Origin: Pseudomonadota bacterium
GTDB lineage: Bacteria; Pseudomonadota; Alphaproteobacteria; Micropepsales; Micropepsaceae
Assembly: GCA_018241025.1 (NCBI GenBank)
Contig: JAFEEQ010000011.1
Coordinates: forward strand, 124,001 to 188,000
DNA length: 64,000 bases
Direction: 5' to 3'
Positions 1 to 64,000 of this stretch are shown here, in pieces. A model generated the notes under the pieces. The model worked only from the letters and a program-made list of their open reading frames with translations, did no database searches and had not been told where the DNA came from. How positions within the stretch are numbered: position 1 is the stretch's first letter; each line of letters opens with the position of its first letter. Both the position numbers and the translations under genes were made by a program.

Positions 1-1
1 G

Positions 2-1255
2 CTCGACAAGGTGAAAGTCTTCGTCGAAGTCGGCGATGACGACGTCGCGGCCTTCGCCACGCCCTACGAGAAGCTCGCCACCACCGGCAAGGGCGAAAAG
101 CTCGGCCTCGAACGCTCCGAGCACGACCAGGTGATGGTCTATACCGGCGGCACCACCGGCATGCCCAAGGGCGTGATGTATGCGCAAGGCGACCTCTCCA
201 CCACGCTGCTCGCGCGCATCTTCATCGCCACCGGCAAGATGCCGGCGAATGTCGGCGAGATCGTCGATTTCGTGAAATCCGCGGGCGACATGAATGTCCG
301 CTATCTCCCGGCCTGTCCGCAGATGCACGGCACCGGCTTCTTCGGCACGATGTCGTCGATCCTCACCGGCGGCTGCGTCGTCACCGTCGACAACACTTCG
401 CTCGATCCGCATGCGATCTGGAGCGCGGTCGAGCGCAACCGCGTCACCAACATGGCGATCGTCGGCGATCCCTTCGGCCGACCGCTGCTGCGCGCGCTCG
501 ACGAGGCACCGGGCAAATACGATCTTTCCTCGCTCGTCGGCATCGGCTCCTCCGGCGCGATGTGGTCGGCCGAGGTGAAGCACGGCCTTCTCGCCCATCT
601 GCCGGAGCAGGCGGCGCTGACCGACGCGTTCTCCTCGACCGAGGCGCTCGGCATGGGCAATTCGGTGACGCAGCGCGGCCTGGAAACGCCGACCGCGGCC
701 TTCACCATCGGGCCCAATGCCATCGTTCTCGACGACGACGACCAGCCGATCGAGCCCGGCAGCGGCAAGACCGGCCGTCTCGCCGTCGGCGGCGTCCTGC
801 CCGTCGGCTATTACAAGGATGAGGAAAAGACCAACCGCCTGTTCAAGACCATCAATGGCCGCCGCTTCTCGGTGCCGGGCGACTACGCCATCGTCGAGAG
901 CGACGGCCGCATCATCCTGCTCGGCCGCGGCTCCAACTGCATCAACACGGCGGGCGAGAAGGTCTTCCCCGAGGAAGTCGAGGAGGTGCTGAAGAAGCAT
1001 CCCGCGGTCGAAGACGCGCTCGTCCTCGGCGTGCCCGACGAGCAATGGGGCAGCGCCGTCACCGGCGTGATCAAGCTCGTGGGCGGCGCCGGCTTCGACG
1101 AAGCCGCGCTGCGCGCCCATGTCCGCGAGCATCTCGCGGGCTACAAAACCCCGAAACGCATCGTCGTCGCCGGGGTCCCCTTGCGCGCCCCCAACGGCAA
1201 AGCCGACTACAAAAGCGCGACGGCGTTTGCGAGGCAGGAGTTGGGAATTGGCTAG
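2..1255 (+). CDS. AMP-dependent acyl-CoA synthetase, 3' part (5' end outside window)
   Basis: The reading frame is open to the window edge (codons for L-D-K precede the first GTG at 11), so this is the C-terminal part, about 417 residues. It should activate a carboxylic acid to acyl-AMP and then acyl-CoA. The AMP-binding P-loop YTGGTTGMPKG lies near residue 48 of the visible part. The C-terminal domain carries the hinge and catalytic region (GEKVFPEEVEEVLKKHP) and a late lysine in NGKADY. The motif style resembles the FadD19/FadD17-type synthetases known from steroid or branched acyl substrates; that substrate guess is inference. The next gene starts inside its last codons. Confidence 0.93.
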   Translation, partial: LDKVKVFVEVGDDDVAAFATPYEKLATTGKGEKLGLERSEHDQVMVYTGGTTGMPKGVMYAQGDLSTTLLARIFIATGKMPANVGEIVDFVKSAGDMNVRYLPACPQMHGTGFFGTMSSILTGGCVVTVDNTSLDPHAIWSAVERNRVTNMAIVGDPFGRPLLRALDEAPGKYDLSSLVGIGSSGAMWSAEVKHGLLAHLPEQAALTDAFSSTEALGMGNSVTQRGLETPTAAFTIGPNAIVLDDDDQPIEPGSGKTGRLAVGGVLPVGYYKDEEKTNRLFKTINGRRFSVPGDYAIVESDGRIILLGRGSNCINTAGEKVFPEEVEEVLKKHPAVEDALVLGVPDEQWGSAVTGVIKLVGGAGFDEAALRAHVREHLAGYKTPKRIVVAGVPLRAPNGKADYKSATAFARQELGIG

Positions 1256-1622
1256 GCCGGTTTACATCGCCGTTATGGGAGCATGCATCGTCTTGATGAT
1301 GAGCGCCCCACCCGGTCGGGCGTCGGATTGCCCCAAAGAGGCGGGCTATATCGGTGGGCCCCTGGTGACGACACGGGAAGAGGCTGCAGGCATATACAGA
1401 GCGGTCGCGCCGATGTTTGACGCCCATCACAAACGCCCACGCGGCGAGATGATGATCTTGGACGACGGCGACAACTGGAGCGTTTTCGTCAGGCCGACCG
1501 TTCGCAGGTGGCCAGGGCATCAAGCGAATCCGAATGTCGTGACGGTGTCCGCCGGCGGCGGCATGCTGGTTCTGGAGATCGCGAAGTGCGATGGCGCGCT
1601 GAAGGCGTCTTACAGCAGGTAG
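1248..1622 (+). CDS. small exported protein of unknown function
   Basis: A 124-residue protein that I do not recognise. I prefer the TTG at 1248 because AGGAG lies 7 nt upstream (1236-1240) and because it gives a positively charged N-terminus before the hydrophobic stretch YIAVMGACIVLMM, ending at an A-S-D type signal peptidase site. The ATG at 1275 is the alternative but would remove the arginine. The mature part has two cysteines (DCPKEAGY and KCDGALK) that could form a disulfide. It overlaps the end of the synthetase gene by 8 nt, so translation is probably coupled. Function unknown. Confidence 0.6.
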   Translation: MARPVYIAVMGACIVLMMSAPPGRASDCPKEAGYIGGPLVTTREEAAGIYRAVAPMFDAHHKRPRGEMMILDDGDNWSVFVRPTVRRWPGHQANPNVVTVSAGGGMLVLEIAKCDGALKASYSR

Positions 1623-1628
1623 CCTCCG

Positions 1629-2147
1629 TTACCGCACCCTCTCCAGCAGCACGATCGGCTCGTCGTGATAGATGCCGCGGGCGTATTCGGTGAAGCCAGC
1701 CTTGCGCGCGACGTTGAGCGACGCGGCATTGTCCGGATCGATGATGCAGGTGAAGCGCTGGAAGGCGAGATTGGCATCGCCCCAGGCGAGCGCCGCGCGC
1801 ACCGCTTCGCTGGCGTAGCCTTTGCCATGCGCGCGTTTCGCCAGCGCCCAGCCGACCTCGGGAAAACCCTCAATGCTCGGCTCCATCGCGCGCTTGACCC
1901 AGAGAAAGCCGACCTCGCCGAGGAATTCGCCGGCGTGGGTCTCGACGACCCAGCTTCCCATCCCGGCAAGCGCCCAGAAGCCGGCCTGGCGTAGCATCCG
2001 GTTCCAGCACTCCTCGCGCGTGCTCGGCTTGCCGCCGAGGTAGCGAACCACCTCCACATCGCCCCACATCGCGCAGCAATTCTCGAAATCGCTCTTCGCA
2101 TGCGCGCGCAGGCGCAGGCGATCGGTCTGCAGCACGGGTGCCATCAT
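1629..2147 (-). CDS. GNAT-family N-acetyltransferase (RimJ/RimL type)
   Basis: A 172-residue acetyltransferase of the RimJ/RimL-like GNAT group, with the usual TDRLRLR opening and the acetyl-CoA pyrophosphate loop KRAHGKGYASEA near residue 107, followed by DPDNAASLNVARKAGF. The family transfers acetyl groups to protein N-termini or small amines; the substrate cannot be read from sequence. The start ATG overlaps the lutC stop (ATGA at 2147-2144), so it is the last gene of the lut transcription unit. It ends 7 nt from the convergent gene at 1248-1622. Confidence 0.88.
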   Translation of the reverse strand: MMAPVLQTDRLRLRAHAKSDFENCCAMWGDVEVVRYLGGKPSTREECWNRMLRQAGFWALAGMGSWVVETHAGEFLGEVGFLWVKRAMEPSIEGFPEVGWALAKRAHGKGYASEAVRAALAWGDANLAFQRFTCIIDPDNAASLNVARKAGFTEYARGIYHDEPIVLLERVR

Positions 2148-2737
2148 TCCTTCACCACCAGCACGGTCAGGGCCTTCGGGCCATGGGCGCCGAGCTCCAT
2201 CGTCTGTTCGATATCGCCGGTGCGCGACGGGCCGCTGACGAGGTTGAGCGTCGAGGGCAGGGTGCCGAGCTTCGCCAGCACATCTTCGAGCTCGCCTACG
2301 ATATCGCTGGCGCGCAGCACCGCGATCTCCAGAAGCGGCCGGAAATGCCAGGAAGCCGGTTCGCCCTTGCGCGCCGGATAGGCGAGCGTGCCGGTCTCGG
2401 CGATGGCGAAAGGCGCGACGGTCAGCGCGGCATCGAAGCCGGTGGGCGGCTCGTTCCGCACTTCGACGCCGCCCAGCGCGAGCGAGGACAGCGGCGAATC
2501 CGCGGGCACATGAATCCGCGCCGCCATGTTCCGTGCGCGCAGCACATCGGCCACCGCATCCGGCACCTCCGCCATGCTCTCCAGCATCCGAACCTCGGCG
2601 AATTGCGCAGAGAGCCGCTTGGCGAATGCCTCGGCAAGATCGCCTTCGGTCTTCGGCGCACGATAGCGCTCCGGCCTCGGCGCCTGCGCCAGCCGCCGCG
2701 CCCGGATCTCACCCAGGATGTGCTCCCTGCCGCTCAT
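2144..2737 (-). CDS. lutC: LutC, LUD-domain subunit of L-lactate oxidation complex
   Basis: A 197-residue LUD-domain protein. In characterised systems LutABC oxidises L-lactate to pyruvate, with LutC as the small LUD subunit. The family pattern is seen in the C-terminal half: AETGTLAYPARKG, then SDIVGELEDVL, then SGPSRTGDIEQTMELGAHGP, the last being the strongly conserved LutC signature. It follows lutB by 55 nt and overlaps the GNAT gene by 4 nt. Length is typical. Confidence 0.93.
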   Translation of the reverse strand: MSGREHILGEIRARRLAQAPRPERYRAPKTEGDLAEAFAKRLSAQFAEVRMLESMAEVPDAVADVLRARNMAARIHVPADSPLSSLALGGVEVRNEPPTGFDAALTVAPFAIAETGTLAYPARKGEPASWHFRPLLEIAVLRASDIVGELEDVLAKLGTLPSTLNLVSGPSRTGDIEQTMELGAHGPKALTVLVVKE

Positions 2738-2792
2738 CTTTGCTGGCGGCTTCGCGAATTGCCGCCCTCCAACCCAATTCGCTCAGCCGCGC

Positions 2793-4202
2793 TCATCGCC
2801 TGGCCTTCCATTGCGCCATGAATGTCTGGCCTTGCGGTGCCGGAAAGTCGCGCACCGCGAACCAGCCATTGCGCATCGGCACGCTGCGCACCGCGCCGCC
2901 GCGTCCCATCAGCTTCAGAACCCGCGCCACCATGCTTGCGCCCAGGCGATAGAGCGCCGGCCGCTTCGCCGCGAAGGCCCAGAGCGCCAATCCGCGCGTG
3001 ATCGCTTTCGGTGCGAGACCGTCGGCATGTTCCACCGCGCGCCAGTGGCGCATGATCTTGGGCAGCGGGATCTTCACCGGGCAGACCTCGGCGCAGCGCC
3101 CGCAGAAGGTCGAGGCATTGGCATGATGCGCCGCTTCGGCCACGCCCATCATCCCGGGATTCAGCGCCGCCCCGATCGGCCCCATATAGGTCGCGCCATA
3201 GGCATGGCCGCCGACCGCGCCATAGATCGGGCAGTGGTTGATGCAGGCAGAGCAGCGAATACAGCGCAGCACGTCCTGCGCCTCGGTCCCGATCAGCTTG
3301 GAGCGGCCGTTGTCGACCAGTACGACATGGAAGTTCTCAGGCCCATCGCTTTCGTCCGTGCCGCGACGCCCGGCCATCACGCTGACATAGGTCGAGATCG
3401 GCTGCCCCGTTGCCGAGCGCGGCAGCAACCGCACCAGCACCGCGACATCGTTCATGTCGGCGACGACCTTCTCGATCCCGGTCACGACGATATGCGTCTT
3501 CGGCAGAAGCCGCGTCAGATCGCCATTGCCCTCGTTGGTGACGATAATCGCCGCGCCTTCCTTCGCGCTCAGGAAGTTCGCCCCGGTGATCCCGGCATCG
3601 GCGCTTTCGAAGCGGCGGCGCAGCACCGCGCGCGCTTCCTGCACCAGCGCATTGCGTTCCTCCAGCGAGCGCTTCGGGTCGAGCTCTGCATGCGACGCAA
3701 AGAAGGTCTCCGCGACCTGTTCCTTGGAGAGGTGAAACGCCGGCGCGATGATGTGGCTGGGTGGTTCCTTGCGCAGCTGGATGATGTATTCGCCGAGATC
3801 GGTCTCGATCGGCGCGATGCCGTTGGCTTCGAGGAACGGATTGAGCTCGATCTCCTCCGTCACCATCGACTTGCCCTTGGTCACGGTCTTTGCGCCGGCA
3901 TCCTGCAGGATGGCGAGGATCAGCCGCCGCGCCTCCGCCGCGTCGCGTGCCCAGTGCACCGCGCCGCCGCGCGCGTTCACCGCCGTTTCGAAGGTGACAA
4001 GCAGTTCGTCCAGATGCGTTACCGCATAGTCGCGGATCGCCTTGCCGGCGTCGCGCAACCCTTCGAAATCGCCATAGCGCTGCACGGCCATGGTGCGCCC
4101 GGCGCCGAAATGGGTCTTGAGCCGCCCCAGCGCCGGCCTGAGCAACGGATCGTTCAGCGCCGCATGGGCATTCTGCGGAAACGTCTTGGGATCGAGCGTC
4201 AC
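2793..4202 (-). CDS. lutB: LutB, LUD-domain iron-sulfur subunit of L-lactate oxidation complex
   Basis: A 469-residue protein starting at GTG 4202, which overlaps the lutA stop as GTGA. The open frame continues upstream, but only this start gives the usual LutB length and N-terminus. Residues about 70-300 form the LUD domain. The C-terminal ferredoxin-like part has CIRCSACINHCP (Cys 314, 317, 320, 324) and CGRCAEVCPVKIP (Cys 367, 370, 374), enough for two 4Fe-4S clusters. By family knowledge it passes electrons from lactate within the LutABC complex. It lies between lutA and lutC. Confidence 0.95.
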   Translation of the reverse strand: MTLDPKTFPQNAHAALNDPLLRPALGRLKTHFGAGRTMAVQRYGDFEGLRDAGKAIRDYAVTHLDELLVTFETAVNARGGAVHWARDAAEARRLILAILQDAGAKTVTKGKSMVTEEIELNPFLEANGIAPIETDLGEYIIQLRKEPPSHIIAPAFHLSKEQVAETFFASHAELDPKRSLEERNALVQEARAVLRRRFESADAGITGANFLSAKEGAAIIVTNEGNGDLTRLLPKTHIVVTGIEKVVADMNDVAVLVRLLPRSATGQPISTYVSVMAGRRGTDESDGPENFHVVLVDNGRSKLIGTEAQDVLRCIRCSACINHCPIYGAVGGHAYGATYMGPIGAALNPGMMGVAEAAHHANASTFCGRCAEVCPVKIPLPKIMRHWRAVEHADGLAPKAITRGLALWAFAAKRPALYRLGASMVARVLKLMGRGGAVRSVPMRNGWFAVRDFPAPQGQTFMAQWKARR

Positions 4203-4957
4203 GTCTCGCCCAGCGCTTTCTCGCCGCCCATATCGGCCAGCACTTCGGCGACATGGCGCACCGCCATCGTCTTGCTTTCGCGCTTCAGCCGTCCGGCGAG
4301 ATGGAGCAGGCAGCCGAGATCGCCCGCCAGCAGCGTATCGGCGCCGGTGCCGCAGGCATCGGCGATCTTGTCGTCGGCCATGCGCTCGGAGATCTCGGGA
4401 TATTTGACGCTGAACAGCCCGCCAAAGCCGCAACACACCTGCGTGTCCGTGAGTTCTTCGAGCGCCAATCCTTCGACGCTGCCGAGCAGTGCGCGCGGCT
4501 GGGCTTTCACGCCCATCTCGCGGAGCGACGAGCAGGAGTCGTGATAGCAGACCTTGTGCGCAAACTTCGCCGGCACCGTCGATACCTTGCGCACATCGAC
4601 CAGGAAGGAGACCAATTCATGGGTCTTCTGCGCCAGCGCGCGGGCGCGCGGCAGCCACTCGGCGTCGTTCTCGAACACTTCCGGATAATGCCGCTTGATC
4701 ATTCCGGCGCAGGAGCCGGACGGCGCCACGACATAATCGAAGCCCTCGAAGGCGGCGATCACCGCGCGCGCGATGTCCTTCGCGTCGCGGTCGGCGCCGG
4801 CATTCCACGCCGGCTGGCCGCAGCAGGTCTGCGCCTCCGGCACCGCGACATCGCAGCCCGCCTGTTCCAGCAGCTTGACCGCGGCGAAACCGACCTGCGG
4901 CCGCACGAGATCGACAAGGCAGGTGACGAAAAGACCGACTTTGGGACGCGCGCTCAT
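4199..4957 (-). CDS. lutA: LutA, CCG-domain subunit of L-lactate oxidation complex
   Basis: A 252-residue protein with two cysteine-rich CCG domains as in LutA and GlpC/HdrB-type subunits: CCGQPAWNAG at residue 45, GSCAGMIKRHYP at 81, CYHDSCSSLREMG at 137 and CCGFGGLFSVKYP at 175, with a final GDLGCLLHLAGR. The domains bind an iron-sulfur centre and handle electron transfer. It starts 10 nt after the acyltransferase gene and overlaps lutB by 4 nt, so lutABC are translated together. No lactate permease or LldR/LutR-type regulator is adjacent. Confidence 0.95.
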   Translation of the reverse strand: MSARPKVGLFVTCLVDLVRPQVGFAAVKLLEQAGCDVAVPEAQTCCGQPAWNAGADRDAKDIARAVIAAFEGFDYVVAPSGSCAGMIKRHYPEVFENDAEWLPRARALAQKTHELVSFLVDVRKVSTVPAKFAHKVCYHDSCSSLREMGVKAQPRALLGSVEGLALEELTDTQVCCGFGGLFSVKYPEISERMADDKIADACGTGADTLLAGDLGCLLHLAGRLKRESKTMAVRHVAEVLADMGGEKALGET

Positions 4958-4967
4958 ACCAAAAATC

Positions 4968-5858
4968 TCACGGACAGGGTGCCGCGCCGGGCGCGCGCTT
5001 GGGCCGCTTCACGCGCGCCCTGGGCAGCTTCTCCGGCACGCCGCCGCCGAGCGAATATGTGATGTCGCGCAGCATATCCATGACCGACTGGCGTTCATTG
5101 ATGCCTGCGATGCGCTCATAGGGCACGACCTCGCCGAGCCGGATATGCACCTCGCTGCCGATACGGTCATGTACTTCCTTGAACAGCAGCGACAGGCGCA
5201 GCGTCATCGAGATATGGCTCGCGAGCTGGAACAGGCGGCTGTTCTGGCCGGCGAAATAGACCGGCGCGACCGGCGCCTTGGCCTGCGCGATCAGCCGCGC
5301 GGTCAGGTTCTTCCATTCGGCATCGGTGGCCTGCTTGTGCCAGATCGTCGGCGTGGTCGAGACGCCGCCGGCCGGAAACACCACAAGGCAGCCGCCCTTC
5401 ATCAGATGCGACTTCGCTTCGGCGCGGGTCTTGAGGTTGGTCTTCAGCGCTTCCTCGGTCTCGGCGAAATCGACCGGCAGGAGGAATTCCTTCACCTCCT
5501 CGGCGCGGAGCAGCACGGCGTTGGTCAGAACCCGGAAGTCCTTCCGCACCCGCGACACGATATGGCAGATGATGAGACCGTCGAGCACGCCGAAAGGATG
5601 GTTCGCGACCACCACCAGCGGCCCCGTACGCGGCCACTGTGCCAGCACGTCCTCATTGTACTTGAGCTGAAGCTCTAGCTTGCGGATTGCCGCGTCCCAG
5701 AAATCCTCGCCGCGCTGCGGGTTGGCCCGGTTGTCCTCGTAGAGCCACTTCAGATAGGGCTGGCCCGTCAGCCGTTCGACGATCCGGATGAACAGCCGTT
5801 TCAGCCGCGGGTCCGCGGGGTCGGCATAGGAAAAGGTATCGATGTCGGCATCGGCCAT
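4968..5858 (-). CDS. PlsC-like lysophospholipid acyltransferase (hemolysin-like group)
   Basis: A 296-residue acyltransferase. The active-site motif NHPFGVLDG near residue 86 places the His and Asp five residues apart, the spacing of the hemolysin-like branch, instead of the H-X4-D of classical PlsC. A second conserved block FPAGGVS lies near residue 160. The family moves acyl groups onto glycerol- or ornithine-type lipids at the inner membrane. The C-terminus is basic and proline-rich. It precedes lutA by 10 nt and may share its transcript. Confidence 0.85.
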   Translation of the reverse strand: MADADIDTFSYADPADPRLKRLFIRIVERLTGQPYLKWLYEDNRANPQRGEDFWDAAIRKLELQLKYNEDVLAQWPRTGPLVVVANHPFGVLDGLIICHIVSRVRKDFRVLTNAVLLRAEEVKEFLLPVDFAETEEALKTNLKTRAEAKSHLMKGGCLVVFPAGGVSTTPTIWHKQATDAEWKNLTARLIAQAKAPVAPVYFAGQNSRLFQLASHISMTLRLSLLFKEVHDRIGSEVHIRLGEVVPYERIAGINERQSVMDMLRDITYSLGGGVPEKLPRARVKRPKRAPGAAPCP

Positions 5859-5906
5859 GGCGCTTATCTTGTCATGCGGCCGGGAATCCGACCAGATGCC
5901 GACAGC

Positions 5907-7109
5907 TTAACCGCGGCGGCGCAGCGGCAAAATCGTGGCACTGGTCAGCGTCTTCAGCCAGTCCAGGATTTGCGGTGCAGCAAGGACGATGCTTTGGAAG
6001 TGGTCGGCGGGGCCGACATCGATCGCCCGCACATCGCCGCCGCGCGCCGATAGCTGGGTTGCCGTTGCCTTCGAATCGGCCGGCGGCACGTCGACGTCGT
6101 CGTCGCCAAAGTAGAGGCGGATCGGCGCGCGCGGCGCCCAGTCGCCCATCTCGTTTGCCGCCAGCGCATCGACCAGCCAGTGCGAGCCCTTGCCGTCCAC
6201 CGCTGCCAGCAGATCGGCGCGGAACATCCGCCGCGGATCGGTGGGCAAGGCTGCCAGCACCTGGTCTGTCGTGTGCGGGGTGTCGAGCAGCTCCGGTACC
6301 AGTGTGGCATAATGTGCGGTGAAGGCGCTGTGCAGCGGATGGCCGTAGCGCAGTGCGTAGCCGCGCACCCAGAGCGCCAGATAGGTCGATGCCTGCGGCG
6401 AACGGCCCTCCAACGTCCATGGGATCGAGATTTTGCGCAGGTTGAAGGCGCCGGCAATGGCAGCGGTGCCGCGAACCGATTGTCCGCTTTCCTCCAGTGC
6501 GCGTTGCGCCGCGAGGCTGGCATAGCCTCCCTCGGAGAACCCAATCAGGATCGGCACGCTCTGCGGTACGCCCGGCACGCGCCGTGCCGCGGCGATCAGA
6601 TCGACCACCGCACGCGCGGTGTCCTCTGCCACGAAGTAAGGATGCGGCGGCTTCGATACACCCAGGCCGATATAATCGGGTGCCAGCACGGCATAGCCGT
6701 TGCCGGCGAAGACAAGTGCCGCCGCCAGCCCCTCGGTGTCGAGATTCGACGGTGCAGCCCGGGGATCGGAGCTGGTGCCGTGCTGGTAACTGACGAGGGC
6801 CCGCGGCTCCACGCCGCGCGGAAGGGCGAGCAGCCCGCTCAGCCTGATGGCGCGGCCTTTGCCATCGCGCGACGGATAGACGATGCGATAGCAGTCGACC
6901 GGATTGGCAATATCGATCCCGCGTACGTCGGCCAGCCAAAGCAGGATCTGCGCATGCACGCGGCCGTAAGTTTTGAGCGGCGTGACCTCGATCGCATCCG
7001 CCGATCGCAATAGGCGCGGCGAGCGATCGGTCAGCAGATAGGCCGTCGCGCCGCCGGCGGTCACCAGCGCCGCGAGACCGATGAACAGGGCGCGTCCGGA
7101 AAGCCTCAT
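5907..7109 (-). CDS. exported or membrane-anchored lipase/esterase, alpha/beta hydrolase fold
   Basis: A 400-residue hydrolase with an N-terminal hydrophobic segment (residues 7-26) that is either a signal peptide or an anchor. It has an oxyanion region YQHGTSSDP, the nucleophile elbow GFSEGG, the aspartate candidate in YFGDDDVDVP and the histidine in VGPADHFQS. The arrangement resembles bacterial secretory lipases (LIP family). It probably cleaves ester lipids outside the cytoplasm. It lies 40 nt downstream of another hydrolase gene and 48 nt upstream of the acyltransferase gene, all in one direction. Confidence 0.82.
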   Translation of the reverse strand: MRLSGRALFIGLAALVTAGGATAYLLTDRSPRLLRSADAIEVTPLKTYGRVHAQILLWLADVRGIDIANPVDCYRIVYPSRDGKGRAIRLSGLLALPRGVEPRALVSYQHGTSSDPRAAPSNLDTEGLAAALVFAGNGYAVLAPDYIGLGVSKPPHPYFVAEDTARAVVDLIAAARRVPGVPQSVPILIGFSEGGYASLAAQRALEESGQSVRGTAAIAGAFNLRKISIPWTLEGRSPQASTYLALWVRGYALRYGHPLHSAFTAHYATLVPELLDTPHTTDQVLAALPTDPRRMFRADLLAAVDGKGSHWLVDALAANEMGDWAPRAPIRLYFGDDDVDVPPADSKATATQLSARGGDVRAIDVGPADHFQSIVLAAPQILDWLKTLTSATILPLRRRG

Positions 7110-7149
7110 GACCGGGAGCTTAGTCCGGATTTGCCTGCGGCCGAAGCCC

Positions 7150-8121
7150 TCAGCCGAACCGCCGCTTCAGCCAGTCGACCATGATCGTGTTGACCTGGTC
7201 GGGATGCTCCTGCTGGGTCCAGTGGCCGCAATCCTTGATCAGCGCCTTTTCGAGGTCGGGGACATACTGCTCCATGCCCTCAGCCATGGCCGGCGAGAGC
7301 ACGATGTCGTCCTCGGCCATGATCATCAGGCCCGGCACATTCACCTTCTGCTCGACGCCCTCGCTCTTCTCCCAGTTGCGGGTGAAATTGCGGTACCAGT
7401 TGATGCCGCCGGTGAAGCCGGTGCGCGTGAAGGCATCGACGAAATACTTCAGCTCTTCGGGAGTCAGCAGCTGCGCGCCTGCGCCGCCCCAGCTCGCTTC
7501 GTCGGCTTCCAGAGCTTTCACCAGCGCGAGGTTGCGCTGTTCCGCCGGCAGCTTGGCATAGTCTTCGGCCTTCATGCCCGATTTGCGCATGAAGAAGCGC
7601 ATCGATTTGCCGACATCCTTGGCCAGCGCCGCGTCGGCGAGGCCGGGCTTCTGGAAATAGACGATGTACATGTCTTCGCCCATCGCCATGCGCATCATCG
7701 CGATCGGATCCATCGGCCCGCGCGGCAGGAAGGGGGTGTTCACGCCGATGACGCCGCGCACGCGCTTGGGGTGAAACAGCGGCATCTGCCAGACGACGAG
7801 CCCGCCCCAGTCATGGCCGCAGAAGATCGCATCCTTCAGGTCCAGCGCATCGAGCAGCCCGGCGAGATCGCCGGTCAGGTGCTCCATGTCGTAATCGGTC
7901 ACCGCCTCGGGTCGCGAGGTGCGGCCATAGCCACGCTGATCCGGCGCGATGGCGCGAAAGCCGGCGGCGGCGAGCGCCGGAAGCTGGTGGCGCCAGGAAT
8001 AGGCGAGCTCCGGAAAGCCGTGGCACAGCACCACCGGCACGCCGTCCTTCGGCCCGGCCTCGTAGACGGCCATGTCGATGCCGTTGGTCTTGACGAAATG
8101 CGGTTCGGGAAAGGCGACCAT
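7150..8121 (-). CDS. alpha/beta hydrolase, epoxide-hydrolase-like
   Basis: A 323-residue enzyme starting at ATG 8121, which has a clear AGGAGG (8128-8133) 6 nt upstream. The fold markers are the HGFPELAYSWRHQ oxyanion motif, DQRGYGRTSRP, the nucleophile elbow GHDWGG with Asp as nucleophile, and a late CGHWTQQEHPDQV with the catalytic His. Asp as nucleophile and the HGFPE motif point to epoxide hydrolase or haloalkane dehalogenase relatives; epoxide hydrolase is the better match. A dispersed inverted repeat lies just upstream. Confidence 0.88.
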   Translation of the reverse strand: MVAFPEPHFVKTNGIDMAVYEAGPKDGVPVVLCHGFPELAYSWRHQLPALAAAGFRAIAPDQRGYGRTSRPEAVTDYDMEHLTGDLAGLLDALDLKDAIFCGHDWGGLVVWQMPLFHPKRVRGVIGVNTPFLPRGPMDPIAMMRMAMGEDMYIVYFQKPGLADAALAKDVGKSMRFFMRKSGMKAEDYAKLPAEQRNLALVKALEADEASWGGAGAQLLTPEELKYFVDAFTRTGFTGGINWYRNFTRNWEKSEGVEQKVNVPGLMIMAEDDIVLSPAMAEGMEQYVPDLEKALIKDCGHWTQQEHPDQVNTIMVDWLKRRFG

Positions 8122-8147
8122 GTGTTTCCTCCTGATTCTGCGATCCC

Positions 8148-8224
8148 TCATCCTTCGACAAGCTCAGGATGAGGGTGAGCTTTAAGGTCTTAGAACTCAC
8201 CTCACCCTGAGTTTGTCGAAGGGA
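8148..8224. repeat. inverted pair of a dispersed palindromic repeat
   Basis: Two facing copies of a 25-27 nt element (8148-8174 and 8201-8225, core CCTTCGACAAGCTCAGG) form a long imperfect stem between two minus-strand genes. A nearly identical copy is found at 53973-53999 (one mismatch over 27 nt) and a degenerate one at 60397-60423. Such elements are common in alphaproteobacterial intergenic DNA. Here it could act as a terminator or mRNA 3' stabiliser for the gene ending at 8238. Confidence 0.85.
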
Positions 8225-8237
8225 GAGACAGCTCCGT

Positions 8238-9725
8238 CTAAGCCGCAATCTTCAACAGCTTGAACATCTCTGCACGATCTGGCCCCGCTTTCGGCGGATA
8301 GAGCCCGCGCGCCTGTTTCGTGGCTTTCGGCGTCACCCAGGTTGCGAGGATGCGCGCGACGATGGCGGGCCGCTTCAGGAACGCCGTCGGCTCGTCGAGC
8401 ATGTGGAACACACGGCTCATCGCGCGGCCGACTTCGACATTGCCGCGTTGTGCCGGCATCAGCCCGTCTTCGGTGAAGCTCTTGGTCAGCTTCGCGCGCA
8501 GGCTCGGCTGGTAGTCCGGATTGCGTTCGTTGGCGGCCCGCTTTATCGCACCCAGATCGAGTTCGACCATGGAATTGAAATAGGGCCGGATATTCGTCGT
8601 CAGGTCCTGTTCGTATTTCTTCGCGCGCGCCAAAGGGTCGTCCGTCGCGTCGAGCGCGGCGCGCAGCAGATGCGCCTCGACCACGCCGGACGAGCAGCCG
8701 CGGCCATAGAGCGGATTGGTGCGGATCGCGGCGTCGCCGAGCGGGAAGAAGTTCAGCACCTGCGGTTCGCCATCCTTGAGATAGTGACGCCACAGATTGA
8801 CCAGCTCGCCCATGGCGAAGACCTTGCTCACCGGTTCGGCGCGCTCCGGATTCATCCAGCGCGCGGCGCCCGGCATGGCGAGACAGATCGCGTCGAACAC
8901 CTCCGGCTTCATCACCGCCATGCGCAGCTCGGTTTCGATCTCCGGCACCGCCAGCGTCACCGAGAAGTGGCGGTTGTCGGCGATGAAGACGCCGAACTTG
9001 ATGTAGCCGAGATCGGCGCCGCCGGCCGGTCCGCCCGGATCGCGTGGCGGCTCGTCCTGCCCGTCGCGCAGCTTGTAGTGGCGGGTGAAGTAAAGGATTC
9101 CGCAGGGGCTCGACTCTTCGCGCACCGTCACGCCTTCGGCGCGCAGCCAGTCGGGGAAGGAGGTGGCGCGGCCCGAGGCGTCGACCACGACATCGGCGCG
9201 CATTTCTTCGACCGCGCCGTTGCGTTCGACCTTGAGGCCCTCGACGATCACCTTGCCGTTCTCGTGCCGAACGATCGGTCCGCGCACCCCGGCGTCGTTG
9301 ATGAATTCGACGCCCGGCAGCCGCGCCGCGTACCGGCGCAGCACCAACTCGAGCGTCGTGCGACGGCTGAACAGCAGCTTCAGATCGTCGTCGCCCTGCG
9401 CCGGCGCATACTGGCTCATCTGCGGCGGGGTCAGCCCGTCCTCGAAGCCGAACAGCCGTGTGCCTTCGGCCAGCAACTCCTGCATCAGGTCGGGATAGCG
9501 GTCGCGGATCAGCGAGGTCAGGCGGCCGAGGAAGGCATGGCTGTGACGCAGCTGCGTCGCGCCGCGGCGCTCCCATTTGTAGAACGCCTCGTCCGGCGAT
9601 GTCGCCGGCGGCGGCGGATCGCGGTCGAGGATCGTCACGCGGCGGCTGCCGCCACCGAAGGCAAGCGCGGCGCCGAGGCCGGAAATGCCGCTGCCGGCGA
9701 TCAGAACATGCTCGTTCGTACGCAT
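8238..9725 (-). CDS. FAD-dependent oxidoreductase (monooxygenase/epoxidase-like)
   Basis: A 495-residue flavoprotein starting at ATG 9725, whose A is shared with the stop of the preceding DUF423 gene (TGATG). The N-terminal dinucleotide-binding motif AGSGISGLGAA is followed by VTILDRD, and a second FAD contact is visible in FFPLGDAAIRTNPLYGRGC. The family includes squalene-epoxidase-like and aromatic hydroxylase-like enzymes; the substrate is unknown. It belongs to a three-gene unit with the M20 hydrolase and DUF423 genes. Confidence 0.85.
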   Translation of the reverse strand: MRTNEHVLIAGSGISGLGAALAFGGGSRRVTILDRDPPPPATSPDEAFYKWERRGATQLRHSHAFLGRLTSLIRDRYPDLMQELLAEGTRLFGFEDGLTPPQMSQYAPAQGDDDLKLLFSRRTTLELVLRRYAARLPGVEFINDAGVRGPIVRHENGKVIVEGLKVERNGAVEEMRADVVVDASGRATSFPDWLRAEGVTVREESSPCGILYFTRHYKLRDGQDEPPRDPGGPAGGADLGYIKFGVFIADNRHFSVTLAVPEIETELRMAVMKPEVFDAICLAMPGAARWMNPERAEPVSKVFAMGELVNLWRHYLKDGEPQVLNFFPLGDAAIRTNPLYGRGCSSGVVEAHLLRAALDATDDPLARAKKYEQDLTTNIRPYFNSMVELDLGAIKRAANERNPDYQPSLRAKLTKSFTEDGLMPAQRGNVEVGRAMSRVFHMLDEPTAFLKRPAIVARILATWVTPKATKQARGLYPPKAGPDRAEMFKLLKIAA

Positions 9726-10096
9726 CAGATCTTCAACCGTATCGCGGCGAGGACGAGCGCGCCCCAGCCGATGAGAAAACAAAGCCCGCCGAACGGCGTG
9801 ACGATGGCCGCGGCCTTCACGCCCGTGAGCGCAAGGAAATAGAGCGAGCCCGAGAAGAGCAATATACCCAGTAAGAAAAACAATGACGCAACAGTCGCGG
9901 CACCTGCCGCTGCGTCACGTATGGTGAAGGCCGCCAGGCCGAGCGCCAGCGCATGATACATGTGATAGCGCGCGCCGGTCTCGAAGATCTGCAGCGCATG
10001 CGCATCGAGCCGCCCTTGCAGGCCATGCGCACCGAAGGCCCCGGCCGCTACGGCAAGAAAGCCATTCACCGCAGCGACGAGCAGCCAGACGCTCAT
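9725..10096 (-). CDS. DUF423 small membrane protein
   Basis: A 123-residue inner-membrane protein with about four hydrophobic helices and the family signature AAGAFGAHGL near residue 17, followed by ETGARYHMYHALAL. DUF423 function is unknown. The start ATG 10096 overlaps the M20 stop (ATGA), and its stop overlaps the next start, so it sits tightly inside a translationally coupled trio. Confidence 0.93.
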   Translation of the reverse strand: MSVWLLVAAVNGFLAVAAGAFGAHGLQGRLDAHALQIFETGARYHMYHALALGLAAFTIRDAAAGAATVASLFFLLGILLFSGSLYFLALTGVKAAAIVTPFGGLCFLIGWGALVLAAIRLKI

Positions 10097-11343
10097 GCGC
10101 AGCAGCCATGGCCATGCGCGTGCATCGGCTCGCGCGACTTCTCGATGGCAAGGCGTGACAGCTCCGCCGTCGCCGCAAAGTCGGCTTTCGTTGCCGCCAG
10201 CTTCTTTGCGTCGAACATCAGGTCGAGCGCCGTCATTGCCATCGACTTGGCACCGTCGATCGCCGCCTGATCGCCCGCCGGTGATGCTGCGAAACGTGTG
10301 AACTCCGGATTGTGGATCACCACGCCGCCGGCGGCGATGCCGAGCATCGGGTGGATCGACGGTACGCGATGGCTGACATTGCCCATGTCGGTCGAGCCGG
10401 CATAGCCCGGCGGCAGGTCCTTCACCGAAAGGAATTCGCGCCCGAGCACGACGGCGTTCGACTCGTACATCTCCGCCATCGGCCAGTTGGTCTTGAGATC
10501 GAGATAGTCGGTGTCGCCCCAATGCGCCTCGAGCTTGCAGCCGGTGGCCAGCGCGCCCGCCTCGAAGCATTTCTGCACGCGGGCCTTCAGCGGTGCGAGC
10601 TCGTTGGCGTCGGCGGCGCGGACATAGAAGCGGCACGCCGCGCGCTCGGGCACGATGTTCGGTGCAAGGCCGCCCTCGGTGATGATGCCGTGGATGCGGT
10701 CGGTGTTGCGGATGTGCTGGCGCAGCTGCGCGATAGCCTGATAGGCCGTCACCACCGCGTCGAGCGCGTTCAGCCCGCGATAGGGCATCGCCGAAGCATG
10801 GGCCGAGCGGCCGTGGTAGATCGCCTCGACCTCGGCGATGGCGATGCACGGCATCGTCACCAGATTCTCGTTCGAGGGATGGATCATCATCGCGGCATCG
10901 ACGCCGTCGAACGCGCCCTCGCGCGCCATGATCTCCTTGCCGCCATAGCGCTCTTCCGCCGGCGTGCCGAGATAGCGCACGCGCCCGGGCAACCGCCCAT
11001 TCAGCTTCGCAAGCGCCATCGCCGCGCCATAACCGGCGGTCGCGATGATGTTGTGGCCGCAGGCATGACCGATGCCGGGCAGGGCATCGTATTCGGACAG
11101 GATGGCGATGTTTGCCCCGCCCGCTTTTCCGAACTCGGCGGCGTATCCGGTCTTGAGCCCGAAGGCCTCGCGCTGGACCTTGATGCCGTGGCTTTCTACC
11201 GCCCCGGTCAGCCGCTCCGCCGCCTTGAATTCCTCCAGCGCCAGCTCCGGCTCGGCATGGATCGCATGGCTGAGTCCAAGGATGTCCGCGCGCATCGCAT
11301 CGACTGCCGCACAGACGTCTTTCTTCAATTGTTCCAACGACAT
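10093..11343 (-). CDS. M20-family metal-dependent amidohydrolase (AbgB-like)
   Basis: A 416-residue M20 peptidase-family enzyme of the p-aminobenzoyl-glutamate hydrolase/ACY1L2-like group. Seen: HAIHAEPELALEE, the metal ligand motifs SEYDALPGIGHACGHN and GTPAEERYGG, and a dimerisation insert beginning GRSAHASAMPY. It should hydrolyse an amide or N-acyl bond in the cytoplasm. The C-terminus ends in HAHGHGCCA, an unusual His/Cys-rich tail outside the fold. It is the first gene of the minus-strand trio and is divergent from the hydrolase at 11421. Confidence 0.9.
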   Translation of the reverse strand: MSLEQLKKDVCAAVDAMRADILGLSHAIHAEPELALEEFKAAERLTGAVESHGIKVQREAFGLKTGYAAEFGKAGGANIAILSEYDALPGIGHACGHNIIATAGYGAAMALAKLNGRLPGRVRYLGTPAEERYGGKEIMAREGAFDGVDAAMMIHPSNENLVTMPCIAIAEVEAIYHGRSAHASAMPYRGLNALDAVVTAYQAIAQLRQHIRNTDRIHGIITEGGLAPNIVPERAACRFYVRAADANELAPLKARVQKCFEAGALATGCKLEAHWGDTDYLDLKTNWPMAEMYESNAVVLGREFLSVKDLPPGYAGSTDMGNVSHRVPSIHPMLGIAAGGVVIHNPEFTRFAASPAGDQAAIDGAKSMAMTALDLMFDAKKLAATKADFAATAELSRLAIEKSREPMHAHGHGCCA

Positions 11344-11420
11344 AGGGCGAACCTTCCGGGCCTCCCCGGCATCATAGACAGTCGCAGGCGGCTTTGCGAA
11401 GGTCGGCCGGAGAGGAATCG

Positions 11421-12218
11421 ATGACCCAGTTCGCCAAAGCCTTCGACGGTGTCCGTCTCGCCTACGAGATTGTCGGCGCGGGCGACGAGACCGTCATGCT
11501 GGTCCATGGCTTCGGCTCGTCCCGCTTCCAGAACTGGCGCGACACCGGCTGGTACGACACGCTGACCGGCGCCGGCTATCGCGTCGTCGCGATGGACTGC
11601 CGCGGCCATGGCGAGAGCGACAAGCCGCACACCACGCCCGGTTACGGCCATGACGAGATGGCGAACGACGTGCTCGCCGTGCTCAGCGATGCGGGCATCG
11701 GCACCGCGCACCTCATGGGTTACTCGATGGGCGGGTTCATCGCGATCCATGTGCTGATGAAGCACCCGGAGCGCGTCCGCTCGCTGTCGATCGGCGGCGT
11801 CGGTGCGAGCTATCTCGATTCTCCCGCGAATTCGCGCGACCGCGTCGCCGATCCGAAGGTGCGGGCTGAGATCGCCGATGCCATGCTCGCGGAGGATCCG
11901 GCGACGGTCGCCAATGCCACCGCGCGCGCCTTCCGCATCTTCGCAGGACAGCCGGGCAAGGACCGCCTTGCGCTCGCCGCCTGCATGCGCGCGCCGACAA
12001 AGAACCTTCCACGCGAAGTGCTTGCTGGCTCGACACGCCGCGTGCTGGTGGTCTGCGGCGAGAACGATGATCTGACCGGCGGGCCAGGCCCGCTCGCCGC
12101 GGCCTTTGCCGACGGTTGTGCGGTCACCGTGCCCCGCCGAGATCACATGACCGCCGTCGGCGATAAGATCTACAAGCAAGCCGTCCTCGAATTCCTGCGT
12201 GGCAAGCTGGCATCATGA
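11421..12218 (+). CDS. alpha/beta hydrolase
   Basis: A 265-residue hydrolase; ATG 11421 is preceded by an AGAGGA ribosome-binding site. Visible are VHGFGSSRFQNW (oxyanion), DCRGHGESDKP, the nucleophile elbow GYSMGG with serine, the CGENDD aspartate loop and a late histidine in PRRDHMTAV. No substrate can be deduced. It is divergent from the M20 gene with a 77-nt spacer. Confidence 0.88.
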   Translation: MTQFAKAFDGVRLAYEIVGAGDETVMLVHGFGSSRFQNWRDTGWYDTLTGAGYRVVAMDCRGHGESDKPHTTPGYGHDEMANDVLAVLSDAGIGTAHLMGYSMGGFIAIHVLMKHPERVRSLSIGGVGASYLDSPANSRDRVADPKVRAEIADAMLAEDPATVANATARAFRIFAGQPGKDRLALAACMRAPTKNLPREVLAGSTRRVLVVCGENDDLTGGPGPLAAAFADGCAVTVPRRDHMTAVGDKIYKQAVLEFLRGKLAS

Positions 12219-12289
12219 CGGCTTGTTGATTTGCCATTTCTACGAGTCGGCTGGACTCTAACGGGGTGCGGGACCACGGGGAGACAGTA

Positions 12290-13345
12290 ATGAAACGGCC
12301 CATTTTCCGGAACGTCGCCCTTCTGGCGGCTGTTGGCGCACTGTGTTCTCCCGCCGGTCCGGCCTTTGCCGACTGCAAGGGCCTCTCCATTCTCGCTTCG
12401 GTCGATCTGGCGAAGACCACAGACATCCGCCCCTTCGTTTCCGTGACGTTTGGCGACAGGCAGAAGCTCATGCTTGTCGATACCGGCGGCTCGAGGACGG
12501 AAATGACGTCGCAATTGGCCGACCAGTTACATCTGAAGCGTGGCAAGCGTTTCTTCCGGCTGTCCGAATTCGGCGGTCGTGCCTCAAAAGACATTGTGCA
12601 TGTCGATCTCAATCCCGAAGTCTATGACCTTGCCGGAAGAGTATCGAACGAGGTCGTCAGCACCGGGATGGCTTTGGGCGGTCTTTCGGCCAGCAGCATG
12701 TCATTCTACGTCATGCCGGGAGACGAACAGTTCACTGCCGAACCGGATGCCGGAGGGCTCGTTGCAGCCGACGTCCTCAGCAATTACGACGTCGAGATCG
12801 ATTTCGGTGGCCGCAAGCTCAATCTGTTGTCGCAGGATCACTGCGAGGGCCAGGTCGTTTATTGGAAGAACGACGGCATCGCCATAATCCCGTTTCACAA
12901 GATGCGCTCCGGGCGTATCGAATTCACCGTCACTCTGGACGGCAAGGAGGTCGTCGCCGACCTCGATACCGGCGCTGAGAGCACAATGCTGACTCGTGGT
13001 GCGGCCGAAACTAGTTTCGGCGTGCACGTCGCTGACGCCGATACGCCGCCGATCGGAACTCTTCCGGGAAACGAGCACGCCGTTGTCTACAAGCATCAGT
13101 TCAAGACACTGGATATCGGTGGCGTTGCGATCTCCAACCCAGGGATCGTCATCATTCCCGATCTTACGCGCGCGGTGCGGGAGAAGGAGGCCGCGCCACC
13201 GCTTGGCTCTCGTCTGTCGGATGCACGAGTCGATGAAACCGACCAGGCGATACGGATTGGCATGGACATCCTCCAGCACCTGCACATCTACATCGCCTAT
13301 GGCGAGCAGAAACTCTACATCACGGCGGCCGGGCCGCACGCCTGA
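12290..13345 (+). CDS. exported protein with two retropepsin-like aspartyl protease domains
   Basis: A 351-residue protein. GGGGAGA precedes ATG 12290. Residues 1-27 form a signal peptide (cleavage after AFA). Two copies of the aspartyl protease active-site motif are seen: LMLVDTGGSRTEM (Asp 64) and VADLDTGAESTML (Asp 226), each at the start of a half of similar layout. A retropepsin normally needs two such lobes, so this may be an intramolecular dimer like pepsin, or two independent subunits. Periplasmic or secreted location is inferred. No partner gene is evident. Confidence 0.8.
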   Translation: MKRPIFRNVALLAAVGALCSPAGPAFADCKGLSILASVDLAKTTDIRPFVSVTFGDRQKLMLVDTGGSRTEMTSQLADQLHLKRGKRFFRLSEFGGRASKDIVHVDLNPEVYDLAGRVSNEVVSTGMALGGLSASSMSFYVMPGDEQFTAEPDAGGLVAADVLSNYDVEIDFGGRKLNLLSQDHCEGQVVYWKNDGIAIIPFHKMRSGRIEFTVTLDGKEVVADLDTGAESTMLTRGAAETSFGVHVADADTPPIGTLPGNEHAVVYKHQFKTLDIGGVAISNPGIVIIPDLTRAVREKEAAPPLGSRLSDARVDETDQAIRIGMDILQHLHIYIAYGEQKLYITAAGPHA

Positions 13346-13410
13346 CAGGCGGGTGACAGGGGCGCGGCGGCTGGAGTAGAAGGCGGCTGCAATTCCGTGG
13401 TCGCCCGCAG

Positions 13411-14631
13411 ATGTCCGTCAGTCCCGAAGAGAAATCCGCCAAGCCCTCGTCCAAGCTCGATCGCAATCCGTTCGACTGGGCCGATCCGCTGCTGCTCGAT
13501 CAGGAGCTGAGCGCCGAAGAGCGCATGGTGCGCGACAGCGCGCGCGAGTACTGCCAGGACAAGCTCCTCAGCCGTGTGAAGCTCGGCTTCCGGAACGAGA
13601 CCTTCGACCGCGCGATCATGACCGAGATGGGCGAACTCGGCCTCTTGGGCTCGACGCTGCCGGAGGAATATGGCTGCGCCGGTCTCAATTATGTTTGCTA
13701 TGGTCTCGTCGCCCGCGAGGTGGAGCGCGTGGATTCCGGCTATCGCTCGGCGATGAGCGTGCAGTCCTCGCTCGTCATGCATCCGATCTACGCCTATGGC
13801 TCGGAAGAGACGCGGCGCAAATACCTGCCGAAACTCGCCAGCGGCGAGTTCGTCGGCTGTTTCGGCCTGACCGAGCCCGATCACGGCTCCGATCCCGGCG
13901 GCATGAAGACCCGCGCGGTGAAGGAGGCGAACGGCTATCGCCTCAACGGCGCCAAGATGTGGATCACCAATTCGCCGATCGCCGATGTCGCGGTGGTCTG
14001 GGCCAAACTCGACGACACGATCCGGGGTTTCGTGGTCGAGCGCGGCATGAAAGGTTTCTCGACGCCCAAGATCGAGGGCAAGTTCTCGCTGCGCGCCAGC
14101 GTCACCGGTGAGATCGTGCTCGAAGACGTGCTGGTGCCGGAAGCAAACCTGCTGCCCAATGCCAAAGGCCTCGGCGGCCCCTTCGGCTGCCTCAACCGCG
14201 CGCGTTACGGCATCGCCTGGGGCGCGATGGGCGCGGCGGAATTCTGCTGGCATGCCGCGCGGAAATACACGCTCGACCGCAAGCAGTTCGGCCGGCCGCT
14301 CGCCGCCACGCAGCTCATCCAGAAGAAACTCGCCGACATGCAGACCGAGATCACGCTCGGCCTCGCCGGCGCGCTCCGTCTCGGCCGCCTGATCGACTCG
14401 GGCGACGCGGCCGCACCGGCGATCTCACTGATGAAGCGCAACAATTGCGGCAAGGCCCTCGCCATCGCCCGCGAAGCCCGCGACATGCATGGCGGCAACG
14501 GCGTCAGCGACGAGTACGGCGTGATCCGCCATGTCCTCAATCTGGAAGCCGTGAACACCTACGAAGGCACGCACGATGTCCATGCGCTGATCCTTGGGCG
14601 TGCCCAGACGGGAATCCAGGCGTTTAGCTAG
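13411..14631 (+). CDS. gcdH: glutaryl-CoA dehydrogenase
   Basis: A 406-residue acyl-CoA dehydrogenase. It matches glutaryl-CoA dehydrogenase in length, in the substrate-side motif [13 protein letters not shown], in [12 protein letters not shown], and in the C-terminal [15 protein letters not shown] with the catalytic base Glu 385, followed by [10 protein letters not shown]. It oxidises and decarboxylates glutaryl-CoA to crotonyl-CoA in lysine, tryptophan and dicarboxylate breakdown, passing electrons to ETF. No clear Shine-Dalgarno precedes the ATG. A hairpin 10 nt after the stop probably ends the transcript. Confidence 0.92.
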
Positions 14632-14640
14632 GAAGTTTCA

Positions 14641-14660
14641 CCTCCCCCATCGTGGGGAGG
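14641..14660. terminator. hairpin between convergent genes
   Basis: CCTCCCC and GGGGAGG arms enclose a short loop, between the gcdH stop (14631) and the end of the convergent ferritin-like gene (14670). No long T-run follows on the plus strand. The arms resemble the outer arms of the palindromic element at 17535-17660, so this may be a repeat fragment used as a bidirectional terminator. Confidence 0.5.
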
Positions 14661-14669
14661 TAATAGGCG

Positions 14670-14987
14670 CTACTTCTTCCCGCCGTGTTCCGCCTCTTCC
14701 TCGACCTTCAGGATATCCTTGTCGGTGAAGAGATATTCCTTCAGCTCCTTGGCGAAATGCGGGTTGTTGCGGCGCAGCCATTCCAGGATCATCGCCGCGT
14801 GCTCGATTTCCTCGCGCATGTTGTGCAGCAGGATTTCCTTGAGCTTGGAATCGTCGCAATCGTCCGCGCGCTGGCGATACCAGTCGGCCGCCTCCAGCTC
14901 CTCCATCAGCGACACGATGGCCTGATGCATGGCGAGCGTCTCCTTGCTGAGGCGTTCGCGGGGGGCGTGGAGGGATTCGGATGACAT
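14670..14987 (-). CDS. encapsulated-ferritin-type (EncFtn) protein without visible cargo tag
   Basis: A 105-residue ferritin-like protein (ATG 14987). It closely follows the encapsulated ferritin family: AIVSLMEELEAADWYRQR and MREEIEHAAMILEWLRR. By comparison with the Rhodospirillum rubrum protein as I remember it, the ferroxidase ligands correspond to Glu 30, Glu 60 and His 63, with Tyr 37, Glu 29, Glu 32 and Trp 36 also kept. The family oxidises and stores Fe(II) inside an encapsulin shell. Here the C-terminus stops at EEEAEHGGKK with no recognisable encapsulin-targeting peptide, and no encapsulin gene is in the window. Confidence 0.82.
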   Translation of the reverse strand: MSSESLHAPRERLSKETLAMHQAIVSLMEELEAADWYRQRADDCDDSKLKEILLHNMREEIEHAAMILEWLRRNNPHFAKELKEYLFTDKDILKVEEEAEHGGKK

Positions 14988-15068
14988 CGCAGGGAACCTT
15001 CGCGTTGGATCGGCAGGCTCTGCTATATCGCAGCTGGACGCGATTTTGAACGCAGCAGGCAAACCGTC

Positions 15069-16184
15069 ATGAAACTCGAAGGTCTCCGGGTCCTCGACCT
15101 CTCACAATTCCTGCCCGGCCCGCATCTGACCATGACCCTCGCCGATCACGGCGCCGACGTGATCATGGTCGAGCCGAAGAACGGGACCGGCGAGCCGGTG
15201 CGCGCCATGGGAACCCGTGACGCCGAAGGCACCGCCGTCTGGTTCCGCAACATCGCGCGCGGCAAGCGTTCCATCGCGCTCGACTTGAAGAACATCTCGG
15301 ATCGCGAGACCTTCCTGAAGCTCGCGGACGACGCCGACGTGATCGTCGAAGCCTTCCGTCCCAGCGTCGTGAAGCGTCTCGGCATCGACTACGCGACGGT
15401 CGCCGTGCGCAATCCGCGCATCGTCTATTGTTCGATCAGTGCCTTCGGCCAGACCGGTCCCTGGGTCCAGAAGCCGAGCCATGATCTGGGCGTGCAGGCG
15501 CTTGCCGGCACGCTCGATCTCTCGCGCAGCTTCGCCGACGGCAAGCCGAACATGCCCAACCTCGTTGCCGCCGACATGGCCTCGTCGCTGACCGCGCTGT
15601 CGGCGATCCTGATGGCGCTGCTGCGCCGTGCGACCACCGGCAAGGGCGATTATATCGACATCGCGATGTACGATGCGCTCATCGCCTGGACGCCCAACAT
15701 CACCGGAAGCGTCTTCGGCGAGGACAAGGCGCCCGATCCGCCGCGCATGCGCAATTACGGCGGACAGGCGATGAACCGCATCTACGAAACGAAAGACGGC
15801 GGCTTCATCGTCCTTGCGGGCAATGAGAAGAAGTTCTGCGAGAACCTTCTCGGCGCGCTCGGCCGGCCCGACCTCGTTGCGCTCGCGGCCGGCGAGCCGG
15901 GCGATACGCAGGCGGCGCTGATCGAGTTCTTCGCGAGTATGTTCAGGACGAAGACCCGCGCCGAGTGGGAAGCGTTCCTCGCGCCCATCGATCTCTGCTG
16001 GGCGCCGGTGCGCACCTTGAAGGACGGCTTCGGCGATGCGAATGCGCAGGCGCGCGGCATTCTCCTGCGCGACGCGCAAGGCCATCCGCATATCGGTCCC
16101 GCGATCAAGTTCGCGCAGGAACCGGCGCAGCCACGTTTCGATCTTCCCGATTATGCCCCGGACGGGTCTGCTGCGTGGCGCTGA
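15069..16184 (+). CDS. class III CoA-transferase (CaiB/BaiF family)
   Basis: A 371-residue CoA-transferase. The N-terminus LEGLRVLDLSQFLPGPHLT, the GADVIMVEPKNGTGEPVR block and NLVAADMASSLTAL with the likely catalytic aspartate are typical. It moves CoA between acids; the acid pair cannot be told (formyl, carnitine, succinyl and bile-acid members exist). It is divergent from the ferritin-like gene, with an 81-nt spacer, and ends just before a strong terminator. Confidence 0.9.
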   Translation: MKLEGLRVLDLSQFLPGPHLTMTLADHGADVIMVEPKNGTGEPVRAMGTRDAEGTAVWFRNIARGKRSIALDLKNISDRETFLKLADDADVIVEAFRPSVVKRLGIDYATVAVRNPRIVYCSISAFGQTGPWVQKPSHDLGVQALAGTLDLSRSFADGKPNMPNLVAADMASSLTALSAILMALLRRATTGKGDYIDIAMYDALIAWTPNITGSVFGEDKAPDPPRMRNYGGQAMNRIYETKDGGFIVLAGNEKKFCENLLGALGRPDLVALAAGEPGDTQAALIEFFASMFRTKTRAEWEAFLAPIDLCWAPVRTLKDGFGDANAQARGILLRDAQGHPHIGPAIKFAQEPAQPRFDLPDYAPDGSAAWR

Positions 16185-16543
16185 TCCCAAGCAAAGAACC
16201 CCGGCGCTCATCGCACCGGGGTTCTTCTTGGGGGGTGATTACACTTTGGGAAGTCTGGCCCCTTAAGAAAGGGCCCTAAATGCGAGCAAGGCTCGCTCTC
16301 TCAGGTTGAATTTTGGGTGGCAACCGGCCTTTCGCCTCAGCCGGTTGTGGCTCCGCCGTGGCGGAGCCCCGGACTATTACCCGGTGGAGTATCTTCCATG
16401 CGGAATCTCCCTGTTGCCGGTTTCTCCATGACGCTCGCGGAAACCGCCGTTTCGTTGCGGCCCTTGGCCGACGCCGCGTCCGCGCTGCAGCCAGCGAGAA
16501 TGCTCCGCCCGCAGGACGAACGAGTCAATACGTATAGGGGCAC
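16185..16543. other. 359-nt gap: terminator, then a hairpin-dense stretch
   Basis: No recognisable gene in this gap. After the terminator come four compact stems: 16257-16275 (GGCCC type), 16282-16296 (GCGAGC/GCTCGC, 3-nt loop), 16321-16347 (CAACCGGC/GCCGGTTG) and 16349-16368 (GGCTCCGCC/GGCGGAGCC, 2-nt loop). This density suggests a structured RNA or leader, but I could not assign it to a known RNA family. A short ORF follows (next entry). Confidence 0.5.
16194..16229 (+). terminator. rho-independent terminator of the CoA-transferase gene
   Basis: AAGAACCCCGG and CCGGGGTTCTT form a long stem around a loop of about 10 nt, starting 10 nt after the stop codon and followed by a short T-rich stretch. 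Confidence 0.85.
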
Positions 16544-16559
16544 TCAGACGCTGCGTTGA
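16398..16559 (+). CDS. possible 53-codon small ORF after the hairpin region
   Basis: ATG 16398 follows GGTGGAG (16382-16388) at 9 nt, a reasonable ribosome-binding site, and directly follows the stacked hairpins. The product begins MRNLPVAGFSMTLAETAVS and has no recognisable domain, membrane segment or cysteine. Its last 16 nt overlap the convergent SDR gene. It may be chance; the only support is the ribosome-binding site and the structured sequence ahead of it. Confidence 0.25.
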   Translation: MRNLPVAGFSMTLAETAVSLRPLADAASALQPARMLRPQDERVNTYRGTQTLR

Positions 16560-17440
16560 ACTTTGTCCTTATCGTTTGCTGAGCGAATCTGCCCGCGGAT
16601 CGCATCCCACTCCGCATCGCCGAGCGCGGCGAGGCGCGAGAAGTTCCCGCCAGCCGCGAGATGCATGCCGCCGTCGATCGCGATCGTCTGGCCGGTAAGA
16701 TATTCGCAGCCATCCGCCATCAGGAACGCGGCGAGGTTGGCGAGTTCCACCATCTCGCCGTTGCGCGCCATGCCCGCGGTCATGCGCGCGGCTGCTTCGT
16801 TGTTGCCGGAGGCGGCCGGGTTCAGGCGTTCCCAGGCACCCTTGGTCGGGAAAGGTCCGGGCGCTATGGCATTGAAGCGGATGCCGTGCGGACCCCATTC
16901 GGCGGCCAGCGACTTCGTCATGATGTTGAGGCCAGCTTTCGACATTGCCGAGGGAACGGTGAACGGACCGCCGTTCCAGATCCAGGTGGTGAGGATCGAG
17001 ATCACGCTCGCCTTCTTCTGCTCCTCGATCCAACGCTTGCCGCAGGCCAGCGTGACGTAGAATGAGCCGCGGAAGACGATGTCGGAGATCGCGTTGAAGC
17101 CGCGCGGCGACAGATCCTTGGTGCGCGAGATGAAATTGCCCGCCGCATTGTTGACGAGGCCCGACAGCGCGCCACCATCGGCCCAGATCGTACCGACCAT
17201 TTCATCGACGGCTTCGGCCACGCGGATATCGCAGGCGATGCCGGAGACTTTCGATCCGGTCGCGTCGGCGATCCGCTTCGCGGTCTCGTCCAGCACGCCC
17301 TTGCGCCGGCCACAGATGTAGACGGTCGCGCCGAGCTGGGCATAGGCCTCGGCCATGACTTCGCCGAGCCCGGTTCCACCGCCGGTCACCAGGATGCGCT
17401 TGCCCTTCAGAATACCGTCTTTGAGCATAAGGTCGTACAT
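16544..17440 (-). CDS. SDR-family 2,4-dienoyl-CoA reductase-like protein
   Basis: A 298-residue SDR starting at ATG 17440 with GGGAGGA 8-14 nt upstream. NADP site: VTGGGTGLGEVMAEAY; NNAAGNF follows. It resembles human DECR1 along most of its length as I recall it: VPSAMSKAGLNIMTKSLAAE, RFNAIAPGPFPTKGAW, VELANLAAFL and a C-terminal region with GNFSRL. These enzymes reduce 2,4-dienoyl-CoA during breakdown of polyunsaturated fatty acids. The active-site lysine is kept, but the position of DECR1 Tyr199 seems to be Trp (in LTTWIWNGG). It is divergent from the helicase gene. Confidence 0.82.
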   Translation of the reverse strand: MYDLMLKDGILKGKRILVTGGGTGLGEVMAEAYAQLGATVYICGRRKGVLDETAKRIADATGSKVSGIACDIRVAEAVDEMVGTIWADGGALSGLVNNAAGNFISRTKDLSPRGFNAISDIVFRGSFYVTLACGKRWIEEQKKASVISILTTWIWNGGPFTVPSAMSKAGLNIMTKSLAAEWGPHGIRFNAIAPGPFPTKGAWERLNPAASGNNEAAARMTAGMARNGEMVELANLAAFLMADGCEYLTGQTIAIDGGMHLAAGGNFSRLAALGDAEWDAIRGQIRSANDKDKVQRSV

Positions 17441-17500
17441 GATCTGTTCCTCCCGAAAACTTTGAGGCACAGTAGGGTCGATGGAGCCCGAAAAGCAAAA

Positions 17501-20110
17501 ATGACGGCAGGGAAAGCCGCAAGCGCAACACGGTCCTCCCCCGTCGTTACGGGGGAGGTGGCTCGCCGCGTCAGCGGCGAGACGAAGGGGGTCAGCTCGG
17601 AGCCCGCCCCCTCCACCATCGCTTCGCGATGGTCCCCCTCCCCCGTAACGACGGGGGAGGAACTGCCAGCGCTCTTCTCCGCCTGGTTCGCTTCGCGCGG
17701 CTGGTCGATCCGCCCGCATCAATCTGCGCTCGTCGAACACGCGTCGCGCGGCGACTCTGTGTTGCTCGTCGCGCCCACCGGCGGCGGCAAGACGCTCGCA
17801 GGGTTTCTCCCCAGCCTGATCGACCTCGCCGGCCAGTCCGCGCGCCGCGCCGCAAAGCTGCACACGCTCTACATCTCGCCGCTCAAAGCCCTCGCGGTCG
17901 ACGTCGCCCGCAATCTCGAAGCGCCGGTGGCCGAGATGGGCCTTCCGATCCGTGTCGAGACCCGCACCGGCGACACCCCGGCCTCGCGCCGCACGCGCCA
18001 ACGTCATCGCCCGCCGGACATCCTGCTCACCACGCCGGAACAGCTCGCGCTTCTCGTTGCCCAGCAGGGCGCAACGACGATGTTTGCGGATCTCAAGACC
18101 GTGGTGCTCGACGAGCTGCATGCGATGTACAATTCCAAGCGCGGCGACCTGCTCGCGCTCGGCCTGGCGCGCCTCAAGACCATCGCGCCCAACCATCGCC
18201 GGGTCGGCCTGTCGGCGACGGTCGCCGATCCGGCGCCGCTCCAGCGCTATCTCGTGCCGCAACCGCTCGCCGGAGAGGCGCGCGCCGAACTGGTGCTCGG
18301 CAAGCCCGGCGCGCCGCCGCGGATCGAGATCAGCGCCTCGGAAGAATACGTGCCCTGGCAAGGCCATCTGGCCCGCCATGCGATGGCCGACATCATGGCG
18401 GCGATCAAATCGGCCAGGACCGCGCTCATCTTCGTCAACACCCGCGCCCAGGCGGAGCTGACCTTTCAGTCGCTGTGGCGGATCAATGACGAGAACCTGC
18501 CCATCGCGCTGCATCACGGCAGCCTCGCGCCACAGCAGCGCCGGAAAGTGGAAGCCGCGATGAGCCGCGGCCTGTTGCGCGGCGTGGTCTGCACCTCGAC
18601 CCTCGATCTCGGTATCGATTGGGGCGCGGTCGACAAGGTGATCTGCGTCGGCGCGCCCAAGGGCGCCGCGCGTCTCGTCCAGCGCATCGGCCGCGCCAAT
18701 CACCGGCTCGACGAATCCAGCCTAGCAGTCCTCGTCCCCGCCAACCGCTTCGAGGTTCTCGAATGCAACGCCGCGCGCGACGCGGTGTTGGCGGGCGAAC
18801 TCGATGGCGAGCGTCTCAAGCGCGGCAGTCTCGATGTGCTGGCTCAGCACATCCTCGGCACCGCCGCGGCGCGGCCCTTCGATGCCGATGTGCTTTATGC
18901 CGAAGCGCGTTCCGCCTCGCCCTATACGCATCTGACGCGCGAGGATTTCGACAAGGTGCTCGATTTCGTCGCCACCGGCGGCTACGCACTCAAGCGCTAC
19001 GACCGCTATGCCAAGCTGCGCCGGACACCGGAAGGCCTCTGGCGCATCGCCCATCCGCGCCTCGCCCAGCAATACCGCATGAATGTCGGCGTTATCGTCG
19101 AAGAGCCGATGATCGACATCCGTCTCCAGGCCAGGGGACGGCCCACGGGCGCCGGCGGCCGCGTGCTCGGCCAGCTCGAGGAATACTTCGTCGAGCAGCT
19201 TGTGCCCGGCGACACCTTCGTTTTCTCCGGACATATCCTGCGCTTCGAAGGCATGCGCGATGATGGCGCTTATGTTTCGAAGACGGCGGAGGCTCAGGCG
19301 CAGATTCCGTCCTACAATGGTGGAAAGTTTCCGCTCTCGACCTTCCTCGCCGAGCGCGTGCGCGAGATGGTCTCGACGCCCGAGCGCTGGGATTTCCTGC
19401 CCGGTCCGGTCGGCGAGTGGCTGCGGATGCAGGAGTTTCGCTCGGTGATCCCGAAGCCCGGCCAGCTGTTGGTCGAGACCTTCCCGCGCGGCTCCAAGGA
19501 ATATCTTGTCTGCTATCCCTTCGAAGGCCGTCTCGCGCATCAGACGCTGGGCATGCTGCTCACTCGTCGGCTCGAACGCCTGCGTCTGCGCCCGCTCGGC
19601 TTCGTCGCCAACGAATATGCGCTTGCCGTCTGGGGCTTGCGCGACATGGGCGGCGCCGACATGGACGCGCTGTTCGACGAGGACATGCTGGGCGACGATC
19701 TCGATGCCTGGCTTCGGGAGTCGAGCCTCTACAAACGCACCTTCCGCAATTGCGCGATCATCTCCGGCCTGATCGAGCGGCGCGATCCGCGCGGCGAGAA
19801 AACCGGGCGCCAGGTCACTTTCTCTTCGGACCTGATCTACGATGTGCTGCGCGAGCACGAACCGGATCACATCCTGCTGCGCGCCACCTATGAGGATGCC
19901 GGCTCCGGCCTGCTCGACATCGCGCGCCTCGCCGATATGCTCAAGCGGGTGAAGAATCGGATCGTGACGCGGCGCCTCGAACGGGTTTCGCCGCTCGCGG
20001 TGCCGGCGCTGCTCGAGATCTCAAAGGAAATGGTCGCCGGCGAGGCGCATGAGGACATCCTCCATGAAGCCGAGGCGTCGCTGATCGAGGAAGCCATGCG
20101 TGTCGATTGA
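17501..20110 (+). CDS. ligase-associated DNA damage response DEXH-box helicase (Lhr-like)
   Basis: About 869 residues from ATG 17501 (an upstream ATG at 17462 is also in frame). Motifs: Q-like RPHQSALVEHA, Walker A APTGGGKTLAG, STPEQ-type LLTTPEQLALL, DELHAMYNSKRGD (motif II), SATVADPAP (III), VCTSTLDLGIDWG (V) and QRIGRANHR (VI), followed by the Lhr winged-helix and C-terminal core. Lhr proteins are 3'-5' translocating DNA helicases; this subgroup travels with an ATP-dependent ligase, an exonuclease and PdeM. Only PdeM is nearby. The first 50 or so codons come from a palindromic repeat inserted in frame. Confidence 0.92.
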   Translation: MTAGKAASATRSSPVVTGEVARRVSGETKGVSSEPAPSTIASRWSPSPVTTGEELPALFSAWFASRGWSIRPHQSALVEHASRGDSVLLVAPTGGGKTLAGFLPSLIDLAGQSARRAAKLHTLYISPLKALAVDVARNLEAPVAEMGLPIRVETRTGDTPASRRTRQRHRPPDILLTTPEQLALLVAQQGATTMFADLKTVVLDELHAMYNSKRGDLLALGLARLKTIAPNHRRVGLSATVADPAPLQRYLVPQPLAGEARAELVLGKPGAPPRIEISASEEYVPWQGHLARHAMADIMAAIKSARTALIFVNTRAQAELTFQSLWRINDENLPIALHHGSLAPQQRRKVEAAMSRGLLRGVVCTSTLDLGIDWGAVDKVICVGAPKGAARLVQRIGRANHRLDESSLAVLVPANRFEVLECNAARDAVLAGELDGERLKRGSLDVLAQHILGTAAARPFDADVLYAEARSASPYTHLTREDFDKVLDFVATGGYALKRYDRYAKLRRTPEGLWRIAHPRLAQQYRMNVGVIVEEPMIDIRLQARGRPTGAGGRVLGQLEEYFVEQLVPGDTFVFSGHILRFEGMRDDGAYVSKTAEAQAQIPSYNGGKFPLSTFLAERVREMVSTPERWDFLPGPVGEWLRMQEFRSVIPKPGQLLVETFPRGSKEYLVCYPFEGRLAHQTLGMLLTRRLERLRLRPLGFVANEYALAVWGLRDMGGADMDALFDEDMLGDDLDAWLRESSLYKRTFRNCAIISGLIERRDPRGEKTGRQVTFSSDLIYDVLREHEPDHILLRATYEDAGSGLLDIARLADMLKRVKNRIVTRRLERVSPLAVPALLEISKEMVAGEAHEDILHEAEASLIEEAMRVD
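17535..17660. repeat. 126-nt composite palindromic element inside the helicase 5' coding region
   Basis: Outer arms of 24 nt (17535-17558 and 17637-17660) are exact reverse complements, and each is itself nearly palindromic. Inside are smaller hairpins (17562-17581, CTCGCCGC/GCGGCGAG; and CCATCGC/GCGATGG near 17614-17631). The element length is 42 codons and leaves the helicase frame open. This is the pattern of palindromic elements that insert into protein genes. Confidence 0.88.
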
Positions 20111-20119
20111 GGTCCCGGA

Positions 20120-20161
20120 GCGCAATTCGGAAAAGTGGAAGCCGGTTTTCCGTAAAATTGC
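20120..20161. repeat. palindromic repeat between helicase and pdeM genes
   Basis: CGCAATT..AATTGCG outer arms and CGGAAAA..TTTTCCG inner arms form a long imperfect stem-loop. The sequence resembles a family of elements I know from alphaproteobacterial intergenic regions. It sits 9 nt after the helicase stop and 36 nt before the pdeM start. Confidence 0.75.
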
Positions 20162-20197
20162 GCGACAATCAAAGAGTCCATCGAGTGGTCCGTTTTC

Positions 20198-20905
20198 ATG
20201 AAACCGGACCTATCGATGGAGGTGTTTGCCGAGGTCAATGGCGAAGTCCTGATGCTCGATCCCGCCGGTGCGCTGTGGTGGCCGGTGGAGCGGACGCTCG
20301 TCTTCTCCGACATTCACTTCGAGAAAGGCTCAGCTTATGCCCGCATGGGCGCGCTGATCCCGCCTTACGACACCCGCGCCACGCTGAAGCGCATGGCCGC
20401 GCTGATCGACCGCTACGCCCCGGCGCGCGTGATCGCACTCGGCGACTCGTTTCACGACATGGACGCGCCGGACCGTCTCGACGCCGAAGAACGCGCGATG
20501 CTCGCATCCATGGTCGGCGCGACGGAGTGGATATGGATCGAAGGCAATCACGATCCCCATCCGCCGGCCTGGCTCGGCGGCACGGTCACCGCCGAGGTCG
20601 CGCTGCGCGGTCTCCTCTTCCGGCACGAGCCGCAATTCCTCTTCCGTCCCGGCGAGATCGCGGGTCACCTACACCCGTGCCATACCGTCTCACGGAGCGG
20701 TCGCTCGCTGCGCCGCCGCTGTTTCGCGACTGATGGTGCGCGGATGGTGATGCCGGCCTTTGGCGCCTATGCCGGCGGGCTCGATGTCCATGACGAAGCG
20801 ATCTCGTCGCTGTTTGCCGACGCCTTCGCGGCCTACATGCTGGGCAATCGCCGGGTCTATGCCGTGGCGGCGCGCGGCGTGCCGAAGATCCGTCGCCGGG
20901 TTTAG
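20198..20905 (+). CDS. pdeM: ligase-associated DNA damage response endonuclease PdeM
   Basis: A 235-residue metallophosphoesterase with the full motif set: DIHFEKG, GDSFHD, GNHD and GHLHP, which bind two metal ions. PdeM-type proteins accompany the Lhr-like helicase and an ATP-dependent ligase in a DNA repair cluster; the ligase and exonuclease are not in this window. ATG 20198 has little ribosome-binding sequence; ATG 20216 is an alternative six codons in. It is convergent with the following gene; the stops overlap at 20902-20905. Confidence 0.92.
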   Translation: MKPDLSMEVFAEVNGEVLMLDPAGALWWPVERTLVFSDIHFEKGSAYARMGALIPPYDTRATLKRMAALIDRYAPARVIALGDSFHDMDAPDRLDAEERAMLASMVGATEWIWIEGNHDPHPPAWLGGTVTAEVALRGLLFRHEPQFLFRPGEIAGHLHPCHTVSRSGRSLRRRCFATDGARMVMPAFGAYAGGLDVHDEAISSLFADAFAAYMLGNRRVYAVAARGVPKIRRRV

Positions 20906-21648
20906 TCCGCCCGCCGGAATACCAGCGACGAGATCCAGCCCAGCACCAGCGCCATGAAAACCGTCGAGAGGCCGTAAGAGAGCGGCGAGCTAAGGGCGAA
21001 ATTGTGCAGCCGGCGCTCGAGCCCCGTCTGGTCGACGAAGAGCGGCGTCGATTGTGCGCTGATCACGTTGCCGTCGCGAAAGAGGTAGACCACGACGTTG
21101 TACTGGCCGCGCGGCACGCCAGCCGGCACCGGAATGCGCGCCCGGAACAGGGTCGGAAACTGGAAGACCACGCCGTAGGGCGACTCGCCGTAGAGCCCCT
21201 CGATCTTCTTGTGGCGGATCAGCGCCTGGCGGAACGGTTCGGCGTAGTGGTGGCTGACGATCTGGCCCGGCACGATCGCATCCAGGCCGATCTCGTAACG
21301 CTCCAGCGTGAACGACGCCGCGATCTTGTCCAGTGGCCGTGTGCTCGCGATGTAGTAGTAGGACGGCATGGCGAGCAGCTTGGCCTGGTCGCGGTTGATC
21401 CAGATGCCCGCGACCCACTGCTTCTGCCGCACCGTCATGTTGGCGTCGGGTCCGCGCACGATCACCACGACGTCGTCGACGCCGGTCGGTTCGGGATTTT
21501 CGATCGCGCCGTAGACGACGATATCGGTGCCGGTATAGCTCGAATTGATCTCGACGGTGTCCTGCGAGATGCCGGACACCAGATTCTCCGCCGCATCCGC
21601 CGGGACGGTGAGCGCGACGAGCGCGAGCGCGGCGGCCAGCCTTCTCAC
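20902..21648 (-). CDS. TIGR02186 (Alph_Pro_TM) family membrane-anchored protein
   Basis: A 248-residue protein from GTG 21648, which overlaps the transporter stop as GTGA. It has a signal peptide (residues 1-20), an extracytoplasmic beta-rich domain and one C-terminal transmembrane helix ending in RRAD. The family is an alphaproteobacterial group usually found just behind TSUP sulfite exporter-type transporters, as here, so it is probably an accessory of that transporter. Molecular role unknown. Confidence 0.88.
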   Translation of the reverse strand: MRRLAAALALVALTVPADAAENLVSGISQDTVEINSSYTGTDIVVYGAIENPEPTGVDDVVVIVRGPDANMTVRQKQWVAGIWINRDQAKLLAMPSYYYIASTRPLDKIAASFTLERYEIGLDAIVPGQIVSHHYAEPFRQALIRHKKIEGLYGESPYGVVFQFPTLFRARIPVPAGVPRGQYNVVVYLFRDGNVISAQSTPLFVDQTGLERRLHNFALSSPLSYGLSTVFMALVLGWISSLVFRRAD

Positions 21649-22559
21649 CGCATCACCGTGGTCACGGAATAGAGATCGTCCGGTTTCAGCACGAGGCCGA
21701 GGAAGAGGCGCAGCCCCACCGCCAGCACGAGCAGCGCCAGCAGCAGGCGAAGCTGTTCGCCGCGCAACCGCGCCCCGATCCGCACGCCGAACTGCGCGCC
21801 GATCACGCCTCCCAGGATGAGGAACATCGCCAGCACGATGTCGACGGAGAAGTTCGCCGTCGCCTGCAGGATCGTCGTCGCCGCCGTGACGATGATGATC
21901 TGGAACAGCGAAGTGCCCATGACGACATTGGTCGGCATGCGCAGCATGTAGATCATCGCCGGCACGATCACGAAGCCGCCGCCGATGCCCATGATCGCCG
22001 ACAGGGTGCCGACGCAGAAGCCGATCACCACCGGCGGTATCACGCTGATATAGAGCCGCGACTCGCGGAAGCGCATCTTCAGCGGCAGGCCGTGCATCCA
22101 CAGATGCGGCGTGTGACGCCGGGCCGGCGCGCCGCTCTGTGTCGCGCGCAGCGTTTCGATGCTCTCCTTGAGCATCAGGCCGCCGACGGTGCCGAGCAGC
22201 AGCACATAGCTTGCCGAAACCAGCAGATCCATCTGGCCGTAGCGGCGCATCACGGTGAAGAGCCAGACGCCGGTCGCGGTGCCGGCGAGGCCGCCAGCCG
22301 CCATCACCGCGCCCATTTTCAGGTCGAGCGCACGCTTGCGCCATTGCGCGATGGCACCGGAGATCGACGAGGCGGTGATGTGGCTCGATGTCGTCGCCAC
22401 CGCGACCTCCGGCGGCACGCCGTAGAAGATGAGCATCGGGGTGAGAAGGAAGCCGCCGCCGACCCCGAACATGCCCGACAGAAATCCGATCGCGCCGCCC
22501 ATCCCTAAGATGATCAGCCAATGGACCGACATCTCGGCGATGGGCAGGTAGATTTCCAT
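21645..22559 (-). CDS. TSUP-family (TauE/SafE-like) transporter
   Basis: A 304-residue inner-membrane protein of the sulfite exporter TauE/SafE family. Two internally related halves start with the family glycine motifs GFLSGMFGVGGGFLLTP and LSAIMGIGGGFVIVPA, each followed by the conserved T-S-S/T-S-L stretch. The substrate may be sulfite or a related anion. It is coupled to the TIGR02186 gene downstream. Confidence 0.9.
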   Translation of the reverse strand: MEIYLPIAEMSVHWLIILGMGGAIGFLSGMFGVGGGFLLTPMLIFYGVPPEVAVATTSSHITASSISGAIAQWRKRALDLKMGAVMAAGGLAGTATGVWLFTVMRRYGQMDLLVSASYVLLLGTVGGLMLKESIETLRATQSGAPARRHTPHLWMHGLPLKMRFRESRLYISVIPPVVIGFCVGTLSAIMGIGGGFVIVPAMIYMLRMPTNVVMGTSLFQIIIVTAATTILQATANFSVDIVLAMFLILGGVIGAQFGVRIGARLRGEQLRLLLALLVLAVGLRLFLGLVLKPDDLYSVTTVMR

Positions 22560-22678
22560 CGAACGCGCAGATCACGGGCAGGATTGACGGAGCGACGCGA
22601 GCTCCACACTGCGCGCGAATGTGCGCGCCGGAGACTCCGGGGTCAACCTTTTGCGGGAAAATTAGAGCGTGCGGCCGC

Positions 22679-25102
22679 TCAGTTCACCACATCGCCCATC
22701 TGCGGCGCGACATTGGCGCGCGGATCGATGGCCTGGGGCTTGAACGCATCGGCAGCGCGCTGCGCGGCGGACTTGTCGTCCGGCGAGATCTGGGTCGCGA
22801 GCGCGTCGATGCGGGCCTTGGACTCAGAGTCGCCGCCGGCCGCCGCGATCGCGTACCACTTGTAGGCATCGATCAGGCTCTGCGGAACGCCCATGCCGCG
22901 CTCGTAGAGCACCGCGAGATTGAACTGCGAGTCCGACAGGCCGAGCGAGGCGGCCTTGGAGAACCAGCGCGCGGCCTCAGAGAGATTCTTCTGCACACCG
23001 GCGCCGGAGGCATAGGCCACGGCGAGATTGTGCATCGCCTTGCGGTTACCGGCCTGCGCGGCCAGCGTGTACCACTTCACGGCCTTGCTGGCGTCGGCCG
23101 GCACGCCGCGGCCGCGCTCGTAAAGCGTGCCCAGGCGGTACTGCGCGACGGCCATACCCTGCTCGGCGGCACGTTCGAGCCACTTGGCGGCATCGGCCTC
23201 GTTCACCGGCACGCCGTCGCCGTCGAGATATTTCAGGCCGACGATGAGCTCGGCCTTGCCGTTGCCGGCATTGGCGAGCTGCGTGAGCTTGTCGAGCGGT
23301 GTCGCCGCGGGTTTGGCAGGCGGCGTCGCGACGGGCGTCACAGTTGCGGCGGCAGCCGCGGGCTTTTCGGGAACGCTATGGACCGGCGCGGGCTTCACCT
23401 CGGTGGTGGCCATGGCCGGCTTGTCGGCCGGCGGCGTATCGCTCGGCGGCAGGACGGCCGGCGGCTTCGGGGCGCCGTTCGGTTTGGGGAAGAGCACGCT
23501 CACCGTGTGCGGCGAGTCCGAGGAGAGCTTCTGGCTCAGCACGGCGCCGGCGGCGATCGCGACGATCGACATCAGGGCGATGATGCCGATCCAGATATAG
23601 GTCTTGCGGCTTGACGGCTTTTCGGCCGGGGCTGCCTCGGCCGCGGCGCCCCAGGAGAAGCCACCGATGCGCGAACCGCGCTCGGCTTCGGCCTGGGCGG
23701 CGGCGGCGCGGGCGGAGCGGCGCGCGGCGGAGAGATAATTGTCCGGCTCGGCCGGTGGTGGCGGCGGCGCGGCCGCGAAGATGTCTTCGCCGAACGGGCT
23801 GTCGGTCGGGAAGGCATTGCCGGAGTCGAAGGCCGGGGCGAACGGATCGGCGCTGACCTGGAAGGGCGCATGCTGGCCCGGTGCTTCGGCAAAGGGCGGG
23901 GCCTCGAAGGCCGGCGCGAAGGGTGAATCCGGCGGCGGGGCAAGCGGCGGCTGGCCCATCGGCTGCGGCTGGCTGAGCGGCGGCTGCGCGAGCATCTCGG
24001 CCGGGCGCGGCGCGCTGAACTGGGCCTTGAGTTCGGCGATCTGCTCGCGCTGGCGCGTCTCGGCGGCCTCGATGCGCTGGGCGAGGCGCTTCAGATTGTC
24101 CTCGATCGCGTCGTCGGGCTTCGAGTCGAAACGGCCGACGATGTCGGACAGCGTGCGTTCGATGCCCTGCAGGCGGCGATCGATCGCCGGATCCGGGCCG
24201 CGCGTCTCCAGCCGCGAAACATTGTCTTCGAGGCGCGCGATGGCACTCGCGGTCTCGGCATCGCGGCGCAGGGCCGCCGCTTCATCGTCCTTGCGCTGCT
24301 CGATGGCGTGCAGCGCCGTGCTCAGCGCTTCGCCGTTTGTGTGCGCGGTGCGTTCGACGGCGCGCAGGCGCTCATCTATGGCCGCGACATGGCTCAGGCG
24401 CTGGTCGAGCTGCGCGATCTGCTGCTCGAGCGCGCGTGTCGAGGCCTCGCCTTCGCTGCGTGTCTGGGACACACGGCCGGCGATGGTTTCGAGATTGCCG
24501 GCGAGCGACGAGATCTGCGTGGCCGACTGGTTCGCCGTCGAAGAGATCTGTTCGGCGAGCCGCGAAAGTCCCTGATGCAGGCCCTTTATCGCATCGCGCG
24601 TGCCGTCGGTGGCCGTCGAGCGTTCGACGCGGTCGAGACGGTCGGCAAGACCCATGACCGATCCGCCGAGTTGATCGAAGGCCTGCGCCTGCTCGCGCGC
24701 GGCGATGTTGATCTCGCTCGCCGCCTGGCTCATGGCGCGATTGTTTTCGCTCTGATTGCGCTCGGCGGTCTCGAGGCGGCGCGCGACGTTGCGCAGCTGC
24801 TCTTCGATCCGGCGATAAACGTCGTTGCTCTGGCTTTCGGAGCGCGCCACGTCGGCGAGCATGTTCTCGGTTTCGCGGCGCGACTGTGCGGCACGAATGT
24901 CGGTCTGCGCGGCATAGCTGCCGTTGGCGGACCATTGTTCACGGGCTGGGGTCATGTCGTCCGGCGTGTCGGAGAAGCTTCGGATAATTCTCCGGGTCAT
25001 CCATTCGCCGACGGACAAGCCTTCCCGACGTGCTGCGGCTCGTGCCGCTTCGCGCGCCTCGGACGGTATACCCGCCACGTTCCAGGGAATGTCAGGCCGC
25101 AT
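22679..25102 (-). CDS. PodJ-like polar protein with coiled coil, one TM helix and Sel1 repeats
   Basis: An 807-residue protein. The N-terminus PWNVAGIPSEAREAARAAAR followed by GLSVGEWM matches the PodJ/DipM-type opening. Residues about 60-370 are a long coiled coil, 380-490 a Pro-rich cytoplasmic linker, 502-522 a transmembrane helix, 523-605 a Pro/Ala periplasmic linker, and 609-760 four Sel1 repeats. In Caulobacter, PodJ organises the new pole and stalked-pole development. This protein stops about 45 residues after the repeats, without the peptidoglycan-binding domain of Caulobacter PodJ. Function by homology only. Confidence 0.82.
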   Translation of the reverse strand: MRPDIPWNVAGIPSEAREAARAAARREGLSVGEWMTRRIIRSFSDTPDDMTPAREQWSANGSYAAQTDIRAAQSRRETENMLADVARSESQSNDVYRRIEEQLRNVARRLETAERNQSENNRAMSQAASEINIAAREQAQAFDQLGGSVMGLADRLDRVERSTATDGTRDAIKGLHQGLSRLAEQISSTANQSATQISSLAGNLETIAGRVSQTRSEGEASTRALEQQIAQLDQRLSHVAAIDERLRAVERTAHTNGEALSTALHAIEQRKDDEAAALRRDAETASAIARLEDNVSRLETRGPDPAIDRRLQGIERTLSDIVGRFDSKPDDAIEDNLKRLAQRIEAAETRQREQIAELKAQFSAPRPAEMLAQPPLSQPQPMGQPPLAPPPDSPFAPAFEAPPFAEAPGQHAPFQVSADPFAPAFDSGNAFPTDSPFGEDIFAAAPPPPPAEPDNYLSAARRSARAAAAQAEAERGSRIGGFSWGAAAEAAPAEKPSSRKTYIWIGIIALMSIVAIAAGAVLSQKLSSDSPHTVSVLFPKPNGAPKPPAVLPPSDTPPADKPAMATTEVKPAPVHSVPEKPAAAAATVTPVATPPAKPAATPLDKLTQLANAGNGKAELIVGLKYLDGDGVPVNEADAAKWLERAAEQGMAVAQYRLGTLYERGRGVPADASKAVKWYTLAAQAGNRKAMHNLAVAYASGAGVQKNLSEAARWFSKAASLGLSDSQFNLAVLYERGMGVPQSLIDAYKWYAIAAAGGDSESKARIDALATQISPDDKSAAQRAADAFKPQAIDPRANVAPQMGDVVN

Positions 25103-25248
25103 TTCGACTCACTTAGCACCACGCCCGCAAAGGAAAGTACTGGCGTCAAGATGTAGTGTAAAGAATGGTTTAGCACCCGTTTGGCGGTGGCCGCTCCGAT
25201 AGTGACCACTTCCGGGACGCAATTTCGCCGATCAGCGTTAATGTGGCG

Positions 25249-25599
25249 TTAGCGGCCGACGCCGGCGCGCACGAGTTCGGGGCCGAGTTTTCCCGTAGCC
25301 CAGAGGCCCGCCATCCGGAAGTCCGAGATCAGCGACCAGAGCGGGTGGGTGAAGGTCGCGGGCCGGTTCTTCTCGACGAAGAAATGCGCGATCCAGGCCG
25401 GACCATAGCCGGCGGCCAGGGCGGCATAGCCCAGCCAGCCGTAGCCAAGGGCGATGGATCCGGCGACGCAGCCAAGTGCCAGCGCGGTCCCGGCATAGTG
25501 CAGGGCGCGCGTCGCCGGCTTCGCGTGCTCCTGCAGGTAATAAGGCCAGAAATCCGCATAGGACGTGATCGGCCGGTTGCTGTGCGCGGTCTCGCTCAT
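25249..25599 (-). CDS. Mpo1-like (DUF962) membrane protein
   Basis: A 116-residue membrane protein with the DUF962/Mpo1 motifs YYLQEHAKPATRALHYAGT and AWIAHFFVEKNRPATFTHP, including the conserved histidines. The yeast homologue Mpo1 is an Fe(II) dioxygenase in alpha-oxidation of 2-hydroxy fatty acids; a similar activity is possible here. The start overlaps the stop of the CAP-domain gene (ATGA). Confidence 0.88.
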   Translation of the reverse strand: MSETAHSNRPITSYADFWPYYLQEHAKPATRALHYAGTALALGCVAGSIALGYGWLGYAALAAGYGPAWIAHFFVEKNRPATFTHPLWSLISDFRMAGLWATGKLGPELVRAGVGR

Positions 25600-26249
25600 T
25601 CGTGCGTCCCTTCGCTGCCGCGCAGATTCGGTTCGGGCGGCGGCGCAGCGCCGGTGGCTGCGTCCGGCACCGGGGTGGCGACCGACGGCACGTTGCTTCC
25701 GGTATGCGGTCCAAGTCCCAGATCGGTCGAGAACAGCTGCATCACATAGATCGTATCACCGTTGACTGCGGCGCCGATACCGGTGTGGTCGTAGTCCGCG
25801 AAGGCGAGGTTCTTCTTGTGCGGCTCGCTCGCCAGCCAGGAATCGACGAAGCGCCGGGCGAGGGCATCGACATCGATGGCTGCCGATGGCGTGAAATACT
25901 GCGCGGCGATGTTCTCGCCCAGAAGGCCCTGGAAGCGCGCATCTTCCGCCATCAGCAGCGTTGCCGCGGTCTCGCCGTCTGGCGCGACATGGGCCATGTA
26001 TTTCTTGGCCGCCATGTCTTCGACCCGCTTGCGCGCGATGGCTGATAGCTCCGGATCGATCATCAGCGGCTTGGCCTTGGGATCGATGCGCTGGCGCTCA
26101 TCCGCCACCAAGACGGCGATGCGCTGTTCCAGCGCTGGCATGAGGGTCTTGGGATCGGGCGGCGGCGGAGGGGTTATGAAGTTCTCGACCGTCGAGCAGC
26201 CGGTGCAGGCGACGAGCAGAAGCGCGGCGATGAACGGACGCAGATTCAC
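25596..26249 (-). CDS. CAP-domain (SCP-like) lipoprotein
   Basis: A 217-residue protein from GTG 26249. The signal peptide has a lipobox, LLVAC, so Cys 15 is probably acylated (a second Cys follows at 18). A Pro-rich spacer leads to the CAP domain with the conserved H in KKYMAHVAPDG, the GENIAAQYF stretch and the late histidines in SEPHKKNLAFADYDHTGIG. CAP proteins in bacteria have varied, mostly undefined extracytoplasmic roles. It overlaps the Mpo1-like gene by 4 nt. Confidence 0.88.
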   Translation of the reverse strand: MNLRPFIAALLLVACTGCSTVENFITPPPPPDPKTLMPALEQRIAVLVADERQRIDPKAKPLMIDPELSAIARKRVEDMAAKKYMAHVAPDGETAATLLMAEDARFQGLLGENIAAQYFTPSAAIDVDALARRFVDSWLASEPHKKNLAFADYDHTGIGAAVNGDTIYVMQLFSTDLGLGPHTGSNVPSVATPVPDAATGAAPPPEPNLRGSEGTHE

Positions 26250-26299
26250 GAAAGGGTCCCCCGATCTGCGGGGACCGTAACCCGTCCGCGCCGCCCGGG

Positions 26300-26974
26300 C
26301 TAGCGCGCCTCGCTGCCGTGACGGGCGGGGTCGCGCAGCCAGAACACATAGGACATCCCGACACTGAGTGCGGCGGCCGCGATCAGGAGCCCGACGAACA
26401 GCCGCATGCCTTCTTCCGTCGGAAGGCCGAAAGCCGCGGCGAAGCCGATCGCGCCGACCGCGATGAACAGCTTGCCCGCAAGGCTGTGCGTGCGCTGCCA
26501 GGAATATTCGCTCGACAGCGTCCACGGCGTGCGCACGCCGCCGAGGAACATCGAGCGTGTCTTGCCGAGATAATTGCCGATCACGATCAGCAACAGCGAA
26601 ACCGCCGCCTCGATCAGGTTGCCGAACGGCGCGCCGGCATGCAGCGTCGAATAGAGCGCCATGCCATGAATTGCTGCCATCAGCAGGATGGTGCCGATCC
26701 AGACGACGTGGAAGAACTTGCGGCTCCGCTCCAGATTGCCGCGCCGCGGCTCGAGCCACGGGATGACCGCGAAGACGAGCGTGATGAGCGCGGCCATCGC
26801 CGGCGCCATGAATACGCCGTAGGAGGCGGGCGCGTAGCGGTTTGCGATCCCGTCGGCATTCCAGTGGATCGGCACCATGGCGCCCGGCGGAAGCTGGAAC
26901 CACACGGCAAGGCTCGCTGCAACCATGGCCGCGACGATCGCAAGACTGAGCATCAGCGTATTGCGGTTGTTCAT
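26300..26974 (-). CDS. SdpI-family membrane protein (DUF1648)
   Basis: A 224-residue inner-membrane protein with about six helices. The N-terminal DUF1648 signature is VPIHWNADGIANRYAP; the C-terminal SdpI part includes NYLGKTRSMFLGGVRTPWTL. In Bacillus subtilis SdpI gives immunity to the SdpC toxin and sequesters the SdpR repressor at the membrane. It overlaps the stop of the SdpR-like gene by 4 nt, as in that model. No SdpC-like toxin gene is visible. Confidence 0.9.
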   Translation of the reverse strand: MNNRNTLMLSLAIVAAMVAASLAVWFQLPPGAMVPIHWNADGIANRYAPASYGVFMAPAMAALITLVFAVIPWLEPRRGNLERSRKFFHVVWIGTILLMAAIHGMALYSTLHAGAPFGNLIEAAVSLLLIVIGNYLGKTRSMFLGGVRTPWTLSSEYSWQRTHSLAGKLFIAVGAIGFAAAFGLPTEEGMRLFVGLLIAAAALSVGMSYVFWLRDPARHGSEAR

Positions 26975-27246
26975 GACGTCTTCTCCTTGCCCATGCCGGC
27001 CAGATCCATCAGCGCCGATGTGGCCTCTTCCAGAACGCTCATGTTGACGTGATAGATGATCGTCGTGCCCTGACGCTCGGTGGTCACCAGATCGGCGGCC
27101 TTCAGGACCGCGAAGTGGCCGCTCAGCGTCGGTTTCGCCAGATCGAATTTGTCTGCCAGTTCGCCGGCGCTCATCGGCCGCTTGCGCAGGAGCTTCAGCA
27201 CCTTGCGCCGCACCGGATGAGCCAGGGCATCGAATACATCGCTCAT
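26971..27246 (-). CDS. SdpR-like ArsR-family repressor
   Basis: A 91-residue winged-helix regulator: FDALAHPVRRKVLKLL, ELADKFDLAKPTLSGHFAVL (recognition helix) and RQGTTIIYHVN (wing). It has no metal-binding cysteines, as in SdpR autorepressors. It is the first gene of a two-gene operon with the SdpI-like gene, and a strong dyad directly touches its start codon, which suggests autoregulation. Confidence 0.92.
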   Translation of the reverse strand: MSDVFDALAHPVRRKVLKLLRKRPMSAGELADKFDLAKPTLSGHFAVLKAADLVTTERQGTTIIYHVNMSVLEEATSALMDLAGMGKEKTS

Positions 27247-27275
27247 ATTTTGTTATTTAGGGAAATACCAAAATA
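27246..27275. promoter_or_regulatory. 30-bp operator-like dyad of the sdpR-sdpI-like operon
   Basis: Two 13-nt arms (27246-27258 and 27263-27275) match as inverted repeats in 12 of 13 positions around a 4-nt centre. The site is AT-rich in otherwise GC-rich DNA and begins at the first base of the ATG. It probably overlaps the promoter; a repressor bound here would block the operon. Confidence 0.75.
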
Positions 27276-27311
27276 AGTCAAGCGCGGACCGAACGCCGCT
27301 GTTGCGGGGCT

Positions 27312-27860
27312 TCAGTGCGCGGCGTGGCGCAGGCGCAGATAGACCGGATAGCGCAGCGAGAAGGTGAGGGCGGCGGCGAGCAGCACGAGACCGATGGCGG
27401 CGGACAGCGTCACCGGCATCGCAATGAACAGCGTCGCGGCCGCATCGGCTGCCGTCATCGCCGCCAGCGCCGCGACCCAGGCGCCGGTCACGACATAGTT
27501 GGTGCGGCGGAACAATGGCGTATCCCACTCCTCGGGCGCGGTCTGCTCGCGCGCATATTGCAGCGTGAACGGCTCGTGCAAGGCCAGCGAGGCGATCATG
27601 ATCGCCAGCATTCCGCCGTTCACCGCCAGCAGCACGGACCCGAAGGTCAGTCCCGGCTCGATGAAGCCCTTGAACAGGGCCAGCAGTCCGAACAGCGCCG
27701 TGCTGCCGCCGTCCAGCGTCTTGAGCACCTGGGTGTCGAGGAACGATCGCATGCCGAGCGTGAAGGCGGCGGCGAACGCGGCCCACAGCGCGACGTCGGG
27801 CGACAGGCCCATCAGAACTGAGAAAAGAATGAACGGCACGAAGCCCAGGACGAGATTCAT
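27312..27860 (-). CDS. integral membrane protein of unknown function
   Basis: A 182-residue protein with about five hydrophobic segments (near 4-28, 47-70, 74-92, 125-148, 155-173) and a short polar loop REQTAPEEWDTPLFRRTN between the third and fourth. I do not recognise the family. It lies between the SdpR-like gene (upstream control region at 27246-27275 points the other way only in the sense of spacing, same strand) and a perfect palindrome that ends the next gene. Probably an independent unit. Confidence 0.7.
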   Translation of the reverse strand: MNLVLGFVPFILFSVLMGLSPDVALWAAFAAAFTLGMRSFLDTQVLKTLDGGSTALFGLLALFKGFIEPGLTFGSVLLAVNGGMLAIMIASLALHEPFTLQYAREQTAPEEWDTPLFRRTNYVVTGAWVAALAAMTAADAAATLFIAMPVTLSAAIGLVLLAAALTFSLRYPVYLRLRHAAH

Positions 27861-27880
27861 CGCCAGTCCAGGAAAAGCAC

Positions 27881-27908
27881 GGCGCCGGAGCCCATGGGCT
27901 CCGGCGCC
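27881..27908 (-). terminator. perfect 28-bp palindrome, terminator of the TPR gene
   Basis: The sequence from GGCGCCGGAGCCC to GGGCTCCGGCGCC is a perfect palindrome with no unpaired centre. On the minus strand it follows the TPR gene stop (27915) and is itself followed by CTTTTCC, consistent with a terminator. Confidence 0.8.
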
Positions 27909-27914
27909 GGATCA

Positions 27915-29204
27915 TTACTGCTGCGGCGTGGTGGCGTACTTGTTGCCGAGATAGAGCAGCCACAGGTGCTGCGCCTTGGCCCAGCCGGGCACCGTGGTGC
28001 TTACGGCATTGAACGCTGCCGTTGCCCCGGCCGTGTCGCCGGTCTGCACCAGCGCTTCGCCGAGCACCATGTTGGCCTCGGTCATGTCGACCTTGGCGCC
28101 GCCCTTCTTGATCGCTCGCCGGACCGCGGTGACCGCATCTGCATAACGGCCATAGCCGTAATAGGTCTCGGCCAGTTTCAGGTCGAACTCGCCGCTCGGC
28201 GACTTCTCGGCAATGGCCGCGAAGCTGTCGAGACTCTTGCGGTCCGCCGCAGCGCGGGTGCGCGCGGACGCGATCTGCGATGCGACGTTGCCGCTGTTCT
28301 GGAGTTTCCCGGACGACAATCCCTTCTGGAAGATGGCGTCCGCCTCGACCGGGTAGTTGGCCTGCAGCGCAACACCGCCCATGATCTGGTAGTCATCGCC
28401 GCTGGCGGTCGCCTTCACCACCTCGCGCAGGCGGTAGATATGAAGCGCCTCGATGTTGGTGATGCCCTTCACGCCGACAGCGAAGTCGATGATCTGACCC
28501 CAGTTGTCCGGATCGTTGTAATAGGTGACCAGCGTCTCGAGCGACTTCAGGGCCGCGTCCTGCTGGTTGGACTTCAACTGTGCGCTGAACAGGATTTCCA
28601 GCGCGCCGTGATCCGGCGCCGATCCTGCCGGCGTCGCGGCGAGCATCTGGTTCACCGTCGCGATCGCATTGGCATAGTCCTGCGAGTAGTAATAGGCCTC
28701 CGACATCGTGGCCAGCACCTTCGGATCCGGTGCGCCGCCAAGTGCGATGAACGCCTTGGCGTATTTGATGCCGGCGGCATAGTTCTTCTGGTTGGTCGCA
28801 AGCAGCGCGGCGACGCGCAGCGTCGAGGCCTTCTCTTCCGGCGTCACCATTTCGAGCGCCGGCGAATCCGCCATCGCGCCATAAGCCGTGGCCGCGGTCG
28901 CATAGTCGTTTTCGTGGATCGCGGCATTGCCGAGGAATTCGTTGATCTTGTAGGTGTCGAACGGCGTCTGGTCGGGCAGGGCCTGGGCCTGCTTGATCAG
29001 TTCCATCGCGCCGGCGAAATCGTTCGCCTGCATCTTGTCGGCGGCGGGCTTGAGTATCTTGGCAACCGGTGCGGTCACCGAAGGCCCGCTGGATTTCGCG
29101 ATCGCCGGAGTCAGCGGCACAGTGACCGCGAACATCGTGGCGGACCCCATCAGGCACGCCATCAGTGCGGCCCGGACGAAACGCTTGTTCATGAATTTCC
29201 TCAT
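27915..29204 (-). CDS. periplasmic TPR-like repeat protein
   Basis: A 429-residue exported protein. The first 36 residues form a signal peptide (cleavage after AIA); starts at 29204 or 29189 are both possible. The rest is helical and TPR-like: repeated patterns such as NDYATAATAYGAM, KNYAAGIKYAKAFIALG, QDYANAIATVNQML and GRYADAVTAVRRAIKKG. Probably a protein-interaction scaffold in the periplasm. No partner is clear from the neighbours. Confidence 0.78.
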   Translation of the reverse strand: MRKFMNKRFVRAALMACLMGSATMFAVTVPLTPAIAKSSGPSVTAPVAKILKPAADKMQANDFAGAMELIKQAQALPDQTPFDTYKINEFLGNAAIHENDYATAATAYGAMADSPALEMVTPEEKASTLRVAALLATNQKNYAAGIKYAKAFIALGGAPDPKVLATMSEAYYYSQDYANAIATVNQMLAATPAGSAPDHGALEILFSAQLKSNQQDAALKSLETLVTYYNDPDNWGQIIDFAVGVKGITNIEALHIYRLREVVKATASGDDYQIMGGVALQANYPVEADAIFQKGLSSGKLQNSGNVASQIASARTRAAADRKSLDSFAAIAEKSPSGEFDLKLAETYYGYGRYADAVTAVRRAIKKGGAKVDMTEANMVLGEALVQTGDTAGATAAFNAVSTTVPGWAKAQHLWLLYLGNKYATTPQQ

Positions 29205-29349
29205 TTGGCTGGAAGCGTGCGCTTAAGCGACCCCTCGCATGGCGCATCTTGTTTGCTATTGCAACTTTAGTATGGCGGACGCGCGTTTCCAACGTGCCGG
29301 TTCCACCATATTGCAGTGCAGCGTCAAAGCGCATATCCCTCGGATTGCC

Positions 29350-29760
29350 ATGCCGAACGCCTTAACCACGCTTCCGCCCGAGGCGGAGAACATTTCCCGC
29401 GGCGGATTCAACCTGCACGCGGGTCCGATCTATCGCCTCGCGGACGAGGACGAGGTGCGGCGTTTCGCACTTCCGGTGGAGGAGAAACATCTGAACGGCT
29501 CCGGCAACGTGCATGGCGGGCTGATCATGACCTTCGCGGACATCGCGATGAGCCAGACCAGTCGCGTAGTTTCGGGCGCCCCGGCCTGTGCGACGGTTTC
29601 ACTGACCTGCGACTTCGTTGGCCCGGGCAAGGCTGGAGACATACTGGAAGCTCGCGTGCAGGTTACACGCAAGACGCGCACGCTTGTCTTTCTCTCCGCC
29701 GACATCGTTGTCGGCGACCGCCAGGTCGCGGCCGCGACCGGCCTGTGGAAGATCGGTTAG
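29350..29760 (+). CDS. hotdog-fold thioesterase (PaaI type), first of a tandem pair
   Basis: A 136-residue protein (ATG 29350 chosen because the fold and the paralogue start there). The PaaI signature NVHGGLIMTFADIAMSQ lies near residue 56, followed by VSLTCDFVGPGKAGD. The family hydrolyses acyl-CoA thioesters, often phenylacetyl- or fatty acyl-CoA. It is followed after 3 nt by a paralogue of the same size. Confidence 0.88.
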   Translation: MPNALTTLPPEAENISRGGFNLHAGPIYRLADEDEVRRFALPVEEKHLNGSGNVHGGLIMTFADIAMSQTSRVVSGAPACATVSLTCDFVGPGKAGDILEARVQVTRKTRTLVFLSADIVVGDRQVAAATGLWKIG

Positions 29761-29763
29761 CGC

Positions 29764-30168
29764 ATGCGCGCACCGGAAGGCTTCATCGAAACCCGCCTCA
29801 TCGATCCGTTCGAGCGTCACGTCGGGCCGATCTATGAGCGTGGTGATCCGGGATCGAAGGTCTTCGGTCTTCGCATCGACGATCGTCATGTGAACATGCG
29901 CGGTGTCATTCATGGCGGCATGCTGATGACCTTTGCCGACGCCGCCTTCGGCCAGGCGGCATGGGACGCCACCGATCACGGCGACGTCGTGACGCTCAAC
30001 ATGCAGAGCCAGTTTCTCGCACCGGCCAAGTCCGGCGACTGGCTCGAGGTCGCGCCGGTGCTGACACGGCGCACGCGCGCGCTCCTTTTCCTCCGCGGCG
30101 ACTTTCTGGTCGACGGTGCGCCGGTTTTCTCGGTGGCGAGCGTGTGGAAGATCCTCGGTCAGCCGTAG
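29764..30168 (+). CDS. hotdog-fold thioesterase (PaaI type), second of a tandem pair
   Basis: A 134-residue paralogue of the preceding protein: shared elements are HVGPIYERGD compared with HAGPIYRLAD, MRGVIHGGMLMTFADAAFGQ, and the ending VASVWKILG compared with ATGLWKIG. It starts 3 nt after the first stop, so the two are probably co-translated and could form a heterodimer or hetero-tetramer; that is inference. Confidence 0.88.
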   Translation: MRAPEGFIETRLIDPFERHVGPIYERGDPGSKVFGLRIDDRHVNMRGVIHGGMLMTFADAAFGQAAWDATDHGDVVTLNMQSQFLAPAKSGDWLEVAPVLTRRTRALLFLRGDFLVDGAPVFSVASVWKILGQP

Positions 30169-30265
30169 GATCCACCTGAAGCCCCGATTAACGCTTCGTT
30201 CAGCTTAAGGCGGTGTTTACCGCGCTATGCCTAGTCTTGCGGCATCCAGGGATGGAGGCATTCCC

Positions 30266-31081
30266 ATGGGGCGGCAGGACGCCACCCTTTTCAGCACGCA
30301 GGCGATGTTCCGGCTGAACGGCCGCGTCGCGTTCGTCTCCGCCGCGCCGGGCCATCTCGGACGCGCGATGACGCGCGCGCTTGCCTCCGCCGGCGCTCAT
30401 GTGATCGTCAATGCGCGCGACGATGCGAAGCTCGCCGCGTTCGAATCCGAATTGTCCGATGAGGGTTTTTCCGTCGAGCGTGCCGCTTTCGATGTCGCCG
30501 ATGCGGATTCCGTCCGTCGATTCTTTGCGGCGCGCGACCGGATCGACATCCTCGTCAACAATGCGATCAGCATGACGGGCAAGCCGTTCGACGCGCTGGC
30601 GCCGTCGGATTTCGCCACCACCTACGCCAGTTCGGTGACGGCAGCCTTCGAAGCTGTGCGCGCCGCGCGTCCGGCGCTGCGTGCAGCCGCCGCTGCGACC
30701 GGCCAGGCGAGCGTGATCAACATTGCCTCGATGTACGGTGTCGTTTCACCCGACGCCCGGCTCTACGATTCCCCCCGCAAGCAGAGCCCATTCCACTACG
30801 GCCCCGCCAAGGCCGCTCTGCTGCAGCTCACCCGCCACCTCGCGGCCGAGCTTGGCGCCGAAAACATCCGCGTGAATGCCCTGGTGCCGGGACCGTTCCC
30901 GCGCCCCGAAGTCCAGTCCGCCGATCCCGCCTTCGCCGGCCGTCTGGCCGCGCGCACCATGCTCGGCCGTCTCGGCGACGCCGCGGAGATCGCGGGGCCG
31001 CTCCTGTTCCTCGCCTCGCCGGCTGCGTCGTTCATGACCGGCCAGGCGCTCACAGTCGATGGCGGCTGGACGGCCTGGTGA
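30266..31081 (+). CDS. SDR-family oxidoreductase
   Basis: A 271-residue SDR. ATG 30266 has GGAGG 7 nt upstream; an in-frame ATG at 30227 lacks one. The cofactor loop is SAAPGHLGRAM, a degenerate form of the usual TGxxxGxG, followed by NNAISM and the catalytic YGPAKAALLQL. The C-terminus ends in GQALTVDGGWTAW. Substrate unknown. It overlaps nothing but is 10 nt from the next gene, so the two may be co-transcribed. Confidence 0.87.
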   Translation: MGRQDATLFSTQAMFRLNGRVAFVSAAPGHLGRAMTRALASAGAHVIVNARDDAKLAAFESELSDEGFSVERAAFDVADADSVRRFFAARDRIDILVNNAISMTGKPFDALAPSDFATTYASSVTAAFEAVRAARPALRAAAAATGQASVINIASMYGVVSPDARLYDSPRKQSPFHYGPAKAALLQLTRHLAAELGAENIRVNALVPGPFPRPEVQSADPAFAGRLAARTMLGRLGDAAEIAGPLLFLASPAASFMTGQALTVDGGWTAW

Positions 31082-31091
31082 GGTAGACTCC

Positions 31092-32930
31092 ATGAACATG
31101 GCGTTCCTTTCCTCCTTCAAGATCGGTCCCGACACCGTCTACCCGGACTCGCTCCGCCAGCGGCTGCGCGGCTTCCCGCTGCTCGAGGATGTCAGCGACG
31201 CCGCGATCAAGCGCCTTCTGTCCGAAGCCAACTGGTTCGGACTGCCGGGCGGCATGCTGCTGAAGCGTGACGGCGAGAACGATCAGGCCGTGTTCCTTGT
31301 CATCTCCGGTTCGCTCGGCGTCTTCGCCGAGGACGAACACGGCCATCGCCGGCTCGTCGCCCATGTCCCGGCCGGCGAGACCGTCGGTGAGATGTCGATG
31401 ATCATGGAAAGCCGCGAGCATTCGGCTCAGCTCGTGGCCCTGCGCGACAGTGAGCTCCTGCGTGTTCCGCCCGCGGCCTTTGACGCCTTGATCGGCCGCC
31501 ATCCAAGGGTGATGCGCAACATGATGCGGGTGCTGATCAAGCGCCTGCAGGACACCACGCGCTCCGCGACCGACAAGGCGCGACCCAAGACCTTCGCCAT
31601 CGTCCCGCTTCAAGAAGGCCTCGAACAATCGCCCATCGCGCATCGCATCGCGGCGGCGCTGGTGAACATGGGCTCGAAGGCGGCGGTGCTCGATTCAAGC
31701 TGCGCCGAGCAGCCGGGCGAATGGTTCGCGAATTTCGAATCCTCGCACGACATCGTGTTCTATCGCGGCGATACGCCCGACAGCGCCTGGACCCATCAAT
31801 GCCTGCGCCAGGCCGATCGCGTCTTCATGTTCGCGCGCGTCGACCGTCCCTTGCCCGAGCGTGCGCTGGAGCTTCCGGCCCTGAAGGAACGTGCCAGCGG
31901 ATTGCCGCAGCTTCTGCTCGTGCATCCGACGACCGGCGGCAAGGCGCTCGACGAGCATTTCGCGGTGCGCGGCGGGTTGTTCGAGTCCCATCATCACATC
32001 CGCGTCGGCCGCGCCGAGGACATCAAGCGTCTCGCCCGCTTCATCGCCGGCCGTGCCGTCGGCCTCGTGCTCGCCGGCGGCGGCGCGCGCGGATTCGCCC
32101 ATATCGGCGTGGTCAAGGCGCTGGTCGAGGCCGGCGTGCCGTTCGACACCATCGGCGGTACCAGCATGGGTGCGCTGATCGCAGCCGGCCTCGCCTGCGA
32201 ATGGAGCATCGACGAGCTCACCACGCGCATGCGCGATGCCTTCGTCAACGGCAATCCGATCAACGATTACACGCTGCCGCTGATCGCCATGGTGCGCGGT
32301 GCCAAGGTGACGAAGCTGCTGCAGGACAACTATGGCGAGATGCGCATCGAGGAGCTGCCGAAGCCGTTCTTCTGCGTCTCCTCGGATCTGACCACGGGTC
32401 GCGTCCATGTCCATCGCACCGGTCTTTTGTGGCGCGCGCTACGCGCCTCGATCGCGCTGCCGGGCATCCTGCCGCCGGTGACCCACAATGGCCATCTCCT
32501 CGTCGATGGCGGGCTGATGAACAACCTGCCGGTCGACGTGATGGCAGAGCGCTCACCCGGCCCGATCATCGCTTCCGACGTCACCGGCGAGATCGATCTC
32601 AAGGTTCGCGACGACAAATATGGCGAGCGGCCCTGGTGGTGGCTGATCGGCCAGCGCATGGCCGGCACGCCGTCGATCATCTCGATCCTGATGCGCTCGG
32701 GAACCGTCGGCTCGGAAGTCCAGCGTCGCATGGCGCGCGAGCAGGCCAACTACATGTTCGAGCCGCCGCTCAACGGCGTGGGCCTGCGCGACTGGCGCGC
32801 CTTCGACCGCTGCATCGCCGAGGGCTACGAGCACGCGCTGCGCATGATCGAGGCGCATGGCGTCCCGCTCACCGAAGTCTGGGCCGAAGGTCCCGCGGTC
32901 TCCATCGAGCACCACGTCGCGGCCGAGTAG
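31092..32930 (+). CDS. patatin-like phospholipase with cyclic-nucleotide-binding domain
   Basis: A 612-residue protein of the RssA/NTE type. Residues about 20-140 are a cNMP-binding-like domain (GGMLLKRDGENDQAVFLVIS, AGETVGEMSMI), then a linker, then the patatin domain from about residue 315: LAGGGARGFAHIGVV (oxyanion), GGTSMGAL with the nucleophile serine, and LVDGGLMNNLP with the catalytic aspartate. It should release fatty acids from phospholipids under control of the N-terminal domain. GAGG lies ahead of the start, overlapping the SDR stop. Confidence 0.9.
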   Translation: MNMAFLSSFKIGPDTVYPDSLRQRLRGFPLLEDVSDAAIKRLLSEANWFGLPGGMLLKRDGENDQAVFLVISGSLGVFAEDEHGHRRLVAHVPAGETVGEMSMIMESREHSAQLVALRDSELLRVPPAAFDALIGRHPRVMRNMMRVLIKRLQDTTRSATDKARPKTFAIVPLQEGLEQSPIAHRIAAALVNMGSKAAVLDSSCAEQPGEWFANFESSHDIVFYRGDTPDSAWTHQCLRQADRVFMFARVDRPLPERALELPALKERASGLPQLLLVHPTTGGKALDEHFAVRGGLFESHHHIRVGRAEDIKRLARFIAGRAVGLVLAGGGARGFAHIGVVKALVEAGVPFDTIGGTSMGALIAAGLACEWSIDELTTRMRDAFVNGNPINDYTLPLIAMVRGAKVTKLLQDNYGEMRIEELPKPFFCVSSDLTTGRVHVHRTGLLWRALRASIALPGILPPVTHNGHLLVDGGLMNNLPVDVMAERSPGPIIASDVTGEIDLKVRDDKYGERPWWWLIGQRMAGTPSIISILMRSGTVGSEVQRRMAREQANYMFEPPLNGVGLRDWRAFDRCIAEGYEHALRMIEAHGVPLTEVWAEGPAVSIEHHVAAE

Positions 32931-32936
32931 GGCGCT

Positions 32937-33527
32937 CTACCAGGGCCACCACCGGCGCGGGCTTCGAATCGCAGCGTCCAGCTGCTCGAAGCCGCGGCGC
33001 AGCGCGCTCTCATGCCCGGCGAATACCGCGCCGGCGTCGATAGTGCCTTCGTTCGCCTTGATGCGATCCTTCGTCAGCTTCAGCCCCGGCATCGTGCCGA
33101 CCGGCTTCATATGCAGTCCCTTGAGCACCTCGCGCAGCTGTCGTGCACACCGGCTGCCGCCATGCGAACCGTAGGTCACGATCAGCGCGGGCTTGCCGGA
33201 CCACTCCTTGTAGAGATGGTCGAGTGCATTCTTCAGCGCCGCAGGATAGCCCCAATTGTATTGCGGCGTGACGAAAACAAAACCCTTCGCCGCCGCGATC
33301 TTCCGGCTCCAGTCGCGAGTGCATTCGGTGTCGTAGGGATGCGCGGCCGGAATGCCGGCCTCGTCGTCCATCGGCAGCGGCCAATCCCTCAGATCGACGA
33401 CCTCCATCGGGACCTGCGCGATTTCGCGCCCGACCGCGCCCACCCAATCCGCAACGTCGCGGCAGATCCGTTGCTTGCGCACGCTGCCCACGATGACAAG
33501 AATCCCGCTTTCGTGTATCATACACAT
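32937..33527 (-). CDS. NADPH-dependent FMN reductase
   Basis: A 196-residue flavodoxin-fold reductase: ILVIVGSVRKQRICRDVADW (phosphate loop), VDLRDWPLPM, and VTPQYNWGYPAALKNALDHL (flavin contact), all typical. It reduces FMN or quinones with NAD(P)H. Starts at 33527 and 33521 are both ATG. It is divergent from the MarR gene with almost no spacer and is the likely regulatory target. Confidence 0.9.
   Translation of the reverse strand: MCMIHESGILVIVGSVRKQRICRDVADWVGAVGREIAQVPMEVVDLRDWPLPMDDEAGIPAAHPYDTECTRDWSRKIAAAKGFVFVTPQYNWGYPAALKNALDHLYKEWSGKPALIVTYGSHGGSRCARQLREVLKGLHMKPVGTMPGLKLTKDRIKANEGTIDAGAVFAGHESALRRGFEQLDAAIRSPRRWWPW
33513..33525. promoter_or_regulatory. palindromic operator candidate between FMN reductase and MarR genes
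   Basis: GTGTATCATACAC is a perfect 6-bp dyad around one base. A half-like motif, ATACACAT, recurs at 33520-33527 and 33566-33573. The position, over the two start codons, suits autoregulation by the MarR protein. Confidence 0.6.
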
Positions 33528-33530
33528 AAT

Positions 33531-34010
33531 ATGGGGTTGGTCCGGGAGTTTGTAAAGGTGCAAAATACACATGATGTGGACCGGCTCGGCGCCGCGCTGC
33601 TCGATCTGATCGCGCTCCTGAACAGTCCGCAGCGCGACGATGCGCTGTTGCGCGAAGCCGGTGTCGCGCTCGACCGCGCACTCTTTCCGCTGCTCGTCGC
33701 GCTCGGCGCGCGCGGTCCGCTCGGTGTTGGAAATCTTGCTTCGCTGGTCGGTCGTGATCACACGACGGTCAGCCGTCAGCTCGCGAAACTCGAGAGCCTT
33801 GCCTTGATCGACCGCCGCGATGACGGCGGCGATGGCCGCAGCCGGCTCGCGCGGCTCACGCCGGGGGGCAGGGCGGTCGTCAAGGCGATCACCGCCGCGC
33901 GGCGCAAGCTGCTGTCGAAAGCCCTTGCCAATTGGAGCGGCACAGACCGCGCCGCCCTCGCCGATCACATGCGCCGCTTCGCCGACGCGCTGATGCGACG
34001 CGCCGGCTGA
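33531..34010 (+). CDS. MarR-family transcriptional regulator
   Basis: A 159-residue winged-helix regulator: LLVALGARGPLGVGNLA, the recognition helix GRDHTTVSRQLAKLESL and the wing IDRRDDGGDGRSRLARLTPGG. ATG 33531 is used here; GTG 33558 with GGGAG ten bases upstream is an alternative that would open a spacer towards the divergent FMN reductase gene. Ligand unknown; the paired reductase suggests a quinone, electrophile or oxidative signal. Confidence 0.87.
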   Translation: MGLVREFVKVQNTHDVDRLGAALLDLIALLNSPQRDDALLREAGVALDRALFPLLVALGARGPLGVGNLASLVGRDHTTVSRQLAKLESLALIDRRDDGGDGRSRLARLTPGGRAVVKAITAARRKLLSKALANWSGTDRAALADHMRRFADALMRRAG

Positions 34011-34017
34011 GTTCGGT

Positions 34018-34884
34018 TCAGTCTCCGCCCAGTGCCCGCTTGCGCACCGGCAGCAACTCGTCGAATTTGCCCGGGCGCTTCTCGCCGCGTGCCTTGAACG
34101 CTTCCATCATGTCTACTTCCGGGTGGTACATGCCGGCCTGCCAGGTCGCGATGTAGTCGAGGCCGTCCGCCGTCGAGTGATCGCGCGCGTAGTTGATCAT
34201 CACCTTGGAGCCGTAGACCGCGAGCGGCGACTTCTCGGCGATGTCCTTCGCGATGCCCATCACCTGCTTGACCATCTCCTCCTGCGTCGCGAACACTTCG
34301 TTGACGAGGCCGAGCTGCATCGCCTTCTTCGCCGGCATACGCCGTCCCGAATAGGCGAGCTCGCGCACCATGCCCTCGGGCATCAGTTTGCACAGCCGCG
34401 GGAAGGTGCCGACATCGGCGGTCATGCCGATATTGATCTCCTGGATGACGAAGAACGCGTCTTCGGTCGCATAGCGGCAGTCGCAAGCGCTCGCCATGTC
34501 GACCGCGCCGCCGACGCAGCCGCCTTGAATCGCGATCAACACCGGCACACGGGCCCGTTCGAGGCAGTTGAAACTCTCCTGGATGTCGAGCACCGAGAGG
34601 CGGAGATTCGCGCGCGTCCGGCCGCGCTCGGTCTTCGCGCGCGAGGCGGCGGTCCCGGCCGAGCTTCCGCCGGTGAACACCGCCAGATCCATGCCGCCGG
34701 AGAAGTGCTTGCCCGTCGAGGAGATGACGATCACCCGCGCTTTCGCGTTATCGTCGAGGTCCTTCACGATCGCCGGCAGGTCGGTCCAGAACTCCGGCAC
34801 CATGGTGTTCAACTCGTCGCCGCGCTTGAGCTGGATGTGGGCGATATGATCGGCGATCTCGACGTTGAAGCAGCGATAGGTCAT
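34018..34884 (-). CDS. enoyl-CoA hydratase/isomerase, dienoyl-CoA isomerase (ECH1)-like
   Basis: A 288-residue crotonase-fold protein. The three acidic residues of delta3,5-delta2,4-dienoyl-CoA isomerase, as I know them from rat/human ECH1, have counterparts: GGAVDMASACDCRY (Asp), IQEINIG (Glu) and TADVGTFPRL (Asp). The later YARDHSTADGLDYIATW stretch also fits. Such enzymes shift conjugated double bonds when odd-position unsaturated fatty acids are degraded. It faces away from the MaoC gene, with a 141-nt divergent spacer. Confidence 0.87.
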   Translation of the reverse strand: MTYRCFNVEIADHIAHIQLKRGDELNTMVPEFWTDLPAIVKDLDDNAKARVIVISSTGKHFSGGMDLAVFTGGSSAGTAASRAKTERGRTRANLRLSVLDIQESFNCLERARVPVLIAIQGGCVGGAVDMASACDCRYATEDAFFVIQEINIGMTADVGTFPRLCKLMPEGMVRELAYSGRRMPAKKAMQLGLVNEVFATQEEMVKQVMGIAKDIAEKSPLAVYGSKVMINYARDHSTADGLDYIATWQAGMYHPEVDMMEAFKARGEKRPGKFDELLPVRKRALGGD

Positions 34885-35025
34885 GGAAGTTTCCTTTGCG
34901 GCACAGGCTTTTCTGCGCCAAGGCTAGCGCAGCGCGGCCCGCTTGTCCCCTGCGCCGCAGCCCCCCTTGGCGTGACCGTCCCCGGCCCACTAGTCTTGCC
35001 GCCCAGAACACAACGGGAGGAACAC

Positions 35026-35901
35026 ATGGCCATCAACTACGAACAGATGATGCAGTCGAAGACCGAAGGCCTCGAGGCGAGCTATGGCGACCGCGAGGTC
35101 ATGCTCTACGCCCTCGGCGTCGGCTTCCAGCGCGATCCGATGAACGAGCGCGAGCTGCCCTTCACCTATGAGAAGGATCTCGTCGTCGTCCCGACCTTTG
35201 CGACCGTCATCCCAACCGGACGTCCGCGTGCCGGTGCTGCGGCCGGCAGCAATCCGATGTCGGGTATCAACTATCTGATGGTGGTCCATGGCGAGCAGCG
35301 AGTGACCATTCACAAGCCGCTGCCGCCGGCCGCCGAGGTCGTCTCCGACACGCGCGTGCTCGGCGTCTGGGACAAAGGCAAGGACAAGGGCGCGATCATC
35401 GTCAACGAGCGTGTGATCAAGGAGAAGTCGACCGGCGACAAGCTCGCGACGCTCGTCGGCACGACCTTCGCACGCGGCGATGGCGGCTTCGGCGGCCCGA
35501 AGGACGGCGCGCCCGAGCCGCACCAACTCCCCACCCGCAAGCCCGACCTCGTGCACGAATGCGACACCCGCGCCGACCAGGCGTTCATCTATGCGCTGTC
35601 GGGCGATCGCAACCCGCTGCACCGCGACCCCGCCGTCGCCAAGCGCGCCGGATTCCCCAAGCCCATCCTGCACGGCCTGTGCTCCTTCGGTACCGCTTGC
35701 CGCGCCGTGATCTCGACGATATGTGATTACGATCCGAAGAAGATCACCAGCTTCGACGTGCGCTTCTCCTCGCCGGTCTTCCCGGGCGAGACGATCGTCA
35801 CCGAGATGTGGGTGGATGGCGAGGTCGTGTCCTACCGTTCGCGGCTCAAGGAACGCGACGTCGTCGTGCTCAACAACGGCAGATGCACGATTGCAAAGTG
35901 A
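35026..35901 (+). CDS. MaoC-family enoyl-CoA hydratase 2 (HSD17B4-like)
   Basis: A 291-residue double-hotdog hydratase; GGGAGG is 5 nt before ATG 35026. The hydratase-2 motif YALSGDRNPLHRDP with the catalytic Asp and His is near residue 187, followed by FPKPILHGLCSFG. The N-terminal half is the degenerate hotdog. The family hydrates trans-2-enoyl-CoA to (R)-3-hydroxyacyl-CoA in beta-oxidation. The methyltransferase gene overlaps its end. Confidence 0.92.
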   Translation: MAINYEQMMQSKTEGLEASYGDREVMLYALGVGFQRDPMNERELPFTYEKDLVVVPTFATVIPTGRPRAGAAAGSNPMSGINYLMVVHGEQRVTIHKPLPPAAEVVSDTRVLGVWDKGKDKGAIIVNERVIKEKSTGDKLATLVGTTFARGDGGFGGPKDGAPEPHQLPTRKPDLVHECDTRADQAFIYALSGDRNPLHRDPAVAKRAGFPKPILHGLCSFGTACRAVISTICDYDPKKITSFDVRFSSPVFPGETIVTEMWVDGEVVSYRSRLKERDVVVLNNGRCTIAK

Positions 35902-36961
35902 CGGCGACCCGATAGCCTTCGCAGAAGACCTGATCGCCGAAGGGCGGCCGGAAGACGCGGCCGCCTTTCTTTTTGCCCGGATCGAAGAAGGCCGTGGCGG
36001 CCTCTTGGCGCGTGTGACGCTGGTGCATGCGCTTCTGAGCGCGGGCGATGTCGCGACGGCGCTCGAAGCGGCGCGCGATGCCGCGCAGCTTTTTCCGGGT
36101 GTGGCATCGGCCATTGTCGCGCTCGGCGATGCGCTGTTCGCCGCCAGCCATCTGCCGACCGCCATCGCCGAATACCAGCGCGCACTGCGGCTGGAGCCCG
36201 CCTCCGATGAAATCCGTCTCAAGCTCGGCCTGTGCTGGCTTGAGGCCGGCGAGCCCGAGCGCGCGCTCGAACAATTCGCCGCGGTCGACGAGCCGCCTGC
36301 CGCGCTGATCGCGCGCGCCGAAGCGATCAAGGCCCGCGCACGCTCGGATGCCGGTTATGTCCGGCATCTCTTCGACCAGTTCTCCTCCGATTACGATACC
36401 CGGATGCGCGGCCAGCTCGGCTATCGCGCGCCGGAGGTCCTGCGTGATCTTGCTTTGCTGGTGATGCCCGGTGCGACCGGCCTCACGGCGCTCGATCTCG
36501 GCTGCGGCACCGGTTTTGCCGCCGAGGCCTTCACCGGCATCGCCGCCGTCATCGACGGAATCGATCTCAGCCCTGCGATGATCGCCAAGGCGCGCGAGCG
36601 TGGCCTCTATCGCGCACTGACAGTCGCCGACATCGAGTCCGGGCTCGATGTCACGGGACCGCAATACGATCTCGTTCTCGCCGCCGACACGCTTGTCTAT
36701 CTCGGCGATCTTGCCGCGACCTTTGCCGCCGTCGCCCGGCGCCTGAAGCCGGGTGGTTTCTTCCTCTTTACCGTGGAGGCGGCGAAAGTCGCGGCATTCG
36801 AGCTCGGTCCGAAACGGCGCTGGCGCCATTCGGAGTCCTATCTGCGGCAGGTTGCCGAAGAAAACGGCTTCGACGTCATGGGCCTGCTCGAAAGTTCCCC
36901 GCGCGCAGAAGCCGGCGTTCCGGTCGAAGGTTATGCCGTCGCGTTGTCGCGACACGGCTAG
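35891..36961 (+). CDS. TPR-containing class I SAM methyltransferase
   Basis: About 356 residues if it starts at TTG 35891, inside the end of the MaoC gene; no ATG or good ribosome-binding site was found upstream of the domain, so the start is uncertain. Residues 1-130 contain TPR-like helices (LPTAIAEYQRALRLEPASDE). The methyltransferase domain has TALDLGCGTGFAAEA (SAM motif I), IDGIDLSPAMIAKA and LAADTLVYLGD. Target unknown; the TPR part may select a protein substrate. Confidence 0.83.
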   Translation: MQSDGDPIAFAEDLIAEGRPEDAAAFLFARIEEGRGGLLARVTLVHALLSAGDVATALEAARDAAQLFPGVASAIVALGDALFAASHLPTAIAEYQRALRLEPASDEIRLKLGLCWLEAGEPERALEQFAAVDEPPAALIARAEAIKARARSDAGYVRHLFDQFSSDYDTRMRGQLGYRAPEVLRDLALLVMPGATGLTALDLGCGTGFAAEAFTGIAAVIDGIDLSPAMIAKARERGLYRALTVADIESGLDVTGPQYDLVLAADTLVYLGDLAATFAAVARRLKPGGFFLFTVEAAKVAAFELGPKRRWRHSESYLRQVAEENGFDVMGLLESSPRAEAGVPVEGYAVALSRHG

Positions 36962-37014
36962 GCACCAAATCCGGAGTTCGGCGTTGACTCCCCTGTCAGG
37001 AAACGGGGGATCCA

Positions 37015-37644
37015 ATGGTCGCCATCGACAACACAATGGACGCGCAGCCGCGCACCGAAAGTCACCCCGCGCCGATCATCGCCTTTGCGGCCTTCGGAGC
37101 CGCCGCGCTTGCCGCCGTCTCGCTCCTGATGAGCCATGACGGCAACGGCTGGAAATCCGCGGCCGATGCCGTTTCGCGATTCTCGATGCTCCTCTTCGTT
37201 GCCGCGATGACCGTCGAGCCCTTGTCCCGTCTCGTGCCCCGGTTCGAAGCCATCGGCCGCGAGCGGACCAACCTGGTGCTGGCCTTCGTCGCAGCGTCCT
37301 TCGCCGCGATCGCCTGTGTGGCCGCGCCGCATTTCCTGCTTGGCGAGACGCTGACGGTTCCGGCCGCCGCCTATTGTCTGGTCAACGGTTTCATCCTGAC
37401 CGTGCTTCTCTTCTGTGTGCACCAGGAGACACGCCGCGTTCTCGGCGCGCCGGCCTGGCGCGCGATACAGCGCGTCGCGACCTCCTATTTCTGGACCGTC
37501 TTCGTGCTGATCGGCGTCGACAAGAGCATCGGCCCGCATATCCCCGACCCGTGGCCGGGCTTTTCGCTCCTGCTGCTGACCGCAGCCTTCCTGCTGCGCT
37601 TCGTCGACGCCTTCGTCCAGCACCGTCACGCCCGCGCCGCCTGA
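37015..37644 (+). CDS. integral membrane protein of unknown function
   Basis: A 209-residue protein with about six hydrophobic helices (near 20-40, 55-75, 86-107, 116-136, 154-174, 182-200). Histidines occur in helices or loops (LLFCVHQETRR, GPHIPDP). I do not recognise the family, although the size and helix count resemble ferric-reductase-like membrane domains without the paired heme histidines being evident. GGGGA precedes the ATG. Confidence 0.7.
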   Translation: MVAIDNTMDAQPRTESHPAPIIAFAAFGAAALAAVSLLMSHDGNGWKSAADAVSRFSMLLFVAAMTVEPLSRLVPRFEAIGRERTNLVLAFVAASFAAIACVAAPHFLLGETLTVPAAAYCLVNGFILTVLLFCVHQETRRVLGAPAWRAIQRVATSYFWTVFVLIGVDKSIGPHIPDPWPGFSLLLLTAAFLLRFVDAFVQHRHARAA

Positions 37645-37685
37645 CCCTGGCGGAAAACGTGGGTTGATTGTCATTCCCGCCAAAG

Positions 37686-37714
37686 GGCGCCGCCGCTAAG
37701 GTGGCGGCGCCATG
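37686..37714 (+). promoter_or_regulatory. hairpin presenting the ribosome-binding site of the GlxA-type gene
   Basis: A perfect 9-bp stem (37686-37694 with 37703-37711, GGCGCCGCC/GGCGGCGCC) ends at the base before the ATG at 37712. The only Shine-Dalgarno-like sequence, AAGG at 37698-37701, is in its 8-nt loop. Confidence 0.6.
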
Positions 37715-38686
37715 AAGCGCATCGTCATGCTCGCCTTCGAGGACGCCCAGATCCTCGACATCACCGGCCCCCTGCAGATTTTGGGTTCGCCCAATCGCGG
37801 CCGCAGCGTGCCGCGCTATGAGATCGTCCTCGCCGCGCCCAAGGCCGGTCCGTTCCGCACCACCGAAGGATTGAGCCTCGTCGCCACTGCCGCCTGGAGC
37901 GATCCCGGCTTGTTGCGCGGTGTCGATACGCTGATGGTCGCCGGCGGTGAAGGCCTCGACCGCGTGCGCAAGGACAAGACGCTGCGAGCGCTCGTCCGCC
38001 GCGGCGCGCGCCAGGCGCGCAGGGTGGTGTCGGTCTGCACCGGTGCCTTCGCGCTCGCCGAAGCCGGTATCCTCGACGGCAAGCGCGCGACGACGCATTG
38101 GAGCCGCATCGAACAATTCCGCCGCGAGTTCCCGAACGTCGCGCTCGAACCGGACGCGATCTTCGTCCGCGACGGAAAGATCTGGACCTCGGCCGGCGTC
38201 ACCGCGGGAATGGACCTCGCACTCGCGCTGCTGCGCGAAGACCTCGGCGACGAGGTCGCGCTCGCCGTGGCGCGCCAGCATGTCATCTTCGTCATGCGTC
38301 CCGGCGGACAGTCGCAGTTCAGCGCGCACCTGAAGCCCGAGGCTTATCCGAAGGGCAAACTGTCGGGATTGCTGCGCTGGATCCCCGAACATGCCGGAGA
38401 GGACATCGATGTGGCCGCGCTTGCTGCAAAGGCCAACATGTCCGAGCGCAGCTTCGCCCGCATCTTCGTGCGCGAGACCGGCGAGACACCGGCACGTTAC
38501 CTCGAACGCACCCGGATCGACGCCGCGCGCCGCCTGCTCACCGCTTCGGATTTGCCGATCGCGACCGTCGCGCTGCGCGCCGGTTTCGGCAACGAAGAGC
38601 GCATGCGCCGCGCCTTCCAGCGCCAGCTCAAGACCAGTCCCGGTGCCTTCCGCGCCCGCTTCCAGCCCGCAGGAGTTTCGCCATGA
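37712..38686 (+). CDS. GlxA-type AraC-family regulator (DJ-1/PfpI domain plus HTH)
   Basis: A 324-residue protein. Residues 1-190 form a DJ-1/PfpI (class I glutaminase-like) sensor domain with the nucleophile elbow VCTGAFALAEAG and TTHWSRIEQF. Residues about 225-318 form the AraC double helix-turn-helix (VAALAAKANMSERSFARIF and VALRAGFGNEERMRRAF). GlxA-family proteins usually regulate adjacent enzyme genes; here a DJ-1 enzyme gene overlaps by ATGA. Translation may be controlled by the hairpin at the start. Confidence 0.93.
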   Translation: MKRIVMLAFEDAQILDITGPLQILGSPNRGRSVPRYEIVLAAPKAGPFRTTEGLSLVATAAWSDPGLLRGVDTLMVAGGEGLDRVRKDKTLRALVRRGARQARRVVSVCTGAFALAEAGILDGKRATTHWSRIEQFRREFPNVALEPDAIFVRDGKIWTSAGVTAGMDLALALLREDLGDEVALAVARQHVIFVMRPGGQSQFSAHLKPEAYPKGKLSGLLRWIPEHAGEDIDVAALAAKANMSERSFARIFVRETGETPARYLERTRIDAARRLLTASDLPIATVALRAGFGNEERMRRAFQRQLKTSPGAFRARFQPAGVSP

Positions 38687-39279
38687 CGCGTCGCATCGGT
38701 ATCCTGATCTTCGACGATGCCGAGGAGCTCGATTTCGTCGGACCTTACGAAGTCTTCACGATGGCCGGTCAGATGAAGGAGGGCAGCTACGACACCGTCC
38801 TGATCGCCGAGCGTGATGCGCCGGTGCGCTGTGCCAAGGGCATGACCGTGCTGCCGCACGCGACAACCGCGACCTGTGGTCTGCTCGATGTCCTGCTGGT
38901 TCCAGGCGGGCAGGGCACAAGGCGCGAGGTGAACAACCGGGCGTTGCTCGACTGGATCGGTGCCTGCCGCGCGCAATGGATCACCAGCGTGTGCACTGGC
39001 GCTATGCTGCTCACCGCCGCCGGCCCGGCACGCGGCAAGCGCGTCACCACGCATTGGGCCTTCATAGAGAGCCTGCGCGAGCGCGGCGAAGCGGCGGAAG
39101 TACTGGAAAACTATCGTTACGTGCAGGATGGAAACATCGTCACCTCGGCCGGCGTCTCGGCCGGAATCGACATGGCGCTCTGGCTCGTCGGCCAACTCGA
39201 GGACATTCCCTTCGCCCGTGCGGTTCAGCGGCGTATGGAATATGAACCCCTGCCGCCTTATGGCGGTTTGACCGGGTAG
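38683..39279 (+). CDS. DJ-1/PfpI family protein (isonitrile hydratase-like)
   Basis: A 198-residue single-domain DJ-1/PfpI protein. Elements: ILIFDDAEELDFVGPYEVF, LLVPGGQGTRREV, SVCTGAMLLTAAG with the reactive cysteine, and TSAGVSAGIDMALWL. The layout matches isonitrile hydratase and related cyclic-imide or glyoxalase-like members. ATG 38683 overlaps the regulator stop (ATGA), so the pair is translationally coupled and the regulator probably senses or controls this enzyme's substrate. Confidence 0.92.
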   Translation: MTRRIGILIFDDAEELDFVGPYEVFTMAGQMKEGSYDTVLIAERDAPVRCAKGMTVLPHATTATCGLLDVLLVPGGQGTRREVNNRALLDWIGACRAQWITSVCTGAMLLTAAGPARGKRVTTHWAFIESLRERGEAAEVLENYRYVQDGNIVTSAGVSAGIDMALWLVGQLEDIPFARAVQRRMEYEPLPPYGGLTG

Positions 39280-39363
39280 CCCTTCTTCCCTTCCCGGGGA
39301 TGTGCTTGTATTCCGGCAGCATTGCGAGGGGTCGCAAGGACTAGAGGGGAAAAAGGAAATAGC

Positions 39364-39738
39364 ATGATGTTGAAGACTTTCGGATTGGCCGTTGTGCTCA
39401 TGGCGGCGTCGGGCTTGCCCGCGGCAGCGGCGAGCATGTGTTCGGCTCCGATCGCGCCGGCCGCGATCGACGGTTCCACGGCGACCAAGGCACAGCTCGA
39501 GGCCGGCCTGGTGGACGTGAAGACGTTCCTCAAGCAGTCGGACGATTACCAGGATTGCCTCAACCAGGAATGGGTCGCAGCCCGCGACGCGGCCGTGAAG
39601 GCGAAGACAGATCTCGACCCGGCGGTCACCGCCGATCGCGACGCCAAGATCCACGCCAACCAGGCACTCAAGGAAAAGGTCGGCGCGGAGTTCAACGCCG
39701 CCGCCGCGGCCTACAATCACGCGCATCCGGGCAACTGA
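39364..39738 (+). CDS. small exported helical protein of unknown function
   Basis: A 124-residue protein (ATG 39364, with GGGGAAAAAGGA upstream). Residues 1-22 are a signal peptide (AAAASM). The mature part has two cysteines (MCSAP and YQDCLNQEW) and a helical, Ala/Asp/Lys-rich C-terminus. Small periplasmic proteins with the pattern DVKTFLKQSDDYQDC occur in alphaproteobacteria, function unknown to me. A good terminator follows. Confidence 0.75.
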   Translation: MMLKTFGLAVVLMAASGLPAAAASMCSAPIAPAAIDGSTATKAQLEAGLVDVKTFLKQSDDYQDCLNQEWVAARDAAVKAKTDLDPAVTADRDAKIHANQALKEKVGAEFNAAAAAYNHAHPGN

Positions 39739-39757
39739 ACAGAGCGTCGTTTTCGCG

Positions 39758-39789
39758 AAGGGCCGTGCCGTAAGGCGCGGCCCTTTTCG
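39758..39789 (+). terminator. rho-independent terminator
   Basis: AAGGGCCGTGCC and GGCGCGGCCCTT arms (one mismatched pair) around a GTAA loop, followed by a T-rich run (TTTTCGTTTG). It ends the transcript of the gene at 39364-39738. Confidence 0.88.
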
Positions 39790-39821
39790 TTTGTATCCGG
39801 CGAATCGCTTATCATCGCGCC

Positions 39822-40418
39822 ATGGCGACGATGAACGAGCAGCGACTCCGCCGCCGGGCCCAGGCCCATGCCGCGACCCGCGGTGCGATCATCGATGCGG
39901 CGCGCCGGGTTGCGGCCCGTGACGGCTCCCGCGACCTGTCGCTGCGCGGTGTCGCCGCCGAAGCCGGATTCGCGCCAGCGGCGCTTTATGGCTACTTCGC
40001 CAACAAGGATGATCTGCTGCTCGCGCTCGCTGCCGACGATCTCACAACGTTGGCGCGCACCATGCGCGATGCGGTGGCGCGCCAGAACGGAGAGGGACGG
40101 CTCTCCGCCGCTGCCGCGACGGCACTGACCGCACTGCGCCAGACCGAATCGCTCGCCGCCGCGGTCGGCGCGATGTCATCGGATGTCGGCGGCAGCGAAG
40201 CGGAGCGTCTGTTCAACGGGCGCATGATCGCCGCTCTCAAGGTGCTCTCGGATGCCTCCGGCAAACCGGCAACCAGCCGCGAAGGCCAATGCGATGTCGT
40301 GCTCGTCGCCGCGGCGGTGGCGGGCCTTGCGATGCTGGCCCGTTCCGGCCGTCTGGAAGCGCTGGGCTTCTCGCCGGACGAAGTCCTCGCCCGCCTCGAT
40401 ACGCACTTCTCTGTCTGA
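39822..40418 (+). CDS. TetR-family transcriptional regulator
   Basis: A 198-residue regulator. The N-terminal HTH is clear (IIDAARRVAARDGSRDLSLR, then VAAEAGFAPAALYGYFANKDDLLLAL). The C-terminal ligand domain is divergent. The target may be the convergent hydrolase or the acyl-CoA synthetase beyond it, but no operator was found. Its stop TGA is immediately followed by the TCA of the opposite gene's stop. Confidence 0.9.
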   Translation: MATMNEQRLRRRAQAHAATRGAIIDAARRVAARDGSRDLSLRGVAAEAGFAPAALYGYFANKDDLLLALAADDLTTLARTMRDAVARQNGEGRLSAAAATALTALRQTESLAAAVGAMSSDVGGSEAERLFNGRMIAALKVLSDASGKPATSREGQCDVVLVAAAVAGLAMLARSGRLEALGFSPDEVLARLDTHFSV

Positions 40419-41300
40419 TCAGCGCGTCAGCCGTTCCATCCGTTCGATTTCGCCCTGCACGATGTCGGGACGCTCCATCGGCAGGAAATGCGATGTGCCC
40501 GGCGCCGGCACGATGCGCGCGTCGCGCCTGGCGCGTGCGATCACGCCGATCTCGCCCGGGCGCGCGGTGCTGCCGAACTCGCCATGGATCAGCGTCAACG
40601 GACAACGCACCTGCCGCGCCAGCCGCGCGATGCCCGGCGGCGCATTCTGGAAGATCGACGACTCCCAGGCCGGGGCACAGGCGAGCTGCATCTCGGTGCC
40701 GTTGCCGGTCGGGACGAGCCCACCGTGCAGATAGTCGGCGATGGTCGCCTCCGGCCAGGTCTTGAAGGCGCCGCGCCCCCGATAGGCCGACAGCGCCATC
40801 TCGAAAGACGGAAAGATCGCCCGCCGCTTGGCCGCCATCTCGGCGAGATTGTTCGGCAGCGGCCGCCCGAGCAGGCGGTTGAGCTTCGCCAGCTGGCGGG
40901 AGAAGCGTGGGACCAGCACCGGCTCGACCAGCACCAGCCCGCGCACCCGTTCGGGAAAATGTGCCGCCGCCATCATGCTGACGATCGCACCCATGGAGTG
41001 CCCGGCGAGGATCACGGGTCCCGGCGCCAGCTTCTGAAGGAGCAGTTCCAGGTCGTGCCCAAAATTCGACCACGCCGCCATCGGGCCGGGTACGGCCGGA
41101 AGCGTCGTGAAACCGTGTCCGCGCTGATCGGCGGCGGTGACGCGAAACCGGCCCCGCAGCGGCGTCAACAACGCGGCGTAGGTCTCGGCGTTGAATCCCG
41201 TAGCGTGGGTAAAATGCAGATGGGGCGCATCGGCCGCCCAATCGAGATAGGAGACGTCGCCATCCGGCAACGTCATTTTGTTGCGTAAAATTTCCGGCAT
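40419..41300 (-). CDS. alpha/beta hydrolase
   Basis: A 293-residue hydrolase with HATGFNAETYAALLTPL, DQRGHGFTTLP, the nucleophile elbow GHSMGAIVSM, an aspartate/glutamate loop in LIHGEFGS and the catalytic histidine in GTSHFLPMERP. Substrate unknown. It is divergent from the acyl-CoA synthetase gene at 41424 (123-nt spacer) and its stop abuts the TetR stop. Confidence 0.88.
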   Translation of the reverse strand: MPEILRNKMTLPDGDVSYLDWAADAPHLHFTHATGFNAETYAALLTPLRGRFRVTAADQRGHGFTTLPAVPGPMAAWSNFGHDLELLLQKLAPGPVILAGHSMGAIVSMMAAAHFPERVRGLVLVEPVLVPRFSRQLAKLNRLLGRPLPNNLAEMAAKRRAIFPSFEMALSAYRGRGAFKTWPEATIADYLHGGLVPTGNGTEMQLACAPAWESSIFQNAPPGIARLARQVRCPLTLIHGEFGSTARPGEIGVIARARRDARIVPAPGTSHFLPMERPDIVQGEIERMERLTR

Positions 41301-41423
41301 GCTCCCGATGTGGCGGGCGCCGCTGCGGCTGTCAACCTGACGGACTCGTCACGGCTTTACGCGCCGCCGTCGCGCGCCGTACAAATCTCCCAACGCTATC
41401 TGACAAAAAATCGGGAAACGCTC

Positions 41424-42968
41424 ATGCATCCGTCCGTCATCGCCAAGGAACAGCCCGACAAGCCCGCCGTCATCATGGCCTCGACGGGCGAGACCGTGAC
41501 CTACAAGGAACTCGACGACCGCTCGAACCAGGCAGCACAGCTCTTCCGCAAGCTCGGCCTTCAGGTCGGCGATGGCGTCTGCATCTTCATGGAGAACAAC
41601 AGCCGCTTCCACGAAGCATGCTGGGCGGCGCAGCGCGCCGGTCTCTATTACACCGCGGTGTCGTCGCGGCTGACCGCCGGCGAGGTCGAATACATCGCCA
41701 AGGATTCAGGCGCGAAGGTCCTGATCTGCGGTCATGCCCTGGCGAATGTCGCCGCCGAGCTGCCGCCGCTTCTGCCCGGTGTGAAGATGCTGATGGTCGG
41801 CGGCACGGTTCCCGGCTTCGCCTCTTACGAGGATGAAGTCGCGAAGATGCCGGCCGAACCGGTCGCCGACGAGACCCAGGGCGCCGCGATGCTCTATTCC
41901 TCCGGCACCACCGGACGGCCGAAAGGCGTTCGCCAGCCGCTCACCGGCCAGCCGATCGATGCGCCCGCACCGATCGCCGGCCTCATGACGATGCTCTATG
42001 CGATCACGCCGGAGTCGACCTATCTCTCGCCCGCGCCGCTCTATCATGCCGCGCCCTTGCACTACACGATGGGCATGCACCGCCTCGGCGCAACCGTCGT
42101 GGTGATGGAGCATTTCGACGCCGAGGAGTCGCTGAAGACCATCGAGAAATACAAGGCCTCGGCCTCGCAATGGGTGCCGACCATGTTCGTGCGCATGCTG
42201 AAGCTGCCCGATGCGGTGCGCCTCAAATACGACGTCTCGTCGATGAAGTCGGCGATCCACGCCGCGGCGCCGATCCCGATCGAGGTCAAGCGCAAGATGA
42301 TCGATTGGTGGGGCCCGGTGCTCTACGAATACTATGCCGGCACCGAAGCGAACGGCATGTGCTACGTGAACTCGGCAGACTGGCTGACCCATCCGGGCAC
42401 CGTCGGCAAGCCGATGACCGCGCCGGTGCATATCTGCGACGAGGAAGGCAACGAGGTTCCGACCGGCCAGGAAGGTACGATCTATTTCGCCTCGGGCGCG
42501 CAGTTCACCTATCACAACGATCCGAAGAAGACGGCGGAGAGCCGCCACCCGCAGCATCCCGACTGGACGACGCTTGGCGATGTCGGCCGCCTCGACGAGG
42601 ACGGCTATCTCTATCTGACCGACCGCAAGGCCTTCATGATCATCTCGGGCGGCGTGAACATCTATCCGCAGGAAGCCGAGAACCTGATCATCACCCATCC
42701 CAAAGTCGCCGACGTTGCCGTCATCGGCGTGCCGAACGAGGATTTCGGCGAGGAAGTGAAAGCGGTGGTGCAGCCGATCGACTGGGCCAACGCGACCCCG
42801 GAATTCGCCGAGGAAATCATCGCCTTTTGCCGCGAGCATCTTTCCCACATAAAGTGCCCGCGCACGGTCGATTTCGACCCGGAGCTTCCGCGTCATCCGA
42901 CCGGCAAGCTCTACAAGAGGTTGATCCGGGACCGTTACTGGGGAAAACGCGAGTCCAGAATTGTCTGA
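41424..42968 (+). CDS. AMP-dependent acyl-CoA synthetase
   Basis: A 514-residue ligase (ATG 41424; the frame is open upstream but the fold starts here). Motifs: MLYSSGTTGRPKGVRQP (P-loop), YYAGTEANGMCYV, TLGDVGRLDEDGYLYLTDR and NIYPQEAENLIITHPKVADV, and the C-terminal lysine in HPTGKLYKR. It makes acyl-CoA from an unidentified acid. The next gene starts within its last codons. Confidence 0.92.
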   Translation: MHPSVIAKEQPDKPAVIMASTGETVTYKELDDRSNQAAQLFRKLGLQVGDGVCIFMENNSRFHEACWAAQRAGLYYTAVSSRLTAGEVEYIAKDSGAKVLICGHALANVAAELPPLLPGVKMLMVGGTVPGFASYEDEVAKMPAEPVADETQGAAMLYSSGTTGRPKGVRQPLTGQPIDAPAPIAGLMTMLYAITPESTYLSPAPLYHAAPLHYTMGMHRLGATVVVMEHFDAEESLKTIEKYKASASQWVPTMFVRMLKLPDAVRLKYDVSSMKSAIHAAAPIPIEVKRKMIDWWGPVLYEYYAGTEANGMCYVNSADWLTHPGTVGKPMTAPVHICDEEGNEVPTGQEGTIYFASGAQFTYHNDPKKTAESRHPQHPDWTTLGDVGRLDEDGYLYLTDRKAFMIISGGVNIYPQEAENLIITHPKVADVAVIGVPNEDFGEEVKAVVQPIDWANATPEFAEEIIAFCREHLSHIKCPRTVDFDPELPRHPTGKLYKRLIRDRYWGKRESRIV

Positions 42969-43692
42969 CGAAGCACAGAAGCCGGAAGAACCGTCGCCAT
43001 TCCAGCCTTTGGGCCGGGACCTGCGGCGCGAGGATTTCACGCCCGAGCGCGTGCGCCGCATCGCCGACGCCGCGCTCGCCCGCGGCGCCATTCCGCTGAT
43101 GTCGGAAGAGGCGCGGCGCGCCTCGCTCAAGGCGATCCGCGAGAAGGTACCGGAGGGCAAGGATGCCTGGGTCTTCGGCTATGGCTCGCTGATGTGGAAT
43201 CCGGCGATCAACGTCGTCGACAGCCGCAAGGCCCATGTCCGCGGCTATCACCGCATGTTCTGCCTCAACCTCCAGGTCGGCCGCGCCATTCCCGAGAAGC
43301 CCGGCCTGATGCTCGGCATCGATCGCGGCGGCTCGGTCACCGGCGTCGCCCACCGCATCGCCGCCGACGATGTCGACAGCGAGCTCTCGATCCTCTGGAT
43401 GCGCGAGATGCTGTCCGGCGCCTATGAGCCGCGCTGGGTCAATGCCGACATCGAGGGTCAGGGCAAGACGCGCGTACTCGCCTTCGTCATCAACCGCTAT
43501 CATCCGCGCTACGAAGGCGCGCTCAGCGAAGACGATGTCGCTGCGCGCATCGCGATGGCCGAAGGCCTCCTTGGCACCAACCGTGAATATCTCTATCGCA
43601 CCGTGCAGCATCTTGCGGAGCTCGGCATCGAAGACGGCCCGATGCGCAGCCTCGAGACCAAGGTGCGCGCGCTCGCCAACGAACCCCACTGA
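42961..43692 (+). CDS. ChaC-like gamma-glutamylcyclotransferase
   Basis: A 243-residue protein from TTG 42961, overlapping the synthetase stop by 8 nt. After an N-terminal extension of about 65 residues the ChaC domain begins with the substrate motif VFGYGSLMWNP, followed by HRMFCLNLQVGRA and the EMLSGAYEPRWV region with the catalytic glutamate. ChaC enzymes cleave glutathione to 5-oxoproline and Cys-Gly. The weak ribosome-binding site suggests coupling to the upstream gene. Confidence 0.88.
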   Translation: MSDEAQKPEEPSPFQPLGRDLRREDFTPERVRRIADAALARGAIPLMSEEARRASLKAIREKVPEGKDAWVFGYGSLMWNPAINVVDSRKAHVRGYHRMFCLNLQVGRAIPEKPGLMLGIDRGGSVTGVAHRIAADDVDSELSILWMREMLSGAYEPRWVNADIEGQGKTRVLAFVINRYHPRYEGALSEDDVAARIAMAEGLLGTNREYLYRTVQHLAELGIEDGPMRSLETKVRALANEPH

Positions 43693-43710
43693 TCACCAGG
43701 AGAGAACAGA

Positions 43711-44163
43711 ATGAAATCCGCCACTTTCGAAAACGTCGCCGAGCTCGTCGGTCAGGAGATCGGTGTCTCCGACTGGCTCGAGATCGACCAGGACCGCATC
43801 AACAAATTTGCCGACGCCACCGGCGACCATCAGTGGATCCACGTCAATGTCGAGATGGCGAAGACGATGATGCCGGGCGGCAAGACCATCGCCCACGGCT
43901 ATCTCACGCTCTCGCTGATCCCCGGCCTGACCGGCGGCATGCTGCGTATCGAAGGCGTGACGCGCGGCATCAATTACGGCTCGAACAAGGTGCGCTTCAC
44001 AAACATGGTGCCGGTCGGCTCCAAGGTGCGCGCGCGCCAGAAGCTGCTCGCCGTCGAAGCGCGCGGCGGCGGTCTGCAGATGACGAACGAAGTGACGATC
44101 GAGATCGAAGGCCAGCAGCGCCCGGCCTGCGTCGCCGAAACCATCTCGATGATCTACAAGTAA
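43711..44163 (+). CDS. MaoC-family (R)-enoyl-CoA hydratase-like protein
   Basis: A 150-residue single-hotdog hydratase with AGGAGAG ahead of the ATG. The motif FADATGDHQWIHVN with catalytic Asp and His is near residue 34, and TIAHGYLTLSL follows. Related proteins include NodN and PhaJ. It probably hydrates enoyl-CoA; it follows the ChaC gene by 18 nt and may share a transcript with the acyl-CoA synthetase. Confidence 0.9.
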   Translation: MKSATFENVAELVGQEIGVSDWLEIDQDRINKFADATGDHQWIHVNVEMAKTMMPGGKTIAHGYLTLSLIPGLTGGMLRIEGVTRGINYGSNKVRFTNMVPVGSKVRARQKLLAVEARGGGLQMTNEVTIEIEGQQRPACVAETISMIYK

Positions 44164-44164
44164 G

Positions 44165-44182
44165 CCGGGACGGCGCGTCCCG
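44165..44182. terminator. hairpin between convergent genes
   Basis: CCGGGACG and CGTCCCGG arms with a GCG loop lie 2 nt after the MaoC stop and before the end of the opposite gene at 44203. No T-run follows, so it may be a weak or rho-assisted terminator. Confidence 0.5.
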
Positions 44183-44202
44183 GGCGGGGCGCGCCAGCTC
44201 CT

Positions 44203-45108
44203 TCAGTTGCCGCCCGCCTTGGCCGGCTTGTCGCCGGTCATCCGGAAGTTCGTGATCTTCTGCAGCACGTCGAACCAGAACGGCGCTCCCATCGCCAGCG
44301 CGATGGTGGTGAGCAGGAGACCGAAGACATTCCAGACGCAGAACGGCGCCGCATCCGGCTGGTTCCAGCCGATCGGAAGTCCGTGCAGGTTCTGATCGAC
44401 CGACTTCAGGCCCGCGCTGATATTATTGACCGCTGTGTTGATGTCCGCGCCCGTCGGCTGCGCCGCGCAGGCGTTGTCGGCGCACAGCTTGTTCGCCAGG
44501 TCCGGCGCCGATTGGGCGAAGGCGGCGCTTAACGTCCGGTCGCTCCAAAGGGCCTTGCCGACATGGAGCGTGTCGGCATTGAAGGCCACGGCGACGGCGA
44601 GACCGACGAACAGCGAAATGACCTGCATATAGCGCTTGAACACGCCGGAGAGCCGGTCCATCGAGTCGTCGAACCATCCCGCCAGGCTGTCGCGGAATTT
44701 GTCGAAATCGCCGCCGGCTTCCAGCACGGCATTGTCGAGCACATCCTTGATGTTGGTGCCGATCGGCATCGCGGCGATCGCGGCCTGCGCCTGTGCGATC
44801 GTCGTCACCGAAGCCGCCGGATCGAGCGCGCCGATGAGCGCCAGAGCGACATTGCGACTCGAAAGATAGCTCGGCGCGGCTGTGGCCCCGCCGGCGGCGC
44901 GCCGGCTGGTTCCGATCAGGCCATGGTCGTCGAATGCGGTTTTGAGATTTGGATTGTCGATCAGTTGCGTCAGGGTTTTTGCCAGCATTTTTGAGCGCAC
45001 GCCCAGAACGCTGGCCAGCAACTCGTTGATCGACGAGCAGAACAGGCTGAGGACCAGATACATCAACACAAGGCCGGCGGCGACATCGACCGCAGCGGTA
45101 ATATCCAT
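44203..45108 (-). CDS. membrane protein of unknown function with N-terminal S-S-x-NE motif
   Basis: A 301-residue protein (ATG 45108, with GGGGGAGA upstream). One transmembrane helix near residues 8-28 leads into LFCSSINELLASVLGVRSKMLAKTL, then a cytoplasmic or periplasmic helical part, then helices near 165-183 and 262-285. A two-cysteine segment (LCADNACAAQ) lies before the last helix. The N-terminal layout recalls a widespread uncharacterised family of membrane proteins; I cannot name a function. It is divergent from the hydrolase at 45316. Confidence 0.72.
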   Translation of the reverse strand: MDITAAVDVAAGLVLMYLVLSLFCSSINELLASVLGVRSKMLAKTLTQLIDNPNLKTAFDDHGLIGTSRRAAGGATAAPSYLSSRNVALALIGALDPAASVTTIAQAQAAIAAMPIGTNIKDVLDNAVLEAGGDFDKFRDSLAGWFDDSMDRLSGVFKRYMQVISLFVGLAVAVAFNADTLHVGKALWSDRTLSAAFAQSAPDLANKLCADNACAAQPTGADINTAVNNISAGLKSVDQNLHGLPIGWNQPDAAPFCVWNVFGLLLTTIALAMGAPFWFDVLQKITNFRMTGDKPAKAGGN

Positions 45109-45315
45109 GACATCTCCCCCTAAGTAATCGCCATATGTTGGGAGATGAATATTGATATTTCCAGTGGAAACTGGTGGTAATACACAGCCTGAACTTCCAA
45201 TCCGGCCAAATATCGAATTGAGTATTTTGCGGCGACGCCAGCCGCCCAGGCCGGCCTCGCTTGACGTCGCGCGGCCGCACGGCTCGAATTGCAAAAAACC
45301 AGGACGGGAACAGAC
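45109..45315. promoter_or_regulatory. AT-richer divergent intergenic region
   Basis: A 207-nt spacer between divergent genes, visibly richer in A+T than the surroundings, with a small dyad CCAGT-GGAA-ACTGG at 45161-45174. It must hold both promoters; I could not fix the elements. Confidence 0.4.
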
Positions 45316-46200
45316 ATGCCGCAGATCAAGGCCAACGGCATTGCCATCGAATACGTGACCTATGGCGCCGAAAGCGCCCCGGTCATCCTGCTCATCATGG
45401 GACTCGGGGCGCAGATGACGCGCTGGCCGCTGCCGCTGATCCAGCAATTCGTCGCCAAGGGCTACCGGGTCGTCACCTTCGACAACCGCGATGTCGGGCT
45501 GTCCGAGAAGTTCGATGCGGCCGGTCCTGCCGACATGGCCGCGATCATGGCCGCCCGCATGGCGGGCAAGCCAGTCGAGGCCGCCTATACGCTCGACGAC
45601 ATGGCCGACGACGCCGCCGGACTGCTCGATGCGCTCAAGATCGCAAAAGCGCACATCGTCGGCGCCTCGATGGGCGGGATGATCGCGCAGGTCTGCGCGG
45701 CGCGGCATCCGGACAAGACGCTGTCGCTGACCTCGATCATGTCGACCACCGGAAATCCCGAATTGCCGCCGGCCAAACCCGAAGCGATGGCGGTGCTGAT
45801 GAACCGGCCCGATCCGGACGACTTCAAGGCGCTGGTCGAACATGCGGTGAAGTCGCAGATGACGATTGGAAGTCCCGGTTATCCGCCGGATCCGGCGATG
45901 CTCAAGCGCCAGGCGGTCGCCGATCTCAATCGCTCGACCTATCCCGTCGGGGTCTCGCGCCAGATGGCCGCGATCATGGCGAGCGGCGACCGGCGCGCGG
46001 CGCTGAAGGCGATCGTCGCGCCGACCGTCGTCGTGCATGGTTCCGACGATCCCCTGGTTCCCGTGGAAGGCGGCCGTGATACCGCGGCCAACATTCCAAA
46101 CGCGGAGCTTCGCGAAATCCCCGGAATGGGGCATGACCTGCCTGCGGCGCTGTATCCTGCGATTGTCGATGCGGTTCTCGCTGCCGCCATGCGCGCCTGA
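45316..46200 (+). CDS. alpha/beta hydrolase (RdmC-like esterase)
   Basis: A 294-residue hydrolase with ATG 45316 preceded by AGGACGGGA. Motifs: ILLIMGLGAQMTRWP in place of the HG oxyanion loop, DNRDVGLSEK, the nucleophile elbow GASMGGMIAQ, HGSDDPLVP and GMGHDLP with catalytic His. The MGLG-DNRDVG pattern is that of aclacinomycin methylesterase RdmC and similar esterases. Natural substrate unknown. Confidence 0.88.
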   Translation: MPQIKANGIAIEYVTYGAESAPVILLIMGLGAQMTRWPLPLIQQFVAKGYRVVTFDNRDVGLSEKFDAAGPADMAAIMAARMAGKPVEAAYTLDDMADDAAGLLDALKIAKAHIVGASMGGMIAQVCAARHPDKTLSLTSIMSTTGNPELPPAKPEAMAVLMNRPDPDDFKALVEHAVKSQMTIGSPGYPPDPAMLKRQAVADLNRSTYPVGVSRQMAAIMASGDRRAALKAIVAPTVVVHGSDDPLVPVEGGRDTAANIPNAELREIPGMGHDLPAALYPAIVDAVLAAAMRA

Positions 46201-46278
46201 GGCATCCGATTGCGCTATCACTGCGTATCGAACGCACGGCGCGCGAGACGCCGGGCGGAACAGTGAAGGGCGGGAACC

Positions 46279-47607
46279 ATGCGTGTGCTTAGATGGATCG
46301 GGATCGTTCTTCTCCTCATCGTCGCGGCCGGTGCCGCGCTGATCTGGACTGCGGGCGACACGGCGAAGTATCCCGCGACGGCCGGCTATGGCCCGAACCC
46401 CACGCTGCCGGCCCCCAATCCGACGCTCCTTCCGACCATGAATCAGGCGAGCGGAACGGGCTGGCCAAGCGGGAAGAAGCCGCTCGCCGCCATCGGCCTG
46501 CAGGTCAACGCATTTGCCGCGAAGCTCGATCATCCGCGCTGGCTCTATGCGCTGCCCAATGGCGACATTCTGGTTGCCGAGACGAATTCTCCGCCCAAGC
46601 CGGACGACATGAAGGGCGTGCGCGGCTTCGTCGCCGGTCTGCTGATGAAGGCCGCCGGCGCCGACATCAAGAGCGCGAACCGCATCACGCTGCTGCGCGA
46701 TACCGACGGCGACGGCGTTGCCGACAAGTCGTATCCGCTGATCGAAGGTCTCAATTCGCCCTTCGGCATGGCCCTCGTCGGCAACGATCTCTACATCGCC
46801 GATACCGATGCGCTGCTGCGCTTTCCCTATCATGCGGGCGACACACATATCGCGGCGAAGGGCGAAAAGGTTTGCGACCTTCCCGGTGGCACGATCAATC
46901 ACCATTGGACGAAGAATGTGATCGCCAGCCCCGACGGCTCGAAGCTTTTCGTGACCGTCGGCTCGAATTCCAATGTCGGCGAGAACGGCATGGTGGCGGA
47001 AGAGGGCCGGGCGGCGATCTGGGAAGTCGATCCGAAGACCGGCAAGCACCGCATCTACGCGTCAGGCCTCCGCAATCCGAACGGCATGGATTTCCTGCCC
47101 GGCACGAACACCCTCTGGGTGACGGTCAACGAGCGCGACGAGATTGGCAGCGATCTCGTGCCGGACTACATGACCAGCGTGAAGGATGGTGCGTTCTACG
47201 GCTGGCCCTACAGCTACTACGGCCAGCATGTCGACAGCCGGCCGCAGCCGCAGCGGCCGGATTTGGTCGCCAAGGCGATCAAGCCCGATTACGCGCTCGG
47301 CGCACACACTGCCTCGCTCGGTCTCGTCTTTTCGGACAAGGCGCAACTCGGACCGGCCTATGGCCACGGCATCTTCATCGGCCAGCATGGCTCGTGGAAC
47401 CGCAATCCGCGCGCGGGCTACCGGGTCATCTTCATCCCGTTCGACGGCGCGCAGCCGAGCGGCATGCCCGTCGATGTCCTGACCGGCTTCCTCGATCAGG
47501 ATGGCAACGCCCGGGGCCGGCCCGTAGGCCTCGCGATCGCTGGGGACGGCGCGCTCCTTGTCGCCGACGATGTCGGCAATACGGTCTGGCGGGTGACCGC
47601 GAAATAG
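46279..47607 (+). CDS. PQQ-type sorbosone/glucose dehydrogenase-like protein, membrane anchored
   Basis: A 442-residue protein with an N-terminal hydrophobic anchor (residues 5-25) and a beta-propeller typical of the L-sorbosone dehydrogenase/GSDH family: [56 protein letters not shown] and [12 protein letters not shown]. These are soluble or anchored periplasmic enzymes using PQQ to oxidise sugars or aldehydes. No pqq genes are in the window. A hairpin follows. Confidence 0.88.
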
Positions 47608-47624
47608 GGTCGCGGTGGCGCGTT

Positions 47625-47643
47625 GAAAGCCGCAGCGGCTTTC
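47625..47643 (+). terminator. perfect hairpin after the dehydrogenase gene
   Basis: GAAAGCCGC and GCGGCTTTC flank a single A, 17 nt after the stop, before the tRNA genes. A tight loop and weak T-run make it an uncertain terminator. Confidence 0.5.
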
Positions 47644-47670
47644 CCTATGGTCCGCCGCCATTTCGCATAT

Positions 47671-47745
47671 TGGGGCGTCGCCAAGCGGTAAGGCACCGGA
47701 TTTTGATTCCGGCATTCGCAGGTTCGATCCCTGCCGCCCCAGCCA
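47671..47745 (+). tRNA. tRNA-Gln (anticodon TTG)
   Basis: A 75-nt cloverleaf. Acceptor arms TGGGGCG and CGCCCCA pair fully, the anticodon stem CCGGA/TCCGG holds the loop TTTTGAT with anticodon TTG, the T arm contains GGTTCGATCC, and CCA is encoded at the end. Confidence 0.96.
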
Positions 47746-47860
47746 TCCCTCGGCCCGGAAATGCCGCCGTTTTCCCCCGGAAACCCCGGTTGCGGGCGGC
47801 AAATGCCCTCTATATAAGACGCCCTCCCGAGGCCGCTGCGATAGCACCGGCCAACTGGCA

Positions 47861-47937
47861 CGGAGAGTAGCTCAGCCTGGTAGAGCACTACGTTCGGGAC
47901 GTAGGGGCCGGAGGTTCGAATCCTCTCTCTCCGACCA
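47861..47937 (+). tRNA. tRNA-Pro (anticodon CGG)
   Basis: A 77-nt cloverleaf. Acceptor arms CGGAGAG and CTCTCCG, D arm with AGCTCAGCCTGGTAGAGC, anticodon stem CTACG/CGTAG with loop TTCGGGA (anticodon CGG), T arm with GGTTCGAATCC, and an encoded CCA. Confidence 0.96.
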
Positions 47938-48008
47938 TTCAACCGCGCGGAACCAAATCGCCCGATGCCCGTTTATCGTACGCGTGTATCGGGTACGCCG
48001 GGGGGCGC

Positions 48009-50531
48009 TTGACCTTAAATCGATGGATATTGCTGGCCTCTGTGCCGCTTTTTCTCGTGCTCGCCGCGGCGGTGGGCATCACGGTCAGTTTTGCCAGGGG
48101 CGAGCGCGACCAGCAGGCCTGGGTCGTCCACACCTATCAGGTCATGGACTCGCTCCGGGCTCTCCTGTCCGATGTTTCCGATGCGGAAACCGGCCAGCGC
48201 GGCTATCTCCTCACCCGCCGCGACAACTACCTCAAGCCCTACCGCGATGCCCGGCTCCGGATCGAAGGCGATCTGAGGCACTTCGAGGGGCTCACCTATG
48301 ACAATCCCTCCCAGCAGGCGCGGGCGCGCCAGCTGCGGAGGTTGATCGATGGGCGCATGGACGTCCTCGAAGAAGGCATCGCGCGCGCCGGCGGTTCGCA
48401 GCCGATCGCGCCCGAACTGCTCGCGGTGCTCGACCAGGGCAAGGCGATGATGGATACGCTGCGCACCATCATCACGGTCGGGCTGAGCGACGAGAAGCGC
48501 CTGCTCGACGACCGTATCGCGGCTCGCCGTGCGGTCGAACGGGCGGAGATCGTTGCCGGTGCCGCGGCCGCGCTGCTTGCGCTCGTCCTCCTGCTCGCGG
48601 CCGCCGGACTCCTGATCCGCAACAACAACCGGCTCGCCGAGAGCGAAGCGATCCGCCGCCGCCAGGCGACGGTCCTGCAGGCGACACTCGACAATATCCG
48701 GGACGGCATCCTTGTTTTTGACGAGAACGACCGCGTCGCGGCATTCAACAACGTGTTCTTCCGGCTGATGGATTTTCCCGAGCGGCTTGCGCGCATCGGC
48801 GAAGCGCTTGAACGATTCGACGCACACGATGCCGGGGCAGGGCGCCGCACCATCAACTCGGTCGTCATCGCCGCGCCGGACGACAATCGCACAGACCGAT
48901 TCAGCCGTGCCAACTACGAGATCGATGTCTACCGCGCGGCCGTTCCGGGCGCCGGTTTCCTTGTCGCCGCCAAGAACGTCACGGCCCGTGTCCACGCCGA
49001 AGCCGCACTGCGCCAGGCGCAGAAGATGGAAGCCGTCGGCCATCTCACCGGCGGAGTCGCGCACGACTTCAACAATCTGCTCCAGATCATCAGCGCCAAT
49101 CTCGATCTCGCCATTGCCGACGCGCGCGCCAATCCGAAGACCGCCGAGCGCCTGCAGAACGCCATCGCCGCGGTCGAGCGCGGTTCGCGTCTCACCGGCC
49201 AGCTCCTCGCCTTCGCGCGGCGCCAGGCGCTCGAGCCGCGCTCCACCGATCTCGGCCGTCTTCTGAACGGCATGACGGATCTGCTGCGCCGCACGCTCGG
49301 TGAGCAGGTCGACGTGGAGTCGATCGTCTCCGGCGGGTTGTGGAACACGCTGGTCGATCCGAGCCAGGTCGAGAATGCGATCCTCAACCTCGCGATCAAC
49401 GCGCGCGATGCGATGCCCGAAGGCGGCAAGCTCACCATCGAAGTCGCCAACGCCTTCCTCGACGACGCCTATGCCGCGCAGCATGTCGAAGTGACGGCGG
49501 GCCAGTATGTGATGCTTGGCATCACCGATACCGGCACCGGCATGCCGGCCGCAGTCGTCGCCCGGGTGTTCGATCCCTTCTTCACCACCAAGCCCGAAGG
49601 CAAGGGCACCGGCCTTGGGCTTAGCCAGGTCTATGGCTTCGTCAAACAGTCCGGCGGCCATGTGAAGGTCTACAGCGAGGTCGGACACGGCACGACCGTG
49701 AAGATCTACCTGCCGCGCACCCGCAAGGCGCTCGAAGGCCTGGACCCTGTCGCGACCACCGGCGTATCGGGCGGCAGCGAGAGCATCCTCGTGGTCGAGG
49801 ACGATGCCGGTGTCCGCGCCGCCGTCGTCGATATCCTCACCGATCTCGGCTATTCGGTCCTGCGCGCCGAGAGCGCCGAGCAGGGCCTCGCCGTGCTTTC
49901 CAGCGGCGCGAAGGTCGACCTTCTCTTCACCGATGTGGTGATGCCGGGCCCGATGCACACCCGCGAGTTCACGCGCCGCGCCCAAGAGCTGTGCCCCGGT
50001 CTCAAGGTGCTCTACACCTCGGGCTACACCCAGAACGCCATCGTTCACAATGGCCGCCTTGACGACGATGCGGCGCTTCTTTCAAAGCCCTATCGCAAGG
50101 ACGAACTCGCCCGGAAGCTGCGCAGCGTCCTGGACGGAGCGCCGTCCGCAGCGATGGCTCCTGCGCCGTCCGCGGAGGCGCGCCGCTACAAGGTGCTGGT
50201 GGTGGAGGATGTCGGCCTGATCCGGATGACGACCGTCGACATGGTGACCGAACTCGGACACGCCGTCGCCGAAGCCGGCGACGGCGCCGAAGCCCTTGCC
50301 CAGCTCGAAGCCGATCCCGCGATCGATGTCCTGCTCACCGACCTCGGCCTGCCGGGCATGAACGGCCGCCAGCTGATGGAAGAAGCCCTGCGGCTGCGGC
50401 CGGAACTCAAGGTGATCATTGCCAGCGGCTACTCGACCGAGCATGGCGCCGGCGGCGCCCCGTCCGACGTCGCCTTCCTCACCAAGCCCTTCGACCTCGC
50501 TGCCCTGCGCGCCGCGCTCGACGCGCTCTGA
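48009..50531 (+). CDS. hybrid sensor histidine kinase (CHASE3, PAS, HisKA, HATPase, two receiver domains)
   Basis: An 840-residue kinase from a TTG start. TM1 about 8-28, an extracytoplasmic CHASE3-like domain (30-178, with [13 protein letters not shown]), TM2 about 183-203, a PAS-like domain (220-325), HisKA with the phospho-acceptor His 352 in [10 protein letters not shown] box [15 protein letters not shown] boxes DTGTGM (507) and GKGTGLGL (531), receiver 1 with Asp 642 and receiver 2 with Asp 778. It senses an unknown signal at the membrane. No phosphotransfer protein or DNA-binding response regulator gene is adjacent. Confidence 0.94.
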
Positions 50532-50542
50532 GCCGGCCAAAC

Positions 50543-50575
50543 AAAAAGCCCGCGGGAGCGATCCCGCGGGCTTTT
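50543..50575 (+). terminator. rho-independent terminator of the kinase gene
   Basis: AAAAAGCCCGCGGGA and TCCCGCGGGCTTTT form a perfect stem around GCGA, with A- and T-tracts on the two sides, so it may work in both directions and also end the convergent porin gene. Confidence 0.93.
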
Positions 50576-50599
50576 CGCCGTTTGATGTCGGCTACGGCA

Positions 50600-51391
50600 T
50601 CACGGATTGAAAACGTCCGGGATGTTGTAGGTGAGCGTCGCGACAACACCGGTTGTGCAGACCGAATTGTTGAAGATGCTCGAGCCCATGTAGAAGGCGC
50701 AGCCCAGGGAGTTGAGATCCGTGCCGTTGGCGCGGACGTCAAGTGCCCAGTGGCGGTAGGTCGCCGTCAGGCCGATGTCGAAATGGGTGTAGTCGGTCGG
50801 CGCCGCGTCAACCCACTGATGGCCGACGGTGCCGCTGATCGACAGCCAGTCGGTGAGCGGATAGGACGCCGTGCCGGCGATGTAACCGCCGGTGCCGCCA
50901 CCCAGGCTGAACTCCGGCGAAACCGCGCCGGTCGCCGTCAGCGAGAGGTCGCCGAAGCTGTGCGAGAGCTGGAAGATGCCTTCGAAGAAGCTCGCATCCT
51001 TCGGTCCGAGGATGTTCTTGTCGGCATCCGGATAGGCGTAATAGTAGGCCTCGACATTGAGGTCCCAGCCGCCCAGATCGAAATGCTTGCCGGCATAGAG
51101 ATCGACTTCGAAGGTCGGGGTCGCCTGGTCGACAGGCGAGAACGCAACGCCCGACCAGTTGGTCTTCGACGACCACACGCCGGCGTAGAAGCCATCCGAA
51201 CCGCTCCAGTTGATCGAAGCCTGCGGCGACACGTTGCTGTCGTTCTGGCTGATGCCGCGGAAGCGGTAGTCGCTGGTGACGGCGACATAGGCCGAGACCG
51301 TGCCCCAGTCGTCGTCGGCTTGTGCGGCCGTGGTGGCCAGGGTCACAAGCGTTCCGGCGGCAAGCGCCAGTTTCAGTCCAAGAGATTTCAT
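50600..51391 (-). CDS. TorF-family putative porin
   Basis: A 263-residue outer-membrane protein with a signal peptide (residues 1-25, cleavage after AQA). The start of the barrel, VSAYVAVTSDYRFRGISQND, is the TIGR02001/TorF signature. Alternating residues and many aromatic ends of strands follow. Its role in the family is presumed passive solute uptake. It is convergent with the kinase gene across a shared terminator. Confidence 0.93.
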   Translation of the reverse strand: MKSLGLKLALAAGTLVTLATTAAQADDDWGTVSAYVAVTSDYRFRGISQNDSNVSPQASINWSGSDGFYAGVWSSKTNWSGVAFSPVDQATPTFEVDLYAGKHFDLGGWDLNVEAYYYAYPDADKNILGPKDASFFEGIFQLSHSFGDLSLTATGAVSPEFSLGGGTGGYIAGTASYPLTDWLSISGTVGHQWVDAAPTDYTHFDIGLTATYRHWALDVRANGTDLNSLGCAFYMGSSIFNNSVCTTGVVATLTYNIPDVFNP

Positions 51392-51603
51392 GAGTCAGCC
51401 CTTCCTTTTGACTTTTTCGCTACCGCAAAAACCCGCGGAAATATCGAGGCGACTGTCGCCAGAGCGACATATGAATTCAATATCTCAAGCTGCCGCGCAC
51501 GCACGTTTCGTGCGGTTAACAGGCGGTTTCGACACGGCGTTGTTGCGGCGCAACACATGATTGCCCCTTGCTTGGGCAGACCGCCGCCCGATTGGGCGCT
51601 TCC
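51392..51603. other. 212-nt spacer upstream of the porin gene with two small hairpins
   Basis: It holds CGCACG-TTT-CGTGCG-like (51500-51514) and a perfect TGTTGCG-G-CGCAACA dyad (51541-51555). The first gene downstream on this strand is the porin, so the promoter should be here; one hairpin could end the SDR transcript coming from 51604. I cannot place the promoter. Confidence 0.4.
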
Positions 51604-52398
51604 CTAACGTCGCGCCCCGGCCAGCGCCAGGTGCATGCCGCCATCGCTGAGCAGGGTCTCGCCCGTGATGTTGGCCGACTCGGGTCCGGCGAAAAACAGC
51701 ACGGTCTTGGCGATTTCGGTTCCGTCGGCGACCAGGTGCAACGGATTCCGCTTTCCTTCGGCTTCCGAGATCTTTTCCGCGCGTTCCTTGCCGAACTGCT
51801 TCACGAACCAGTTGGTGTCGACATAGCCCGGACAGACCGCATTGACCCGAATCTCCGGCGCGAGCGCGCGGGCCAGCGAATAGGTCATGGTGTTCAGCGC
51901 GCCTTTCGAGGCGGCATAGGCGACCGAAGAGCCGATTCCCGCGACACCCGCGATGGACGAGATATTGACCACGGCGCCGGCCTTGCTGGCACGCAACGGT
52001 GCAAGGCAGGCGCGGATCATCTGGAAGGGTCCGATCACGTTGACGGCATAGATCCGCGTAAAATCCTCGGCATTGAGCCCGTCGAGATCGGCATGGTCGA
52101 CGAATTTGGTGGTTCCGGCGTTGTTGACGAGAATGTCGATCCGGCCCCAGGCGTCCATCGCCTCTTTCGCGATGCGCCGGCAGTCGTCGTCGCTGGACAC
52201 GTCGCCCTGAACGACCCGCACATCGGAGCCCGCCGCGCGAATCGCTTCGGCGGTGGCCTGTGCCTCGGTTTCGCTGCGGGTGAAGTTGACGACGATATTG
52301 GCGCCGCGGCGGGCGAGGCCTTCTGCCACGGCGGCCCCGATTCCGGTCGCGGAACCGGTGACGATTGCCACTTTGCCGCCGAGATCGCCCTTTTCCAT
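51604..52398 (-). CDS. SDR-family oxidoreductase (FabG-like)
   Basis: About 264 residues from ATG 52398 (ATG 52416 six codons upstream is the alternative). A full classical SDR: IVTGSATGIGAAVAEGLA, NNAGTTKFV, the catalytic serine in NISSIAG and YAASKGALNTM, and a C-terminal SDGGMHLA. It probably reduces a 3-oxoacyl or similar keto substrate with NADPH. Its stop codon sits 212 nt ahead of the porin gene on the same strand. Confidence 0.9.
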   Translation of the reverse strand: MEKGDLGGKVAIVTGSATGIGAAVAEGLARRGANIVVNFTRSETEAQATAEAIRAAGSDVRVVQGDVSSDDDCRRIAKEAMDAWGRIDILVNNAGTTKFVDHADLDGLNAEDFTRIYAVNVIGPFQMIRACLAPLRASKAGAVVNISSIAGVAGIGSSVAYAASKGALNTMTYSLARALAPEIRVNAVCPGYVDTNWFVKQFGKERAEKISEAEGKRNPLHLVADGTEIAKTVLFFAGPESANITGETLLSDGGMHLALAGARR

Positions 52399-52547
52399 AT
52401 GTCTCGTCCCCGTCATGTTTGCGTAATGAACTGCGCCGGATAAACCTACCGTGCCGGCCGCGTGCCAGCCAAGGAGCCGCCATTTCGACGTCCATCGCCG
52501 TGCTGCCCGAACCCGTCCGCCGCGTGCGGAGCCATGTCGGCACGCCC

Positions 52548-53108
52548 ATGCGGATCGTCCTCATCCGGCACGGCAAGCCCGCGATCCCCTCCAATCCGCG
52601 AACCTCGCATCACGGCTTCCGCGACTACATCGACGATTACGAGGCCGCCGGCCTCGATCCTTCCAGCGCGCCACCGGAAGAGCTCCAGGATCTGGTCAAG
52701 GAGCTGACGGCGATCCACACCTCCGACCGCCCGCGCTCGACCGGCAGTGCGAAGGCGCTGGCCCCGCATGCCGAGCTGATCGCCGATCCGCTCTTCGCCG
52801 AAGCGCCGCTCGCCAGTCCGCGTATCCCGCTCCTGCGCATGACGGTGCCGGCCTGGGCCGTGGTCGCGCGCATCCTCTGGCACGCCGGCTATCACCCGGA
52901 GATCGAGAACTACCGCAAAGCCAAGCATCGCGCCTCGCAGGCGGCCGATATCCTGATGCGCCGCGCCACGACCGAGGGCTCCACCGCGCTCGTCGCCCAT
53001 GGCTATTTCAACCTGATGATCGGCCGCGAGCTTCGCCGCCGCGGCTTCCGCAAATCCGGCTCGCATCGTGTGAAGTACTGGAACGCGGTGATCTACGATG
53101 TTCCGTAG
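52548..53108 (+). CDS. histidine phosphatase family protein
   Basis: A 186-residue protein from ATG 52548 (the frame is open further upstream). It has the family RHG motif, MRIVLIRHGKPAIP, with the phospho-acceptor histidine, TSDRPRSTGSAKAL in the middle and VAHGYFNLMIGREL with the second histidine. The inserted middle part is longer than in small SixA-like members. Substrate unknown. Confidence 0.85.
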   Translation: MRIVLIRHGKPAIPSNPRTSHHGFRDYIDDYEAAGLDPSSAPPEELQDLVKELTAIHTSDRPRSTGSAKALAPHAELIADPLFAEAPLASPRIPLLRMTVPAWAVVARILWHAGYHPEIENYRKAKHRASQAADILMRRATTEGSTALVAHGYFNLMIGRELRRRGFRKSGSHRVKYWNAVIYDVP

Positions 53109-53184
53109 CCCTAAGAACCAGGATGTCGCTCCGGGGTAGGCGTCGCGTGCCCCGCGCGTAAACTGGCGCAAACGGGAGGACGCG

Positions 53185-53928
53185 ATGCCTGAGACCAAGA
53201 TCGACGTAGAAGCCGCCGACGGCACCGCCGAGGCGTTCCTGTTCAAGCCGTCCTCGGGAACCGGCCCATGGCCCGGCGTCGTCTATCTCACCGACATCAT
53301 GGGCATCCGGCCCGCCTATCACCAGCTCGCGCAACGCCTCGCCGACCGGGGCTTCGTCGTGATGATGCCGAACGTCTTCTATCGCGGCACGAAACTGCCG
53401 GTGCTCGATTTCGTCCCCCAGATGGGAGACGAACGCACGATGAAGCGCATGGGCGAATTGTTCCGCGCACTATCCGCCGAGCAGATGGGTCCCGACGGTG
53501 CCGCCTATGCGAACTGGCTCCTCGCGCAACCCGATGTGAAAGGTCCGAAGGTCGGCGTCGTCGGCTACTGCTTCACCGGCTCGATGGCGTTGCGCGCCGC
53601 TGGCGAAGCACCGGCAAAGTTCGCGGCGGCAATCTCGTTCCACGGCGGCGGCCTCTTCACCGATCAGCCCAACAGCCCGCATCTGCTGCTGCCCAAGATC
53701 ACCGCCAGCCTCTACATCGGCCATGCCCGCGACGACCGCTCGATGCCCGCCGAAGCGATCGTGAAGTTTGAAGCAGTACTGAAGGATTGGGGCGGCAAGG
53801 GCGAAAGCGAGAACTACGACGCCCTGCACGGATGGTGCATCCCGGGCCGCGAAGGCATCTACAACGAGGCCGAAGCCGAACGCGCCTTCGAGAAGATGGA
53901 AGCGGTGCTCAAAACGGCATTGAGCTAA
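53185..53928 (+). CDS. dienelactone hydrolase family protein
   Basis: A 247-residue enzyme with GGGAGGA before the ATG. The triad of dienelactone hydrolase is seen: nucleophile Cys in VVGYCFTGSMAL, Asp in GHARDDRSMP and His in DALHGWCIPG. YLTDIMGIRPAYHQLA is the usual N-terminal block. It hydrolyses lactones in aromatic degradation or similar esters. It stands alone, followed by a dispersed repeat. Confidence 0.92.
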   Translation: MPETKIDVEAADGTAEAFLFKPSSGTGPWPGVVYLTDIMGIRPAYHQLAQRLADRGFVVMMPNVFYRGTKLPVLDFVPQMGDERTMKRMGELFRALSAEQMGPDGAAYANWLLAQPDVKGPKVGVVGYCFTGSMALRAAGEAPAKFAAAISFHGGGLFTDQPNSPHLLLPKITASLYIGHARDDRSMPAEAIVKFEAVLKDWGGKGESENYDALHGWCIPGREGIYNEAEAERAFEKMEAVLKTALS

Positions 53929-53972
53929 GGTCAGGCACTCGCCGGCCGGCGCAGAACCATATCAAATCCAAT

Positions 53973-53999
53973 CCTCATCCTGAGCCTGTCGAAGGATGG
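53973..53999. repeat. copy of the dispersed 27-nt repeat
   Basis: CCTCATCCTGAGCCTGTCGA plus six more bases. It matches the reverse complement of 8148-8174 in 26 of 27 positions. It lies between convergent genes (53928 and 54017) and could serve as a terminator. Confidence 0.85.
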
Positions 54000-54016
54000 C
54001 CGTCTTGCGCCGTGCC

Positions 54017-55003
54017 TTACAGCATCGCCGGAATGACCCGGTCCGGCGGCTTGTGGCCGTCGGCGAAAGTTTTGATGTTGATGATGACCTTCTCGCCCAT
54101 GTCGATGCGGCCTTCGATCGTCGCCGAGCCCATATGCGGCAGCAACAGGACGTTCTTGGCCTTCAAGAGTTTCGGGTTCACCGCCGGCTCATGTTCGAAC
54201 ACGTCGAGGCCCGCGCCGGAGATCTGGCCGGCTTCCAGCATCCGCGCCAGCGTGTTCTCGTCGATCACCTCGCCGCGCGCGGTGTTGACGATATAGGCGC
54301 TCGGCTTCATCAGCTTCAGGCGCCGCGCGCTCAGCAGGTGATAGGTCGCCGGCGTGTGCGGGCAGTTCACCGAGACGATGTCCATCCGCGCCAGCATCTG
54401 GTCGAGGCTCTCCCAATAGGTCGCCTCGAGCTCGTGCTCGATGTCGGGATGGACGGGCTTTCGGTTGTGATAGTGGATCTGTAATCCGAACGCCTTGGCG
54501 CGGCGCGCCACCGCCTGTCCGATCCGCCCCATCCCGACGATGCCGAGCCGCTTGCCGTAGACGCGGTGGCCGAGCATCCAGTTCGGCGACCAGCCCTTGA
54601 AGTGATCGTCCTCGATCTCCTTGACGCCTTCGACGAGGCGGCGCGGCACCGCGAGGATCAGCGCCATCGTCATGTCGGCGGTGTCCTCGGTCAGCACGCC
54701 CGGCGTGTTGGTGACCGTGATACCCTTGTCGAGCGCCGTCTTGACGTCGATGTTGTCGACGCCGGTGCCGAAATTCGCGATCAGCTTCAGGTTCGGGCCG
54801 GCGCGGACGATGACCTTCGAGTCGACTTTGTCGGTGATCGTCGGCACCAGCACATCGGCCTTCTGCACCGCGTCGATCAGCTCGGCCTGGGTCATCGCCC
54901 GGTCGTCGACGTTCAGGCGCGTATCGAACAGCTCGCGCATGCGCGTCTCGATCGCGTCGGGCAGCTTGCGCGTGACGATGACGAGCGGCTTTTTGGCGGG
55001 CAT
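54017..55003 (-). CDS. D-2-hydroxyacid dehydrogenase (glyoxylate/hydroxypyruvate reductase type)
   Basis: A 328-residue NAD(P)-dependent dehydrogenase. NAD motif GIVGMGRIGQAVARRAKAFG, HNRKPVH after it, and the catalytic set Arg in VNTARGEVID, Glu in GLDVFEHEP and His in LLPHMGSAT. The best match is to glyoxylate reductase. It interconverts glyoxylate/glycolate or hydroxypyruvate/glycerate. A composite palindromic repeat lies upstream. Confidence 0.92.
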   Translation of the reverse strand: MPAKKPLVIVTRKLPDAIETRMRELFDTRLNVDDRAMTQAELIDAVQKADVLVPTITDKVDSKVIVRAGPNLKLIANFGTGVDNIDVKTALDKGITVTNTPGVLTEDTADMTMALILAVPRRLVEGVKEIEDDHFKGWSPNWMLGHRVYGKRLGIVGMGRIGQAVARRAKAFGLQIHYHNRKPVHPDIEHELEATYWESLDQMLARMDIVSVNCPHTPATYHLLSARRLKLMKPSAYIVNTARGEVIDENTLARMLEAGQISGAGLDVFEHEPAVNPKLLKAKNVLLLPHMGSATIEGRIDMGEKVIINIKTFADGHKPPDRVIPAML

Positions 55004-55098
55004 TTCGTGTCAAACCTTAAGGGCAGGGCGGCATTTTCTGTCGCTCTGCCGGTCTTAGCAGATGGCCCCGGCGGGTCAAGGATTGGAAGCGCCGTCAA

Positions 55099-55180
55099 CC
55101 TCTCCTGCGAAGCGGGAGAGGTCGGAAATGCGAAGCATTTCCGGGTGAGGGCCAGTGCCGTACCGTGAACGCCCTCACCC
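55099..55180. repeat. composite palindromic repeat (three nested or adjacent stems)
   Basis: CCTCTCC/GGGAGAGG at 55099-55121, GGAAATG/CATTTCC at 55124-55142 and GGGTGAGGGC/GCCCTCACCC at 55143-55180. The sequence resembles alphaproteobacterial intergenic repeats of the type ending in ..CCCTCACCCG. It fills most of the gap between two same-strand genes. Confidence 0.8.
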
Positions 55181-55190
55181 GAACGGCGCG

Positions 55191-56444
55191 CTAGAGATTC
55201 CGCTCCGTCATCGCCGAATAGACCAGCGTGCGCAGGTCGCGGCGCAGCGTCAGCCGCGCGTCCGAGCCCATCACCTGGGTCATGAACACCACCGTCAGGT
55301 CTTCCTTCGGGTCGATCCAGAACGCGGTCGAGGCCGCGCCGCCCCAGAAATACTCGCCGACCGAGCCGGGCAGGCGGCTCTGCGAGCGGTCGAGCGTCAC
55401 GCCGCAGCCGATCGAGAAGCCGACGCCGTTGTAGCTCGTCTCGGTGAAGGTCACCGCCGCCGACATGTCGGAGATCATCTTCCCGTCGGGCAGGTAGTTG
55501 ATCGAGAACATCTCGACCGTCTTGGGCGAGAGATACTGCACGCCGTCGAGCGTACCGCCCGCCAGCATCATGCGGCAGAAGCGCATGTAGTCGTGCATCG
55601 TCGAAACGAGTCCGCCGCCGCCCGATTCCAGCTTCGGCGGCTCGGCATAGGTCGACTTGCCGGCGTCGTCCTGCACGCGCAGCCCACCGCCCGCCTTCGG
55701 CATGTAGCACGAGGCGAAGCGCTCGATCTTGTTCGCCGGCACGCTGAACGCGGTGTCCTTCATGCCCAGCGGTTCGAACAGCCGTGTACGGAGGAATTCG
55801 CCGAAGGTCATGCCCGACAGCTTCTGGACGAGATAGCCCATCACATCGATGGAGACCGAGTAGTTCCACAGCTTGCCCGGCGAGAAGTCGAGCGGCAGCT
55901 TCGACAGCTGCTCGATGAAGCCTTCGAGTCCGCCCGGGGTCTGGAAATCGCCGACCTTCAGCTTGCGGTATTCCGCATCGACCGCGGTGCGCGACATGAA
56001 GCCGTAGGTCAGCCCCGAGGTGTGGGTGACGAGATCGACCACCTTCATCGGCCGTTCGCAGGGCGTGGTGATGAACTGGCTCGCGGTGTTCTCGACCAGG
56101 CTGGGAATGCCGCTCGCATAGACGCGCAGGTTCTTCCACGACGGGATATAGGTCGCGACCGCATCGTCGAGGCCGAGCTTGCCTTCCTCGACCAGCATCA
56201 TCAGCGCCACCGCGGTGATCGGCTTGGTCATCGAATAGATGCGCACGATGGCATCTTCGCGCCACGGCTTCTTGCGCTCGATGTCCATCATGCCGGACAT
56301 CCCGCTATGGACGAGCTCGCCGCGGCGGAACACCTGCGTATGCAGCCCGGGCAGCATTCCGGAGTCGACATAGCGCTCCGTCATCACCTTATCGAGCAGC
56401 TGTAGCCGCTTGCCCGACATTCCGACGCTTTCCGGCTTGGCCAT
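55191..56444 (-). CDS. serine beta-lactamase-family esterase
   Basis: A 417-residue protein from ATG 56444 with AGGAGG 5 nt upstream. The SxxK active-site motif is RIYSMTKPITAVAL, the YxN-like motif is WNYSVSID, and VTHTSGLTYGF is conserved in this class. It resembles class C beta-lactamase-like esterases (EstB type), which act on short-chain esters. There is no signal peptide. Confidence 0.9.
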   Translation of the reverse strand: MAKPESVGMSGKRLQLLDKVMTERYVDSGMLPGLHTQVFRRGELVHSGMSGMMDIERKKPWREDAIVRIYSMTKPITAVALMMLVEEGKLGLDDAVATYIPSWKNLRVYASGIPSLVENTASQFITTPCERPMKVVDLVTHTSGLTYGFMSRTAVDAEYRKLKVGDFQTPGGLEGFIEQLSKLPLDFSPGKLWNYSVSIDVMGYLVQKLSGMTFGEFLRTRLFEPLGMKDTAFSVPANKIERFASCYMPKAGGGLRVQDDAGKSTYAEPPKLESGGGGLVSTMHDYMRFCRMMLAGGTLDGVQYLSPKTVEMFSINYLPDGKMISDMSAAVTFTETSYNGVGFSIGCGVTLDRSQSRLPGSVGEYFWGGAASTAFWIDPKEDLTVVFMTQVMGSDARLTLRRDLRTLVYSAMTERNL

Positions 56445-56503
56445 GTTTTCCTCCTGATGTGGCTGGCGCGATCTTGGCACGGCCCGGCCTGCGCGCCCAG
56501 CGG

Positions 56504-57661
56504 TCAGGTGGTCGCCGGCGTTGTTTTGCGAGAGGGCCAGTAGCGTCTGGACCAGTCGCGCCAGGGGGCCTCGATTAGCAGATAGCTTGCGTGCGAGGCC
56601 AGCAGCACGATGCCGATCGCTGCCACAAGCAGAATGTCGCCAGCGGGGGCGGGCAGGGCAACGAAATTGATCTGTTTGGCGCCGGCGATGACCGAGGGCG
56701 CATGAAGAACGACGCGTGCGAACTGCGCGAGCGACCAGAGTATTGCCAGATGGACCATGTAGATGGAATAGGAGACCTGTCCGAGCCAGATCATGGGCCG
56801 GGTGGACAGAGCGGCGGAGACCGCATTGCGCGGCGTTGCCGCCAGGACGAAGATTATCGCGGCGCTGAGAAACGGCGCGAGGAATTCCGCGACGCCGTTT
56901 GGCTTTAGGGCCAGGAAGATCGCCAGGGCAGCAATCGTCGCGACGCTGAGCGCCGCAGCGGCTCCCGCCGGAAGTTGGCCAAGCCGCGTGGAGTTCCCAT
57001 AACCGACAAATACGAGCACGCCCAAAAAGAATCCGAACAGGCAACGATTGAACGCCAGGATATCCCAGGTGTGCGACAAGCTTCCGCCGTCGCGCCAGAC
57101 AAGGAGCCCCGTCGCGAATACCACGGCGGACGCAGCCCAGCCGATTCGACGTCGGACAACCAACGCAATCAGCGCGAACGCGAGGTAGGCGTAGAACTCT
57201 GTGCTGATGCTCCAGGATACGCCGTTGAATGTGTCGTTGGTGTTAAAGCCGAATGATTGGATCAGAAACATGTTGGTCAGGAACGCCGTGGGCGTATTGG
57301 TCGATAGGGCTTGCTGGTTCGGGACGAGGCCGTAACGGTGCGCGGCATACCATTTCATCGCCTCGATCACGACGAACACCAGCAGCATGACGAAGTGCAG
57401 CGGATAAAGGCGCCAGAAGCGCAGCCAGACAAAGCGAGCCGTCTCTGTCCCGTTGTTCAACCGGTCGGCATAGTTGAAGGCGATGACGAACCCGGACAGC
57501 ACGAAGAAGAAGTCGACCAGGAGGTGTGCGTTGGCGAGCAGACGCGTGTTGGTAAGTGAGGTGATCCAACCGACATGGCTCAGCGCGACGCCGATGGCCG
57601 CGATACCGCGCAAGGCATCCAGTGAGTTGAAATGGCCGGTCGCTGCCGAGGAGTTCCGCAT
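56504..57661 (-). CDS. acyltransferase family 3 (OafA-like) membrane protein
   Basis: About 385 residues from ATG 57661 (a longer frame from 57730 has no better ribosome-binding site). Ten or so transmembrane helices; NSLDALRGIAAIGVALSHVG and LVDFFFVLSGFVIAF are the family N-terminal motifs with the conserved Arg and His. It O-acylates sugars or lipids of the envelope. The coding sequence is visibly less GC-rich than its neighbours, a possible sign of transfer. Confidence 0.9.
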   Translation of the reverse strand: MRNSSAATGHFNSLDALRGIAAIGVALSHVGWITSLTNTRLLANAHLLVDFFFVLSGFVIAFNYADRLNNGTETARFVWLRFWRLYPLHFVMLLVFVVIEAMKWYAAHRYGLVPNQQALSTNTPTAFLTNMFLIQSFGFNTNDTFNGVSWSISTEFYAYLAFALIALVVRRRIGWAASAVVFATGLLVWRDGGSLSHTWDILAFNRCLFGFFLGVLVFVGYGNSTRLGQLPAGAAAALSVATIAALAIFLALKPNGVAEFLAPFLSAAIIFVLAATPRNAVSAALSTRPMIWLGQVSYSIYMVHLAILWSLAQFARVVLHAPSVIAGAKQINFVALPAPAGDILLVAAIGIVLLASHASYLLIEAPWRDWSRRYWPSRKTTPATT

Positions 57662-57832
57662 AGTTGCGCTATCATCGCGGGCCAATAGACCTTTTTCAAC
57701 GCGTACCTGCTGCGTCGACCCGCGGCACATGAGACGCTGGGATCATTTTTTAGAAAAACCGGTATCTTTTCACTTGCGGCCTCCCTGTCGGGGCTGGGAT
57801 AATCCAGCCAAAGGAAAAAATGGGAGAGAACG

Positions 57833-59155
57833 ATGGCCTGGGATTTCGAGACCGATCCGGAATATCAGAAGAAGCTCGACTGGGTGTCCGAGTTCATCGA
57901 GAACGAGGTCGAGCCGCTCACCCATGTCGGCGTCGGCCTCGGCGGCGTGAAATCCAAGACCTACCAGAAGGCGATCCGCCCGCTGCAGAAGAAGGTCAAG
58001 GACATGGGCCTCTGGGCCTGCCACCTGACGCCCGATCTCGGCGGCCAGGGCTATGGCCAGGTCAAGCTCGCGCTGCTCAACGAACGTCTCGGCCGCGTCG
58101 GCCTCGCGCCGGTCGTGTTCGGCTGCCAGGCGCCCGACACCGGCAACGCCGAGATCATCTCGCATTACGGCACGCAGGAACAGAAGGACAAATACCTCTG
58201 GCCGCTGCTCAACAACGAGATCACCTCCGGCTATTCGATGACCGAGCCGCAGGGCGGCTCCGATCCGCTCGCCTTCACCACGCGCGCCGAGCTGCACGGC
58301 AATGAGTGGGTGATCAACGGCGAGAAGTGGTTCACCTCCGGCGCGCGCAATGCCGAGGTCTTCGTCGTCTATGCGGTGACCGATCCGGATCACAAGGATC
58401 CCTACAAGCGCATGTCGATGTTCCTCGTGCCGCGCAAATCGCCGGGCGTGGAAGTCATCCGCTATGTCGGCGTCGGCGGTGGGCGCGGCTCCGAAGGCTA
58501 TATCCGCTACAACAACGTGAAAGTGCCGTTCGATGCGCTGCTCGGTCCGCGCGGTTCGGCGTTCGAGCTCGGCCAGGTCCGCCTCGGCGGCGGCCGCGTC
58601 CATCATGCGATGCGCACTGTCGGCCAGTGCCAGAAGGCGCTCGACCTGATGTGCCAGCGCGCGGTCTCGCGCACCACGCGCGAAGGCAAGCTCGCCGATT
58701 TCCAGATGGTGCAGGAGCAGATCGCCGACAGCTACATCCAGCTGCAGCAGTTCCGCCTCCAGGTTCTGCACGTGGCCTGGCTGATCGACAAGCACAAGGA
58801 CTACAAGAAGGTGCGCAAGGACATCGCCGCCGTGAAGGTCGCGATGCCGAAGGTCTATCACGACATCGTGTCGAAGGCGATGCATCTGCACGGCGCGCTT
58901 GGCGTCTCCAACGAGATGCCGTTCACCGGCATGCTGATCTCGTCGATGGTGATGGGCATCGCCGACGGCCCGACCGAGGTCCACAAGGTCACGGTGGCGA
59001 AGCAGATCCTGAAGGACTTCCGCCCTGACAACGACCTCTTCCCGAGCTACCATGTGCCTAAGGTGCGCGAAGCCGCGCGCGAGAAGCACGCCGATCTCGT
59101 CGAAGAGCTCAAGGCGGAGTGGGCGGCACGGGCGCAGAGCATCGACGCGTTGTAA
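57833..59155 (+). CDS. acyl-CoA dehydrogenase (ACAD10/11-like)
   Basis: A 440-residue dehydrogenase with GGGAGAG ahead of the ATG. Flavin and substrate motifs: YSMTEPQGGSDP, INGEKWFTSGARNAE, GGGRGSEGYIRYNNVKVP, LHGALGVSNEMPF and the C-terminal ADGPTEVHKVTVAKQIL with the conserved Glu/His region of the ACAD10/11 group. These members oxidise long or 4-phosphoacyl/2-methyl-branched acyl-CoAs in some species; the substrate here is open. Dispersed repeats follow. Confidence 0.92.
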   Translation: MAWDFETDPEYQKKLDWVSEFIENEVEPLTHVGVGLGGVKSKTYQKAIRPLQKKVKDMGLWACHLTPDLGGQGYGQVKLALLNERLGRVGLAPVVFGCQAPDTGNAEIISHYGTQEQKDKYLWPLLNNEITSGYSMTEPQGGSDPLAFTTRAELHGNEWVINGEKWFTSGARNAEVFVVYAVTDPDHKDPYKRMSMFLVPRKSPGVEVIRYVGVGGGRGSEGYIRYNNVKVPFDALLGPRGSAFELGQVRLGGGRVHHAMRTVGQCQKALDLMCQRAVSRTTREGKLADFQMVQEQIADSYIQLQQFRLQVLHVAWLIDKHKDYKKVRKDIAAVKVAMPKVYHDIVSKAMHLHGALGVSNEMPFTGMLISSMVMGIADGPTEVHKVTVAKQILKDFRPDNDLFPSYHVPKVREAAREKHADLVEELKAEWAARAQSIDAL

Positions 59156-59169
59156 GTTGAGGAAACGCG

Positions 59170-59268
59170 TCGTGCTTCGAGGCTTCGCTTCGCAAAGCAC
59201 CTCAGCACGAGGCGAATGCAAAAGTAGACACGTCACCCTGAGGTGCCCTGAAGGGGCCTCGAAGGGCG
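59170..59268. repeat. two adjacent dispersed palindromic repeats
   Basis: 59170-59212 is an imperfect stem (CGTGCTTCGAGG against CCTCAGCACG) and 59231-59268 another (CCCTGAGGTGCCC against GGGGCCTCGAAGGG). Both resemble families common in alphaproteobacteria. They follow the acyl-CoA dehydrogenase stop; the remaining 110 nt to the desaturase hold nothing recognisable. Confidence 0.7.
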
Positions 59269-59378
59269 GCGTGCCGCTGGGCGCGAGCTGCGGAAACTCT
59301 AAGCACATCCCCCGCCTTTCTTTCGCCCACACATCCGGCTAAACACGGCGGCGCTGTCGCTTTGCCCAAGGCTGATCC

Positions 59379-60407
59379 GTGTCCCAGAATGAACATCCCG
59401 CCGCCCCGGCGTCGGAGTGGATCGGCATCCTCGCGCGCTATCGCAATCCTTCCACCATCCGCAGCACCTTCGAGCTGATCGTCACCGCCGCGCCGTTTGT
59501 TGCCCTCTGGCTGATCAGCTGGGCGGCCTGGGAGTTCGATCACGGCTGGATCGCGCTCGCCCTCGCGCTGCCGTCCGCCGCCTTTCTCGTCCGCCTGTTC
59601 ATGATCCAGCACGATTGCGGCCATGGCTCGTTCTTCCGCTGGCGCGCGGCGAACGATTGGGTCGGCCGCGTCATCGGCATCCTCACCCTCACGCCCTACG
59701 ATTCCTGGAAGAAGGCGCACGCGATCCATCACGGAACCTCGGGCAATCTCGACAAGCGCGGCATCGGCGATTTGCAGACGCTGACGGTCGCCGAATATCG
59801 CGCGCTGCCGCCGCTCCGCCGCGTCGCCTACCGGCTCTATCGGAACCCGCTCGTCCTGTTCGGTCTAGGTCCGGTCTATCTCTTCGTCCTGCGCCACCGT
59901 TTCCCGCTCGGCCCCACACTCGCCAATTGGCGCGCCTGGATCAGCCCGATGATGACCAACCTCGGCATCGCCGCGGTGGCGGTCGCGCTGATGTGGCTGG
60001 TCGGCTGGAAGGCCTTCCTCCTCACCCAGGTGCCGATCACGCTGCTCGCCGGCTCCATCGGCATCTGGCTGTTCTTCATCCAGCACCAGTTCGACGACAC
60101 GGTCTGGGCCGGGGGCGAGGCCTGGAACGTCCACGAGGCGGCGCTTTACGGCTCGTCCTATTACGTCCTGCCGCATGTGCTGCGCTGGTTCACGGCAAAT
60201 ATCGGTATGCATCATGTGCATCATCTTTATGCACGCATCCCGTACTACCGCCTGCCGCAAGTCCTGCGCGACCAGATCCGCCTTGCCGAGGTCAGCCGCG
60301 TTTCCCTGCTCGAAAGCCTGCGCTGCGCACGCCTTGCGCTGTGGGACGATTGCCAGAACCGGCTGGTCACCTTCCGCCAGGCCCGCCACCTGCCGCCCTC
60401 AGCCTGA
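59379..60407 (+). CDS. membrane fatty acid desaturase
   Basis: A 342-residue protein from GTG 59379 with AAGG upstream. Histidine boxes of the membrane desaturases: HDCGHGSFF, KKAHAIHHGTSG (HxxHH-like) and MHHVHHLYARIPYY. About four transmembrane helices. It inserts a double bond in acyl chains or acts on sphingolipid-like substrates, with iron at the His cluster. The last residues and stop codon come from a dispersed repeat. Confidence 0.91.
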   Translation: MSQNEHPAAPASEWIGILARYRNPSTIRSTFELIVTAAPFVALWLISWAAWEFDHGWIALALALPSAAFLVRLFMIQHDCGHGSFFRWRAANDWVGRVIGILTLTPYDSWKKAHAIHHGTSGNLDKRGIGDLQTLTVAEYRALPPLRRVAYRLYRNPLVLFGLGPVYLFVLRHRFPLGPTLANWRAWISPMMTNLGIAAVAVALMWLVGWKAFLLTQVPITLLAGSIGIWLFFIQHQFDDTVWAGGEAWNVHEAALYGSSYYVLPHVLRWFTANIGMHHVHHLYARIPYYRLPQVLRDQIRLAEVSRVSLLESLRCARLALWDDCQNRLVTFRQARHLPPSA

Positions 60408-60423
60408 GCCTGCAGAAGGATGG
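60397..60423. repeat. degenerate copy of the dispersed 27-nt repeat, overlapping the desaturase stop
   Basis: The core CCTCAGCCTGAGCCTGCAGA matches the copy at 53973-53999 except for a few positions. The TGA of the desaturase is in it. Confidence 0.75.
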
Positions 60424-60597
60424 CCGCGACGCGGCGGACCGTCGGCAATGCTTGCCGCAACGGCGCCGCTCTTTATATAAGGTCTTCGTCGCTCGACTGA
60501 CGCACTGTCAGATCGATCAAGCGCGCGAACTCAAAAACAGTACGATGTGGAGACCGGAAACCGGCCCACTAGTTCTAGTAGCCCAGGACCCGATTCC
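60424..60597 (+). promoter_or_regulatory. upstream region of the acyl-CoA synthetase gene
   Basis: The region has a TATATAA run near 60473-60480 and a CTGAC-GCACT-GTCAG dyad at 60497-60511, possibly an operator, and the near palindrome CTAGTTCTAG near 60570. It probably holds the promoter of the gene at 60598, but exact elements are not clear. Confidence 0.35.
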
Positions 60598-62343
60598 ATG
60601 ACCTTGCCTGCCAACTGGCCCGCGATCTCGCTCAAAGAGGCCCACGACATCCTCACCGCGCCCGGCTCGCGCTTCGAGACCGAGACGGTCACGATCCGTG
60701 GCATCCCGACCAAGGTGTGGAAGAACGCCCCACCGACCAACCGCGAAGTCTTCCTCGCCGCGCGCCAGTATGGCGACCGCGATTTCCTCGTCTATGAGAA
60801 CGACCGCTGCACCTTTGAGACTTTCGCGCGTGCCGTGCTGAAACTCGCTGCGCAGCTTCAGGCCGACGGCGTGAAGAAGGGCGATCGCGTCGCCATCATC
60901 ATGCGCAATCTTCCCGAATGGCCGGTGGCGTTCTATGCCGCCGAGATCATCGGCGCGATCGTCACACCGTTGAATGCGTGGTGGACCGGACCCGAGCTCG
61001 AATACGGCCTGGTCGATTCCGGCACCAAGGTCGCCTTCGTCGATGCCGAGCGGCTCGAGCGCATCAACGAGCATCTGGTGAATTGTCCCGCGCTCGAAAA
61101 GATCTATGTCAGCCGCTACGACGAAGACCTGCCGCACACCATCGTCTTCCGCCTCGAGGACGTGGTCGGCAAGGTCAACGACTGGGGCAAGCTGCCGGCC
61201 GGCGAAATGCCGAAGGTCGACATCCATCCCGACGACGATGCCACCATCCTCTACACCTCCGGCACCACGGGCCGGCCGAAGGGCGCGCTCGGCACCCATC
61301 GCAACATGATGTCGAACATCATCGCGGCCGGCTTCTCCGCTGCGCGCAACTTCCTGCGCAAGGGCGAGCCGATTCCGGTCGTCGCCAATCCGCTCGATGC
61401 GCCGCAGCGCTCGATGCTGCTCTCCGTGCCGTTCTTCCATGCCACCGGCTGTTTCGCGGTGATGGGTCCGACCGTGGTCTCCGGCGGCAAGATCGTTCTG
61501 ATGCGCCGCTTCGATGCCGAGAAGGCGATGCAGCTCATCGAGAAGGAGAAGATCAACGGCGCCGGCGGCGTGCCGACCATCGCCTGGCAGATCCTCGAAC
61601 ATCCCAACCGCCACAAATACGATCTCTCCTCGCTCGAAAGCATGTCCTATGGCGGCGCGCCCTCGGCGCCGGAGCTGGTCAAGCAGATCAAGCAAGCCTG
61701 GCCGAATTCGGCGCCGGGCAATGGCTGGGGCATGACGGAAACCTCGGCGACCTGCACGACGCACTCGGGCGAGGATTATGAGAACCGTCCGTCCTCCTGC
61801 GGCCCTGCCGTCGGCGCCTGCGAGATCAAGATCATGGATATCGAAGGCAAGACCGAACTGCCGCGCGGCGAGGTCGGCGAACTCTGGGCCCGCGGTCCGA
61901 ACATCGTGAAGGGTTACTGGAACAAGCCTGAGGCCACGGCCGCGACCTTCGTCGACGGCTGGGTCAAGACCGGCGACCTCGCCCGCATCGACGAGGAAGG
62001 CTTCTGCTTCATCATCGACCGCGCCAAGGACATGCTGATCCGCGGCGGCGAGAACATCTATTGCATCGAGGTCGAGAACGTTCTCTACGACCACCCCGCC
62101 GTGATGGATGCCGCGCTGGTCGCCGTGCCGCATAAGACGCTCGGCGAGGAGCCCGGCGCCGTGGTCCATCTGAAGCCCGGCATGCACACGACCGAAGAAG
62201 AACTTCGCCAGTTCGTCGCCGGCAAGCTTGCCGCGTTCAAGGTCCCGGTGAAGGTCGTGTTCTGGCCCGAGACCCTGCCGCGCAACGCCAACGGCAAGAT
62301 CCTCAAGACCGAGCTGAAGAAGATCTTCGCGGAGCCGCAATAG
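60598..62343 (+). CDS. AMP-dependent acyl-CoA synthetase
   Basis: A 581-residue ligase (ATG 60598; an in-frame ATG at 60547 would add 17 residues of low quality). P-loop ILYTSGTTGRPKGALGTHR, NGWGMTETSATCT, VKTGDLARIDEEGFCFIID and RGGENIYCIEVENVLYDHP, and the C-terminal NANGKILKTELK with the catalytic lysine. It activates a fatty or other acid to CoA. It follows the desaturase gene with a repeat between. Confidence 0.92.
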   Translation: MTLPANWPAISLKEAHDILTAPGSRFETETVTIRGIPTKVWKNAPPTNREVFLAARQYGDRDFLVYENDRCTFETFARAVLKLAAQLQADGVKKGDRVAIIMRNLPEWPVAFYAAEIIGAIVTPLNAWWTGPELEYGLVDSGTKVAFVDAERLERINEHLVNCPALEKIYVSRYDEDLPHTIVFRLEDVVGKVNDWGKLPAGEMPKVDIHPDDDATILYTSGTTGRPKGALGTHRNMMSNIIAAGFSAARNFLRKGEPIPVVANPLDAPQRSMLLSVPFFHATGCFAVMGPTVVSGGKIVLMRRFDAEKAMQLIEKEKINGAGGVPTIAWQILEHPNRHKYDLSSLESMSYGGAPSAPELVKQIKQAWPNSAPGNGWGMTETSATCTTHSGEDYENRPSSCGPAVGACEIKIMDIEGKTELPRGEVGELWARGPNIVKGYWNKPEATAATFVDGWVKTGDLARIDEEGFCFIIDRAKDMLIRGGENIYCIEVENVLYDHPAVMDAALVAVPHKTLGEEPGAVVHLKPGMHTTEEELRQFVAGKLAAFKVPVKVVFWPETLPRNANGKILKTELKKIFAEPQ

Positions 62344-62477
62344 CGCGCGGATTGATCCTGCTCAATGCGAGCCCTTGCCCGCCGTCGGAGGCTGTTCAGG
62401 CTTCCGGCAGCGGCTGGCCGTGCTAAAGTTGCTTCGACCGCGCAGATTACAAAAAGAAGCGGCAGGGAGGATTGTCG

Positions 62478-62891
62478 ATGTCGGGGACCCGTTCGTTCTG
62501 GATCTGGTCGATCACGGCGTTTTTTCTCGCCGCCTCCGTCCTGATCTCGCTCGCCTTCATCCTGGCGCTCAGCGGCCGGATCGATCTGACCGCGGCCCAG
62601 CAGGCCTATCTCGACGGCCTCACGCCGCTCGACTATCTCGTCATCGGCGCGGTGATGGCGTGCAATCTTCTAGGCGCAGTCCTGCTCGTCATGCTGCGCG
62701 GTTTTGCCGTCCCGCTGCTCGTCACCGGCTGGGCTTTCGGCTTCTTCCAGCTCCTCTGGCACGCGGTTGGCAAGGGCTGGATTTCCGCCATCGGCGCCCC
62801 CGGCATCGCCAGTTTCGCGGCGGCGAATTTCCTGTCACTGGTCATCATCGCCTACGCGCTCAGCCTCGCGCGCCGCGGCGTGCTGCACTGA
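62478..62891 (+). CDS. small membrane protein of unknown function
   Basis: A 137-residue protein (ATG 62478, GGGAGG 7 nt upstream) with about four transmembrane helices (near 8-30, 53-74, 78-98, 106-130). No family recognised. It is followed 2 nt later by the DUF1801 gene. Confidence 0.72.
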   Translation: MSGTRSFWIWSITAFFLAASVLISLAFILALSGRIDLTAAQQAYLDGLTPLDYLVIGAVMACNLLGAVLLVMLRGFAVPLLVTGWAFGFFQLLWHAVGKGWISAIGAPGIASFAAANFLSLVIIAYALSLARRGVLH

Positions 62892-62893
62892 CC

Positions 62894-63256
62894 ATGGTGC
62901 AGTCGAAGGCGAAAAGCGTCGCGGAATACCTGAAGGAGGCGGACGATACGCGTCGTCCCGTTCTGGCGAAATTCCGCAAGCTGGCGCGCGAGATCCTCGC
63001 CGAATGCGATGAAGGCATGGATTACGGCATGGCGGCCTACAAGCGGAACGGCGAACTCGTCACCGCTTTCGCCAACCAGAAGGGCTATATTGCCTTCTAT
63101 GCCGGCCAGCGCGCCATCGCCGATCACAAGGCGGCGCTCAAGGGCATCGATTGCGGCAAGGGCTGTATCCGTTACAAGAACGTCGGGAAGATCGATTTCG
63201 ACGTGGTGCGCTCGTTGTTCGAGAATATCGCCAAACACCGCATGCCGATGTGCTGA
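62894..63256 (+). CDS. DUF1801 protein (YdhG-like)
   Basis: A 120-residue protein with the DUF1801 pattern: VAEYLKEADDTRRPVLAKFRKL, MDYGMAAYKRNGELV, KGYIAFYAG and GKGCIRYKN. Members include the iron-chaperone-like YdhG and many of unknown role. It lies 2 nt after the membrane protein gene and 2 nt before arfB, in a run of three short coupled genes. Confidence 0.88.
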   Translation: MVQSKAKSVAEYLKEADDTRRPVLAKFRKLAREILAECDEGMDYGMAAYKRNGELVTAFANQKGYIAFYAGQRAIADHKAALKGIDCGKGCIRYKNVGKIDFDVVRSLFENIAKHRMPMC

Positions 63257-63258
63257 TC

Positions 63259-63684
63259 ATGCCCGCTCTGCGCGTCACATCGACCATTGCCATTCCGGAG
63301 AGCGAACTCGCCGAGAGCTTCATTCTCTCCTCCGGTGCCGGCGGCCAGAACGTCAACAAGGTCGCGAGCGCCGTGCAGCTGCGGTTCGATGTTCTGCATT
63401 CGCGGGCTTTGCCCGACGAGGTACGAGTCCGCCTGATAAAGCTCGCGGGCCGTCGCCTGACCAAAGACGGCATCTTGATCCTCGCGGCGCGCGAAAGCCG
63501 CGATCAGGCCCGCAACCGCGAAACGGCTCGTGTTCGCCTCGCCGAACTCATTCGCCGCGCCACGATCGCACCCAAGCCGCGCAAGCCGACCAAGCTCTCG
63601 AAGGGCATCAAACAACGCCGCCTCGACTCGAAGAAGAAACACGCGCGCACCAAACAGCAGCGGTCGAAGCGTTTCGACGATTGA
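63259..63684 (+). CDS. arfB: ArfB, alternative ribosome rescue factor (YaeJ)
   Basis: A 141-residue release-factor-like protein with the GGQ motif in SSGAGGQNVNKVASAV and the basic C-terminal tail (KGIKQRRLDSKKKHARTKQQ) that enters the empty mRNA channel of stalled ribosomes. It hydrolyses peptidyl-tRNA on non-stop complexes. ATG 63259 is 2 nt after the DUF1801 stop. Confidence 0.95.
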   Translation: MPALRVTSTIAIPESELAESFILSSGAGGQNVNKVASAVQLRFDVLHSRALPDEVRVRLIKLAGRRLTKDGILILAARESRDQARNRETARVRLAELIRRATIAPKPRKPTKLSKGIKQRRLDSKKKHARTKQQRSKRFDD

Positions 63685-63704
63685 GCACCCAATTCACCGC
63701 CGTC

Positions 63705-63727
63705 ATCGCCGGGCTTGCCCCGGCGAT
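63705..63727. repeat. palindromic repeat in the arfB-DJ-1 spacer
   Basis: ATCGCCGGG and CCCGGCGAT flank a short loop. It belongs to a class of GC-rich palindromes common in alphaproteobacterial spacers, and may end the arfB transcript. The rest of the spacer to 63879 shows nothing else. Confidence 0.7.
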
Positions 63728-63879
63728 CCAAGATCGCCTTGGCGCATCGGTGATCATGGATGCCCCGCACGGGGTCGTGCATGAGGATTGCGGCAGGTTG
63801 GCCGAAATCGTGGCCCCTTTGTCGTTCCCGCCGCCACGTTCCCGCAGCATGATCGCTCCGCACGCCCCGGAGCTCCACC

Positions 63880-64000
63880 ATGCGTCTCTCCATCCTCATC
63901 TACGACGGCTTCACCACGCTCGACGCCGTCGGCGGCTATGAGATTCTCTCGCGCCTTCCCGGCATGGAGACCGAATTCGTTGCTGCAACGCCCGGCGTGA
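63880..64000 (+). CDS. DJ-1/PfpI family protein, 5' part (cut by window end)
   Basis: ATG 63880 follows GGAG with 8 nt spacing. The 40 visible residues (MRLSILIYDGFTTLDAVGGY then EILSRLPGMETEFVAATPGV) match the start of DJ-1/PfpI proteins of the isonitrile hydratase/GlxA type. Whether a C-terminal HTH follows cannot be seen. Confidence 0.85.
   Translation, partial: MRLSILIYDGFTTLDAVGGYEILSRLPGMETEFVAATPGV

Follow-up and report, generated by a model that had tools for sequence, protein, structure and literature searches.

A dispersed palindromic repeat in frame at the 5′ end of a ligase-associated helicase gene in three related alphaproteobacterial species

Can a copy of a dispersed, highly structured repeat lie within the reading frame of a conserved DNA repair gene, and is it then read as protein? 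The question is raised by a locus in the window analysed here (a single stretch of 64,000 nt), in which a palindromic element at 17535-17660 precedes the conserved core of an Lhr-type helicase. A first-pass annotation of the sequence had noted the element and favoured its translation over a role as 5′ leader. We compared the element with its own genome and with those of relatives, and the reading that we prefer, with a probability of roughly 0.7, is that one ancestral copy of a dispersed non-autonomous repeat lies in the 5′ end of the helicase gene, is translated from an upstream ATG and later exchanged its arms and hairpins.

Helicase gene and structure of the element

The gene encodes a ligase-associated DEXH box helicase, scoring 1095 bits against the NCBIfam model TIGR04121 (curated cut-off 850) and carrying the Pfam domains DEAD, Helicase_C, WH_Lhr and DEAD_assoc, an Lhr-type, Lhr-core-like set; its nearest solved structures include 5v9x and 7lhl. 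With its most likely start placed at ATG 17501-17503, it spans 17501-20110 on the plus strand and is followed by pdeM, the gene of a ligase-associated phosphoesterase (20198-20905, plus strand; TIGR04123, 227 bits versus a cut-off of 150). A divergent gene, named as an SDR oxidoreductase from a motif recognized by eye, starts at 17440 (start codon 17438-17440, minus strand), leaving a gap of 60 nt to ATG 17501. The TIGR04121 match begins at residue 72 of the open reading frame (ORF) counted from a TTG, past the element.

The element is a nested palindrome of 126 nt on the plus strand. Its 24-nt ends (17535-17558 and 17637-17660) proved to be exact reverse complements and its length exactly 42 codons, open in the helicase frame, as first annotated; the earlier description of a palindrome stands and can be extended, in that each arm is a hairpin of its own (the left with 10 bp and a 4-nt loop) and three more lie between the arms, namely inner hairpin 1 (17562-17581), a central GGGGG...CCCCC hairpin (17587-17611) and inner hairpin 3 (17615-17633). 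The arm pattern occurs in the window only at the element, and none of 100 shuffles held two or more matches. RNA folding of 17531-17664 gave -105.7 kcal/mol (z -9.9), a stability equalled by none of 200 shuffles, and the modelled strand may form either one long stem with three branches or a row of hairpins. Rfam matches, mostly to miRNA-precursor models and all far below gathering scores, were judged to be chance resemblance to a long hairpin. An intrinsic terminator was ruled out, the strand ending in GGAGGAAA with no U-run on either strand.

The element belongs to a dispersed repeat family

We denote the genome that contains the window G000, and its two nearest relatives carrying the element at the helicase site G027 and G028. 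Searching all of G000 with the element, a check put forward with the first-pass annotation, returned 53 matches, 30 of them at E<1e-3 with both strands counted and most of them half elements of ~55 nt; the element thus occurs elsewhere in its own genome, as a member of a dispersed repeat family. With the G028 version as query and E<=1e-4, there were at least 82 matches in G027 and at least 46 in G028 (40 candidates scored in each). The 92 loci scanned hold 52 distinct full-length copies (35 in G027, 12 in G028 and 5 in G000), one of which, L018, has divergent arms that may pair only by chance. Across the genus, family matches at E<=1e-10 were found in 16 of 41 genomes.

Most copies lie between genes: 45 of the 52 sit in a tandem or convergent gap and adjoin one or more gene 3′ ends, although these placements come from a rough, home-made gene caller, which misplaced the helicase copy of G000 (L001, a cut locus) among the 45. 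Of the other seven copies, four fall within predicted genes, two lie between divergent genes and one adjoins a gene 3′ end with an overlap, and a predicted stop codon lies within 32 nt of 40 of the 52 copies, as counted from the same gene-caller table. Two of the copies placed inside genes (L145 and L180) lie in ORFs without a family match, which are probably spurious. A second coding case is an HK97-type prohead protease of G027 (L177:1473-2138, minus strand), whose reading frame passes through a copy of the element at the C-terminal end.

The helicase site in related genomes

Thirty helicase loci were fetched, that of G000 included, and in 29 the N-terminus was read with the Walker A motif as guide. 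Three of these 29 genes carry the element (G000, G028 and G027) and two (G034 and G013) a different palindromic repeat; the other 24, judged by eye, have neither, and most begin within ~0-20 residues of the core. This bears out the earlier observation that the element adds a segment where related proteins usually begin. A shared N-terminal segment lacking a palindrome, which would have spoken against an insertion, was not found among these relatives; rather, the two closest carry an orthologous in-frame palindrome. Beyond this set, the element was absent by eye from all 77 readable loci among 80 further helicase loci from public genomes (one locus incomplete).

In the drawn tree, the three carriers form a clade (support 100/99), and G034 and G013 form a second (support 97/94). 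The repeat upstream of the core in the second clade (L033 in G034, L035 in G013) belongs to another family (CCCTCTCCCC...GGGGAGAGGG), itself dispersed in these genomes. The G034 copy contains a TAG, so translation there must start inside the palindrome. In the aligned helicase stretch, single in-frame stops also occur just before the core in G009 (TAA, L040) and G014 (TGA, L046), whose true helicase starts probably lie downstream of them.

Start codons and translation

The first-pass claim that no ATG or GTG lies between the element and the core was correct, and extends to TTG: in G000, G027 and G028, the interval up to the conserved LPxxFxxWF that opens the core holds no in-frame ATG, GTG or TTG, and beyond this motif the next GTG lies 32 codons inside the conserved core. 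Because all three species lack such a codon, ribosomes must read some or all of the element, and translation is favoured over a 5′ leader, in line with the original proposal. The account of the start codons themselves needed correction: an in-frame ATG (17501) lies 34 nt before the element, and between it and the core the sole in-frame start codon is a GTG where the left arm ends (17558-17560, plus strand). The in-frame starts available to the three species are thus upstream ATGs and TTGs, the shared GTG within the element and, in G028, a TTG within the element.

The likeliest start is the upstream ATG, which would add the whole element to the protein as a disordered tail. In G027 and G028 an in-frame upstream ATG is preceded by an AGGAG site. 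In G000 the matching AGGG site precedes an out-of-frame ATG at 17481, which opens a 7-codon ORF (17481-17504, plus strand) whose TGA overlaps ATG 17501 (ATGA), an arrangement that suggests coupling of helicase initiation to this short ORF. Start usage seems to differ among the three species. Several points tell against the preferred reading: the three species do not share one homologous ATG as their start, initiation at ATG 17501 may need coupling, and a stable RNA hairpin could slow ribosomes.

Initiation at the GTG, in which case the left arm would form a leader hairpin that controls the start and only the remainder of the element would be coding, is unlikely: the codon is in frame in all three species, and G034 provides a case of a start within a palindrome, albeit a different one, but here a GGGGGAG abuts the GTG without the usual Shine-Dalgarno spacing, the GTG sits at the foot of a stable hairpin, and well-placed upstream ATGs are present in G027 and G028.

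Conservation of frame gives modest support to translation of the element, short of proof. At the helicase site the element measures 126 nt in G000 and 123 and 111 nt in its two relatives, all multiples of three and in frame, whereas copies elsewhere have such lengths in 11 of 49 cases and combine them with an open frame in this phase in 18 of 98 copy-orientations. Open frames are common in this GC-rich element, each frame being open in 32-43 of 49 copies. Where full copies could be compared pairwise at other orthologous sites, six in all, the length difference is a multiple of three in two, as by chance; this comparison omits L028/L166, L142/L192 and L010/L174 (poor flank match or half copy) and L150/L149 (L150 not being among the 52 full copies). 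Once one species has the element in frame, the chance that its orthologs in two more would also be in frame is roughly 1 in 10 to 1 in 30.

On the basis of sequence, we infer that the helicase element is translated. In an AlphaFold model (16-row alignment, mean pLDDT 72), residues 1-52 fall below 50 and the core, from residue 55, lies mostly at 70-90, so that the element most likely adds a disordered or flexible, Ser/Pro/Gly/Thr-rich segment of 42 residues.

Genome-specific arms and origin of the helicase copy

Arms differ by genome. The GT-NNNN-AC form was counted 12 times in G000, 4 in G027 and once in G028, and the GC-NNNN-GC form once in G000, 95 times in G027 and 28 in G028. At the helicase site and at two others (L002/L172 and L005/L153), G000 has its own form and the relative the other, within flanks that are 73-83% identical. 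The inner hairpins likewise differ between G027 and G028 at sites with flanks ~90% identical, the helicase site included, and those that differ resemble other modules of the family.

The idea that pairing or local conversion keeps the two arms of a copy identical was rejected, since G027 copies are not clearly above chance: identical arms were found in 14 of 27 copies against 12.8 expected on re-pairing (p 0.26), with 6 of 8 against 3.1 (p 0.03) in G028 and 2 of 4 against 1.5 in G000. The test requires two 24-nt arms, which excluded 8 of 35 copies in G027, 4 of 12 in G028 and 1 of 5 in G000. The exact arm match in the helicase element thus mainly reflects the consensus of its genome. Together, the arm and hairpin patterns fit exchange among copies across each genome, presumably by gene conversion.

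These arms might instead record an independent insertion in each species by its own subfamily, as they differ among genomes and match the majority form of each, and a second, different palindrome has reached the same spot in another clade. We consider this quite unlikely, because the insertion point is identical, other sites have elements in two species each, and the helicase copies of G000 and G028 alone, among 104 modules, have their inner hairpin 1 module in common; this rare shared module argues for a single ancestral insertion.

Under our preferred reading, a copy of a presumably mobile but non-autonomous, GC-rich palindromic repeat (REP-dimer or MITE-like) would have inserted once at the helicase 5′ end, in an ancestor shared by at least three species. 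It would have been tolerated because the frame was kept and only a flexible Ser/Pro/Gly/Thr-rich tail was added before the folded core, presumably with no effect on the enzyme, and translation would run from the upstream ATG (17501 in G000) through all 42 codons. The copy would then have acquired the arms of its own genome and altered inner hairpins while staying in frame, recombination with other copies being the probable route. We tentatively extend this to a possible view of the helicase N-terminus as an exchangeable cassette that shares in the genome-wide concerted evolution of a repeat family elsewhere intergenic, and which recombination with non-coding copies would rewrite in each species while selection filtered only for frame.

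The counts of perfect GC-type arms, 95 in G027 and 28 in G028, are far apart for genomes whose shared flanks are ~90% identical, and may reflect a recent expansion or loss.

Comparison with known repeats

We likened the family to known repeats by description. Rickettsia palindromic elements (RPE-1 and others) are described as dispersed long stem-loops of ~105-146 bp that are intergenic but also occur as in-frame insertions in conserved genes, and activity has been shown for one enzyme that carries an RPE (PMC2229807). The present family resembles them, as that source describes them, in length and as a long dispersed stem-loop that is both intergenic and, at one conserved gene in three species, in frame, where it would probably be translated; unlike them, a full-length in-frame copy was found in only one gene of its own genome. 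In-frame fusions of ERIC, Neisseria Correia and Yersinia repeats are reviewed in the same source, and ERIC and Correia elements, although from other bacteria, are likewise described there as small inverted repeats whose open frames can continue into those of genes. Caulobacter CIRs share an alphaproteobacterial, intergenic setting, a length of ~110 bp and two arms, but are reported there as never intragenic and closed in all frames, and their GANTC motif occurs in 0 of 52 copies.

GTAG/CGTC REPs, as described in PMC3733652, are found close to the 3′ ends of genes and also within DNA repair genes, and those at N-termini may be non-coding. The family resembles their dimers in its short palindromes set in inverted pairs with structured spacers, mostly downstream of genes, and in a copy at the N-terminus of a DNA repair gene. 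Unpaired end tags are absent, with GTAG near 0 and CGTC near 1 of 104 element ends (CGTC/GACG is internal only, in 39 of 52 elements), as is the CGTC REP stem of 8-9 bp with initial AT pairs and a CCA tail, the outer stem here being CCTCCCCCG.. with TTT/AAA flanks. A RAYT/Y1 transposase as mobiliser was ruled out by the absence of PF01797 from five genomes (0/5; controls positive 5/14). That the element is instead regulatory or intergenic 5′ leader, with the protein starting at an unusual codon such as CTG 17663 or within the core, is very unlikely. In favour of this reading, copies are mostly intergenic, many N-terminal REPs were considered non-coding by Di Nocera et al. 2013 (PMC3733652), and in G013 a TTG immediately follows that genome's different element; against it, the CTG is CTC, no start codon, in G027 and G028, and the next GTG is 32 codons inside the core.

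A literature search did not find this repeat family, which could still have been described; the kind is known, and what appears new is the family together with this conserved coding instance. Rickettsia is the best-known source of in-frame palindromic repeats, and here one lies in a repair gene in three species of another alphaproteobacterial genus, a natural series for reading which changes are tolerated. With arms that follow the genome even at shared sites, the family allows concerted evolution of small dispersed repeats to be put to the test, and the coding copy would reveal its effect on a protein. The family has clear terminal inverted repeats, as would be expected of a MITE. TTT borders the left arm in 45 of 52 copies and, on the inward reading of the opposite strand, the right arm in 39 of 52; no base beyond these TTT/AAA ends is conserved among the 52 copies.
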